This document shows, in pieces, positions 1 to 38,022 of a stretch of DNA of 38,022 nt. A program made the position numbers and the translations under genes. The DNA is taken from positions 1 through 38,022 of the forward strand of contig JAUNCA010000003.1 of the NCBI GenBank assembly GCA_030526775.1, written 5' to 3'. How positions within the stretch are numbered: position 1 is the first letter of the stretch; each line of letters opens with the position of its first letter. The notes under the pieces are model-generated. The model did not search any database, was not told where the DNA came from, and was given only the letters and a program-made list of their open reading frames with translations. Origin of the DNA: Coriobacteriia bacterium. GTDB taxonomy: Bacteria > Actinomycetota > Coriobacteriia > Coriobacteriales > Eggerthellaceae.

Positions 1-309
1 GGCGGGCGATTCCGTAGTGGGGGTGTCCTTGAGGGCGTCGTCGGCGATGCTCGGAATCCTGATGGTGGCTGCGGAGGCGGCATCGGCAGCGGTGTTCGGC
101 TGCACCTTTGTGGCATACACGCCAGGATAGTTGCCTTCGCTGTCATAGAGTGCGGCATCATAGTTGCTCGCGGATTCCTGCGCGTCGAGCCCTATCTCCG
201 TGGGAGTCTCCTCCTCGGCGGCAACTTCCACGTCATCCGCTTCTGTCGTCGCGTCGGCTTCCGTGATTACGGCGTCCTCCTCAAGCGCAAGTGCCTCGTC
301 TTGGGCTTG
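1..309 (-). CDS. Partial acidic secreted-type protein, cut by window edge and by a junction
   Basis: The minus strand is open for 103 codons from 309 to 1. It encodes an acidic, Ala/Glu/Thr/Asp-rich segment beginning [14 protein letters not shown] and continuing into a less biased part with [13 protein letters not shown]. This looks like the start of a mature exported or surface protein just after a signal peptide, but no signal peptide is present because the sequence changes to pntB at about 300-312. An ATG at 312-310 would give MQAQDEA, but it has no ribosome-binding site. The plus frame of pntB is also open through this stretch, but its translation there does not resemble PntB. The protein family is not recognised. 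Confidence 0.5.
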
Positions 310-1095
310 CATCTCGTGGCTGCCATCGGTGGCGGCGACATGCCGGTGGTCGTGTCCATGCTGAACTCCTACTCCGGCTGGGCTGCAGCCATGGCCGGCT
401 TTACGCTGAACAACGACCTGCTCATCATCGCTGGCGCTCTGGTAGGTTCCTCGGGTGCGTACCTGTCCTACATCATGTGCAAGGGCATGAACCGCTCGTT
501 CATTTCGGTTATCCTCGGCGGCTTTGGCTCCGACACCTCGGGTGCATCGTCGCAGAGCTACGAGCATGGTGCGCACGTGGAAACCACGGCCCAGCACGTA
601 GCAGAGCTGCTGATGGATGCGAAGAAGGTCGTCATCACACCGGGCTTCGGCATGGCTGTTGCGCAGGCGCAGTTCCCGGTAGCCGACCTTACCCGTAAGC
701 TTTCCGACCACGGCGTGGACGTGAAGTTCGGCATCCACCCGGTTGCCGGCCGTATGCCCGGCCACATGAACGTGCTCCTGGCCGAGGCGAAGGTACCCTA
801 CGACAAGGTGTTCGAGCTCGACGAGATTAACGACGACTTTGCCGATGTCGATATCGTGCTGGTCATCGGCGCGAACGACACCGTGAACCCCTCGGCCGAG
901 ACCGATCCGGGTTCGCCGATTGCGGGCATGCCCGTGCTTCGCGTGTGGGAGGCCAAGAAGGTCATCGTCTTCAAGCGCTCGATGGGCAACGCCGGTTACT
1001 CGGGCGTGGAGAATCCGCTGTTCTACAACGAAAACACGCGCATGCTGCTCGGTGATGCCAAGAAGTCCGTGGACGACATTCTTACGTACATCTAA
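301..1095 (+). CDS. pntB: NAD(P) transhydrogenase subunit beta, 5'-truncated
   Basis: This is the C-terminal part of PntB, the membrane subunit of proton-translocating transhydrogenase, which transfers hydride between NADH and NADP+ using the proton gradient. About 264 residues are present, against roughly 460 for the full protein. The last transmembrane segments are visible ([37 protein letters not shown]), followed by the complete NADP(H)-binding domain III with [34 protein letters not shown] and [12 protein letters not shown]. The N-terminal half is missing: upstream of about 300 the sequence belongs to an unrelated protein on the other strand. No ribosome-binding site precedes the first methionine codons. 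The gene is therefore either broken in the genome or the assembly is chimeric here. A strong terminator follows 24 bases after the stop. Confidence 0.9.
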
Positions 1096-1119
1096 GGACG
1101 CGTGACATCCACGAACACG

Positions 1120-1147
1120 AAGGCCGGCCCAAGGGGCCGGCCTTTTT
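1120..1147. terminator. Intrinsic terminator between pntB and the MBL operon
   Basis: A perfect 11-bp GC-rich stem (AAGGCCGGCCC with GGGCCGGCCTT) around a 3-base loop is followed by TTT on the plus strand. The minus strand carries a matching short T-run, so it can end both pntB and the converging MBL operon. Confidence 0.85.
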
Positions 1148-1169
1148 CATGTGATGAACAGGCACATTG

Positions 1170-2147
1170 TCACTGCGATAGGCTCGAGAACTTCCGGCCC
1201 AAACCACTCATGCTGTAGTTGAACTCAACGCCACGCTCTTCGGCGATATATCCCAACTGCATGGCAACGTTGTTGATGGAGGATAGCAGGTGCATGGGGT
1301 CGGCGATATCGCCGTATATCGCTTGCACGACCGCTTCGGGGTTGTAGCCCGCGCCGGCATCGACGGCATTCCGCACCTCCTCGATCCGCTTGCGGTGATG
1401 TGCCCGGTTGCCTTCCAGTGCCTTGATGGGCTGGTCGATGGGGAAGCCGTGGGCGGGCACGAACTGGTCGGCTTTGCCCGCGCGTACCAAGCGCTGCAAG
1501 ACGCTGAGCGAATCGAGGTAATCGCGCAAGTTGCCATCGTTTAGGGGGATAATTACAGGCCAATAGCGGAAGATGAGGTCGCTCGTGAGGACGAGCTTTT
1601 CGTCGGTCAGCAAGATTCCTACCATGTCGTAGCTGTGCCCCGGTAAAGCGATGATTTCCATGCGCGGACACCCTTCGAACGGTGCAAAGGGGCCGAGCGG
1701 TAGATTGCCTAGCTCGACATGGTAGACAGGAACGCCTTGTTCGGGGAATGTGACGATGGGGTAAATCCCGTCGGAGTCGAACATGAAACGCTGTCCGTCG
1801 AGCTCGGCGGGTATATCGTCCGGGTCGATGGAGTCGGATCCGTTCGCCACCAGGTATCGCAGCAAGTCGGCGCCTTCGACGTGGTCGATATGATGGTGCG
1901 TGAGTAAGATACCCGCGATTTCGGCCCCGCGGTCCGCGCAAGCGGCCATGACGTTGCGCAGGTGCTCGACATCAGCCGGACCCGGATCAACCACAAGCGC
2001 CTTCGGGGTACCAGGCGTATGCACGATGAACGTGTTCGTCCCCGTGATGGTCATGAACGTGATGTTGTTTGCGCGCACGCCGAAAACCGAGGGCGAGACA
2101 TATCCGCTCTCCCATACTGCTTTGCGTATTTCCACATTCGTTCTCAT
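1170..2147 (-). CDS. MBL-fold metallohydrolase, copy 1
   Basis: This is a 325-residue metallo-beta-lactamase-fold hydrolase. The zinc signature HxHxDH is at residues 84-89 (THHHIDHVEG). It is followed by a PGHSYDM histidine, a TSDLIFRY segment holding the bridging aspartate, and a late histidine in VPAHGFPID. The layout with a helical C-terminal tail resembles the LACTB2-like group, but the substrate is unknown. The start is supported by GAGGGG eight to nine bases upstream. It is the last gene of a minus-strand set after a NUDIX hydrolase and a close paralogue, with a 58-base gap to the latter. Against its paralogue, the usual TGD is TSD here. Cytoplasmic, since no signal peptide is seen. Confidence 0.85.
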   Translation of the reverse strand: MRTNVEIRKAVWESGYVSPSVFGVRANNITFMTITGTNTFIVHTPGTPKALVVDPGPADVEHLRNVMAACADRGAEIAGILLTHHHIDHVEGADLLRYLVANGSDSIDPDDIPAELDGQRFMFDSDGIYPIVTFPEQGVPVYHVELGNLPLGPFAPFEGCPRMEIIALPGHSYDMVGILLTDEKLVLTSDLIFRYWPVIIPLNDGNLRDYLDSLSVLQRLVRAGKADQFVPAHGFPIDQPIKALEGNRAHHRKRIEEVRNAVDAGAGYNPEAVVQAIYGDIADPMHLLSSINNVAMQLGYIAEERGVEFNYSMSGLGRKFSSLSQ

Positions 2148-2205
2148 GGCAACCCCTCTATGGAAATGAGTAGGAACCGCTGTCGATTCCGCTACGACGT
2201 GCTAC

Positions 2206-3186
2206 TCACGTTTGTGAATGGTTGGGAAAGCGGCGATAGAATTCTTCGGGGTCGAACTGGAATTCAACTCCGCGTTTGTTTGCAAGATACTTTAGTTGCG
2301 TGAGGGTGCTCAAAAAAGCGGCACGCAATAGCGTCGGATCGGTGATATCGCCATAAACGCCCTGTACGACGCTGCTCGGGTCGAATCCAGCGCCGGAGTC
2401 TATGATTTCCTCTACCGCCGCAAGGCGTTCGTGACGGTGTGCCCGGTAGCCTTCGATCGCCTTGATAGGCTGGTCGATGGGGAACCCGTGCGCCGGTGCG
2501 AACTGCGTGACGCGCTCCGTGCGCACCAGACGCTGCAGTTTGCTCAATGATTCGAAATAGTCTGCAAGGTCGCCATCGACATAGGGGATCACTGCGGACC
2601 AGTAGCGGAAAATGAGGTCGCCAGTGAGGATGATTTGGTCGTCTGCGAGGAGAAGGCCAACCATGTCGTAGCTATGTCCCGGCAAAGAGACGATTTCCAT
2701 GCTTGGGCAGCCATCGAAGGGTGCAAACGGACCGTCGGGAAGGTTACCGAGTTCGGTGTGGTATACGGGAACGCCTTCCTCGGGGAACGAAACGATGGGG
2801 TAACGCCCCACTGAGTTGTGCTTAAAGCGTTCTCCACTAAGGCCTTCGGGGATTGCATCGGGGTCGACGGAGTCCTCGCCGTATGTAAGCAGGTAACGTA
2901 GCAGGTCGGTGCCGGCGATGTGGTCGATATGGTGATGTGTTACGAGGATGCCCCCAACCTCTGCACCACGATTGGCGCAAGCGGCAAGCACTTTGCGGAG
3001 ATGGCTCACATCCGGCGGCCCAGGATCAACGATTAGCGCTTTCTGGCTACCCGGCGTATGCACGATAAAGGTATTCGTACCAACGACGGTCATGGGCGTG
3101 ATATTGTCGGCGCGTACGCCGAATAGCGACGGTGTTACATACCCACTTTCCCATAATGCTTTACGTTGCTCTGTGTTTGTTCTCAT
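2206..3186 (-). CDS. MBL-fold metallohydrolase, copy 2
   Basis: This 326-residue MBL-fold hydrolase is a clear tandem paralogue of its downstream neighbour. Both start MRTN, share WESGYV, GTNTFIVHTPG and VDPGP, and keep the HxHxDH zinc motif (THHHIDHIAG) at the same place. Here the metal-bridging segment is the canonical TGDLIFRY. The C-terminal third is the most divergent part, which suggests separate substrates or partners. GGAG lies a few bases before the ATG. It sits 62 bases after the NUDIX gene on the same strand, so co-transcription is likely. The family includes hydrolases of thioesters, phosphodiesters and nucleic acids; nothing in the sequence decides between them. Confidence 0.85.
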   Translation of the reverse strand: MRTNTEQRKALWESGYVTPSLFGVRADNITPMTVVGTNTFIVHTPGSQKALIVDPGPPDVSHLRKVLAACANRGAEVGGILVTHHHIDHIAGTDLLRYLLTYGEDSVDPDAIPEGLSGERFKHNSVGRYPIVSFPEEGVPVYHTELGNLPDGPFAPFDGCPSMEIVSLPGHSYDMVGLLLADDQIILTGDLIFRYWSAVIPYVDGDLADYFESLSKLQRLVRTERVTQFAPAHGFPIDQPIKAIEGYRAHRHERLAAVEEIIDSGAGFDPSSVVQGVYGDITDPTLLRAAFLSTLTQLKYLANKRGVEFQFDPEEFYRRFPNHSQT

Positions 3187-3248
3187 GGCTACTCCGAAAC
3201 GCGATGATGGTGCAATGCGGCATGAAACTTGACTGCCCGACGCGGTTG

Positions 3249-4181
3249 TTACGGCAGGATGCCCGTTACCACATGGTCGCCGTTCTCGTCGATGGCGCCT
3301 TCCTCCATGAATTGGATGTGCTCGCGGTCGGTGTGCAGCAGTTCATCGAGGTTCTTGGCGCGATAAACGAAATTCAAGTTGTAGATGGTGGGCGGGAGCA
3401 GGATAATCTCGCCAGCGTCGCCCAGGTCGAATGCCCATTGCGGGTCCACCCAGTCGGCGATGGACGCTTCGGTGGAGCAGTCGTCGGGTGTTTGGCCCTC
3501 GGGGCACAGCGCCGCGAAGAAGAAGGTGTCGAAGCGCTTCGGCGAGAACAGCGGGGTTACCCAGTTCGCGCAGTACGAAAGCAAATCGCTGCGGATGTAC
3601 AGGTTGTGGCGGATGAGCACCTCGGCGAAGCTCTGCTCGTGCGCGATGAGCTTGTCGCGCTCCTCGCCCCATTCAGGCGTGCTCACGTCGTGCACGACCG
3701 AATTTGCGTCGTGGCCGGCAAGCAGCACGCCGCATTCCTCGAACACCTCGCGCACGGCGGCCACAATGATGCGCCGCGCGTCGTCTTCGGTTTGATGCAG
3801 CTTAGCCGCCCATTCGCCTGGCGTGGGGCCTGCCCATGGGAGTGCGGGGTCGGAATCCTTCGGGTCGACACGCCCGCCGGGGAAGACCACGGCATCGGGT
3901 GCGAACGACATGCTTTTCTGGCGGCGAATCATGAACAGCTCGATGCCATTGGGTGGGGCCACGCGCTTGTCGAGGGGAGTGCTTCCCTGGAATTTCGCGG
4001 GATTGGCTGGATCAGCCGGACGTACGAGCATCACGGTCGATGCTTTCAGCGGTGTGACGGGCACGAAGCCTTTGTCGCGTTCTGCCAGCCACTTGTCGAT
4101 GGCCGGGATCTGTCGGGGTTGTACCTTTGCCGTCAGTCGCTTGCCCGATTCCCATACCTGCTCACTTGGTTTTTGCGCCAT
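3249..4181 (-). CDS. NUDIX hydrolase of the NUDT19-like type
   Basis: A 310-residue NUDIX-superfamily protein, which would cleave a nucleoside diphosphate linked to another group. The NUDIX box is split: GG at residues 102-103 is separated by about 40 residues from REVFEECG at 144-151. Such an insertion within the box is characteristic of the NUDT19 branch, whose studied members hydrolyse coenzyme A and its esters. Using CoA as substrate here is inference. The start at MAQKPSEQVW has AAAGG upstream. It heads the minus-strand set with two MBL-fold hydrolases. A CoA-ester or acyl-CoA clean-up role for the trio is possible, but not shown by sequence. Confidence 0.8.
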   Translation of the reverse strand: MAQKPSEQVWESGKRLTAKVQPRQIPAIDKWLAERDKGFVPVTPLKASTVMLVRPADPANPAKFQGSTPLDKRVAPPNGIELFMIRRQKSMSFAPDAVVFPGGRVDPKDSDPALPWAGPTPGEWAAKLHQTEDDARRIIVAAVREVFEECGVLLAGHDANSVVHDVSTPEWGEERDKLIAHEQSFAEVLIRHNLYIRSDLLSYCANWVTPLFSPKRFDTFFFAALCPEGQTPDDCSTEASIADWVDPQWAFDLGDAGEIILLPPTIYNLNFVYRAKNLDELLHTDREHIQFMEEGAIDENGDHVVTGILP

Positions 4182-4332
4182 GACGCAACCTTTCGCCGCT
4201 CAGCGTATAAGTCAAGTTCATTGTACCCATAGTGACTTTGTCGCGCACGACGCGTTCGGCTAAACAATGGTGCAATTCGGGCTCTGCAAGTTTCCTTTGA
4301 CAATTTGCGCGTGCTTTCAGATGGCTTTCAGG

Positions 4333-4346
4333 GTGTGCTTGCACAC
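4333..4346. promoter_or_regulatory. Short palindrome upstream of the glycosyltransferase gene
   Basis: GTGTGC-TT-GCACAC is a perfect 6-bp inverted repeat 46 bases before the glycosyltransferase start. A consensus TTGACA lies upstream at 4297-4302, but no convincing -10 box at the right spacing was found. It may be an operator or a chance palindrome. Confidence 0.25.
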
Positions 4347-4392
4347 TAGATGTACGCCGGGGGAGGGCGTATATGAAAGTGAGGTTGAAAGC

Positions 4393-5517
4393 ATGGATGC
4401 CATCGTGGCCATACCTGCCTTCGATCCGGACGAGCGCCTGATAACGCTAATCGACGCCTTACATGAGCGTGGATTCGGCAAGTTTATCGTCGTTGATGAC
4501 GGAAGCTCTGAAGCCACGCAACCGGTATTTACCGCCTTGGAAAACCGGGGGGTACGGGTGGTGCATCACGTTCGGAACCTGGGCAAGGGGAGCGCCATTA
4601 AAACCGCCATAGCTCAGATGAGACTCGCGTACCCGTTAGCGGATTGTCTGATTACGGTAGATGCGGATGGGCAACATCTGCCCGATGACGTCGTGCGCGT
4701 ACGCGATGCCGCGAGTGCGCGCCCGGATGCATTGGTCTTGGGGGGCCGTGATTTCCATTCCCCTGGTGTGCCGTTACGCAGCCGGGTGGGCAATGGGTTC
4801 AGCGCGTTGTATTTCCGGATGGACACGGGGGTGAGCTGCTCCGATACGCAAACGGGGTTGCGCGCGATACCTGCACGCTTGCTGCAATTGGCGATGCGGA
4901 CACCCGGGTCGCGCTACGAGTACGAGATGAATTTCCTGACGGCGGTGGCGAAGCGCGGGATACCTTTGAAGATGGTGCCGATTACCGTGGTGTACGAAAA
5001 CGGCAACGCCGGGTCGCATTTCTCGACGTTGCGCGACTCTGCCCGCATCTACCGGCAGTTCATCCGGTTCACGGGCAGTTCCATCGCGTGTTCGATGGTT
5101 GATTTGGCCGCGTTTGCACTCTTGGTCGCCATCTTGGGGCTCGAGACTGCTCCGTTTGTTGCCATTGCGACCGTTATCGCGCGCATGCTGTCCGGCGCGC
5201 TGAATTTCGAGATCAACCGCACCTGGAGCTTTGCCGATTCCGGCAGCAGGCAAGGCGATGCGAGCACGCAGGCCATCCGGTATGGAACCTTGTTTGTCGG
5301 ACAGATGACGGCAAGCGCGGCGCTAGTCGCCCTGCTTTCCTTCCTGCCGTTGCCGCTTGTGGTCGTGAAGGTGCTTGTCGACGGGTCTTTGTTCTTCATC
5401 AGCCATTTCGTCCAGCGCAACTGGGTGTTCAAGCGAACGGCTGCTATGAAGCCCACGTTGTTGAAGGGAGGTGCTCATGCAGGACGGATATCCGCGCAGG
5501 GTTACCGCGCAGCATAG
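4393..5517 (+). CDS. Family 2 glycosyltransferase fused to a GtrA-like membrane domain
   Basis: This 374-residue fusion has an N-terminal GT-A glycosyltransferase (residues about 1-220). It shows VDDGSS at 34-39, the DXD metal-binding motif in VDADGQH at 90-92, and a DTQTGLRAI segment typical of dolichol/polyprenyl-phosphate sugar synthases. The C-terminal part (about 235-355) has four hydrophobic segments and matches GtrA-like flippase-associated domains (FEINRTWSF, HFVQRNWVF). The likely job is loading a sugar on a lipid carrier and helping to move it across the membrane for envelope glycan decoration. The start at 4393 is chosen because AGTGAGG lies 8 bases upstream; a longer open frame from 4267 has no supporting site. 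It overlaps the next gene by 41 bases. Confidence 0.85.
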   Translation: MDAIVAIPAFDPDERLITLIDALHERGFGKFIVVDDGSSEATQPVFTALENRGVRVVHHVRNLGKGSAIKTAIAQMRLAYPLADCLITVDADGQHLPDDVVRVRDAASARPDALVLGGRDFHSPGVPLRSRVGNGFSALYFRMDTGVSCSDTQTGLRAIPARLLQLAMRTPGSRYEYEMNFLTAVAKRGIPLKMVPITVVYENGNAGSHFSTLRDSARIYRQFIRFTGSSIACSMVDLAAFALLVAILGLETAPFVAIATVIARMLSGALNFEINRTWSFADSGSRQGDASTQAIRYGTLFVGQMTASAALVALLSFLPLPLVVVKVLVDGSLFFISHFVQRNWVFKRTAAMKPTLLKGGAHAGRISAQGYRAA

Positions 5518-6670
5518 CAGGCAGGTGCATGTGCGGCGAAAGCCCCGCAAAGCATGGGTTGTTGCGTGTTCGTGTCTTATTGCGGCATTCACGACGTTCG
5601 TGCTGCTCGATGCCTTTGTGATCGAGCGCGTGGGACAGACGGTGCAGGAGGCGGATTTTTCGAGCATCGTCGCAGCTCAGGGAAGCGAAGCTTCTGGGGA
5701 GAACGAAGACAGCGAGCAGGCTGAGGAAGATACCGCATCGGCAACCAACGCTGAATCGGCGGATAGTTCAAGCGAAACTACTGACTCCTCGTCCGACCAT
5801 GGTCGCAGCGGCCACCATGGAGGACCCGGAAAACACGGCTCTTCTGATGGCACGGGACACTCTGGCGGCTCGGATAACGCCGCTAGCTCGACCGATTCCG
5901 ATGGCGATGTGCTCGAGGTGGGGGCAGGTTCTGCCTCTGCATCCGGCACGACCGTTGGCACCTACTCGGACGACAATATGTCCATCACGGTGTCGCAGGT
6001 GCGTGCGTACGACACGGACATCTACGTGGCGGACATCCAAGTCTCGAGCGCGGAATACCTCAAAACTGCCCTTGCGCAAAACGCATATGGGCGAAACCTC
6101 AAGGACGCGACTTCGAGCATGGCCGAGGCGGCGGATGCCGTGTTGGCGATTAACGGCGACTACTATGGCTTCCGCGATGACGGATATGTGGTGCGAAATG
6201 GCGTGCTGTACCGCGATACGGCCGCAGCGGGAACCGATGCGCTCGTGGTGTACGGCGATGGCACGATGGCCTCGGTAAGCCAGGATGATGCAACTGCCCA
6301 GCAGCTCGTGGATGACGGTGTGTGGCAAGTGCTTTCGTTCGGCCCAACGCTCGTGGAAAATGGCGAACTTGCCGTAACCGCAGGCGACGAGGTGGACCAG
6401 GCGATGGGCAGCAACCCGCGTACGGCTATCGGCATGGTGGATTCGCTTCACTACATCGTGGTGGTCTCGGATGGGCGCACCGGCGACAACGATGGGCTGT
6501 CGCTATACCAGCTGGCCCAGGTGATGCGCGATAACGGAGCGACCTATGCCTACAACCTCGATGGCGGCGGATCGTCCACGATGTGGTTCAAGGGCGAGGT
6601 CGTCAACGATCCCGGCAGCGGCAACCGCAGTGGAGAAAGAGAGGTGAGCGACATTGTCTATTTCGGGTAA
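5477..6670 (+). CDS. Membrane-anchored phosphodiester glycosidase (NAGPA domain)
   Basis: A 397-residue protein with a basic N-terminus, one transmembrane helix (about 28-48), a long low-complexity Ser/Glu/Asp/Gly/His-rich stalk (about 60-150) and a C-terminal catalytic-type domain. The hallmark LDGGGSSTM near residue 361 and the earlier LAINGDYYGFR and SFGPTLV segments place it in the NAGPA/DUF2233 family, which includes the enzyme uncovering mannose-phosphodiester GlcNAc. In bacteria these proteins act outside the membrane on wall or capsule polymers. The ATG at 5477 is preferred over the GTG at 5471 because AAGGGAGG ends 5 bases before it. The 5' end lies inside the glycosyltransferase gene and the 3' end inside the next gene, so translational coupling is likely. 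Confidence 0.8.
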   Translation: MQDGYPRRVTAQHSRQVHVRRKPRKAWVVACSCLIAAFTTFVLLDAFVIERVGQTVQEADFSSIVAAQGSEASGENEDSEQAEEDTASATNAESADSSSETTDSSSDHGRSGHHGGPGKHGSSDGTGHSGGSDNAASSTDSDGDVLEVGAGSASASGTTVGTYSDDNMSITVSQVRAYDTDIYVADIQVSSAEYLKTALAQNAYGRNLKDATSSMAEAADAVLAINGDYYGFRDDGYVVRNGVLYRDTAAAGTDALVVYGDGTMASVSQDDATAQQLVDDGVWQVLSFGPTLVENGELAVTAGDEVDQAMGSNPRTAIGMVDSLHYIVVVSDGRTGDNDGLSLYQLAQVMRDNGATYAYNLDGGGSSTMWFKGEVVNDPGSGNRSGEREVSDIVYFG

Positions 6671-7034
6671 CACGTGGTGCAAGGTCGTGTTTCGATATGG
6701 CGTGGCAGCAGTGGGCTGTATTGCATTCAACTTCATATATGCTCAGTTTGCGCATGGGGTATCGAGTGCTTTCATGACCTTTATGTTCGCGATTCCCCTG
6801 TGCCTGGGTGCGATGCCGGCACTGGGGGCGTGGCTCGTGAAAGCGCGGCCCGTTCCCGTGGTTGCGCGCCAGTCGTGGGCGCTCGCCATTGCGTGCCTTA
6901 CCGTGGCCAGCTGCCTGCACGGCATCTTTGACATCGCGGGCACGGCCTCGGCTTACCTGCCGGTATATGTGGCGGCGGCCATGTTGTTGGCGGTGGTGGG
7001 GATTGCTTTCGCCATCCGCGAGCGTGTACTCTGA
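6654..7034 (+). CDS. Small four-helix membrane protein, unknown function
   Basis: This 126-residue, very hydrophobic protein has about four transmembrane segments: near residues 10-32, 38-60, 72-95 and 100-120. No family is recognised. The proposed TTG start at 6654 lies 9 bases after GAGG and 17 bases inside the preceding phosphodiester glycosidase gene. The coupling suggests a partner of the glycan-related pair upstream, for example a membrane scaffold or transporter part. That is inference from position only. A strong hairpin follows 13 bases after the stop, marking the end of the three-gene unit. Confidence 0.65.
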   Translation: MSISGNTWCKVVFRYGVAAVGCIAFNFIYAQFAHGVSSAFMTFMFAIPLCLGAMPALGAWLVKARPVPVVARQSWALAIACLTVASCLHGIFDIAGTASAYLPVYVAAAMLLAVVGIAFAIRERVL

Positions 7035-7047
7035 TTTGCATGTAAAT

Positions 7048-7084
7048 GACCTGGACATATGCAATCTATGCATATGTCCAGGTC
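7048..7084. terminator. Perfect 16-bp hairpin after the glycan operon
   Basis: GACCTGGACATATGCA pairs perfectly with TGCATATGTCCAGGTC around a 5-base loop. It lies 13 bases after the stop of the small membrane protein gene. No T-run follows (CGTTTGTG), so it may be a factor-assisted terminator, an RNA-stabilising end or an operator for the next gene. Confidence 0.5.
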
Positions 7085-7202
7085 CGTTTGTGAAGACCTT
7101 ACGATATAGGTGGCGAATCCATCGGCGCTCCATCTTAGGCTGCGTATAGTGGACACGAAAACACGAGTGTAAAGAAGAGAGAAGAGGCTAACAGAACACA
7201 CG

Positions 7203-8153
7203 ATGGGCATCGCCAAGCGAACAGTACATGCAACAGAGGCGACATTTTCCGCAATCGCGGATGCGCAAGAGGAGCGCGCGGAATTATCCGGTATTCCCGC
7301 GAATTATTTTGAGAACCGAGCCGATCAGCTCGATAAGGCCGTCGGCGAGCTCGCCGCAAAGAGGACCGAGACCCGTGCGGCATATGCAAAAGACAAAGCT
7401 GCACTTATTACCGAGATGGACTTCGAGAAGAAGGCCCTGCTCGAGCAGCACGAGAAGAACAAGGCCGAGCGTTTGGCGGCGCTCGAGCGCGACTTCAACG
7501 CCAAGATGGCCGAGATTGACGACGAGCGTGACCAGCTAAAGCAGCAAGCTAAGGATTTCCACCATCAAGCACAGATGTACAGCGACAACAAGCTGCGCTG
7601 TTCGTATTTCGATTGCCTGCGCGGCAAGGCGAGCGTGCCGAAGGAGCGCGCCGGCATGTTGCTATTCCAGGCGCTGATGATTGGCGGCATGGTTTCGATC
7701 ATGACCTCGTTCAACGGCTACCGCCATTCGGGGCTCGACTTCTTCATCAACTACCACTGGATGTATCCGTTGACGTTCTGCATCACGTTCCTCATCCGAG
7801 AGTGGTTCATGAACGACTTTACCGAGGCCATCATCCACCAGTACATCCTGCCGAACTTCCAAGGCGCGAAGAAGGCGACGCTCATCACGCTTACGAATAT
7901 CGTGTGCATGGTGCCGCTGATGTCAACGCTGATGACCTGCATGATCTATGGAATTGACAACCTAGGGCAAACGCTGCTCGAGCAAGTTCCCATAACCATG
8001 CTCGTAGGCGCGTGCGTGAACTTCTTCATTGTGAGCCCCATCGTGAAGATGTTTTACAACAACGTTATCGTTGCGAACTCGCAGGGCGAAACGGGAACCT
8101 ATAATCGCTTCCAGGAGCTTATCATGCCGATACTCTCGGCGTTTAATTCCTAG
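7203..8153 (+). CDS. Coiled-coil membrane protein with DUF2798-like C-terminal region
   Basis: A 316-residue protein with two parts. Residues about 35-130 are highly charged and helical (long runs of Glu/Lys/Ala/Asp, such as KKALLEQHEKNKAERLAALE), predicted to form a coiled coil in the cytoplasm. Residues about 150-305 contain four hydrophobic helices arranged as two similar pairs (QALMIGGMVSIMTSFN... and ITLTNIVCMVPLMSTLMTCM...), each ending in a Pro-containing second helix. This resembles a tandem DUF2798-type module, a family of unknown function. The start ATG has only a weak, distant AGAGG. The gene stands alone after a hairpin and 18 bases before an alpha/beta hydrolase gene. Confidence 0.65.
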   Translation: MGIAKRTVHATEATFSAIADAQEERAELSGIPANYFENRADQLDKAVGELAAKRTETRAAYAKDKAALITEMDFEKKALLEQHEKNKAERLAALERDFNAKMAEIDDERDQLKQQAKDFHHQAQMYSDNKLRCSYFDCLRGKASVPKERAGMLLFQALMIGGMVSIMTSFNGYRHSGLDFFINYHWMYPLTFCITFLIREWFMNDFTEAIIHQYILPNFQGAKKATLITLTNIVCMVPLMSTLMTCMIYGIDNLGQTLLEQVPITMLVGACVNFFIVSPIVKMFYNNVIVANSQGETGTYNRFQELIMPILSAFNS

Positions 8154-8171
8154 CGCGAAGGGCTGGTGCCG

Positions 8172-8972
8172 ATGCTGAATGCGAAGAACGGGCGCTTGCA
8201 TCTGGAGACGGGGGAGATGGACTACATCCGGTTTGGGAACGGGCCGCGAACCTTCGTCATGTTGCCCGGCGTCGGCGACGGCCTGAAAACCGTGAAGGGG
8301 ATGGCCGTTCCATTCGCCGCGCTGTACCGAGCGATGCTCAAGGATTTCACCGTGTATGCATTCAGCCGCCGGCGCGTGCTTGTGCCGGGTATGACCACAC
8401 GCGATATGGCTGCCGACCTGAACCGCGCCATGGAGGCGCTCGGGTTGCGTGATGCTGCCGTGCTCGGGGTCTCGCAAGGTGGCATGATTGCGCAGTGGCT
8501 GGCTATCGACTACCCGGATAAAGTGGGCAAGCTCGTGTTGGCCGTCACGTTGTCCCGTCCCAATGCGACGATGGAGGAGTGCATCCGCGTGTGGACGGAC
8601 CAGGCGCACAACGGCGATTATCGGGGCATTATGGTCGACACTGCGCGCCGCTCGTACTCGCCGGCGTGGGCGAAAAAGCAGATGCGCATGTACAACCTGC
8701 TTGGAAGCGTGGGGAAGCCGAAGAGTTTCGAACGGTTCCTCATCCAGGCCGAATCGTGCGTGACGCACGATTCGTACGCGGAACTTGGTCGGATTACCTG
8801 CCCGACGCTTGTAATCGGTGGAACGGACGACCAGATAGTCACGGGGGAAGCCTCACGCGAAATTGCCGCGCAGATACCCGGTTGCAAGCTCTACATGTAT
8901 GAAGGGCTGAGTCACGGGCTGTACGAGGAAGCGCCCGATTTTATCGACCGGGTTATGGCGTTCTGCCACTAA
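8172..8972 (+). CDS. Alpha/beta-hydrolase
   Basis: A 266-residue alpha/beta-hydrolase-fold protein with a complete catalytic triad. The nucleophile is Ser101 in GVSQGG, the acid is Asp219 or Asp220 in GGTDDQIV, and His248 is in LSHGLYEEA. The oxyanion region is MLPGVGDG. The length suits a small esterase or lipase-like enzyme; the substrate cannot be read from sequence. No signal peptide is present, so it should be cytoplasmic. The ATG at 8172 is chosen because GAAGGG lies 9 bases upstream, while the in-frame GTG at 8166 would be only 3 bases from it. It starts 18 bases after the coiled-coil membrane protein gene, so the two may be co-transcribed. Confidence 0.85.
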   Translation: MLNAKNGRLHLETGEMDYIRFGNGPRTFVMLPGVGDGLKTVKGMAVPFAALYRAMLKDFTVYAFSRRRVLVPGMTTRDMAADLNRAMEALGLRDAAVLGVSQGGMIAQWLAIDYPDKVGKLVLAVTLSRPNATMEECIRVWTDQAHNGDYRGIMVDTARRSYSPAWAKKQMRMYNLLGSVGKPKSFERFLIQAESCVTHDSYAELGRITCPTLVIGGTDDQIVTGEASREIAAQIPGCKLYMYEGLSHGLYEEAPDFIDRVMAFCH

Positions 8973-8987
8973 CGACGCGGGAATCAG

Positions 8988-9752
8988 TTACGAAGCCCGT
9001 TTCTTCCACTGCGCGTAAAGCTTTATGGTCTTGCCGGCTTTGGCAATGTTCTTCACCTTTTGCCTGTTCTTGAACCACTTGCCCGAGCCGTCCTTTTTCG
9101 TGTTCCAGCCAACGAACTTGTAGCCGGTGCGCTTGAAGGCGTTTTTCTTGAGCGCCTTCGTCTTGTTGCGCTTGATGGTCTGCTTGGACATCTTGCCCGT
9201 GCCGCCATTGGCCTTGAACCCCACTTGGTATGCCTTCGACTTATAGGCGGGGCGTACGTAGACGATCTTCGCGCCGGGAATAACCCATTCGCAGCGACAC
9301 TGTGCAACCTTGCTCGGGCTGCCCATGTTGCCGCTGATGCAGTTTTCAGCATCCATCATGATGCCCACGTGGTCGAAATTGAAGAACACGAGGTCGCCGG
9401 CTTTCGGCGTCGTAACGACCTTGCCGCCAGCGGAAATCGTCGCGCGATACAGCTCCGAGACCATGCCGTTGAAGGGAACGGCCTTGCTCTGGCCGACGCG
9501 CTTCGCGCAATCGGACACGAAGTCGGCGCACCAGCCCTCGGTGTAGCCCAAGCTGCCTTGGCCGAGCCCATCCTGCGCCATCGCGACTCCGAGCATGTCC
9601 TTGGCGCCGATGTACTTCGGTTTATAGCTGTTGAAGTTCTCGGATTTCGATTGCATCGCCCATGCTGGGTTGGGGGTGGCAAGCGCAAAGCCCAGGCAGA
9701 GCGCCAAGGCGAGCAGAAGGGCAATGGGAGCAGCGAGTGTTTTTGCGTGCAC
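8988..9752 (-). CDS. Secreted CHAP-type cell-wall hydrolase with Flg_new-like repeat
   Basis: This 254-residue exported protein has a signal peptide (residues 1 to about 32, with cleavage near PAWA). A CHAP/NlpC-like amidase domain has catalytic Cys75 in EGWCADFVSD and His128 in FFNFDHVGIM. A basic C-terminal region (about 175-250) reads like one Listeria-Bacteroides repeat: GFKANGGTG, then YKFVGWNTKKDGSGKW, then KLYAQW. Such repeats occur on surface-bound proteins and may attach it to the wall. The likely role is peptidoglycan cleavage outside the cell. The start is a GTG with AAAGGAG seven bases upstream. It converges with the alpha/beta-hydrolase gene, leaving 15 bases between the stops. 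Confidence 0.85.
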   Translation of the reverse strand: MHAKTLAAPIALLLALALCLGFALATPNPAWAMQSKSENFNSYKPKYIGAKDMLGVAMAQDGLGQGSLGYTEGWCADFVSDCAKRVGQSKAVPFNGMVSELYRATISAGGKVVTTPKAGDLVFFNFDHVGIMMDAENCISGNMGSPSKVAQCRCEWVIPGAKIVYVRPAYKSKAYQVGFKANGGTGKMSKQTIKRNKTKALKKNAFKRTGYKFVGWNTKKDGSGKWFKNRQKVKNIAKAGKTIKLYAQWKKRAS

Positions 9753-9802
9753 GTTTTATCTCCTTTGCAAAACGGTATCTACGATGCTAGCAGGGAAGTG
9801 GT

Positions 9803-9817
9803 GACAACCCAGTTGTC
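9803..9817. promoter_or_regulatory. Inverted repeat upstream of the CHAP gene
   Basis: GACAAC-CCA-GTTGTC is a perfect 6-bp inverted repeat 51 bases before the CHAP start codon. On the minus strand it contains TTGTCA, a possible -35 element, so a regulator bound here could block transcription. No clean -10 box at 17 bases was found. Confidence 0.3.
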
Positions 9818-9866
9818 CCCGCCCCATTCTCCACGTGCCAGACTGGCGATATACAGCCAGCTGCGT

Positions 9867-9892
9867 ACCCTCCCCAGGCCTTCCGGGAGGGT
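9867..9892. other. Hairpin in the divergent CHAP/TIR intergenic region
   Basis: ACCCTCCC and GGGAGGGT form an 8-bp stem with a 10-base loop. No T-run follows on either strand. It lies between two divergent genes and its role is unclear. Confidence 0.3.
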
Positions 9893-9999
9893 TAAGCTGC
9901 CGACTATGGAAATCACAATCGTTAGAATGCCAGACGAAAACCCTCTAAAACGCCCGGTTGCCAGCCTGTTGCAGTTACGCCAACGCGCGGCGCATCGAC

Positions 10000-10005
10000 T
10001 ATAAT
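10000..10005 (+). promoter_or_regulatory. -10 box TATAAT placed for leaderless transcription of the TIR gene
   Basis: A consensus TATAAT is followed by CTGGCC and then the ATG at 10012. Transcription starting at the usual distance would begin at or next to the A of ATG. There is no purine-rich ribosome-binding site. The -35 region is weak. The DUF3810 gene at 35792 has the same arrangement. Confidence 0.55.
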
Positions 10006-10011
10006 CTGGCC

Positions 10012-12321
10012 ATGGAATGTGTCCTATGCCATAAACAGCTTCCTGAATGGGCGGTGTTTTGCCCGGCGTGCAACACGCAGCAACCGGGAGCTGTCGAATG
10101 CGAAGACATCGAATACGCGGCATTTATTAGCTATCGGCATTCGCCGACCGATCAGAGTGTGGCTCTGGCCGTCCAGAAGGCCATCGAGCATTTCAAGCTT
10201 CCGCGTACGCTCTCCAGCCCCATACAAGTGGCGCCCGGTCGCAGGCTCGGGCGCGTTTTTCGCGATGAGGACGAGCTGCCCGCCGCCCATTCGCTGCCCG
10301 ACAGGATAACCGACGCCCTTATGAAGTCGCATTCGCTTATCGTGGTGTGCTCTCCCGAGATGCGGACAAGCATGTGGGTGAAGCGCGAAGTGGAAACGTT
10401 CGCTTACCTACATGGCTGCGATCGCATCTTCGCTGTCCTGGCGAGCGGGAATGAGCTGGAAAACATCCCCGAGATTCTACGGAGCAAGACGGTTATCGGC
10501 CCCGATGGCGCGCCTTGCATAATTGCAACCGAACCCCTCGCTGCCGATTTTCGCCTGGAATCGCATAATCGTATGTCCCTCGAGAAGCTGCGCATTATCG
10601 CTTCAGTTGCCGGTTGCGACTTCGATGACCTTCGCCAACGTAGCCAGAAGCGAAAGCGGAGAATAGCAGTCTCCATCACGGCGATGGTGGTTTTGATGGG
10701 CTGTGTGTTGGGAGTGTTTGGGCTGAGGGCTCACGAGGAACACCAGCGGGCGCTGTTTGCGGAATCGTATCGGCTGGCCATCCAATCTCAGCAACTGCTT
10801 GAACAGGGAGACCGCTACGGCGCCATCGAATCTGCGCTTGCGGCGCTTCCGAAATCCAGCGCCGACAACAGGGATTATGCACCGATAGCTGAGGACGCGC
10901 TGGAAGCGGCGTTGCAAGTGTATCCGAGCAACGCGGCTTGGCTGACCTGTTACTCGATAGAAACGGAATCGCCCATAGGAGATCGCATCGACGGCTCGTC
11001 CTTCTACGATGCATCTATCGTTGACGGAACATCCGATTCGGATTCGAACGATCTCAAAGCAAGCGCCATTACCGTCAACGAGAAGAAAGGCTGGTTTGCC
11101 TACGCACAGAAAGATGGCACGGTAGCCATTCACGATATCGAAACTGGCCGGAGAATCCAGACGTTCCGAATAGGCGAAGATGGGCAACCGATGACAGACT
11201 TCACATCATGCGATCTCGCCTTCGTAGGCAACACGCTTCTCTTACGCGCAAAGAATGCCACGCAGTCAAAACTTGTGGCCATAGAAGTTGACGGGGATTC
11301 CCTAACCTTCAAGTGGGCGGATGATACCGAAGCTACCAACCTCGTAGTTTCCGACCAGGGTCAACTTGCCATAGCGGGGCTTGCCTACGGCAGGACTTTG
11401 AAAGCCTGGCTCTTGTCTCCTGATGGCGGTAAGAAGCTTAGCGAGGTTACAGCTGAAATCGGAGATTTCGCGTACGATGCAACCGATCCCGAAGCAAGTT
11501 CCGGCGTATTTCACGAGAAGACCGGCGATCTCTACCTTGCCTTTGGTGGCCTTCTCGTACGCGTGGATGCGCAAGCCGGCACGCTCGGGGAATCGGGCGT
11601 TCAGAAGGCGCAACTTGCCAACAAGCACGTTGGCGCAGCTCAGTATGCGAACGGGCTCGTCATTGTCGCGTCTTATGGCGATGGGGACGAGGGCAAGAAC
11701 ATCCCCTATGCAATCGAGGCTTTCGACAGCTCATTGAAACGGATTTGGAAGAATACCGGTCAATATAGCGGGAGTAGTATCGTCCGTGAGGAAGACAATG
11801 GTCGCATCATCGTATATGGAAATCCGAACCTGTGTGGCGCAGCGCTCGATGACGGCTCTGTCATCAGCGTGAGCGTCGGAAGCCATATCATGCTAATTGA
11901 CACGCGTTCGGGCGAAGTGCTCTACGATGAGGCGAAATCGTGTACCGTGGTGGGGCTGAGCCCAAACACGCAAGATGCATCGAAGCTTGATGACATCGTC
12001 CTTGTCGTAGCGACCAGAGATGGAGCGGTGATGGGGGAGCTTCCGTTTATCGCGTCGGGGACCTACACCCGGAGCTTTACTACGATGCTTTCCGAACCGA
12101 TTCGCTGGGCGCGGGCTTGCTGTCCAAAATACACTCGCACGAACACCATAGGAATCGGCTTATACGTAATCGCACTGTCTGCCGAGAACGAAAGCAAAGT
12201 ATTTGTGTATCGGTCGAGCTTCATCGTGCCGAAAGATAAGGTTAAGACAGAGGGTGATTACAGCCTTGACGAGCTTCGGAGCCTTGCTCACGACACACTG
12301 AAAGCTGCCGGTAGAGAATAA
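10012..12321 (+). CDS. Zinc-ribbon/TIR-domain transmembrane protein with propeller-like C-terminus
   Basis: A 769-residue multidomain protein. Residues 3-20 form a CxxC...CxxC zinc ribbon (CVLC, CPAC). Residues about 33-150 are a TIR domain, with YAAFISYRHS, VFRDEDELP, LIVVCSP and SMWVKREVETF. Glu126 in WVKRE aligns by eye with the catalytic glutamate of SARM1-type TIR NADases (WVHKE). A basic run (KRKRR) precedes one transmembrane helix (about 218-239), predicting TIR inside and the rest outside. Residues 245-310 are helical (Ala/Leu-rich, like segments flanking beta-propellers), and about 330-740 show beta-rich repeats suggesting a propeller. The ATG at 10012 is preferred over the open frame from 9958 because TATAAT lies 6 bases upstream. 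It may be an extracellular sensor that triggers NAD+ cleavage or signalling; this is inference. Confidence 0.8.
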   Translation: MECVLCHKQLPEWAVFCPACNTQQPGAVECEDIEYAAFISYRHSPTDQSVALAVQKAIEHFKLPRTLSSPIQVAPGRRLGRVFRDEDELPAAHSLPDRITDALMKSHSLIVVCSPEMRTSMWVKREVETFAYLHGCDRIFAVLASGNELENIPEILRSKTVIGPDGAPCIIATEPLAADFRLESHNRMSLEKLRIIASVAGCDFDDLRQRSQKRKRRIAVSITAMVVLMGCVLGVFGLRAHEEHQRALFAESYRLAIQSQQLLEQGDRYGAIESALAALPKSSADNRDYAPIAEDALEAALQVYPSNAAWLTCYSIETESPIGDRIDGSSFYDASIVDGTSDSDSNDLKASAITVNEKKGWFAYAQKDGTVAIHDIETGRRIQTFRIGEDGQPMTDFTSCDLAFVGNTLLLRAKNATQSKLVAIEVDGDSLTFKWADDTEATNLVVSDQGQLAIAGLAYGRTLKAWLLSPDGGKKLSEVTAEIGDFAYDATDPEASSGVFHEKTGDLYLAFGGLLVRVDAQAGTLGESGVQKAQLANKHVGAAQYANGLVIVASYGDGDEGKNIPYAIEAFDSSLKRIWKNTGQYSGSSIVREEDNGRIIVYGNPNLCGAALDDGSVISVSVGSHIMLIDTRSGEVLYDEAKSCTVVGLSPNTQDASKLDDIVLVVATRDGAVMGELPFIASGTYTRSFTTMLSEPIRWARACCPKYTRTNTIGIGLYVIALSAENESKVFVYRSSFIVPKDKVKTEGDYSLDELRSLAHDTLKAAGRE

Positions 12322-12431
12322 GAGGCGTGCTCTTCTACTGCGGGGAGATTGTCACGCCGGCTACTGGTAATCCGCTACACTGTTGGGAAGGACACGGGCG
12401 GATTCGCGATGGGTCGGGGAGGTGGCTTGGT

Positions 12432-14327
12432 ATGGCGCTTTTCAAACCGAAGTGGATGACGGATAACCGCGCCAAGCTCGATAAGGCCGTGCAGGCTGTG
12501 GGAAAGATCGGCGACCAGGAGGCCTTGGCTGAGGCCGCCCTGCATGCGCCGCTGGAAGAAGTACGCATCGCCGCGGCGAAGAAGGCGGTCAGCCAAGACG
12601 TGCTCGAGCGCATCGTCGAGCAATCGGGCGAGAAGCCCGTCGTTCAGGCGGCGCTTCACAACTTGATGATGGCGTATGCCGGCAGGCTGAGGGAGTTGGA
12701 GCGCATCGCCTACCACCCGGACATGGCCAACGAGGACATCCTGGACATTTTGCAAGCGGTTGAACCCGAGGCACGGCAGCGCATTATTAAGGAACACGTC
12801 GATAACGAAGATCTTATGTTGCAGGTTGCGCTCCACGCGCTCGGAACGGGCACCCAGCGTGCGGCTGTGCGTCACATCTTTTCGTATGAAGCGTTGTTGC
12901 AGGTTGCGGAGATAACCGTCGGCGCAAAGACGCCGGCCTATGCCGCCAAGCGACTCGCGGAGCTGTATCCCGACAAGGCCAAGGAAGAACTGGAGCGCGC
13001 GATTGTGCGCCAGATTCGCAGCGGCTTCATCAAACAGGCGGTTGAGCTGCGCGAACAACTCGATGCACCACGTGATGCCAGGCGGTTCGAACGCGATGTG
13101 GTGGATGCGCTCATCTTCCAATGGCTTTCGATCCAAGGTGAATCCGCGCGTGAGGCGGCGCGGCTCATTCAGTCTCTGACTCGGCCGGATGCGCTGTTTA
13201 TGCTCGCCTGCAACCTGCGCTTTAAGGATGCGAAGAGCGTTGCCGAATCCCGGACCAAAAAGGGCCGTGAATCCCTGGCAACCGTGGTATTCAGCATGCT
13301 GGACAACGACCAGCTCGTGCGGCTTGTCGAGGACAATTCCCGGTTGGAGAAGGAGTGTACGCCCGATACGGTGCGAGCGATTCGGCAATGTGCACTCATC
13401 GAGCTTGCGAGCAGGTCCGATGGCCAACAGGTTCTGGAAGGTATCGTAGAGCAGCACCTCGACGAGCGCGATCCACGCGGGCTGCAGTTCATCACGGATG
13501 TGCCCTGGTTGCTTGCGGTTTCCAGGTCCGGGGTGAAACCGTCCGTGCAATCGCGTTTGTGCGACGTGGTGAAATCCGAGGACGCAATCGCCGACATCCT
13601 CATCAACGGCCTTGCGTCACACAAAGAAGTAGTCGCGGGCAGTCCGGCCAGCGCGAGTTGCGACAAAGACCGGGCGAATCTCGTGTCGCGTGTGAAAGAC
13701 AAGGTGATGCTGGAGAAGCTGTCGGTGGAGGCGCGCGATGTGTATATCCGCAGCGTGGCTGCGCGTCGGTTGCGGGAAAAACACGGCTGCGATGCAGTGC
13801 GGGTGTTGCATGACGTGTGCCAGTACTGCGGCGGCGCAGTGGCAGAGACCATGGCCTATGCGGGAACCACCGAGGAGCATCTGCGTTGGGATTGCCAGGG
13901 GTGCGGGCGCTTCCAGGACAAAACGCTGTTCGGACGTGGCTCATCCAACCAGATTTCGGGCGACTATTACGTGTTCGGCGAGCTCGGTGAATGGATGGAC
14001 GCCTCCTCGCTGGAGCCCGAACCGCCCGCTTCTCCCGCGAGCAACGGCGCGGAAGAAGCTGCTGCAGCTTCCGCTTCTGCCCCCGCAGCACAGCCTCCGG
14101 AGGCCGAGCTTACGGACAGCTACGAGTGCAAGGGTTGCGGCCACGTAGTCTGGTTCGGGCCAGATTCTGCCGATCCGTGCGTCTGCCCGAGCTGCGGTAC
14201 CGAGAATCACCGGTGGTTCACTTCGGGTAACGTCATTGACTACCGCGACTATTCGGCCGGCACGCGCTGGGACGAATGCTCCCGCTGTGGCGCCAGGAAG
14301 AACTACCGCACGGTGAACACGATGTAG
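12432..14327 (+). CDS. Helical-repeat (HEAT-like) protein with C-terminal zinc ribbons
   Basis: A 631-residue cytoplasmic-type protein. Residues 1 to about 455 are almost entirely alpha-helical with repeated Ala/Leu/Glu-rich helix pairs (ALAEAALHAPLEEVRIAAAKKAV, VQAALHNLM, LQVALHAL), like HEAT or HEAT-like repeats. Then comes a first zinc site (Cys463, Cys466, Cys488, Cys491), a Pro/Ala/Glu linker (about 525-558) and a second ribbon with CKGC at 566-569 and CPSC at about 585-588. A final CSRC at 616-619 ends the protein. The start at MALFKPKW is fixed by GGGGAGG nine bases upstream; the longer frame from 12327 lacks support. It lies 110 bases after the TIR gene and 9 before another zinc-ribbon gene. 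Likely a scaffold or nucleic-acid/protein-binding partner; function unknown. Confidence 0.7.
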   Translation: MALFKPKWMTDNRAKLDKAVQAVGKIGDQEALAEAALHAPLEEVRIAAAKKAVSQDVLERIVEQSGEKPVVQAALHNLMMAYAGRLRELERIAYHPDMANEDILDILQAVEPEARQRIIKEHVDNEDLMLQVALHALGTGTQRAAVRHIFSYEALLQVAEITVGAKTPAYAAKRLAELYPDKAKEELERAIVRQIRSGFIKQAVELREQLDAPRDARRFERDVVDALIFQWLSIQGESAREAARLIQSLTRPDALFMLACNLRFKDAKSVAESRTKKGRESLATVVFSMLDNDQLVRLVEDNSRLEKECTPDTVRAIRQCALIELASRSDGQQVLEGIVEQHLDERDPRGLQFITDVPWLLAVSRSGVKPSVQSRLCDVVKSEDAIADILINGLASHKEVVAGSPASASCDKDRANLVSRVKDKVMLEKLSVEARDVYIRSVAARRLREKHGCDAVRVLHDVCQYCGGAVAETMAYAGTTEEHLRWDCQGCGRFQDKTLFGRGSSNQISGDYYVFGELGEWMDASSLEPEPPASPASNGAEEAAAASASAPAAQPPEAELTDSYECKGCGHVVWFGPDSADPCVCPSCGTENHRWFTSGNVIDYRDYSAGTRWDECSRCGARKNYRTVNTM

Positions 14328-14336
14328 GAGGGCTGC

Positions 14337-15209
14337 ATGGCGTTAGCATGCAAGATAGCTGGCCACAAATGGAACGGTTGCAAATGCTCCCGCTGCGGTG
14401 AGAGACGCAATGAGGGACACGACTATCGCTTCGTCGAGGGTTCGTGCCGGAAGAGATGCCCTATCTGCTATGACTCGTTCAACGTGCCGCACGATTGGCA
14501 CGGGTGCGTATGTTCCCGGTGCGGAGAGAAGCGGGATTGCGACCATAGTTGGAATAAGGCGGAAGTGTACTCGGGTGGCGGCTCGAAGAAGCGGCTGTAC
14601 CATCTGAAGAAATGCAGTACGTGTGGCACGATTAAGCTTCCACCCCACACATTCACCCGAGTCGAAGGATGTCTCCGTCGGTGCGCAGAATGCGGATACG
14701 AAGGTGTTTACCACGAGTTCGAACGTGGGAAATGCCGCGACTGCGGTACAAACGAGAACGAGTTTTACTGCAAGCTCATCGCTTCCGGTGAGGTGAGCTA
14801 CTACGACAACGAAACCAAGCACGGCCAGATATATGTGAAGTACGGTGACCACGTGACCAGCGTTTCCGCTCGCGCGAAGCTTATCGTGGCGCTCGCTACC
14901 AGCGGGCGCAAGGGCCAGGACATTACTGTGCCAGTAGAAACGCTGCTCAAAGAGCTTTCCAAGACGGCGGCAGGCACGAGTAAAGAGGCTCAAGCCGCCA
15001 ATCGCGCCCTGCGCAAGATTGCTCTGAACGGCTCCATCTCCATCGGCTGGCGCGAGAAGGCATGTGCTGGTATCGCCGATTCCGCCCTGCTGGCGGAACC
15101 GGTTGCGGTCCTCAAACGCTGGCGCGAGGCTCACAAGCCCACGCAAGCCGATATCGACTACGAGAATGCCATGATAGCCATGGACAGCGGCCTCGGCCGT
15201 TCGGGATAA
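14337..15209 (+). CDS. Tandem zinc-ribbon protein, unknown function
   Basis: A 290-residue protein with a Cys-rich N-terminal half and a helical C-terminal half. Two near-identical units, GHKWNGCKCSRCGERR (9-24) and PHDWHGCVCSRCGEKR (51-66), are followed by CSTCG (93-97), CAECG (116-120) and CRDCG (133-137). These are likely several zinc ribbons in series. Residues about 175-290 are Ala/Lys/Glu-rich helices. GGAGGG precedes the ATG and the gap to the helical-repeat gene is only 9 bases, so the two are surely co-translated from one mRNA. The C-terminal CSRCGARKN of the upstream protein resembles the repeated CSRCGE(R/K)R unit here, hinting at shared ancestry or binding partner. No signal peptide or transmembrane helix. 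Confidence 0.7.
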   Translation: MALACKIAGHKWNGCKCSRCGERRNEGHDYRFVEGSCRKRCPICYDSFNVPHDWHGCVCSRCGEKRDCDHSWNKAEVYSGGGSKKRLYHLKKCSTCGTIKLPPHTFTRVEGCLRRCAECGYEGVYHEFERGKCRDCGTNENEFYCKLIASGEVSYYDNETKHGQIYVKYGDHVTSVSARAKLIVALATSGRKGQDITVPVETLLKELSKTAAGTSKEAQAANRALRKIALNGSISIGWREKACAGIADSALLAEPVAVLKRWREAHKPTQADIDYENAMIAMDSGLGRSG

Positions 15210-15262
15210 GATGATGGTTGCGTAAGATTCAGACAAAGACGTTCCCGGGAAAGGGTTGGGCC

Positions 15263-16282
15263 GTGGAGGATTACATCATTAGAAGCATGAGGGTGGAAGA
15301 ATACCCGCTGTTGGAGGAATTCCTCTACCAGGCCATTTACGTTCCCGAGGGGTTCGAGGGGGAAGTCCCGCGCAACGTGATTTACGACGACCCGAAGTGC
15401 CGGGCGGCGTTCGAGGACTTCGGGGAACTCCCGGACGACCGCGCACTGGTTGCCGAGCGCGACGGGGAAATGGTTGCCGCGTGTTGGGTGCGCACGACCG
15501 ATGAATATGGGCATATCGACGATGCGACGCCATCGTTCTCGATTTCCGCATACCGGGAGCATCGGGGAAAAGGTGTGGGAACGGCCCTGATGAACCGCAT
15601 GCTCGACGAGCTGTTCGAAGAAGGATATGCGCGTACGTCGCTATCGGTGCAGAAGGAGAATCCGGCGGTGAGGTTGTACCTGCGGCTGGGCTTCCGCATC
15701 GTCGGAAACGGCGCCGACGATACCGAGTGGCTGATGGTTTGCCCGCTGAACGAACCGTTTACCGTTATCGAAACCGACCGCTTAATTCTACGGCCTTGGC
15801 TTGCATCGGACGCCGAGCGCCTCTATGCGCTGGCAAGCGATTCCGAGGTGGGACCGCGTGCCGGTTGGCCGGCGCATGCCAGCATCCAGGAAAGCGCCCT
15901 CATAATCGCAACGGTGTTTGCTGCGCCGGATACCTATGCAGTCGTGTTGCGCGAAACGGGCAATATCATTGGGTGTGCCGGCTTCAACGAGGGTGATGCC
16001 GCGAACATGCCGCTTGCGAAAGACGAGCTTGAGCTGGGCTATTGGATAGGAAGACCCTATTGGGGGCGTGGCTACGCCACAGAGGCTGCCGGCGCCCTAA
16101 TTAGACGCGGGTTTGGCGAGTTGGAGCTCTCTTGCATCCGCGCTGCCTATTACGATGGCAACGACCAGTCGAGCCGCGTGCTTGAGAAGCTGGGCTTCCG
16201 GTACGAGCGCACGGAGCACGATGTGGATTGCCCGTTGCTTGGCGAGCGCCGCACTGAGCATTTCGTCTACCTTCCCGGCTAA
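15263..16282 (+). CDS. Double GNAT-family N-acetyltransferase
   Basis: A 339-residue fusion of two acetyl-CoA-dependent GNAT domains. The first (about 1-155) has the acetyl-CoA loop YREHRGKGVGTALMNRML and the NPAVRLYLRLGFRIVG helix. The second (about 160-335) is RimJ/RimL-like, with TDRLILRPW, LGYWIGRPYWGRGYATEAA and NDQSSRVLEKLGFRYER. Both cores look intact, so both may be active; substrates are unknown, although the second type often acts on N-terminal amines or small molecules. The GTG at 15263 is favoured because AAAGGG lies 7 bases before it, whereas the TTG at 15218 has no site. It follows the zinc-ribbon genes by 53 bases and may share their transcript. It converges with the ABC exporter genes. 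Confidence 0.85.
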   Translation: MEDYIIRSMRVEEYPLLEEFLYQAIYVPEGFEGEVPRNVIYDDPKCRAAFEDFGELPDDRALVAERDGEMVAACWVRTTDEYGHIDDATPSFSISAYREHRGKGVGTALMNRMLDELFEEGYARTSLSVQKENPAVRLYLRLGFRIVGNGADDTEWLMVCPLNEPFTVIETDRLILRPWLASDAERLYALASDSEVGPRAGWPAHASIQESALIIATVFAAPDTYAVVLRETGNIIGCAGFNEGDAANMPLAKDELELGYWIGRPYWGRGYATEAAGALIRRGFGELELSCIRAAYYDGNDQSSRVLEKLGFRYERTEHDVDCPLLGERRTEHFVYLPG

Positions 16283-16334
16283 GCTCGGGGATGCAGTTGC
16301 GGTTTTAGCCCCTCATGCGTTTCGCCCATTCAGG

Positions 16335-18245
16335 TTATGCGAGTTCGAACTGGGCGTTGTAGAGTTCGGCGTAGAAGCCGCCGGCAGCGAGCAGCTCGTC
16401 GTGGGTACCCTGTTCGACGATATCGCCCTCGTCCATCACCAGGATAAGGTCGGCGTTGCGGATGGTGCTTAAGCGGTGCGCGATGACGAAAGAGGTGCGG
16501 TCGCGCATAAGCTCGTCCATGGCCTGCTGGATGAGCGCTTCGGTGCGGGTGTCGACGCTCGAGGTGGCCTCGTCCAGGATGAGGATGTCGTGGTTGGCCA
16601 GCACGGCGCGCGCGATGGTGAGCAGCTGCTTTTGGCCTTGGCTGATGTTCGTGGCGTCCTCGTTGATGCGCGTGTCGTAGCCATCGGGCAGCGTGCGGAT
16701 GAACTGGTCGGCGAACGCGGCCTTCGCAGCCTCGACCACCTGCTCGTCGGTGGCGGTCATCTTGCCGTAGCGGATGTTCTCGCGGATGCTCGCGGAATAT
16801 AGCCAGGCATCCTGGAGCACCATGCTCATGGATCCGCGCAGGTCGTGACGCGTGTAATCGCGGATGTCGGTACCGTTGATGCGGATGGCGCCCCCATCGA
16901 CGTCGTAGAAACGCTCGAGCAGTTTCACCATCGTGGTCTTGCCGGCGCCCGTGGGGCCGACCAATGCGACGGTGTGTCCTGCCTCAATGCGCGCCGAGAA
17001 GTCCTTGATGACGGGCTTTTCGGGGTCGTAGCCGAACCGCACATGGTCGAACTCGATGTCCTGGACGCGCGCGGGGAAAGGTTTCGCGTCGGGGGCATCG
17101 TCTTCCATTTCGGGTTCTTCGAGGAACTCGAAGACGCGCTCGGCTGCGGCGGCCATCGATTGCAGCTGGTTCGCGACCATCGAGAGCTGGCTCATCGGTT
17201 GCGTGAGGTTCTTCACGTATTGGATGGTGGCTTGGATGTCGCCGATGGTGATGGCTCCCTGGATGGCAAGGGCTGCGCCGACGATGGCGACGGCCACATA
17301 GCCCACGTTCGCGACCGTGTTGATGAGCGGCATCATGAGCCCCGAGAAGAACTGCGATTTCCAGCCGGCGGTGTAGAGCGTGTCGTTATCGCGCCTGAAA
17401 TCATTGAGCGCGCTGTCTTCACGGTTGAACGCCTTCACGATGTTCTGGTTGGAGAACACCTCTTCGACCTGGCCATTCACGCGTCCGAGGAGCTCCTGTT
17501 GCGCGAAGAAGTACTTCTGCGAGTGCCTGACGACAAGCATGATGACGGCTCCCGAGACGGGTATCACCAGCAACGCGACAAGCGTGATGATGGGACTGAT
17601 GGTGAGCATGAGCGCGACGATGCCCACGATGCTGACCACCGAGGTGATGAGCGTCGTGACGCTTTGGCTGAGGCTTATGCCGAGCGTGTCGACGTCGTTC
17701 GTGATGCGTGACAGGACATCGCCGGTGGCGTGCGATTCGAAATACCCCATGGGCAAGCGGTTGATTTTGTGCTCGATCTCGCAACGAAGCTGGTGCGAAA
17801 GCTTCTGGATGACGCCGGCCATAATCCAGCCCTGAGCGAGTGCCAGGAAGGAAGACACCAGGTAGAGTGCTAGCACAATGAGCAAGATGGTGCCGATGGC
17901 GGCAAAGTCGATGCCACCGGTGCCTGCAATCTTGGCTGCGAGGCCGTTCGCGAGCGTGGTCGTCGCCTCGCCAAGCACCTTCGGGCCTACGACGCTGAAC
18001 ACCGTGGACCCGACGGCCATGATCATGACAACCACGATGGGCAGCTTGTATTTGCCCAGGTACGAGATGAGCTTGATGACGCTTCCCTTGAAATCCCGGG
18101 CCTTCGCACCGGGCATGCGCCCATGGGGGCCGCGTGCGGGGGTGTTTTCAATCTGCCCGGCTTCGCGTTTTTGGCGGCGCTTCTCGGCGGCTTCGGCGAT
18201 GGCTTCGGCTTGCGCTTTTCGGGTGGCTTCGTCGAACTTGCTCAT
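16335..18245 (-). CDS. ABC exporter half-transporter (consensus Walker B subunit)
   Basis: A 636-residue half-transporter with a basic, hydrophilic N-terminus (about 55 residues), six transmembrane helices and a C-terminal ATPase domain. Walker A is GPTGAGKTT, the signature reads ISQGQKQ rather than LSGGQ, and Walker B has the normal catalytic glutamate in LILDEATSSVD; the H-loop is in IAHRLSTI. A signature starting SQGQ together with an intact glutamate matches the BmrD/TmrB-like subunit of heterodimeric multidrug exporters. The ATG overlaps the stop of the upstream partner by 4 bases (ATGA), with GGGGGTG as ribosome-binding site, so equal expression is expected. The substrate cannot be predicted. 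Confidence 0.9.
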   Translation of the reverse strand: MSKFDEATRKAQAEAIAEAAEKRRQKREAGQIENTPARGPHGRMPGAKARDFKGSVIKLISYLGKYKLPIVVVMIMAVGSTVFSVVGPKVLGEATTTLANGLAAKIAGTGGIDFAAIGTILLIVLALYLVSSFLALAQGWIMAGVIQKLSHQLRCEIEHKINRLPMGYFESHATGDVLSRITNDVDTLGISLSQSVTTLITSVVSIVGIVALMLTISPIITLVALLVIPVSGAVIMLVVRHSQKYFFAQQELLGRVNGQVEEVFSNQNIVKAFNREDSALNDFRRDNDTLYTAGWKSQFFSGLMMPLINTVANVGYVAVAIVGAALAIQGAITIGDIQATIQYVKNLTQPMSQLSMVANQLQSMAAAAERVFEFLEEPEMEDDAPDAKPFPARVQDIEFDHVRFGYDPEKPVIKDFSARIEAGHTVALVGPTGAGKTTMVKLLERFYDVDGGAIRINGTDIRDYTRHDLRGSMSMVLQDAWLYSASIRENIRYGKMTATDEQVVEAAKAAFADQFIRTLPDGYDTRINEDATNISQGQKQLLTIARAVLANHDILILDEATSSVDTRTEALIQQAMDELMRDRTSFVIAHRLSTIRNADLILVMDEGDIVEQGTHDELLAAGGFYAELYNAQFELA

Positions 18246-20272
18246 CGCACACCCCCTTGAACGCCGAGCTCTTCGGGCGAAAGCTGCGATTTCGCGATCT
18301 CCTGGTACACCTTGCAGCTGGCCAGCAGCTCTTTGTGCGTTCCAATGCCCGCGATGCGGCCACGGTCGAGCACGATAATCTGGTCGGCGTTCAGGATCGT
18401 GGCGATACGCTGCGCCACGATGATGACGGTGGCGTTGCCGGTGGTTTTGCGGAGTTCGGCGCGCAGGGCCTGGTCGGTTTTATAGTCGAGCGCGCTGAAG
18501 CTGTCATCGAAGAGCAGGATGGGTGCCTGTTTCGCGATGGCGCGGGCGATGGACAGGCGCTGCCGCTGTCCGCCCGACACGTTGGTACCGCCTTGTGCGA
18601 CATCGCGCCCGTAGCCGTCTTCGCCGTCCTCGATGAAGCCGTCGGCCTGTGCGATGCGAGCCGCCTCGCGCATGGCCTCGTCGCTGATGCCGGGATCGGC
18701 ATATTTCAGGTTACTTTCGATGGTGCCGCTGAACAGCGCGCTTTTCTGCGGCACGTAACCGATGACGTCGTGGAGATCGGATTGGCGGACATCGCGCACA
18801 TCCGTGCCGGCGATGCGCACCGACCCGCCGTTTACGTCGTAGAAGCGGGGAATGAGGTTGAGCACGGTTGATTTGCCGCTGCCCGTGCCGCCGATGATGG
18901 CGGTGGTCTGGCCGGGTTGCGCCGTGAACGAGATATCGTCGAGCACGTTTTGCTCGGCGTCGCCGTAGTGGAATGTCACGTGGTCGAATTCCACCGGATA
19001 CCCTGTGGTCCGGGGCTTCAGTTCGCTTGGCTGGGCGGGGTCGACGATGCTCGGCGTGGTGTCGAGCACCTCGTCGATACGTGTGGCTGCCACATTCGCA
19101 CGCGGCAGCATGATGGCGATGGTGGACAGCATGAGGAAGCTCATGACGATGACCATCGCATACGTGATGAACGCGATCATCTCGCCGACTTGCATCATGC
19201 CCATATCTATCTGCTGTGCCGCAGTCCAAACGATGAGCGCAGCCCCGCCATTCATGATGAGGGTCATGCCGGGGAACATGAACATCATGGTTCGGCTGGT
19301 GAACAACTGCGTGCGCATGAGGTCGCTACTCGCCAGGTTGAACCGGTCCTGCGCGATGTCCTCGCGGCGGAACGCACGCACCACCTGCACGCCCGTGAGA
19401 CTCTCGCGGGAAACCAGGTTCACGCGGTCGATGAGCTTTTGCATGATGCGGAACTTCGGGTAGGTGATGCCGAAGAGCGTGGCCACTAGCCCGATAACCA
19501 GCGCAACGCTGAGCACGATAATCCAGCTCATCGAGACGTTCGTGGTTGAAATCATGATGACGCCGCCGATGCCCAGGATGGGGGCGTACAGCACCATGCG
19601 CATGAGCATGATGAGCACCATCTGCACCTGCATGATGTCATTGGTTGAGCGCGTGATGAGGCTTGCGGTGGAGAAGCGGTTGAGCTCGGTGGCGCTGAAC
19701 GACACCACCTTGGTGAAGAGCCGCTCGCGCAACGAACGGGCGATTTCCGCGCCGGCTCGCGAGGCGATAAGGCCTACGAGCACGGAGCACGCCACCATTC
19801 CGAGCGTCACGAGCAGCATGAGCCCGCCCGTGGTAAAAAGGTAGCCCATCTGAATGGCGTTCACGTCCACGCCGCACGCTTCAAGTTCTTGTTGCGTGGC
19901 GGCAATGGCCCGCTGCGTGGCCACGCCTTCGTCGGTCTTGTCGTCAACCAGGAAGGCAGAAATGGCGAGAGCATCTATGGCTTCCCGATCGGTATCGGCT
20001 GCTATGTGGTAATACCCATCGTCGCCAAGTTCGTATGCAGCCTCGAACGCTTGGCGGTCTGCGGTATCCAGGGAAACGGCCGTCGTTTCGAAGGTTTGCA
20101 CGCGCATTACGTCGGGCGATGCGTGTTCGATGCCGCGTTGCTGGATGCCCACGTCGACGATGACGGACGTGAAGGTGGGCAGCGCCAAATCGCATACTGC
20201 CTGCCCGATGAGCAGGATGAAGATGAGCATCAATTCGCCCACGTGATTCTTCAGATGCTTGAGGATGCGCAT
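18242..20272 (-). CDS. ABC exporter half-transporter (degenerate-site subunit, extracytoplasmic insert)
   Basis: A 676-residue partner of the downstream half-transporter. Six transmembrane helices are followed by an ATPase domain with Walker A GGTGSGKST and a perfect signature VSGGQRQR. Walker B ends in DDSFSALD, so the catalytic glutamate is replaced, as in the BmrC-type subunit of asymmetric exporters. About 110 residues between helices 1 and 2 (from GIQQRGIEHASPD to about NAIQMGYL) form an extra domain expected outside the membrane. This insert may contact substrate or another surface protein. The start has AAAGG about 7 bases upstream. It is the first gene of the pair, and the region upstream has several hairpins. 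Confidence 0.9.
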   Translation of the reverse strand: MRILKHLKNHVGELMLIFILLIGQAVCDLALPTFTSVIVDVGIQQRGIEHASPDVMRVQTFETTAVSLDTADRQAFEAAYELGDDGYYHIAADTDREAIDALAISAFLVDDKTDEGVATQRAIAATQQELEACGVDVNAIQMGYLFTTGGLMLLVTLGMVACSVLVGLIASRAGAEIARSLRERLFTKVVSFSATELNRFSTASLITRSTNDIMQVQMVLIMLMRMVLYAPILGIGGVIMISTTNVSMSWIIVLSVALVIGLVATLFGITYPKFRIMQKLIDRVNLVSRESLTGVQVVRAFRREDIAQDRFNLASSDLMRTQLFTSRTMMFMFPGMTLIMNGGAALIVWTAAQQIDMGMMQVGEMIAFITYAMVIVMSFLMLSTIAIMLPRANVAATRIDEVLDTTPSIVDPAQPSELKPRTTGYPVEFDHVTFHYGDAEQNVLDDISFTAQPGQTTAIIGGTGSGKSTVLNLIPRFYDVNGGSVRIAGTDVRDVRQSDLHDVIGYVPQKSALFSGTIESNLKYADPGISDEAMREAARIAQADGFIEDGEDGYGRDVAQGGTNVSGGQRQRLSIARAIAKQAPILLFDDSFSALDYKTDQALRAELRKTTGNATVIIVAQRIATILNADQIIVLDRGRIAGIGTHKELLASCKVYQEIAKSQLSPEELGVQGGVR

Positions 20273-20363
20273 GCCGTGCCTTTCGCGGTAATCCGCGTAT
20301 CGTAAATTTCAGGCAATTATTTTCACACGTACCGTGCTAAAAGCGTCGTGCACGTTCTAAAAG

Positions 20364-20387
20364 CACGGAAAATGCGTGTCTTCCGTG
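20364..20387. other. Small hairpin upstream of the ABC exporter pair
   Basis: CACGGAA and TTCCGTG pair over a 10-base loop. The left arm lies in GCACGGAAAATG, which is nearly repeated as CCACGGAAAATG at the foot of the hairpin starting at 20464. Role unknown. Confidence 0.3.
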
Positions 20388-20393
20388 AGCGCG

Positions 20394-20426
20394 AAATGAG
20401 TCGAAGAACGTATCTTCGACTCATTT
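20394..20426. repeat. AATGAGTC hairpin, copy A
   Basis: AAATGAGTCGAAGA and TCTTCGACTCATTT form a perfect 14-bp stem with a 5-base loop, followed by TTTTT on the plus strand. It is almost the exact reverse complement of the copy at 20464-20494, so the two form a large inverted pair in one intergenic region. Confidence 0.7.
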
Positions 20427-20463
20427 TTGCAAGGAATTTCTCGTCTGAAAAGATGCCACGGAA

Positions 20464-20494
20464 AATGAGTCAAAGATACGTTCTTCGACTCATT
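20464..20494 (-). terminator. AATGAGTC hairpin, copy B, terminator of the clostripain gene
   Basis: AATGAGTCAAAGA and TCTTCGACTCATT pair with a single mismatch over a 5-base loop. On the minus strand it begins 16 bases after the clostripain-family gene stop and ends in TTTT, a good intrinsic terminator. Confidence 0.7.
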
Positions 20495-20509
20495 CTCCGT
20501 TTTGTGTTC

Positions 20510-22486
20510 TTACCCCAGCTCTTCGGGTTCGATCTTGCCGCCCTTGGAGTGCATCAGAACCGGGTCGGAATACGTGACGTTGCCGAGGACGTCCACAATC
20601 TCGAAGCGGTACAGGAAGTCGCCATCGCCGAGGTCGGTGTCCTTGATTTCCAACCCGTTGTGCCACGTGATGGTTGCCAGTTCGATTTCCTCGCCATCGC
20701 CCGTTGCGATGTCGGTGGCCATGAACAGGAACGCCACCTCGTCGCCTTCCTTCAGTGTGCGCATGTTCTTCGCGGCGGTGCCGCTGGCCTCGTCGATGCC
20801 GTCGTAGGCACCTAAGATTTCGAAACGGCTCTGGTCGAAGCGCCACGCGGCGATGATGTTGGAACGCTCGCCGTTGATGTTCACGGGTATCGCATACAGG
20901 TTGTAGTCTTCGGTTTCGCTCACCACCTGTGCATTCACGAAGTTGTCGTCGATGGCCAGCCAGGTTCCCTGGAAGTTGTCGGTGAACACGCCGGCATCCC
21001 AGTCGGCATTGATGTCGTTATCGGTGCCCAAGGGCAAGTAGAGGCTGTCATCCAGGTCGTAGAAGCCCAGGTTGAAGCGAACCGACGCCACCTTATCGAA
21101 GCCCTTGGTGAAGGTCAAGCGCAGGTGCAGGTCGGAATCGATGCCCTGGGTGAACCTGATTTTGATTTTGTCTTCGGTGATCGGCTTGACCTTTTCTTCC
21201 TTCTTGGCGCCCTTCTTCGACCAGTCTACCTTGTCGTAGTTGCCGTACAGCACCGAGAGGTACTGGAGATAAGCGACATTGCCGGTAATCTCGTCGGTGA
21301 TTTCCTCGTAGCGCTTGTACACTTCGCCGTTCAAGGCCAGCGGGTAGAAGACGGAAAGGCCGTGCGCCTTCGAGCGGTCGGTGCCGTTTACGGAGTAGAT
21401 AACCGCATCGTCAAGCGCCTCGACGACCTTGCCCGCGTGCGGCGCAAGCACGCTGTCGGTGTTCTTCATAAGGTGGCCCAGGTCAATCATGTCGGTGAAG
21501 CCCTGCGCTTGCGTGTTGCCGCCATAGTTTTCCGTGCGGCCGGCTCCCTGTGCGATGACGCGCAGGTCCTGCGTGTTACCCGTTGCGGTGAAAATCTCGT
21601 GCGATGCGGCCTCGAATGCCTCGGCGAGCGCCGGCACTTTCGAGAGGTCCGTGACGGAGAGCGTCGCCATACTGTCGGTGTAGGAATTCACGCACTTGAA
21701 GTAGTAGCTGTCGCAGATTCCGCGCGTGAGCTCGGCTACATCCATGCCCGGGTACTGGGCGAGCCAGGCGGGCCACACGTCGTAGGCCCAACCGCCGCCG
21801 GGCTCGGTTTCCTCGGAGGCAATGAGGTAATCGCCATACGGCTCCACAGCTTGCGCGGTTTCGAGCGTAGCCATCAGGCAGGTGTCGAAGCCGACGACGT
21901 CGAAGTGATGATTAGCCTTCTTCAGGGCACGCGCCATTTCGGGGAGGGTGAGCGTGTCGATCTCGCCCTGCTTGCTGGCATGCAGCTCATCGGCGCACAC
22001 GCCCACGAGCGTTCCGCCGCCATGATCCCAGAAGATGAGCATCGTGCGGTCGGCGGGATACTTCTTAACACCCCAGGTGATGAAGTCGGCAAGCGTGTCG
22101 GCCGCGCCCATCGAGGCAAGCGGTTTGTCCTCGACGAAAGCGATGCCCTCGGGTTCGGCCACGTAGCGCTCGATCTTCTTCGCGGTAATCACGTTGTTGC
22201 GCCATTTCTTGGCGCCGCCGGTCTGGATGACGAAGTTCACGTTCTTGCCCAAATCGGAGCCCGTAAGCTCGATGAGGTTCTCGGTTGCCAAGCCCGACTG
22301 GCTTTCGAGGTCGGAGCCGCACATGTACACGAGCACGGTCCACGTGGTGTCGGCGTCGCCGGCATCTTGGGGTTCCCCCAGGTCGTTCGTGTACGGCGAG
22401 CAGCTTGCCAAGGGAATGGCCAGCAACAGCGCAGCGAGGCAGGACAGCAGGAACACCTTGAGCGAGTTCGAGTTCGTGCGGGTCAT
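20510..22486 (-). CDS. Clostripain-family (C11) cysteine peptidase lipoprotein
   Basis: A 658-residue lipoprotein. The signal peptide ends in a lipobox (LASC, lipidated Cys29), so the protein should sit on the outer face of the membrane. A caspase-like C11 fold follows, with VLVYMCGSDLES at 51-62, catalytic His155 in LIFWDHGGGT and catalytic Cys203 in VVGFDTCLMATLE. The last 200 residues are beta-rich without an evident domain name. Relatives cut after basic residues and often self-process; the true target here is unknown. The start at 22486 is chosen because GGAGG and AAGGGG lie just upstream and it gives a proper signal peptide; a start at 22549 would add a non-signal extension from inside a hairpin. 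Single-gene unit. Confidence 0.85.
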   Translation of the reverse strand: MTRTNSNSLKVFLLSCLAALLLAIPLASCSPYTNDLGEPQDAGDADTTWTVLVYMCGSDLESQSGLATENLIELTGSDLGKNVNFVIQTGGAKKWRNNVITAKKIERYVAEPEGIAFVEDKPLASMGAADTLADFITWGVKKYPADRTMLIFWDHGGGTLVGVCADELHASKQGEIDTLTLPEMARALKKANHHFDVVGFDTCLMATLETAQAVEPYGDYLIASEETEPGGGWAYDVWPAWLAQYPGMDVAELTRGICDSYYFKCVNSYTDSMATLSVTDLSKVPALAEAFEAASHEIFTATGNTQDLRVIAQGAGRTENYGGNTQAQGFTDMIDLGHLMKNTDSVLAPHAGKVVEALDDAVIYSVNGTDRSKAHGLSVFYPLALNGEVYKRYEEITDEITGNVAYLQYLSVLYGNYDKVDWSKKGAKKEEKVKPITEDKIKIRFTQGIDSDLHLRLTFTKGFDKVASVRFNLGFYDLDDSLYLPLGTDNDINADWDAGVFTDNFQGTWLAIDDNFVNAQVVSETEDYNLYAIPVNINGERSNIIAAWRFDQSRFEILGAYDGIDEASGTAAKNMRTLKEGDEVAFLFMATDIATGDGEEIELATITWHNGLEIKDTDLGDGDFLYRFEIVDVLGNVTYSDPVLMHSKGGKIEPEELG

Positions 22487-22535
22487 GGATTCCCCTTCCT
22501 CCGGGGTGCGGCAACACGTATTCAGTTTAACCCGG

Positions 22536-22570
22536 AATGAGCCAAACATGACAGTCGTGTTTGGCTCATT
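22536..22570. terminator. AATGAGCC hairpin between cytX and the clostripain gene
   Basis: AATGAGCCAAACA and TGTTTGGCTCATT form a perfect 13-bp stem with a 9-base loop, starting 24 bases after the cytX stop. It lacks a clear T-run but shares the AATGAG(C/T)C foot with the two hairpins at 20394-20494. Confidence 0.5.
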
Positions 22571-22594
22571 CAGCTGGAGGTTCTGATTGGATGG

Positions 22595-23770
22595 TTAGGC
22601 TTTACGCAAAAGCTTGTCGAGGACGATGGCGGCCAAGGCGATGATGAGCATCACGGGCAGCGTGTTGCCACACGGAATGTCCCAACCCAGCGAGAAGCGG
22701 TACAGGATGAAGCCTGCCAGCCAGAGCGCGGCGTTGCGCCAGTCGATGGGGGAGTCCGCGTTGTCACGGTGAAGTACGAAGTAGTCGACGACCACGATGG
22801 TTGCCATCGGCGCGAACACCGAACCGATGAGATAGAGGAATTCCTCGAAGTTGCCCACGGGCGCGAAGATGGCGAGCAGCGTGCCGATGACGGCGGCTGC
22901 GATGCCGCAGATGCGCGCATCGAGTTTCTCGGAAATCGCGTTTGCGGAAACGCCGGCCGATTGCGCATCTAGGAAGGTCGTGGTGACGGTGGAGAACACG
23001 ACCACGAGGATGCCGACCACGCCGAGGCCCGCCTGCGCGAGCACGACGGCCACGTCATCGGAGCCCGCGAACAGCGCGCAGCCCAGGCCGATGACGAACA
23101 TCCAGCAACTGCCGATGCCATAGGCTAGGGTTGCCAGCGCCGTGCCGGCTTTGGGGTTGGTGGCTTCGCGCGTGTAGTCGCCTGCAACGGGCAGCCAGGA
23201 AAGCGGCATGGCGGCGGCGAGCTCGACGGCGGCGCCGAATGAGAGGCTACCGTCCTCGATTCCCGGGATGGGCACGCCCGACCCGAACACGGTGGCGCTA
23301 ATGACGAACGTGAGCGCGAACAGCAGCAACGCGGCTGCGGACTGGACCTTGCCCATGCGCTTCACGCCGATGGCGATCCACAGCACGATGAGTGCGCCGA
23401 TGACCACGCACCAGCCTGCCATGCCGAGTGCTGGCACCAGCAAGCTTGCCGCAGCGCCGCCCGACATGACCATGATTGCGGTCCATCCGACGAGTTGCAG
23501 GACGTTGGCGGCGGAAAAGCCATCTGCGCCGAAGCGTCCGAAGGAGCGACCGACCGCCTGCATGGCCGATGCGCCGGTTTGCGCGCTTACAAGCGAGACC
23601 AGCCAGAACAGCGCGCATCCGATGATGTGGCCGACCAAGATGGCCGCAATGCCCAGGCCGAGACCGAGCGGCGCGAAAAACGTGCCAGTGAGTATCTCGG
23701 CAAGCGAAACGGATGCGCCGAACCAAACCAGTCCGAGCGTTGGGGTTGATAGATTACGTTCTTGAAGCAT
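22595..23770 (-). CDS. cytX: CytX-like hydroxymethylpyrimidine permease (NCS1 family)
   Basis: A 391-residue membrane protein with about 12 transmembrane helices. It belongs to the nucleobase:cation symporter-1 family (GLVWFGASVSLAEILTGTFF at the N-terminus). CytX members are thought to import the thiamine pyrimidine precursor HMP, and the TPP riboswitch directly upstream is strong support for that role over general cytosine uptake. The ATG at 23770 is chosen because its ribosome-binding site, AAGGGAG, forms the 3' end of the riboswitch; the longer frame from 23800 would start inside the riboswitch. No other thiamine genes are in the window, so it probably works with a salvage pathway elsewhere. 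Confidence 0.88.
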   Translation of the reverse strand: MLQERNLSTPTLGLVWFGASVSLAEILTGTFFAPLGLGLGIAAILVGHIIGCALFWLVSLVSAQTGASAMQAVGRSFGRFGADGFSAANVLQLVGWTAIMVMSGGAAASLLVPALGMAGWCVVIGALIVLWIAIGVKRMGKVQSAAALLLFALTFVISATVFGSGVPIPGIEDGSLSFGAAVELAAAMPLSWLPVAGDYTREATNPKAGTALATLAYGIGSCWMFVIGLGCALFAGSDDVAVVLAQAGLGVVGILVVVFSTVTTTFLDAQSAGVSANAISEKLDARICGIAAAVIGTLLAIFAPVGNFEEFLYLIGSVFAPMATIVVVDYFVLHRDNADSPIDWRNAALWLAGFILYRFSLGWDIPCGNTLPVMLIIALAAIVLDKLLRKA

Positions 23771-23776
23771 GCTAGC

Positions 23777-23868
23777 TCCCTTCGGCGGCATTACCCGCAT
23801 CAGGTTCCTCGGGTCGAAGCGGGTTTACGCTTCCTCTCAGCCCGCATCACGCGAGCTCCCCTTCGTCC
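23777..23868 (-). promoter_or_regulatory. TPP riboswitch (THI element) controlling cytX
   Basis: On the minus strand the leader shows the conserved TPP-aptamer blocks in order: GCGGGCTGAGAGG, then ACCC, then GAACCTGATGCGGGTAATGC, then CGAAGGGAGC. No terminator stem with a T-run lies between aptamer and gene. The AAGGGAG at the 3' end is the cytX ribosome-binding site, which points to control at translation initiation when TPP binds. A -10-like TATACT lies upstream at 23891-23886. Confidence 0.95.
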
Positions 23869-23984
23869 GTTTTCGGACTTGTGACAGTATAGCGAAGCGC
23901 TCGTAAAGGGAAAGTGGTGGGTTCGCCCAGGTGTGCTATTATTACCGTCACCGTGTTTGGCGTACCATGGGGAAAGGAGCAAGT

Positions 23985-24104
23985 GTGGCGAGGTATAACC
24001 CGAAAAAGGATCCGTACAAAAACGGAACTTATATCCTGATTACCCTGATTATCTGCGCAATTGCCGTTCTCGTGGTGGTCGCACGTTGCTCGACTGGCCA
24101 CTAG
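23985..24104 (+). CDS. 39-residue single-pass membrane peptide
   Basis: A short open frame: a polar, basic N-terminus (MARYNPKKDPYKNGT), one hydrophobic helix of about 18 residues (ILITLIICAIAVLVVVA) and a short tail (RCSTGH). The GTG start has AAAGGAG at 23973-23979, spacing 5. An in-frame ATG at 23967 would lengthen it by six residues but has no such site. A possible -10 box TATTAT lies at 23937-23942. It ends 16 bases before the tRNA gene. No family is recognised; a good ribosome-binding site and typical membrane-peptide make-up support a real gene. Confidence 0.6.
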   Translation: MARYNPKKDPYKNGTYILITLIICAIAVLVVVARCSTGH

Positions 24105-24120
24105 GCCGACATTTTGAAGC

Positions 24121-24197
24121 GTCCCCTTAGCTCAGCTGGATAGAGCGTTTGCCTCCGGAGCAAAAGGCCGTGGGTTCGAATCCCGCAGGGGACGCCA
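24121..24197 (+). tRNA. tRNA-Arg (anticodon CCG)
   Basis: A complete cloverleaf of 77 bases including the encoded CCA end. The acceptor stem is GTCCCCT with AGGGGAC and the D arm has TAGCTCAGCTGGATAGAGC. The anticodon stem TTTGC/GCAAA encloses the loop CTCCGGA with anticodon CCG (reads CGG, arginine). The T arm is GTGGGTTCGAATCCCGC. No repeat or integrase suggests use as an integration site here. Confidence 0.95.
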
Positions 24198-24258
24198 GCA
24201 TTCCTGGTTGAATAAACGCCCCAACTTGCGTGCGCACTCAACGCGCGCTGCCCTCGCT

Positions 24259-24294
24259 AAATTTCATGAAGGGACAGTCCCTTTTATGAAATTT
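24259..24294. repeat. Palindromic intergenic repeat, copy 1
   Basis: An imperfect palindrome with outer arms AAATTTCAT/ATGAAATTT and the core AAGGGACAGTCCCTT. The same core and AAATTTCAT arm recur at 34019-34051. It resembles REP-type elements mobilised by REP-associated transposases, but no such transposase is in the window. Confidence 0.7.
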
Positions 24295-24359
24295 TCTTCT
24301 TGCGAGTAATACGTTATCCTCGCTGGAGAAGTGTTGCTGCCATCTGTGGAAGGGTTTTC

Positions 24360-25139
24360 ATGTTTGGGGAAGAGGGCGGCTTCGACGCCTGTGCTGACGA
24401 TCTATTAGAGGAGCATGTCTACCCGACGATGTTCGGGGATGCCGAAGTGTTCGTGCTGCAGACCGAGGAGGGCACGCCGCTTCGCGTGTTATATGTGGGC
24501 GGAGGCTTCCAATCGGCGACGTATGTGGGGGAGAACCGCTTTCATCCGGTTTTCGCGTATTACCGCGCCATTGACCTCGTGCTTCATCTCGGAAGGCCTA
24601 TTTGGCGCATGCTCATGATCGGCGGAGGCGGGTTTTCGTATCCCAAACATCTGCTGATGAGCACCGACTCGATTTACCGGGATACCAGTATCGACGTCGT
24701 GGAAATAGATCCCGCAATCGTGGATATAGCCCGTAGGCATTTCGACTTGGACGAGGTCGAGCGGTTGCATGGCGCGCAGGGTACCGGGCGGCTTGGCATA
24801 ATCGTGGCCGATGGCGTTCAGGTCCTGCGAACCTCGGAGCAGTCCACCTACGATGTTGTCGTTAACGACTCCTTCGACGGGGCCGAATGCACGAGCGCGC
24901 TATTCTCGCCCGCTGCTCTAAGCGATGCAAAGCGCGTCTTGACAGCCGATGGCATATACGTGGCTAACGTCGTTGCGGAGGATGCCGCCGAGGCGGCCCC
25001 GTATGCAGATGCACTGCATTCCGTTTTCACCCATGTCTACCTGCTGCTTTGCCCCGACGAGGAATTCGATGGCTCCAACAACAACCTGCTTGTCGCATCG
25101 GATGTTCCTTTGCAAGTGCCCGGGCTGGTGAGCGCGTAA
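24360..25139 (+). CDS. Spermidine-synthase-like methyltransferase-fold protein
   Basis: A 259-residue protein with the Rossmann core of the spermidine synthase / SAM-methyltransferase superfamily. It shows the glycine loop MLMIGGGGFSYPKHLL, the acidic strand end VVEIDPAIVDIARRHFDL, and YDVVVNDSFDG where polyamine synthases have their catalytic Asp. The N-terminal part is short and no polyamine biosynthesis genes are near, so it may be a relative with another substrate. The start at 24360 has GGAAGGG 5 bases upstream; an earlier in-frame GTG-type start at 24300 would extend into the palindromic repeat region. Monocistronic as far as can be seen. Confidence 0.75.
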   Translation: MFGEEGGFDACADDLLEEHVYPTMFGDAEVFVLQTEEGTPLRVLYVGGGFQSATYVGENRFHPVFAYYRAIDLVLHLGRPIWRMLMIGGGGFSYPKHLLMSTDSIYRDTSIDVVEIDPAIVDIARRHFDLDEVERLHGAQGTGRLGIIVADGVQVLRTSEQSTYDVVVNDSFDGAECTSALFSPAALSDAKRVLTADGIYVANVVAEDAAEAAPYADALHSVFTHVYLLLCPDEEFDGSNNNLLVASDVPLQVPGLVSA

Positions 25140-25163
25140 TCTGGCCGGCTATTGCCAAGGGTG

Positions 25164-25192
25164 ATTTCAGCGGCGTGTTGTATAACTGAAAT
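25164..25192. promoter_or_regulatory. Inverted repeat around a -10-like box
   Basis: ATTTCAG and CTGAAAT are separated by 15 bases and flank TATAAC (25181-25186), a possible -10 box of the gene starting at 25216. This is a plausible repressor site or a chance match. Confidence 0.3.
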
Positions 25193-25215
25193 AGTCATAA
25201 GCGAGGAGGTGCGTC

Positions 25216-26100
25216 ATGGGGTTCTTCAAGTCGATATGGTCGTCCGGGAAGAAACGAAGTGCCGAGAAGAAAGAAACGACTCAGGAGCCTGACGTTTCCG
25301 TCGATAAGATAACCGACATCGCTAAGCTGTCCGAAATCGCGATTGCGACAGCCGATAAGCGCAGACTCGAAGGAAAGCGCTTCTTCGATTTCGAAGGCTT
25401 CGACCGGACGATGCGGGATATCGGTCGTGCGGCGTGCCAATCGGACGTGGACAAGGCAAGAATCGGAGCGCTTATCGAATCGGCTGTTCACGGTTGGGAT
25501 TTCATGTTCATCGCGCGCAAAACCGGGAGCGAGTATCTTGCGAGGGAGACCAAGGAATGCTCCGAGGTCTTACGGGAACTGGAAAGCGAGTTGCCTGCGG
25601 ATCCTAAAGGGCAGCGTGAATACATCGATTCAATTGACACGCGTGTTGAGTACACCGGCCTGCACTCCACCAAGTGGAAGCTGATCGGCTGCTGCCTGCT
25701 TATAGACGCCTTGCGCCCCTATGCGTATGACATCGCCCAAGCCGTGGAAACGATGAGCTTGTACTGCGACCTGCGGGCCTACGGGGCCAGTCCGGGCAGC
25801 AAGAGCGAAGGTCTAGCCGCGCACGAGCGGAAGTGCGAAGCCTGGAAGGAATCGGCGGAGCGCCTTATCGAGGTGGCGCAGCGCGAGCCGGAGACCCTGT
25901 ATCCGGTATGGGGCAAGCTGAAAAAAGCCATCGATGGCGCAGAGACGCAGGTGAAGGAGAAAAAGCAAGTAGGCGTGAAGACTACCAATCGGCGGGTTTC
26001 CCCGGATGCCCCGCAAGACTGGACCGAGAAGGTGACCGTGCCGGTATACGAAGACGTCACCGAGAAGAAACCGATGGGATTGCATTTTCCGGCCGAGTAG
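25216..26100 (+). CDS. Unrecognised cytoplasmic protein
   Basis: A 294-residue protein with no recognised family. The N-terminus is basic and charged (MGFFKSIWSSGKKRSAEKKE). The middle is mostly helical and includes a moderately hydrophobic stretch, LIGCCLLIDALRPYAYDI (about 157-174), too weak for a sure membrane helix. The tail (about 255-294) is rich in Lys, Val, Pro and Glu, likely flexible (SPDAPQDWTEKVTVPVYEDV). GAGGAGG precedes the ATG by 6-7 bases. It begins a three-gene plus-strand series with a 92-base gap to the next gene; joint function is possible but only positional. Confidence 0.6.
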   Translation: MGFFKSIWSSGKKRSAEKKETTQEPDVSVDKITDIAKLSEIAIATADKRRLEGKRFFDFEGFDRTMRDIGRAACQSDVDKARIGALIESAVHGWDFMFIARKTGSEYLARETKECSEVLRELESELPADPKGQREYIDSIDTRVEYTGLHSTKWKLIGCCLLIDALRPYAYDIAQAVETMSLYCDLRAYGASPGSKSEGLAAHERKCEAWKESAERLIEVAQREPETLYPVWGKLKKAIDGAETQVKEKKQVGVKTTNRRVSPDAPQDWTEKVTVPVYEDVTEKKPMGLHFPAE

Positions 26101-26192
26101 CACGTTTCGCTAGGTGCCGACGAGCGCTTGTCGTAACGAGCAACGTATCTGTGGCGAAGTTCAACGCATGCTTTAAGAGAAGAGGGACCCAG

Positions 26193-27137
26193 ATGTCTTA
26201 CGCATACGATGCGCTTGAGTACAACATCGAGTCTTGCACAGACGGCCGGCCGGCCAACGTGTATTTCTGGGATGGCAAAAAACCGGAAGACTACCCGGAT
26301 GCTTGCTGGGACCAAATGAACGACAACTCGTGGGACACCCTTTACTGCGAAGCGGCGATTGATTGCGTTGAGGACTTCGAGGATGAAGATTGGGAACGGC
26401 TGCTTCGGGAGCTCCCAGATAAATCGACGGCCTGGCAATGGCGGGTTGAGGACTGCATGGTCGAGCCGTGGAGTCCGCAAAAAATTAAGGTATTGCTGCT
26501 TCTGGCCAAAACCGATGATGTCGAGCTGTTCGCTCGGGTAATGGGAGACTTGCTCGAGTGCGGTCTGAGCGACGCTGATGGCATGACCGAGGTGTACGAG
26601 AAGGCCGAAAAGATGATGCGCCGCCCCGATGGGACCACGCGATCGGATATCGGTATGTACGTATGGCTGAAAAGGATGGAAACTGCAGGCTGGTTCGATT
26701 TCACGAAGAACCCGACGTCTGGCGCTGTCGACATGGACGTTATCCGCGACGCCCGCGAGGGAGTCGAAGGGATACTGCAAGGCGCTGGCGATTCCATGGG
26801 AAACTCCTTGAAGCAATCGCTCCGGAGGGTTTTCTGGTGGAGGACGCTCAAGCATTGCGTGCATGGACCGGAAGACGAAAGCCTCGTTCTGGACCTGTTG
26901 CAGATTGCGATGACAGAAGAAGACAAGGGAATGATACTCACGCAATTGCGTTCCTGCGCGAAATCTGACGGCTTTGAAATCGACGGCATGGACAGAGTGT
27001 ACGAAGAGGCGGAGAAGCTGCTGAGAGACTGCACAGGGAGCGGCAAATACTACTTCTCCAGCTTTCTCGAAACCCGGCCGGTATGGGACGGGTTCCGAGT
27101 TGCAAGATCGAAGCATCATAGGACGGTTGCGCAATGA
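26193..27137 (+). CDS. Unrecognised protein with an internal duplication
   Basis: A 314-residue acidic, tryptophan-rich protein, family not recognised. Two stretches look like copies of one helical module. The first runs from about 94 to 170 (LLLLAKTDDVELF... GMTEVYEKAEKMMRR). The second runs from about 225 to 300 (LDLLQIAMTEEDK... GMDRVYEEAEKLLRD). The N-terminal 90 residues include several WxxxxxD-type acidic segments. It could be a repeat protein that binds a partner. The start at 26193 is favoured because AGAGGGA precedes it; the open frame reaches back to 25833 only inside the preceding gene. It overlaps the next gene by 4 bases (ATGA). Confidence 0.6.
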   Translation: MSYAYDALEYNIESCTDGRPANVYFWDGKKPEDYPDACWDQMNDNSWDTLYCEAAIDCVEDFEDEDWERLLRELPDKSTAWQWRVEDCMVEPWSPQKIKVLLLLAKTDDVELFARVMGDLLECGLSDADGMTEVYEKAEKMMRRPDGTTRSDIGMYVWLKRMETAGWFDFTKNPTSGAVDMDVIRDAREGVEGILQGAGDSMGNSLKQSLRRVFWWRTLKHCVHGPEDESLVLDLLQIAMTEEDKGMILTQLRSCAKSDGFEIDGMDRVYEEAEKLLRDCTGSGKYYFSSFLETRPVWDGFRVARSKHHRTVAQ

Positions 27138-27502
27138 CGTTTGATGATTGGGATGGGCTGCGGTATGGGGGGTACCTTGCCGTTCCGCTGAACAACGAGG
27201 GCAACCGGGCGCTCGTGCAGGATCTCCCCGACGACCAGAACGTGCTGTGGGTTGCCGTCTCGCCGGACGAGTGTCGGTTGCTCGTGCCCCTGTTCGAGCA
27301 GTTAAACCGGGCTTTTCGGTTGTCTATTGGCACGAGCACAGGCGAAGTGCTGTACCTGAAGGATATGGTGGATGCGCTCGAGCTTGCGCGCACATTTGAG
27401 CGCGAGGCGGGGGAAACGCCGTCCAGAGAGGCTGCCGGCAAAGCCACGAAGGCCCTGCAGACTGCGCTGGATTGCGGTTCCTACGTGGAGTTCGACTTAT
27501 AG
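27134..27502 (+). CDS. Small unrecognised protein coupled to the duplicated-module gene
   Basis: A 122-residue protein of mixed alpha/beta composition, family not recognised (LWVAVSPDECRLLVPLFEQL, then GEVLYLKDMVDALELA). Its ATG overlaps the upstream stop as ATGA, a sign of coupled translation and so of joint work with that protein. The stop codon overlaps the stop of the ArsC-like gene on the opposite strand by 6 bases (27497-27502). Confidence 0.6.
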   Translation: MTFDDWDGLRYGGYLAVPLNNEGNRALVQDLPDDQNVLWVAVSPDECRLLVPLFEQLNRAFRLSIGTSTGEVLYLKDMVDALELARTFEREAGETPSREAAGKATKALQTALDCGSYVEFDL

Positions 27503-27862
27503 GCCGTCTTGGCGGAGCAGCTTGGCTTCCCACTCGGCTTCTTTAAAGCCCACGAGGATGGTGTCGCCCTCGACGAGGATGGGCCGCTTCACGAGCATGC
27601 CGTTGCTGCCCAGCAGGGTGAATATCTCGAAGTTGGACATGATGGGCAGCTTCTTGGATAGCCCCATCTCGCGATACAGCTTGCCGCTTGTGTTGATGAA
27701 CCGGCTGATGGGCAAGCCGCTTTGCACTTGCAGGTCGCGAATCTCCTGCGCGGAGAGATTTTGCTCCACGATGTGGCGGTCTACGTATTCGAATCCGTGA
27801 TTGTCAAGCCACTTCTTGGCTTTCCGGCAGGTCGAGCATTTCGGGTATTCCACGAACAGCAT
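27497..27862 (-). CDS. ArsC/Spx-family thioredoxin-fold protein
   Basis: A 121-residue protein of the arsenate reductase (ArsC)/Spx/YffB family. The redox motif is CSTCRKAKKWL near residues 9-19 (CxxC form). RPILVEGDTILVGFKEAEW near the end matches the conserved RP-hydrophobic-GF region of the family. Members are either glutaredoxin-coupled reductases or, for Spx, RNA polymerase regulators. The CxxC form and the lone setting without arsenic genes do not decide between them. The start at 27862 has AAAGGAG 7 bases upstream; the longer frame to 27979 runs through the divergent promoter. It is divergent from the PAS-CPBP gene with 97 bases between. Confidence 0.85.
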   Translation of the reverse strand: MLFVEYPKCSTCRKAKKWLDNHGFEYVDRHIVEQNLSAQEIRDLQVQSGLPISRFINTSGKLYREMGLSKKLPIMSNFEIFTLLGSNGMLVKRPILVEGDTILVGFKEAEWEAKLLRQDGL

Positions 27863-27922
27863 GCAAGCTCCTTTCGCCTGTTTGCCACAGAATATCATGG
27901 ACAATCGCATGCCATCGTGAGG

Positions 27923-27952
27923 TTGTGCTCGGACGATTGTTCCCGGTAGAAT
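27923..27952 (+). promoter_or_regulatory. Promoter placed for leaderless transcription of the PAS-CPBP gene
   Basis: TTGTGC (27923-27928), an 18-base spacer and TAGAAT (27947-27952) form a fair sigma-A promoter. The -10 box is 7 bases from the ATG at 27960, so the mRNA would start at or beside the start codon. No ribosome-binding site is present. Confidence 0.55.
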
Positions 27953-27959
27953 CAGGCCT

Positions 27960-29021
27960 ATGGAGACGGGTGCGCACATATCGAGGGCGAAAAACCCCGT
28001 TGCGGAGCGAGCCTACGAAGCCCGGCTTTTGCGCGACATGCCGGGATGCGCCGTGGTGCTGGGGCCGGGCGGTACTATCGTATATGCCAACGAGGCTGCG
28101 CAAAAGGCCATGGGTATCGGGCCTTTCGTGGGCAGGCCCTTTGCGGACTACTTCATGGAAAGCGCCAACAAGGTGAACGACGAGTTCTACGAGGTCTTTC
28201 TCGAGGCGGTCCGCGATAAGCGTAATCGTTTTCAGGGGCGGTGCCCCTTCGTGGCACCCAATGGCCGGCAGTTCATGTTTTTCGTCACCAGCTCCCAACT
28301 CAAATATGGTGAAGAGTCGTACCTCGTCATAACCTGTGCCGATGTGACGGCCGAAGAGGAAGCGGAACGCCTGCGTCGCGAATCCATCTTCGTGCTCATG
28401 GCCTGCATTGCCTACATCTGCACATTCATCTTCATCTATGCGGTTTGGAATTACATCGGTCGGCCAGGTGAGCCCAAGTACCTCACGCGCATCCTCGAGG
28501 TAGGCGGCATCGTACTTGGCATCATCGTGTACCGCCGCACCTCGCTATCCTTCTCCGACCTGGGGCTCAGCACGAAAAACCTCGCGCATAACCTGAAGGT
28601 GGACGGCTTGGCTTGCCTGGGCATTATCGCGTTTTTCTGCCTGCTGAAGTTGATTATGATGAACGCGGCCCCGCAGGTAATCGCGCACCCCGAGGCGTTC
28701 TATGACCCCGCGTGGGTTCCAATTGGCAACATCATCTTCTACGTGTTCACGGCGCTTATCCAGGAATTCCTCACGCGTGGCATCATGCAGGAAAGCCTGA
28801 TGCATATCCTTACCGGGCCGCATCGCAATGCGGTTGCGATTGTGATGTCCACCATCATGTTCGCGAGCCTGCACCTGATGTATAGCCCGCTGTTCATGTT
28901 GGGCGCTGCCGTGATGTTGGGTGTGTTCGGCATCGTATATCTGAAGCAGCGCTCGATTTGGGGACTCGCCCTCATCCACTTCACCTTCGGCATTACCGCA
29001 AGCATGCTCGGGCTCGTGTAG
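27960..29021 (+). CDS. PAS domain fused to a CPBP (CAAX-protease-like) membrane domain
   Basis: A 353-residue protein with a cytoplasmic PAS sensor domain (about 22-135; LLRDMPGCAVVLGPGGTIVYANEAA, ending in the typical TCADVTAEEEAE linker). It is followed by about eight hydrophobic helices of the CPBP/Abi intramembrane protease family. Motif 1 reads QEFLTRG (268-274) where active enzymes have EExxxR, so the first glutamate is Gln. Motif 2, FASLH (301-305), is intact, and His340 in ALIHFTFG fits motif 3. PAS input to an intramembrane protease is unusual and suggests ligand- or redox-gated processing of a membrane substrate, or a non-catalytic sensor if Gln268 abolishes activity. The first ATG is used because of the promoter 7 bases upstream. 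Confidence 0.8.
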   Translation: METGAHISRAKNPVAERAYEARLLRDMPGCAVVLGPGGTIVYANEAAQKAMGIGPFVGRPFADYFMESANKVNDEFYEVFLEAVRDKRNRFQGRCPFVAPNGRQFMFFVTSSQLKYGEESYLVITCADVTAEEEAERLRRESIFVLMACIAYICTFIFIYAVWNYIGRPGEPKYLTRILEVGGIVLGIIVYRRTSLSFSDLGLSTKNLAHNLKVDGLACLGIIAFFCLLKLIMMNAAPQVIAHPEAFYDPAWVPIGNIIFYVFTALIQEFLTRGIMQESLMHILTGPHRNAVAIVMSTIMFASLHLMYSPLFMLGAAVMLGVFGIVYLKQRSIWGLALIHFTFGITASMLGLV

Positions 29022-29045
29022 CTGCGCCGTTCTCGCGGGCGTTGG

Positions 29046-29978
29046 CTATTCCAGGGCGGATCTTTTCCGTCGGGCGTTTTCCATGAAATCGGGCACCTGG
29101 GCGAGTATGACGGCGGCGAACACGAGCGCGCAGCCGAGCAGCTCCACGGGAGTGAGCGCTTCGGAGAGGATAATCCACCCGCCAAGCGCGGCGAACACCG
29201 ACTCCAGGCTCATGAGGATGGATGCCACGGTGGGGTCGGTGGTTTGCTGCGCGATTATCTGGAAGGTGTAGGCGATGCCATCCGAACAGATGCCTGCATA
29301 CAGGATGGGGACGATGGCTGCGAGGATGAGCGCAAGTTCGGGCTGCTCGAAGATGGCGGCCCCGACCAGCGAGAGCACGCCTGAGGTTATGAGCTGCAAG
29401 CGCGATAGACGTACGCCGTCGACCTGGGTGAATCGGTCGATGACGATGATGTGCCCCGCATAGCCGATGGCGCACAGGAATACCAGCAGGTCGCCGAAGT
29501 ACACGTTGTCCAGCCCGTTCGGCACGCAGAGGAAATACATGCCCACGAGCGCGATCGCCACTGCCAAGATTACGAGCGGGTGCGGACGCTTACCCACGAT
29601 GGCCGCGAATACGGCGACCATCACCATGTAGAGGGCGGTGATGAAACCCGAACGCCCGGATGCGGCTGCTTCGTCCGGATACGAGGTGATACCCGATTGC
29701 TGCAGGTAGGAAGCAACGAAAAGGACCGCACCGCAGGCGATGCCCGCGACGAGCAGCGTGTGGCGGTTATAGCCTGTGACGTCTTCGCGCGGGGGCTTAT
29801 CGGCGCCGGTGCGTTTGCGCCACATGATGACGCCCGTCAAGAATAGCGCCCCGATGAAGTTGCGCGACGCGTTGAACGTGAACGGCTGCACGTACTGTGC
29901 GGCGTCGGTCTGCGCGACGAACGCCATACCCCAGAGGATGGCGGTTATCAGCAGCAGTATCGGTCCTTTGGCGTTCAC
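29046..29978 (-). CDS. EamA/DMT-family transporter
   Basis: A 310-residue membrane protein of the drug/metabolite transporter superfamily, with about ten transmembrane helices in two homologous EamA halves. Typical segments are LLLITAILWGMAFVAQ at the start, RSGFITALYMVMVAVFAAI in the first half and ASILMSLESVFAALGGWIIL with EALTP in the second. Such proteins export or import small metabolites; the cargo cannot be read from sequence. The GTG at 29978 is chosen because AAAGGA lies 7 bases upstream and it begins right at helix 1. The frame stays open to 30506, but that stretch lies antisense to the MaoC gene. Convergent with the PAS-CPBP gene. Confidence 0.88.
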   Translation of the reverse strand: MNAKGPILLLITAILWGMAFVAQTDAAQYVQPFTFNASRNFIGALFLTGVIMWRKRTGADKPPREDVTGYNRHTLLVAGIACGAVLFVASYLQQSGITSYPDEAAASGRSGFITALYMVMVAVFAAIVGKRPHPLVILAVAIALVGMYFLCVPNGLDNVYFGDLLVFLCAIGYAGHIIVIDRFTQVDGVRLSRLQLITSGVLSLVGAAIFEQPELALILAAIVPILYAGICSDGIAYTFQIIAQQTTDPTVASILMSLESVFAALGGWIILSEALTPVELLGCALVFAAVILAQVPDFMENARRKRSALE

Positions 29979-30098
29979 ATGTGTTCCTTTCGAGATGCGC
30001 AAGCACAGAATAATACCGATAAACGTGGCTGACGTGCAGGTGAAAAGCAATTTGCGGTAGAGTTCTTCCTGTAGGCGCTTTACGAGGAAAGGACGACC

Positions 30099-30536
30099 AT
30101 GGCCGAGAGCAAAGTCCCGCTGAAACCGGGCGACTTCTACGTGTATTCCAAGACCATTACCGAGACCGACGTGGTGTTGTTCGGTGCGGCGACCGGTGAC
30201 ATGAGCCGCATGCACTTCAACGAGCAGTTCATGCAGACCACGAAGTATGGCACGCGCATCGTCCACGGGCCGCTGACCTTCTGCATGGCCAGCACTTCGA
30301 GCACGCTGATTCAGCAGAAATATGACGCGGGCATCCCGAGCGTCTCGTACGGCTACGATCACGTCCGCTTTACCGCGCCGGTGTTCTTCGGCGACACGCT
30401 TACTGCCACCTATACCGTTAAGGATGTCGACGAGGAGGCCATGAAGACCTTCGCCGACATCGTGGTGGTGAACCAACACGATGAGGTCGTGTGCGTTTGT
30501 AGCCACATCCTGAAGTTCTTCGAGCTTGAGGAATAG
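30099..30536 (+). CDS. MaoC-like hydratase
   Basis: A 145-residue single hot-dog-fold protein of the MaoC/(R)-specific enoyl-CoA hydratase family. The active-site pair is in FGAATGDMSRMHFNEQF (Asp34 and His39), followed by RIVHGPLTFCMAS, the usual HG segment. The length is normal for a stand-alone hydratase. It would add water to a trans-2-enoyl thioester, but no fatty-acid genes adjoin it. GAGGAAAGGA precedes the ATG. It is divergent from the EamA gene and converges with the J-domain gene 9 bases away. Confidence 0.85.
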   Translation: MAESKVPLKPGDFYVYSKTITETDVVLFGAATGDMSRMHFNEQFMQTTKYGTRIVHGPLTFCMASTSSTLIQQKYDAGIPSVSYGYDHVRFTAPVFFGDTLTATYTVKDVDEEAMKTFADIVVVNQHDEVVCVCSHILKFFELEE

Positions 30537-30545
30537 CGGTTCTGT

Positions 30546-31355
30546 TCAGCTGTGCGCTCTTAAGCCCCGTATTGCCCAGGCGGCATCGCGGGCACGATCG
30601 ACGAGCCAGAGCATTGCCGCACGAATGGGACTGGTGAGGAACGGTCGGACCAGGTTTATAACCGCGAGCAGGATAAGTGTGTCCTCGAACGAGATGAAAC
30701 CGAGCCGTGCGCTAGCTCCAAGGGGGTCGGTGAAGTTCACGAGCAGGCATATCGCGAACAAGAACACGAACCGGTAAGGGAAGACCGCGAAGAACCGCCA
30801 AAGCGGCAGGTACCACTTGGGGAAGGGATGCGCCGGATCTTCCTTCGGCTCGGGCTGCGGTTTTTGGCTGAACGATTCGTATTCGCCGTTGTAATACCGG
30901 GGCTCTTCCCCCTGTTCGCGCTGCTCGGCGCGGCGCCGTGCGTTTTGCGCGCTCGTTTGGTAGCGCGGGTCGGACCAATAGTATTGGGCGGTTCGCTGGC
31001 GGTGGCGCCGGTCTGTCGCGCCAGGCCGACGTCCTTCGAAGGGGTTGAACGGTGCTGAAGCGGCCTGCGCGGCCGCAGCTTCTTCTTTGGCTTGGGCCCT
31101 TGGTCCCGCATACGAGCCGACGGGGCTTTCGTCGCAGATGGTGACTTCTCCGGGGACAACTACGTATTTGGCAAGAAAGTCGTTGGCCTCGTTGATGGCC
31201 TGCATCTTGGACGTGGCCTCTTCCTTGGTGAAGCCATGGAGCTCCGCCGCATCGGGGTGATACTTCGCGGCAAGCGCATGGTAGGCGGCCTTCAGGAACC
31301 GCGCGTCATACGTGCCGGATAGTCCAAGGATATGTTCGGCCGTGTACTTGTCCAT
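30546..31355 (-). CDS. J-domain (DnaJ-like) membrane protein
   Basis: A 269-residue protein with an N-terminal J domain (about 3-65). The HPD tripeptide, needed to stimulate Hsp70 ATPase, is at 33-35 (AAKYHPDAAEL). A charged, Arg/Gln/Pro-rich middle region (about 90-170) follows, then two or three hydrophobic segments (about 180-250), so it should be membrane-bound with the J domain inside. There is no Gly/Phe-rich or zinc-finger region, so it is not the housekeeping DnaJ. Its job would be to bring DnaK to a membrane site. It lies 66 bases after ecfT on the same strand and could be read through from that operon. Confidence 0.8.
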   Translation of the reverse strand: MDKYTAEHILGLSGTYDARFLKAAYHALAAKYHPDAAELHGFTKEEATSKMQAINEANDFLAKYVVVPGEVTICDESPVGSYAGPRAQAKEEAAAAQAASAPFNPFEGRRPGATDRRHRQRTAQYYWSDPRYQTSAQNARRRAEQREQGEEPRYYNGEYESFSQKPQPEPKEDPAHPFPKWYLPLWRFFAVFPYRFVFLFAICLLVNFTDPLGASARLGFISFEDTLILLAVINLVRPFLTSPIRAAMLWLVDRARDAAWAIRGLRAHS

Positions 31356-31421
31356 GGATGCATAGTACCAGGTAATCGGGGCAGATTTATGCAGCTGGGG
31401 GCTTTCCCATTTACAGGAAGT

Positions 31422-32225
31422 TTAGAGCAGCTGCGAAATGACGATGGTGACGACGAGCAAGCCGACCAGCACGCAAGCCGCGAGGGTGTCGTTGCGGGTG
31501 AATGCGAGCGGCTGCAAACGGGTGCGTCCCTGAGCGCCATGGTAGCAGCGGGCTTCCATGGCCGATGCAAGCGTATCGGCGTGGCGGAACGCGCTTGCGA
31601 ACAGGGGCACGAGCAGGCTGGTAAGCCCCGCGATACCGCTTCGGGTCGGGCTGGTTGTCAGCTTTGCGCCACGGGCGAGCTGGGCGATGCGGATGGTGTG
31701 CAGCTCCTCGGCGAACTGGGGGAGGAAGCGCAGCGCGATGCCCAAGATGAGCGCGAACTCGTGCGCGGGCACGTCGATGCGCGCGAGGGGCGCGAGCAGG
31801 CGCTCGAGGGCTTCGGTGATGTCGAGCGTCGTCGTGGTGAGCGTGAGCAGGCTTCCCGACAGCAGCAAAATGGTCAGGCGGATGGAGATGAAGATGGCCA
31901 TCCGCACACCCTCTTCGCTAATCTGCAAGGGGCCCCACTGCACGTACACAGCTCCGCCTTGCACCCAGAACAGGTTGAAAAGCGCGGTGAGAACGATGAT
32001 GAACGAGAGCGGTGCGATGGAACGCAATGCCTGGCTAATCGGAACGCTACCTATCAGGCAAAACGCGATAGTGGCGATGGCTACGAGGATGATAGCGGGG
32101 AAGTTGCCCGCGCTGAACGCCACTGCCATCATGAAGATGACGCCGACGAGCTTCGTGCGGGGATCCAGGCTATGGATGACACTATCCGCTTCCCAATAGC
32201 GGCCGAACAACGCTTGCTCTGCCAT
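31422..32225 (-). CDS. ecfT: ECF transporter transmembrane subunit EcfT
   Basis: A 267-residue membrane protein with about five to six helices. It carries the EcfT coupling motif: ASAMEARCYHGAQGRTR near residue 225 contains the conserved Ala-Arg-Gly type sequence that contacts the ATPases. EcfT joins the two EcfA ATPases to substrate-binding S components such as the RibU encoded upstream. The gene starts 3 bases after the second ecfA stop, so it is the last core gene of a ribU-ecfA-ecfA-ecfT operon. Such modules often serve several S components in the genome. Confidence 0.9.
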   Translation of the reverse strand: MAEQALFGRYWEADSVIHSLDPRTKLVGVIFMMAVAFSAGNFPAIILVAIATIAFCLIGSVPISQALRSIAPLSFIIVLTALFNLFWVQGGAVYVQWGPLQISEEGVRMAIFISIRLTILLLSGSLLTLTTTTLDITEALERLLAPLARIDVPAHEFALILGIALRFLPQFAEELHTIRIAQLARGAKLTTSPTRSGIAGLTSLLVPLFASAFRHADTLASAMEARCYHGAQGRTRLQPLAFTRNDTLAACVLVGLLVVTIVISQLL

Positions 32226-32228
32226 GCG

Positions 32229-33149
32229 TTACTCCGCGGGTGATGCCTGGTAGCGGGCGGCGATGGCGTCGGCGAGCGTCTCGAGCGTGGGCAGCCCGGG
32301 TTGCAGGGGCAGCTTCACGCCTTGGGCGGTGAGGCTATTCGCGAGCGAGACGGCGTGGGGAACGCCCAATCCGATGGAGCGCATCCTCTTCTCGTCCGCG
32401 AACACTTCCTGTGGGGTGCCGATTGCATGCATGTGGCCGTTGTTCAGCACGAGCACGCGGTCGCACAGCGCGGCGAGGTCGTCCATGTTGTGCGAGACGA
32501 TGACGACGGTAAGTCCCTGTTCGCGGTGCAGTTCCAAGACCAAGTCGAGGAAGGTGCGGCGGGCTTTAGGGTCGAGTCCGGCTACGGGCTCGTCGAGAAT
32601 CAGCGTCGTGGGGCGCATAGCCAGCACGCCGGCAAATGCCACACGGCGCTGCTGGCCGCCGGACAGGGCGAAGGGGTTGCGAGGGCCGAGCGTGTCGGCG
32701 TCCAGGTGCACGAGGGCGAGCCCTTCGCGTACCCGCGCTTCCACCTCCTCGGGAGAAAGCCCGAGGTTACGCGGTCCGAAGGCTACATCGTCGAACACGG
32801 TTGCGGCGAACAGCTGACGTTCCGGATACTGGAACACCACGCCCACGTCGCGCCGCGTCTCGGCAGCGGCCTTCTTGTCGGCGAGGTCGTGTCCGTTAGC
32901 TAATACGCGCCCATAAGTGGGTTGGAGCAGGCCGTTTGCCAGCTGGATAAGCGTGCTCTTGCCGCTTCCCGTGTGCCCCGCGATGCCGAACAGCTCGCCG
33001 TCTTCCAGGCGGAATGACAGGTCGGACAAAGCCCAGAAGTCATCGGGCGAGCGACCCCAGTCGGCCGGCTTCGTATCGGCGGAGCGACCCTTGCGGTGTT
33101 TACGCGTGACTGCTTCATACGTGAAGGAGACGCCGTCGAACTCGATCAT
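32229..33149 (-). CDS. ecfA: ECF transporter ATPase (EcfA', second ATPase)
   Basis: A 306-residue ABC ATPase of the energy-coupling factor type. Walker A is GHTGSGKST, the signature LSGGQQRRVAFAGVLA and Walker B LILDEPVAGLD, followed by an H-loop histidine in VSHNMDD. The N-terminal strand is interrupted by a charged insert of about 20 residues (RKHRKGRSADTKPADWG, about 14-30) before the usual WALSDLSF. Its ATG overlaps the stop of the first ecfA (ATGA, 33146-33149), with GGAGGTG as ribosome-binding site. It pairs with the first EcfA and with EcfT. Confidence 0.9.
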   Translation of the reverse strand: MIEFDGVSFTYEAVTRKHRKGRSADTKPADWGRSPDDFWALSDLSFRLEDGELFGIAGHTGSGKSTLIQLANGLLQPTYGRVLANGHDLADKKAAAETRRDVGVVFQYPERQLFAATVFDDVAFGPRNLGLSPEEVEARVREGLALVHLDADTLGPRNPFALSGGQQRRVAFAGVLAMRPTTLILDEPVAGLDPKARRTFLDLVLELHREQGLTVVIVSHNMDDLAALCDRVLVLNNGHMHAIGTPQEVFADEKRMRSIGLGVPHAVSLANSLTAQGVKLPLQPGLPTLETLADAIAARYQASPAE

Positions 33150-34015
33150 CGCACACCTCCTATCGCGGAGGGCGTGTGACGTTTCGTGTTGGGTTCGGAT
33201 AGGAGCCCGAGCAATTCTTTCTCGAGTGCGGCGGTATCCACGTGTATTCTGACTGGAACGCCGCGTTGCTGCAGTTCATGGCTGAGGCGCACCGCAAAGG
33301 GCACCTCGAGTGAGAGCCGGTCGAGCACCTCGAACTGCGTGAGCACCTCGTCGGGCGTGCCCTCGAGGGCTATGTGGCCGGCTTCGAGCACGACGATGCG
33401 GTCGGCGAGCGCTGCTTCCTCCATGAAATGCGTGATGAGCACGATGGTGAGTCCGGCATCGTTGAGCTCGCGGCACACGCGCATCAGGCCACTGCGCCCA
33501 CGAGGGTCGAGCATGGCGCTCGCCTCGTCGAACACGAGGATGCGTGGCTCCATGGCCAGAACGCCGGCAACGGCAACGCGTTGCTTCTGGCCGCCGGAGA
33601 GGTTCGCGGTCTCGCGGGTCTCGAAACCCTGCAAGCCCACCTGCGCCAGCGCGGTTGTTACGCGTTCGCGCAGCTCCTCCGTGGGAACGCCGAGGTTTTC
33701 CGGGCCGAAGGCCACGTCGTTCTCGATGACGCTTGCGACAATCTGGTCGTCCGGATTCTGGAACACCATGCCCGCATTGCTGCGGATGTAGTAGGTATTC
33801 GCGGAATCGGAGGTGTCGCGGTCGAGGATGCGCACCTTGCCTTCATCGGGCGTGAGCAACGCATTGATGTGCTTGGCAAGGGTCGATTTGCCGCTGCCGT
33901 TGCCCCCGAGCACGCACAAGAACTCGCCTTCGTGCACACGAAGATTCACCCCGTCGAACGCCCGGGTTTTCCCGTCATAGGTGAAGCTTGCGTTGTCGAA
34001 CTCTATCGCAGCCAT
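33146..34015 (-). CDS. ecfA: ECF transporter ATPase (EcfA, first ATPase)
   Basis: A 289-residue ABC ATPase with Walker A GGNGSGKST, Q-loop FQNPDDQIVAS, signature LSGGQKQRVAVAGVLA and Walker B LVFDEASAMLD. The FQNPDDQ form is typical of EcfA1/CbiO-type proteins. The start is uncertain. MAAIEFDNASF at 34015 fits the family N-terminus best, but it has no clear ribosome-binding site because a palindromic repeat (34019-34051) lies directly upstream. An ATG at 34027 inside that repeat would add four residues. The operon context with ribU, the second ecfA and ecfT makes the role secure. Confidence 0.9.
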   Translation of the reverse strand: MAAIEFDNASFTYDGKTRAFDGVNLRVHEGEFLCVLGGNGSGKSTLAKHINALLTPDEGKVRILDRDTSDSANTYYIRSNAGMVFQNPDDQIVASVIENDVAFGPENLGVPTEELRERVTTALAQVGLQGFETRETANLSGGQKQRVAVAGVLAMEPRILVFDEASAMLDPRGRSGLMRVCRELNDAGLTIVLITHFMEEAALADRIVVLEAGHIALEGTPDEVLTQFEVLDRLSLEVPFAVRLSHELQQRGVPVRIHVDTAALEKELLGLLSEPNTKRHTPSAIGGVR

Positions 34016-34018
34016 GCG

Positions 34019-34051
34019 AAATTTCATAAAAAGGGACTGTCCCTTTTTATG
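34019..34051. repeat. Palindromic intergenic repeat, copy 2, inside the ECF operon
   Basis: AAATTTCATAAAAAGGGACT followed by GTCCCTTTTTATG gives a perfect 12-bp stem (CATAAAAAGGGA/TCCCTTTTTATG) with a 3-base loop. It shares its core and the AAATTTCAT arm with the copy at 24259-24294. It fills the gap between ribU and ecfA, where the ecfA ribosome-binding site would be expected. Confidence 0.75.
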
Positions 34052-34052
34052 A

Positions 34053-34637
34053 TTAGCGGCCCTTCACTTGGTCTTTTACCGGGGTGATGAGGTTCGAGAT
34101 GGACTTGTACACCACGCCGGTGAGGATCGAGACCACGATGGCCTTGATGATGTTGAACGGCAGGATGGCCGGCAAGATGAGCTGCACGACCGCGTCGAAC
34201 GGAATGCCGTAGAACAGCGGGTCGATGACGAGGTTGGCGACAATCGCGACTACCACGAGGCAGATTGCGGAGATGGTCATGCCGGTGACAGCGCCCTTGA
34301 AGGTGCGGTTGCGCTTGTAGATGGCAGCCGCCGGCGTGATGAACGCGATGGCGACAATGCTGTTCATGAGCGCACCCACCCAATTGCCATCGATGGCCGC
34401 ATGCGCGACGGCATAGACGATGCCGACGAGGATGCCGGGGCCAGCGCCATATGCGAAGCCGACGACTGCGGCGGGCACGAGCGCGATGTCAAGCTTCAGG
34501 AAGGAAGCGGCGGGCATGATGGGGAACTCGATGAAGCTCAGCAAGATGGCGATGGCACCCATGAGGGCCATCGTGACGAGCTGCTTCGTGCTCCAGCGGT
34601 TCGTGTTTTGGAATTGCAGGTCGTTATTAGCAGCCAT
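34053..34637 (-). CDS. ribU: ECF riboflavin-binding S component RibU-like
   Basis: A 194-residue membrane protein with six hydrophobic helices, the size of an ECF S component. The N-terminal cytoplasmic stretch is followed by helix 1 with ALMGAIAILLSFIEFPIM, then FLKLDIALVPAAVVGFAYG, a pattern typical of RibU (proline-rich loop, then FLKxD and a small-residue helix 2). It would bind riboflavin outside and dock on EcfT-EcfA-EcfA'. Assignment to riboflavin is by pattern only, and no FMN riboswitch was found in the short leader. GGGAG lies 7-8 bases before the ATG, and a consensus -10 box lies just upstream. Confidence 0.78.
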   Translation of the reverse strand: MAANNDLQFQNTNRWSTKQLVTMALMGAIAILLSFIEFPIMPAASFLKLDIALVPAAVVGFAYGAGPGILVGIVYAVAHAAIDGNWVGALMNSIVAIAFITPAAAIYKRNRTFKGAVTGMTISAICLVVVAIVANLVIDPLFYGIPFDAVVQLILPAILPFNIIKAIVVSILTGVVYKSISNLITPVKDQVKGR

Positions 34638-34672
34638 GGTTTTCTCCCAACAGGTCTTTTGATAGCCAACGG

Positions 34673-34678
34673 ATTATA
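34673..34678 (-). promoter_or_regulatory. -10 box upstream of ribU
   Basis: On the minus strand TATAAT lies 35 bases before the ribU ATG and overlaps the stop codon of the preceding DUF3810 gene. The -35 region is poor. It suggests that the ECF operon has its own promoter inside the end of the upstream gene. Confidence 0.45.
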
Positions 34679-35792
34679 ACGCAAGTTGCCAGGCAATAAG
34701 GTAGTCGACCACTTCGCCATAGGATTTCACGCCCGATTCCTCGCCGAATACCTTGAGGTAAGTGTCGTTGACCGCTTGTCCGGCGTCTTCAGCAGGGCCT
34801 TCGTAGGTTTGGTAATGCTCGTTGGTGCAGGCGCGGTCGAACAGCACGAGCCGCGCGCCGTACGTCTTGGCGTTGGAGGGGTCGATTGTTTCCCCGATTG
34901 CCTGCTGGATGAAGTTTTGGGTGCGTTCCGGGTAGTTTTCAACCAGCGCATTCAGACAGTAGTTGAAGGCGGTGTAATACCCCGAGTACACGAACCGGGG
35001 ATCCTTGTTGGCCGTGCTCGCCAGGAAGGCCGCGAAGTTGGCTTCCTGCTCGCTTGCGATTCCCAGGCGGTGGGCTGCTTCGTGGCTCATCGTGAAGGGT
35101 GCCTCGGCAGGTGCGACGTTAAGGGGAACGTTTGCCTCGCCGGTGAACGGCCAGAAGATGCCCACGTGGCCGGAATAGATCAGGGGCTCGCCCGCCACGA
35201 GCAAGGCCTTTACCGGTTGGTCGGCCCCTTCGAACATTGGATACTGCTTCGCGAGCGGGGTGTAGCTCGCTCCGGCAATGCCGGCAAGTTCGTAGAAATC
35301 CTGACGAACGAGGTGCTTTTCGTCGTCGCGTGGGACGGATTGCGCGAGCGCGGCTGCTTGCTCCAGATAATAGGCAGTGGCTTGCTCGAGTTCGTCCGCG
35401 GAGTATTCCCGCACTTCGAGAGCGAGGTCCTGGGACAGTGGCGGCGAGTAGTGGTTGAGTCCCCAGGCTCCCACCAGGAACAGCAAGAGTGCTGCCACGA
35501 TAAGGCTGACGGTGGAGAGCCATTTCAGCAGCGAGCGTTTGCGCGCCAGGCACCAGATGAAGGTCCCGATAAGGCCAAGGACGAGCGGGATGGCCAAGAT
35601 GTCCCAAAGCGAGAAGGGGACGAAGCTCGTCACGAAGCAGAGCGCGCCCTCGACGGTTTTGGAGAATACCCGATATGCCGGGAAAAAGGCGCCTTTAACC
35701 TGGCTGAATACGAGCATGAGGACGCCGACTATCGCGAGCAATGCGACAGTCAGCAAAAAGCGAGTTCGTGCCTGCTTTCGCGCCTGGTCCAT
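34674..35792 (-). CDS. DUF3810-family membrane metallopeptidase-like protein
   Basis: A 372-residue protein with three N-terminal transmembrane helices (about 12-31, 58-82, 92-111) and a large soluble domain expected outside. The soluble domain contains HEAAH (237-241) and Glu250 in SEQEANF, a gluzincin-like zinc-binding set found in the DUF3810 family. Proteolytic activity is inferred from this motif only. The start at MDQARKQ is chosen because TATAAT lies 6 bases before this ATG and the positively charged N-terminus suits helix 1. It precedes the ECF operon by 36 bases and may be partly co-transcribed with it. Confidence 0.75.
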   Translation of the reverse strand: MDQARKQARTRFLLTVALLAIVGVLMLVFSQVKGAFFPAYRVFSKTVEGALCFVTSFVPFSLWDILAIPLVLGLIGTFIWCLARKRSLLKWLSTVSLIVAALLLFLVGAWGLNHYSPPLSQDLALEVREYSADELEQATAYYLEQAAALAQSVPRDDEKHLVRQDFYELAGIAGASYTPLAKQYPMFEGADQPVKALLVAGEPLIYSGHVGIFWPFTGEANVPLNVAPAEAPFTMSHEAAHRLGIASEQEANFAAFLASTANKDPRFVYSGYYTAFNYCLNALVENYPERTQNFIQQAIGETIDPSNAKTYGARLVLFDRACTNEHYQTYEGPAEDAGQAVNDTYLKVFGEESGVKSYGEVVDYLIAWQLAL

Positions 35793-35798
35793 GCGCAG

Positions 35799-35804
35799 AT
35801 TATA
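35799..35804 (-). promoter_or_regulatory. -10 box placed for leaderless transcription of the DUF3810 gene
   Basis: On the minus strand TATAAT is followed by CTGCGC and the ATG at 35792. This is the same spacing and nearly the same sequence as at the TIR gene (TATAAT, CTGGCC, ATG). There is no ribosome-binding site, and the -35 region is weak. Confidence 0.55.
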
Positions 35805-35981
35805 GGGCTTCGGCGACAAGGCGAGATGGGCAAGCCGGGCGGAACGTGCACGGTGGCAATAATCGCTCGGTTAGCGAACTGGACGCGCGAAAGCAAACTG
35901 TCGCGGCATCATAGGCCGTAATCGTCATGCTGTGCATTGGAATGAAGACCCGATGTGGCCATCATCGAATGGCGTACGTGT

Positions 35982-35987
35982 TAGAAT
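35982..35987 (+). promoter_or_regulatory. Possible -10 box of the purine permease gene
   Basis: TAGAAT lies 48 bases upstream of the ATG at 36036. The -35 region is not clear. The region from 35820 to 36035 shows no purine-riboswitch core that I can recognise. Confidence 0.35.
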
Positions 35988-36035
35988 TCCTCCATAAGTC
36001 CTTCATATGCGGGCAAGTTGGAGGGATACTGCAAA

Positions 36036-37352
36036 ATGGACAAGTTATTTAAGATTTCCGAACGTGGAAGTACGGTCGGGCGCGAAGTAGTCGGCGGCCT
36101 GACGACGTTCCTCGCGATGGCGTATATCATTGCGGTGAACCCGGCGATTCTGGTCGATGCAGGCATTCCGTTCGAAGCGGCGCTTACCGCGACCTGCTTC
36201 GGTGCGGCAATCATGACCATCATGATGGGTGTCATCTCGAACCGACCGCTTGCGTTGGCATCGGGCATGGGCATCAATGCCATCGTCGCGTACACGTTGG
36301 TGTTGGGTATTGGCGTCGACTGGCGCGTTGCCATGGCATGCGTCCTGCTCGAAGGTGTCGTCATCCTAATCCTCGTGCTGTGCGGCTTGCGCAAGGCCAT
36401 CATGCACGCCATCCCGATGGACCTGCGCTTGGCCATCGGCATCGGCATCGGCCTGTTCATCGCGTTTATCGGCCTGAAGGGCGGTGGCATCATCGCGAAC
36501 AGCGATTCGACGCTTATCACGATTGGCGAGCTCACGTCGCCGGTGTGCATCGTGTCGCTCATCTCGATTCTGCTCGCAGTCATCCTCACGGCGCTGAAGG
36601 TGCCGGGTGGCCTGCTCATTTCCATTATTGCGGCAACCATCATCGGCATTCCGCTCGGCGTTACCGTCGTCCCGGGCACGTGGAATTTCGGCCTGGACTT
36701 CTCGGCCTTTGGAGCGCCATTCCAAACCGATCCGAATACCGGGGGCTTGGCCGTGTTAACGGTATTCTTGCAACCGATGCTGCTGCTTTCGGTATTCGCC
36801 CTGTTGATGAGCGACTTTTTCGACACGATGGGCACGGTTGTGGCCGTTGGCAAGCAGGGTGACTTCCTGAATGAGCGCGGCGACATCGACAACATCCAGT
36901 CCATCCTCGCCATCGACTCCGTCGGCGCCATCCTCGGTGGTTTCTTCGGCGCAAGCTCGCAGACCACGTTCGTGGAATCTGCATCTGGCGCGGCAGCCGG
37001 TGCGCGCACGGGCCTTTCGAACCTGGTGATCGGCGCCCTATTCATCGTGTTCGCTTTCGCGGCGCCGGTGGTCGGCATGGTTTCGAGCTCGGCGACTTGC
37101 GGTGCGCTCACCGTCGTCGGCTACCTGATGATGACCTCCATCGGCGAGATCGACTGGGGCCACATCGAGCACGCATTCCCCGCGTTCATCACTGTCGTCG
37201 TTATTCCGTTCACTTACTCCATCACGAACGGCATCGGCCTCGGCTTCATCTCGTACGTGGCTATCATGATCGTGCTGGGCAAGGCCGATAAGGTCAGGCC
37301 GCTCATGTGGGCAGCTGCCATCGCGTTCCTGTGCATGTTCATCTTTACGTAA
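36036..37352 (+). CDS. AzgA-type adenine/guanine/hypoxanthine permease (NCS2-related)
   Basis: A 438-residue membrane protein with about 12-14 transmembrane helices. The N-terminal GGLTTFLAMAYIIAVNPAIL is diagnostic of the AzgA/PbuG purine permease group; ASGMGINAIVAYT and DFFDTMGTVVAVGKQG are further conserved motifs. It would import adenine, guanine or hypoxanthine with protons. The ATG at 36036 is chosen because GGAGGG lies 10 bases upstream and the protein then begins MDKLFKISERGS, as in relatives. The frame extends back to a TTG at 36018 overlapping that site. The apt gene follows 44 bases later, forming a purine import and salvage pair. Confidence 0.9.
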   Translation: MDKLFKISERGSTVGREVVGGLTTFLAMAYIIAVNPAILVDAGIPFEAALTATCFGAAIMTIMMGVISNRPLALASGMGINAIVAYTLVLGIGVDWRVAMACVLLEGVVILILVLCGLRKAIMHAIPMDLRLAIGIGIGLFIAFIGLKGGGIIANSDSTLITIGELTSPVCIVSLISILLAVILTALKVPGGLLISIIAATIIGIPLGVTVVPGTWNFGLDFSAFGAPFQTDPNTGGLAVLTVFLQPMLLLSVFALLMSDFFDTMGTVVAVGKQGDFLNERGDIDNIQSILAIDSVGAILGGFFGASSQTTFVESASGAAAGARTGLSNLVIGALFIVFAFAAPVVGMVSSSATCGALTVVGYLMMTSIGEIDWGHIEHAFPAFITVVVIPFTYSITNGIGLGFISYVAIMIVLGKADKVRPLMWAAAIAFLCMFIFT

Positions 37353-37396
37353 GTTGTTGCGCGTTCTGGAGACCCTCGGATAGAAAGCAGATTTCC

Positions 37397-37930
37397 ATGC
37401 CAAGTTTCGATTACGACTCCCTCATCGTCGACATTCCCGATTACCCGAAGCCGGGCGTCGTCTTCAAGGACATTACGCCGTTGTTGGCCGATGCTGCCGG
37501 CTTTAATGCCGTCACGCACGCCATTGCCGACCACTTCCGCTTCTACGGCGTTACCAAGGTTATCGGCGCCGAGGCGCGCGGTTTCATGGTGGGCGCCCCG
37601 GTCGCGCATGAGCTGGGCGCTGGATTCGTGCCCGCTCGCAAGCCGGGCAAGCTTCCGCGCGAAGTAGTCGAGGAGGAATACGACCTGGAGTATGGCACGG
37701 CGACGCTGCAGATCCACAAGGATGCACTCGGTCCCGGCGACCGCGTGATCGTCGTGGACGACTTGGTGGCGACCGGTGGCACGATGGTGGCCCAGATGGA
37801 CCTGGTGCGCTCGTTGGGCGCCGAGCTCGTCGGCATCGCGTGCTTGATGGAGCTCGAGTTCCTGAATCCGCGCGAGATTCTGGCCAAAGCCGATGCCCCC
37901 GAACTGTTCTCGGTTCTGAAGGTGAAGTAG
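37397..37930 (+). CDS. apt: Adenine phosphoribosyltransferase
   Basis: A 177-residue enzyme converting adenine and PRPP to AMP and pyrophosphate in the cytoplasm. The family pattern is complete: IPDYPKPGVVFKDITPLL at the N-terminus, GAEARGFM near 58-64, RKPGKLP at 81-87 and the PRPP-binding loop VIVVDDLVATGGTM at 117-130. The length is normal. The start at MPSFDYD is preferred; only a weak GAAAG precedes it, and the frame continues back into the permease gene. Its place right after a purine permease supports salvage of imported adenine. A hairpin terminator stands at the window end, 70 bases downstream. Confidence 0.95.
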   Translation: MPSFDYDSLIVDIPDYPKPGVVFKDITPLLADAAGFNAVTHAIADHFRFYGVTKVIGAEARGFMVGAPVAHELGAGFVPARKPGKLPREVVEEEYDLEYGTATLQIHKDALGPGDRVIVVDDLVATGGTMVAQMDLVRSLGAELVGIACLMELEFLNPREILAKADAPELFSVLKVK

Positions 37931-38000
37931 GGCTGTCGCTCGCTGCGATTTGCACATAATTTGCTCAAGCGTTCCTAATAGCACAAAGCAAAAAGAAAGG

Positions 38001-38022
38001 TCAGCCGCTAACTAGCGGCTGA
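38001..38022 (+). terminator. Hairpin after apt at the window edge
   Basis: TCAGCCGCTA and TAGCGGCTGA form a complete 22-base palindrome at the very end of the window. It is the likely intrinsic terminator of the permease-apt unit; the T-run, if any, is outside. Confidence 0.65.

Follow-up and report, generated by a model that had tools for sequence, protein, structure and literature searches.

A family of predicted membrane-anchored TIR receptors with a beta-propeller ectodomain is associated with RyR-domain genes in bacteria

Bacterial proteins that combine a TIR domain, a transmembrane (TM) helix and a beta-propeller form a family that is tied to genes encoding RyR-domain (PF02026) proteins, and this association is a new finding. 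In the open literature no paper on a bacterial TIR receptor with a RyR partner was found, only a preprint on the phage protein RyDEP, and other reports could exist outside it. The member described here in most detail, P0001, is encoded in the window, that is, the whole stretch of 38,022 nucleotides analysed from a Coriobacteriia bacterium (contig JAUNCA010000003.1). Four properties of the family were computed, namely its architecture, its conservation, its association with RyR genes and the conservation of ligand residues in the RyR partners. The best reading of them, and a fairly probable one, is that the TIR receptors signal to RyR-domain effectors by a messenger of the cyclic ADP-ribose (cADPR) type.

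The domain order of P0001 (Table 1) is the one proposed in the initial annotation, a zinc ribbon followed by TIR, TM helix, helical segment and a repeat-rich region, and it is borne out by the open reading frame, Pfam, hydropathy and an AlphaFold model. In the alignment of relatives, the zinc ribbon is confined to the Coriobacteriia members of the family. The TM helix is present as the sole hydrophobic segment of the protein, with a best 19-residue window at residues 218-236 (KD mean 2.53), a helix in the model and no second TM segment. Lys and Arg are richer in the flank before this helix than after it in 94/94 testable relatives. Because of this bias and the lack of a second TM segment, the TIR domain is predicted to be inside and the propeller outside, which supports the orientation earlier read from the basic run. 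P0001 would therefore be a single-pass protein with a cytoplasmic TIR and an extracellular propeller, as predicted from its sequence. The AlphaFold model (mean pLDDT 83, 28 aligned sequences) contains a propeller-like series of strands in the C-terminus, and Foldseek retrieved WD40 and BamB propellers with it (E about 1e-12 to 1e-10), so that structure prediction recovered the suspected propeller.

Table 1. Features of the window and of related loci (positions without a locus prefix are those of the window).
Feature	Position	Strand	Evidence
TATAAT, perfect, six bases before the TIR-gene ATG	10000..10005	+	sequence read
TIR-TM-propeller receptor gene P0001, 769 aa	10012..12321	+	ORF and translation; Pfam TIR; AlphaFold model
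N-terminal zinc ribbon, CxxC...CxxC, Cys3/6/17/20	10018..10071	+	CxxC pairs; weak Zn_Ribbon_1
TIR domain, residues 34-160	10111..10491	+	Pfam ThsB_TIR/TIR_2; PDB profile matches ROQ1, TcpB
Glu126, catalytic-type glutamate, SxWxxxE	10387..10389	+	95/95 relatives; aligned with ROQ1 Glu86
Basic run RSQKRKRR, residues 210-217, N-terminal of TM helix	10639..10662	+	sequence; Lys/Arg bias in relatives
Transmembrane helix, single, residues 218-239	10663..10728	+	hydropathy; model helix, low confidence at 230-235
Juxtamembrane helical segment, residues 240-303, predicted outside	10729..10920	+	model helices; 54% median identity
Beta-propeller ectodomain, residues 304-735, strongly diverged	10921..12216	+	model; Foldseek WD40/BamB; 20% median identity
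Downstream gene, helical protein with C-terminal zinc ribbons	12432..14327	+	no Pfam match
Second downstream gene, Cys-rich zinc-ribbon protein	14337..15209	+	sequence; no Pfam family
K+ channel pore, Rossmann-like region and C-terminal RyR	L150:6883-8547	+	TVGYGD; four RyDEP residues
K+ channel-RyR homologues	L148:7963-9537; L151:280-1842; L164:7358-8839		TVGYGD; four RyDEP residues
Tandem second TIR-TM genes	L051:4213-7974; L065:4175-7963; L068:1683-5471		
NaChBac-like single-domain voltage-gated cation channel	L016:9213-10058		Ion_trans E 2e-48; filter TLEGW
DHH/DHHA1 phosphoesterase	L059:6453-7985		

The TIR domain of P0001 scores 24.6 bits against Pfam ThsB_TIR, over the cut-off of 21.2, and 27.6 bits against TIR_2, slightly below the cut-off of 28. 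In a comparison of the family profile with the PDB, Trp122-x3-Glu126 falls on Trp82-x3-Glu86 of ROQ1, Glu86 being the catalytic residue of this plant protein. Glu126 is identical in 95/95 relatives by alignment columns and, like Trp122, Ser120, the FISYRH core and FRDxDEL, is invariant or nearly so across these relatives of two phyla. The conservation of FRDxDEL was partly selected, because [VCM]FRD[EQ]DEL formed part of the pattern used in the search for relatives; E126 lay outside that pattern. A catalytic-type glutamate is thus found in SxWxxxE on helix alpha-C, as expected of TIR NADases of the SARM1/ROQ1 type, and the earlier placement of Glu126 at the catalytic position holds. The domain is accordingly of a predicted NAD-cleaving type. 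In a gut-focused screen, 28/152 bacterial TIRs were NADase-active as isolated domains (PMC9092222).

One scan yielded 236 relatives (best 80 of the 236 kept), distributed among gut Coriobacteriia, Lachnospiraceae, Erysipelotrichaceae, Oscillospiraceae and Bacilli. The source genome, 85.5% complete in 254 contigs, has six family matches, of which two are truncated by the end of a contig, and no match to P0001 was found in 50,697 phage records. Within the order, the distribution is patchy, since the family is present in 33/299 genomes. Neighbour clustering combined with Pfam places RyR-domain proteins beside family members. RyR domains occur in 34 of the same 299 genomes and both partners in 24 (odds ratio 68, Fisher p=2e-20, a value that ignores shared ancestry). 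In the order survey, 20/36 RyR genes have a family member no more than 8 kb away vs 0.24 expected at random, a figure that also ignores shared ancestry. Conversely, 20/44 family matches have a RyR gene within this distance, and about half have none over the cut-off there. The link recurs in two phyla and, within the tree, in several branches that are separate from one another. Because relatives have RyR-domain neighbours, the idea of a nucleotide signal, raised in the initial annotation, gains independent support.

The RyR domain is found C-terminal to varied modules, such as helical, kinase-like, HD-like, TM-Rossmann and K+ channel modules. Most partners are over the PF02026 Pfam cut-off, while the TM-Rossmann type is below it and has a weak RyR-like end. 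The helical partner of Eggerthellaceae has an N-terminal helical region of ~430 aa, and its model (pLDDT 78) matches human RyR3 Repeat12 and a Bacteroides RyR. For the kinase-like partner the kinase domain match is weak, and the HD-like partner (at L025) was called from a sequence motif. Four proteins join a K+ channel with a TVGYGD filter to a RyR domain (L148, L150, L151 and L164), and a second, TM-Rossmann gene (612-631 aa) is located near them. At L150 a gap of 83 bp separates the fusion gene from a TIR gene of the family, and at L148 it is at most 3 kb from two family TIR genes on the same strand. Judged by their sequences, these fusions are candidates for messenger-gated bacterial channels. 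In the Mediterraneibacter group, stand-alone RyR proteins of 93 aa precede tandem TIR genes in a same-strand cluster. The second TIR-TM genes of three tandems (L051, L065 and L068) have a very long branch and keep the glutamate; placed beside a stand-alone RyR gene, they are possibly regulatory or divergent copies.

In phages, RyR domains use His75, Trp78, His100 and Asp117 to bind or cleave 2'cADPR and 3'cADPR (PMC13232231). All four residues are kept, with exact spacing, in the Mediterraneibacter stand-alone proteins and in the K+ channel type. Most helical and kinase types keep the His and Trp of the RyDEP set. His100 is missing from the helical and many kinase types (mostly Ser or Asn instead), and in most helical and kinase types Asp117 is replaced by Asn or Thr, mainly Asn. 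Since these two positions are mostly replaced, the helical and kinase types may be binders or may favour another ligand. RyR-like stretches are also encoded in 215 phage records, and those of two human faecal phage contigs share 36-44% identity with the bacterial RyR protein of 93 aa. The phage stretches are consistent with counter-defence against TIR/RyR systems.

Other genes adjoin some relatives. In the source genome (contig C15, L016), the NaChBac-like channel gene follows a TIR paralogue at a distance of 68 bp. In the loci compared, other family members had no homologue of it nearby; the channel was consequently rejected as a family partner, and its position may be a coincidence. A DHH/DHHA1 phosphoesterase gene adjoins a Firmicutes family member at L059, and the same is seen at L070, L076, L095, L097, L099, L104 and L105, eight loci altogether, at no more than 60 bp from the TIR gene, mostly directly upstream and with no RyR found nearby. 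This enzyme is a possible signal-degrading or alternative partner. At L079, L087 and L091, NUDIX hydrolase genes are located 15-62 bp from family TIR genes and possibly act on ADP-ribose.

Regarding the window copy, the locus search found no RyR gene within 8 kb of P0001. The protein nests, nonetheless, in a clade of 15 rows (starred in the tree, support 100/92) that is characterized by the helical-RyR partner: 11 members have this partner, and the others are P0001 and three in which no partner was seen (L026, L034 and L035), whose available sequence stops no more than about 220 bases from the TIR gene end or inside the gene. Median pairwise identity in the clade is 20% for the ectodomain, 61% for the TIR domain, 54% for the helical segment and 57% for the RyR partner, and this divergence of the ectodomain against conserved TIR and partner matches the expectation for a receptor that changes its sensor and keeps its signalling parts. 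The source genome has one RyR gene over the cut-off, on contig C8, adjoining a TIR paralogue, and a second TIR copy (C52, L018) shares sequence with an overlapping TM-Rossmann gene whose end is weakly RyR-like. In the simplest reading, P0001 would have lost or become separated from its partner and would signal in trans to the C8 RyR protein. The position of the TATAAT suggests a leaderless transcript for the TIR gene, for which this motif is a candidate; the consensus promoter scan found no + strand promoter at window 10000-10012. Co-transcription of the first downstream gene (12432..14327) is possible. A homologue of this gene is found near L035 (in 2/41 relatives) and one of the second downstream gene near L032, and with homologues near these two other members only, the downstream zinc-ribbon genes were rejected as family-wide partners. 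To judge from gene content and Pfam annotation, P0001 does not lie in a defence island, and PADLOC gave only a weak TIR match for it.

From these data we infer catalysis, messenger identity, gating and purpose along the following lines. The variable propeller outside the membrane would sense some cell-surface cue, and sensing would gather the cytoplasmic TIR domains, being brought together as a general property of TIRs. The TIR domain, with Glu126, would then make from NAD+ a messenger of the ADP-ribose type, probably an isomer of cADPR, that RyR (Repeat12-like) proteins may read throughout the family, with the helical, kinase-like, HD-like, TM-Rossmann and K+ channel modules as putative outputs. 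The window copy would most likely act in trans on an effector of this kind, the sole RyR gene of the source genome being that on C8. The likeliest purpose would be stress or anti-phage signalling. Several facts count against this reading: the window copy without a RyR neighbour, the TIR copies of the order (about half) with no RyR gene over the cut-off in the 8 kb around them, the RyDEP residues replaced in helical and many kinase-type partners, the low share of bacterial TIRs active in isolation (28/152), and the many Firmicutes members that have DHH or NUDIX neighbours instead. The complete chain, in which an outside signal acts through the membrane TIR and a cyclic ADP-ribose messenger to open a K+ channel or to switch a kinase-like or other module by a RyR-type domain, is put forward tentatively. 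If true, cADPR/ryanodine-receptor signalling would have a counterpart in bacteria, from which its logic might possibly descend.

Several alternatives have to be weighed against messenger signalling to RyR effectors. The TIR domain could kill or arrest the cell directly by NAD+ depletion, as many TIRs of abortive infection do, no messenger being read and the RyR neighbours being unrelated or protective. The invariant catalytic-type Glu and the window copy without a RyR neighbour would fit such an action, but there is a strong family-wide association with a domain that binds cADPR isomers (PMC13232231), and depletion without a messenger is disfavoured because this association is hard to account for otherwise; we regard it as unlikely. 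Alternatively, the RyR neighbours might be off-switches instead of effectors and, like RyDEP, remove the messenger by binding or hydrolysis. The 93-aa Mediterraneibacter proteins keep the His75/Asp117 dyad and are in a same-strand cluster with two TIR genes, in favour of this role. However, in most partners RyR is joined to another module of large size (K+ channel, kinase-like or TM-Rossmann), and the helical type and several kinase types have Asn in place of Asp117, as would be more fitting for a sensor than for an enzyme, which leaves the off-switch role improbable. Even less credible is a non-catalytic TIR scaffold that signals by protein contact, like animal MyD88. Most isolated bacterial TIRs that were screened lacked NADase activity (PMC9092222), as such a scaffold would; yet relatives from two phyla all keep Glu126, Trp122 and Ser120, unlike scaffold TIRs, and the tie to RyR genes implies that the product is a small molecule.

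More weight is given to an environmental or envelope receptor of a nutrient, host or neighbour cue, with NAD-derived signalling and without a role in phage defence, a reading that overlaps the preferred one and is possible, if doubtful as a full account. It would agree with a window locus outside any defence island, with the weakness of the PADLOC match, with the lack of any match among the phage records searched and with an exposed propeller, which fits extracellular cues. On the other hand, patchiness, several copies in one genome and a variable ectodomain are traits of conflict systems, and the swapped output modules, as well as the RyR-like stretches in phage records, fit a conflict system better.

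The closest known systems share different parts of this design. Thoeris (ThsB TIR and ThsA) has in common with the family a TIR with a catalytic-type Glu, an adjacent effector that would respond to a messenger of the ADPR type, and swapped outputs; here the TIR has a membrane anchor and a propeller predicted outside, and the partner would use RyR, not SLOG or Macro. With the Thoeris models, P0001 gave no NCBIfam or PADLOC match and was over the cut-off for Pfam ThsB_TIR, the TIR of L150 reached 25 of 220 bits against the Thoeris model, and with PADLOC neither the TIR nor the RyR partners could be usefully classified. Among the window neighbours, no ThsA-type effector (SIR2-SLOG or TM-Macro) adjoins P0001, the family partner being of the RyR type, and a Thoeris partner was therefore not recovered, because there is no SLOG or Macro effector. 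Animal Toll/TLR receptors share one TM helix, a TIR inside and a repeat ectodomain outside, as predicted for P0001. The likeness to Toll proposed in the initial annotation does not extend to the arrangement, which is inverted: instead of an N-terminal LRR ectodomain and a C-terminal TIR, the TIR is N-terminal, the C-terminal ectodomain is a propeller in place of LRRs, and a catalytic-type TIR replaces the adaptor-recruiting one. The TIR NADases plant ROQ1 and SARM1 are related by the aligned Glu and Trp and differ in being intracellular, with sensing by NBS-LRR or ARM domains. The RyR partners have the same domain as phage RyDEP and animal RyR Repeat12, and several types keep all four RyDEP residues, but they are bacterial, carry the domain C-terminal to outputs such as a K+ channel and are encoded beside a TIR receptor. 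In this sense, the family would supply the host-side counterpart to phage RyR proteins that bind or destroy cADPR signals, and the small bacterial RyR proteins make the old question of the RyR Repeat12 ligand directly testable. Actinobacterial Ser/Thr kinase-TM-propeller receptors also have an enzyme inside, one TM helix and a propeller outside, the enzyme here being a TIR and not a kinase. In the described bacterial TIR signalling systems sensing is mostly intracellular, and outside-sensing TIRs tied to RyR outputs would add to them membrane reception and RyR-gated outputs, K+ channels included.

What the first reader, a model, noticed from the sequence alone, without database searches (positions are those of the whole stretch)
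10012..15209. Candidate new system: TIR receptor, helical-repeat zinc-ribbon protein and tandem zinc-ribbon protein
Three consecutive same-strand genes of unknown role all carry CxxC zinc ribbons, and the last two are 9 bases apart with similar CSRCG units. A TIR sensor-effector, a large HEAT-like scaffold and a multi-ribbon protein could form one signalling or defence complex. The double GNAT gene follows on the same strand and might be part of it. Function is inferred only from gene order and domains.
Basis: inference. Interest (0 to 1): 0.68.

Follow-up and report, generated by a model that had tools for sequence, protein, structure and literature searches.

The report
TIR gene beside helical zinc-ribbon pair
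A gut-type bacterium carries a membrane immune-type sensor gene next to two zinc-binding helical-repeat genes; the two zinc genes look like true partners, but in related bacteria the sensor's usual neighbour is a different gene, so the three-gene "system" is at best a local variant.

Summary
The three same-strand genes are real: a TIR-membrane-propeller protein (10012-12321), a helical-repeat/zinc-ribbon protein (12432-14327) and a tandem zinc-ribbon/helical protein (14337-15209). They form two associations, not one conserved system. (1) Zinc-ribbon-repeat and HEATn genes recur side by side or fused across phyla: 9 of 54 zinc-ribbon loci, 2 of them as one ORF. (2) The TIR family is rarely beside them: 4 of 48 TIR loci. 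Its recurrent neighbour in Coriobacteriia is a RyR-domain gene: 25 of 48 TIR loci, 0 of 88 others; 30 of 43 TIR-positive genomes against 16 of 353. In the window's TIR clade 12 of 14 members with visible downstream sequence have the RyR-type gene next door; the window is an exception, and the zinc pair fills that slot. TIR-zinc linkage is inconclusive: 2 of 11 genomes (P=0.07), or 4 of 13 with two added (P=0.0006, mostly sister genera). Nothing ties in the GNAT gene.

The parts
10012..12321 (+). TIR-TM-propeller protein, 769 aa (P0001)
   Evidence: Pfam ThsB_TIR/TIR_2 at residues 38-145; family alignment A3; nested in a TIR tree with Coriobacteriia homologues
10018..10071 (+). N-terminal CxxC...CxxC zinc ribbon of the TIR protein
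   Evidence: weak Zn_Ribbon_1 match residues 3-22, E=0.029; same ribbon in paralogues L045, L047, L048
10108..10680 (+). TIR domain; WxxxE motif W122/E126
   Evidence: A5; W and E present in 50 of 50 TIR sequences; that this Glu is the NADase residue is recalled
10672..10743 (+). presumed single membrane helix after a basic stretch (approximate)
   Evidence: read from the sequence; inference, no predictor run
10909..12231 (+). beta-propeller-like region (approximate)
   Evidence: ANAPC4_WD40 E=0.003, below cut-off; aligns with other propeller-type TIR proteins
12432..14327 (+). helical-repeat + zinc-ribbon protein, 631 aa (P0002)
   Evidence: family motif MGLFxPxWMT, A4; AF2 model
12432..13805 (+). 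HEAT/ARM-like helical part of P0002
   Evidence: AF2: residues 13-458 helical, confident for about 1-80; weak Foldseek matches to ARM/HEAT proteins, none E<0.001
13818..14324 (+). C-terminal CxxC pairs of P0002
   Evidence: sequence; residues 563-625 44% identical to a second HEATn/ribbon protein of the same genome
14337..15209 (+). tandem zinc-ribbon + helical protein, 290 aa (P0003)
   Evidence: A6, largely invariant Cys/His in 8 homologues; AF2 pLDDT 84
15263..16282 (+). double GNAT acetyltransferase, next gene; not shown to belong
   Evidence: Pfam Acetyltransf_1 and _3; only 2 of 106 near neighbours of the families match Acetyltransf_1
25216..26100 (+). another relative of the MGLFxPxW family, 294 aa
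   Evidence: 43% identity over 264 aa to L070:3127-4245, whose N-terminus is the HEATn domain

Best explanation
Two modules lie end to end. Module 1 is a membrane TIR receptor: a cytosolic zinc ribbon and TIR domain, one membrane helix, and a propeller outside the membrane that senses a ligand; on activation the TIR domain cleaves NAD+ or makes an ADP-ribose-type signal. In its relatives a RyR-domain protein encoded next door most likely reads, holds or destroys that signal. Module 2 is a pair of cytosolic helical-repeat/zinc-ribbon proteins (P0002, P0003) that most likely bind each other as an adaptor or scaffold complex. In this genome module 2 sits in the slot where the RyR gene normally lies, probably on the same transcript; whether it has become a TIR partner or merely landed in the same accessory island is open, and I lean to no proven functional link. 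Shown by computation: gene order, recurrence of the zinc/HEATn pair, the TIR-RyR association, absence of RyR from the window. Inferred: NADase activity, topology, complex formation, signal reading.
For: Zinc-ribbon/HEATn pair: HEATn ORFs in 9 of 54 zinc-ribbon loci from a whole-collection scan, with ORF fusions in Christensenella and Methanimicrococcus. TIR-RyR: 25 of 48 TIR loci, 0 of 88 other loci; 30 of 43 TIR genomes against 16 of 353 (Fisher 2e-23); 21 of 49 RyR loci within 10 kb of a TIR, about 0.34 expected. In the short-TIR clade 12 of 14 loci with visible downstream sequence have the RyR-type gene. G000 has its RyR gene directly behind the C-terminal part of another TIR-propeller gene. 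The two other sampled genomes of the genus lack the TIR, HEATn and zinc families, and in G129 homologues of the CHAP-like and ABC genes that flank the block here lie close together without it. RyR-domain (PF02026) phage proteins bind or hydrolyse 2'/3'cADPR (PMC13232231, passages).
Against: 4 of 13 genomes holding both families have them within 10 kb, against 0.53 expected (P=0.0006), which speaks for some TIR-zinc link or a shared island. HEATn and TIR also co-occur by genome: 11 of 20 HEATn genomes have TIR, 32 of 376 without HEATn (P=6e-7). 45 of 54 zinc-ribbon loci show no HEATn gene (some cut by contig ends), so the pair is not obligatory. 13 of 43 TIR genomes show no RyR match, and 12 of the 33 RyR loci in TIR-positive genomes are not within 10 kb of a TIR on the same contig. 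No activity has been measured for any of these proteins.
Confidence: 0.55

Rival explanations
1. One reading: one three-gene signalling or defence complex in which the TIR receptor signals through the helical/zinc-ribbon pair.
For: Same strand, 110- and 9-base gaps, no terminator-like site between; TIR and HEATn/zinc genes within 10 kb also in G121, G122 and G353; 4 of 13 genomes, P=0.0006; a HEATn-LRV gene lies 50 bases from a DUF4062-NACHT-WD40 gene in G115; the block is absent in G129 between homologues of its flanks.
Against: 44 of 48 TIR loci lack both families; in the other three the genes are divergent or convergent and 0.8-4.3 kb apart; P=0.07 in the unselected sample; three of the four linked genomes are of two genera, g1 and g45; the usual TIR neighbour is RyR.
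Confidence: 0.22
2. Island coincidence: three accessory genes gathered at one spot with no functional connection, even between P0002 and P0003 beyond a shared kind of fold.
For: All are patchy accessory genes: TIR 43, HEATn 20, zinc family 9 of 396 genomes; in G122 a P0003 homologue lies near relaxase-like ORFs (my reading).
Against: The zinc-ribbon/HEATn pairing recurs in unrelated phyla and as ORF fusions.
Confidence: 0.2
3. The pair is a fast-diversifying conflict family (toxin, immunity or antigen-like arrays) unrelated to TIR signalling.
For: Tandem paralogue arrays: three HEATn genes in L106, several in L104, two zinc genes in L037; variable tails (DUF6273, ankyrin, LRV, HEAT); Fic genes beside three g45 loci.
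Against: No toxin domain in P0002 or P0003; PADLOC matches near the genes do not clearly exceed those farther off.
Confidence: 0.12

Closest known systems
Thoeris ThsB-type TIR proteins (PF08937)
   Same: TIR domain over the ThsB_TIR cut-off; invariant WxxxE
   Different: Fused to a membrane helix and propeller; PADLOC ThsB only E=0.011; no ThsA-like match in the next two genes
TIR-propeller genes beside RyR-domain (PF02026) genes in Coriobacteriia (found here)
   Same: Same TIR architecture and clade
   Different: The window lacks the RyR-type gene; P0002/P0003 lie there instead
RyDEP phage RyR-domain proteins (PMC13232231; passages read)
   Same: Domain family PF02026, seen in neighbours of related TIR genes
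   Different: Phage anti-defence proteins; the bacterial ones are about 500-770 aa host genes beside TIR genes and untested
DUF4062-NACHT-WD40 STAND-like protein next to a HEATn-LRV gene (L040)
   Same: HEATn family gene adjacent to a large signalling protein
   Different: No NTPase domain in the window's three genes
Zinc-ribbon repeat proteins (HxWxGCKCxRCGxxR) fused to HEAT, ankyrin or DUF6273
   Same: Same repeat unit as P0003
   Different: P0003 has a helical tail without a Pfam match, seen in 6 of the 54 scanned loci, all Coriobacteriia

Membership tests
Thoeris | TIR (ThsB) gene | tested here: inconclusive
   PF08937 24.6 bits over the cut-off 21.2; PADLOC ThsB E=0.011
Thoeris | adjacent ThsA effector | tested here: not met
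   P0002 and P0003 give no PADLOC match and no effector-like Pfam match
CBASS TIR-SAVED | SAVED domain fused to TIR, with a CD-NTase gene | tested here: not met
   the model matched only in positions 41-104 of 404; no CD-NTase match in the neighbouring genes scanned
TIR-RyR neighbour pair | TIR-TM-propeller protein of the same family | tested here: met
   alignment and tree
TIR-RyR neighbour pair | RyR-type gene adjacent | tested here: not met
   no RyR found in the window and no match to the RyR-type protein in window ORFs
STAND/NLR-like | NACHT or other STAND NTPase | tested here: not met
   no such match in the three proteins
Zinc-ribbon repeat + HEATn pair (described here) | tandem CxxC-H repeat gene next to or fused with a HEATn/DQ-HEAT gene, same strand | tested here: met
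   window 12432-15209; L050, L064, L066, L068, L070, and fused L055, L056
TIR NADase | NAD+ cleavage | not testable with these tools
   only the WxxxE motif was checked

The most novel reading that the evidence does not exclude
Coriobacteriia use a membrane TIR-propeller receptor with a RyR-domain partner that reads or clears its ADP-ribose-type signal, a native bacterial counterpart of the phage RyDEP trick, and at this locus the RyR partner has been exchanged for a helical/zinc-ribbon pair that serves as an alternative read-out of the same receptor.
Probability: 0.17. Interest if true: 0.78.

Novelty: new variant of a known kind. Interest (0 to 1): 0.5.

Why it matters
It separates a real but unnamed protein pair (zinc-ribbon repeat + HEATn) from a third gene whose link is unproven, and shows that the TIR gene belongs to a family whose consistent neighbour is a RyR-domain protein. 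Since phage RyR-domain proteins bind or cut cyclic ADP-ribose signals, TIR-RyR pairs make it directly testable whether bacteria themselves use RyR domains to read or switch off TIR signals.

Tried and rejected
GNAT as fourth member: rejected for lack of recurrence; 2 of 106 near neighbours match Acetyltransf_1, and the two sampled relatives of the genus have only weak GNAT matches.

Defence-island test: neighbours within 1.5 kb against 4.5-9 kb. The script listed 124 near and 148 far genes; I gave 106 of the 124 near, and 96 of 124 drawn from the 148 far. PADLOC matches occur in both sets (176 against 99 families at E<=1e-5; top counts 4 and 2 members; by my reading three of the four Fic hits are one gene type in related species), so I claim no enrichment. 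Genes of under 110 aa, with X, or not in register were dropped.

Foldseek on both models: no match below E=0.001. Phage and plasmid collections: no match to P0003 at E<=0.001. The empty site in G128 was rearranged and cut by a contig end; G129 gave partial synteny.

Rows dropped: seven duplicate loci (L050-L053, L103, L123, L126) and the short loci L001-L031 were left out of the neighbourhood counts. L050 (=L033) was a row of the HEATn model, so it matches by construction; L060, L066, L068 and L070 were later rows of A4 but were first found by the A2-based model.

Literature: seven searches listed no paper on TIR-RyR gene pairs in bacteria or on this zinc-ribbon/HEATn pair; the library lacks most subscription papers, and earlier comparative work on nucleotide-centred conflict systems that I recall may mention RyR domains with TIR. 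PMC13232231 was read in passages only; the others were seen as search listings.

Full report
Setting. The window is a whole contig (C232) of a 2.2-Mb draft genome in 254 contigs. Its nearest named matches are Coriobacteriales, Coriobacteriaceae and Eggerthellaceae metagenome bins. The three genes lie between a CHAP-like gene on the - strand (8988-9752) and a double GNAT gene on the + strand, followed by an ABC pair on the - strand.

Anatomy. P0001 (10012-12321) has an N-terminal CxxC/CxxC ribbon, a TIR domain (ThsB_TIR above cut-off, TIR_2 just under), a basic stretch and one hydrophobic helix, then a propeller-like region with only a weak WD40 match. The W and E of a WxxxE motif are present in 50 of 50 TIR sequences from the fetched loci; that this Glu is the NADase residue is recalled. 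From the basic stretch before the helix I infer TIR inside, propeller outside. P0002 (12432-14327) begins with the family motif MGLFxPxWMT, is predicted helical over residues 13-458 with confidence only for about the first 80, and ends in CxxC pairs. P0003 (14337-15209) has six CxxC units with largely invariant Cys/His in eight homologues and, in a fairly confident model (pLDDT 84), a helical-repeat tail. So P0002 is helices-then-ribbons and P0003 ribbons-then-helices.

The zinc-ribbon/HEATn pair. A scan of the 84,980-species collection with the P0003 family gave 54 loci in many phyla. With the HEATn model cut from A2, 8 of 54 loci held a HEATn ORF; with the A4 model 9 of 54: next door on the same strand in L050, L064, L066, L068 and L070, a little farther in L060, weakly in L088, and in the same ORF in L055 (Christensenella) and L056 (Methanimicrococcus; Pfam HEAT). 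The order differs (ribbon first in most, HEATn first in the window and L068). Within Coriobacteriia HEATn occurs in 20 of 396 genomes and the P0003 family in 9 of 396. Three HEATn genes of another subfamily have a different CxxC protein just before them (L032, L107, L109). The pairing is therefore recurrent, though not obligatory.

The TIR gene's company. In the same 396-genome sample the TIR family occurs in 43. Of 48 fetched TIR loci only four also hold a HEATn or zinc-ribbon gene: the window, L035 (G122), L038 (G121) and L114 (G353); in the last three the genes are divergent or convergent. Linkage within 10 kb: 2 of 11 genomes with both, 0.49 expected, P=0.07; adding the two genomes known from the family search, 4 of 13, 0.53 expected, P=0.0006. 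The second figure rests on three genomes of two genera (g1, g45) and on a random-placement model that ignores islands. By genome, TIR and HEATn co-occur more than expected (11 of 20 against 32 of 376, P=6e-7), without correction for descent.

An unexpected partner. Clustering all ORFs of 136 loci showed a protein of about 510 aa beside many TIR genes; Pfam found a C-terminal RyR domain (PF02026, E=9e-11) in L143:9008-10528. An iterated search started from a RyR gene of this genome found RyR in 25 of 48 TIR loci, in 16 of the 25 within 350 bases of the TIR gene, and in 0 of 88 loci without TIR. A separate Pfam search of the 396-genome sample: RyR in 46; 30 of 43 TIR-positive genomes have it against 16 of 353 TIR-negative; 21 of 49 RyR loci lie within 10 kb of a TIR, about 0.34 expected. 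In a TIR-domain tree the window protein nests among the shorter, single-propeller TIRs. Of that clade, L153, L135, L145, L164, L143, L141, L150, L151 and L148 have the RyR gene; L038 and L134 have the N-terminal part of the same protein type, cut by the contig end; and G000's other short TIR copy, whose C-terminal part lies on contig C8, is followed by it (I count this with the C228 N-terminal fragment as one copy, which is unproven). That makes 12 of 14 with visible downstream sequence (11 of 13 without that copy); the exceptions are the window and L158 (899 bases visible). In L146 and L035 the TIR gene itself runs off the contig.

How it may work. RyR-domain proteins of phages bind, and in some cases hydrolyse, 2'cADPR and 3'cADPR, products of TIR proteins of Thoeris systems (PMC13232231, passages). 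The simplest reading of the TIR-RyR association is that the host RyR protein reads, buffers or clears the TIR product. The window locus departs from this: the slot behind the TIR gene holds the zinc-ribbon/HEATn pair. G128 and G129, the only other sampled members of the genus, lack the TIR, HEATn and zinc families, and in G129 homologues of the CHAP-like gene and the ABC pair are close neighbours without the block, in a rearranged order. A joint or stepwise gain of the block fits; it does not show that the genes work together.

Verdict. The pair P0002-P0003 is supported as a unit; its inclusion with TIR in one system is possible but unproven; the GNAT gene has no support. The most useful lead is the TIR-RyR association, which puts this TIR gene into a testable signalling context. 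I found no paper on either in the seven searches made, which cover only the held open library.

Noticed in passing
L143:9008-10528 and 24 other TIR loci; G000 C8 = L175:39-1544: RyR-domain (PF02026) genes are recurrent neighbours of TIR-propeller genes in Coriobacteriia, in two forms: a ~510-aa protein and a ~630-770-aa protein with a hydrophobic N-terminal part.
   Followed up: yes
window 25216-26100: A second relative of the MGLFxPxW mosaic family in the same contig, 43% identical over 264 aa to L070:3127-4245.
   Followed up: partly
L034, L060, L061, L070: A helix-turn-helix plus Ser/Thr-kinase gene pair lies in the same loci as zinc-ribbon/HEATn genes in both Clostridia and Coriobacteriia.
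   Followed up: partly
L040:2917-10279: A HEATn gene with LRV repeats lies 50 bases from a 1765-aa DUF4062-NACHT-WD40 protein on the same strand.
   Followed up: no
L035, L037, L038: The same Fic-domain gene type lies beside zinc-ribbon or HEATn genes in three species of genus g45.
   Followed up: no
L032:4237-4974, L107:8044-8748, L109:10151-11005: A conserved CxxC protein (about 235-285 aa) precedes HEATn genes of another subfamily, including two copies in this genome.
   Followed up: no
L104, L106, L037: Tandem arrays of diverged HEATn or zinc-ribbon paralogues, suggesting rapid turnover.
   Followed up: no
L166, L167: Two TIR-propeller genes in tandem in G410 and G386.
   Followed up: no
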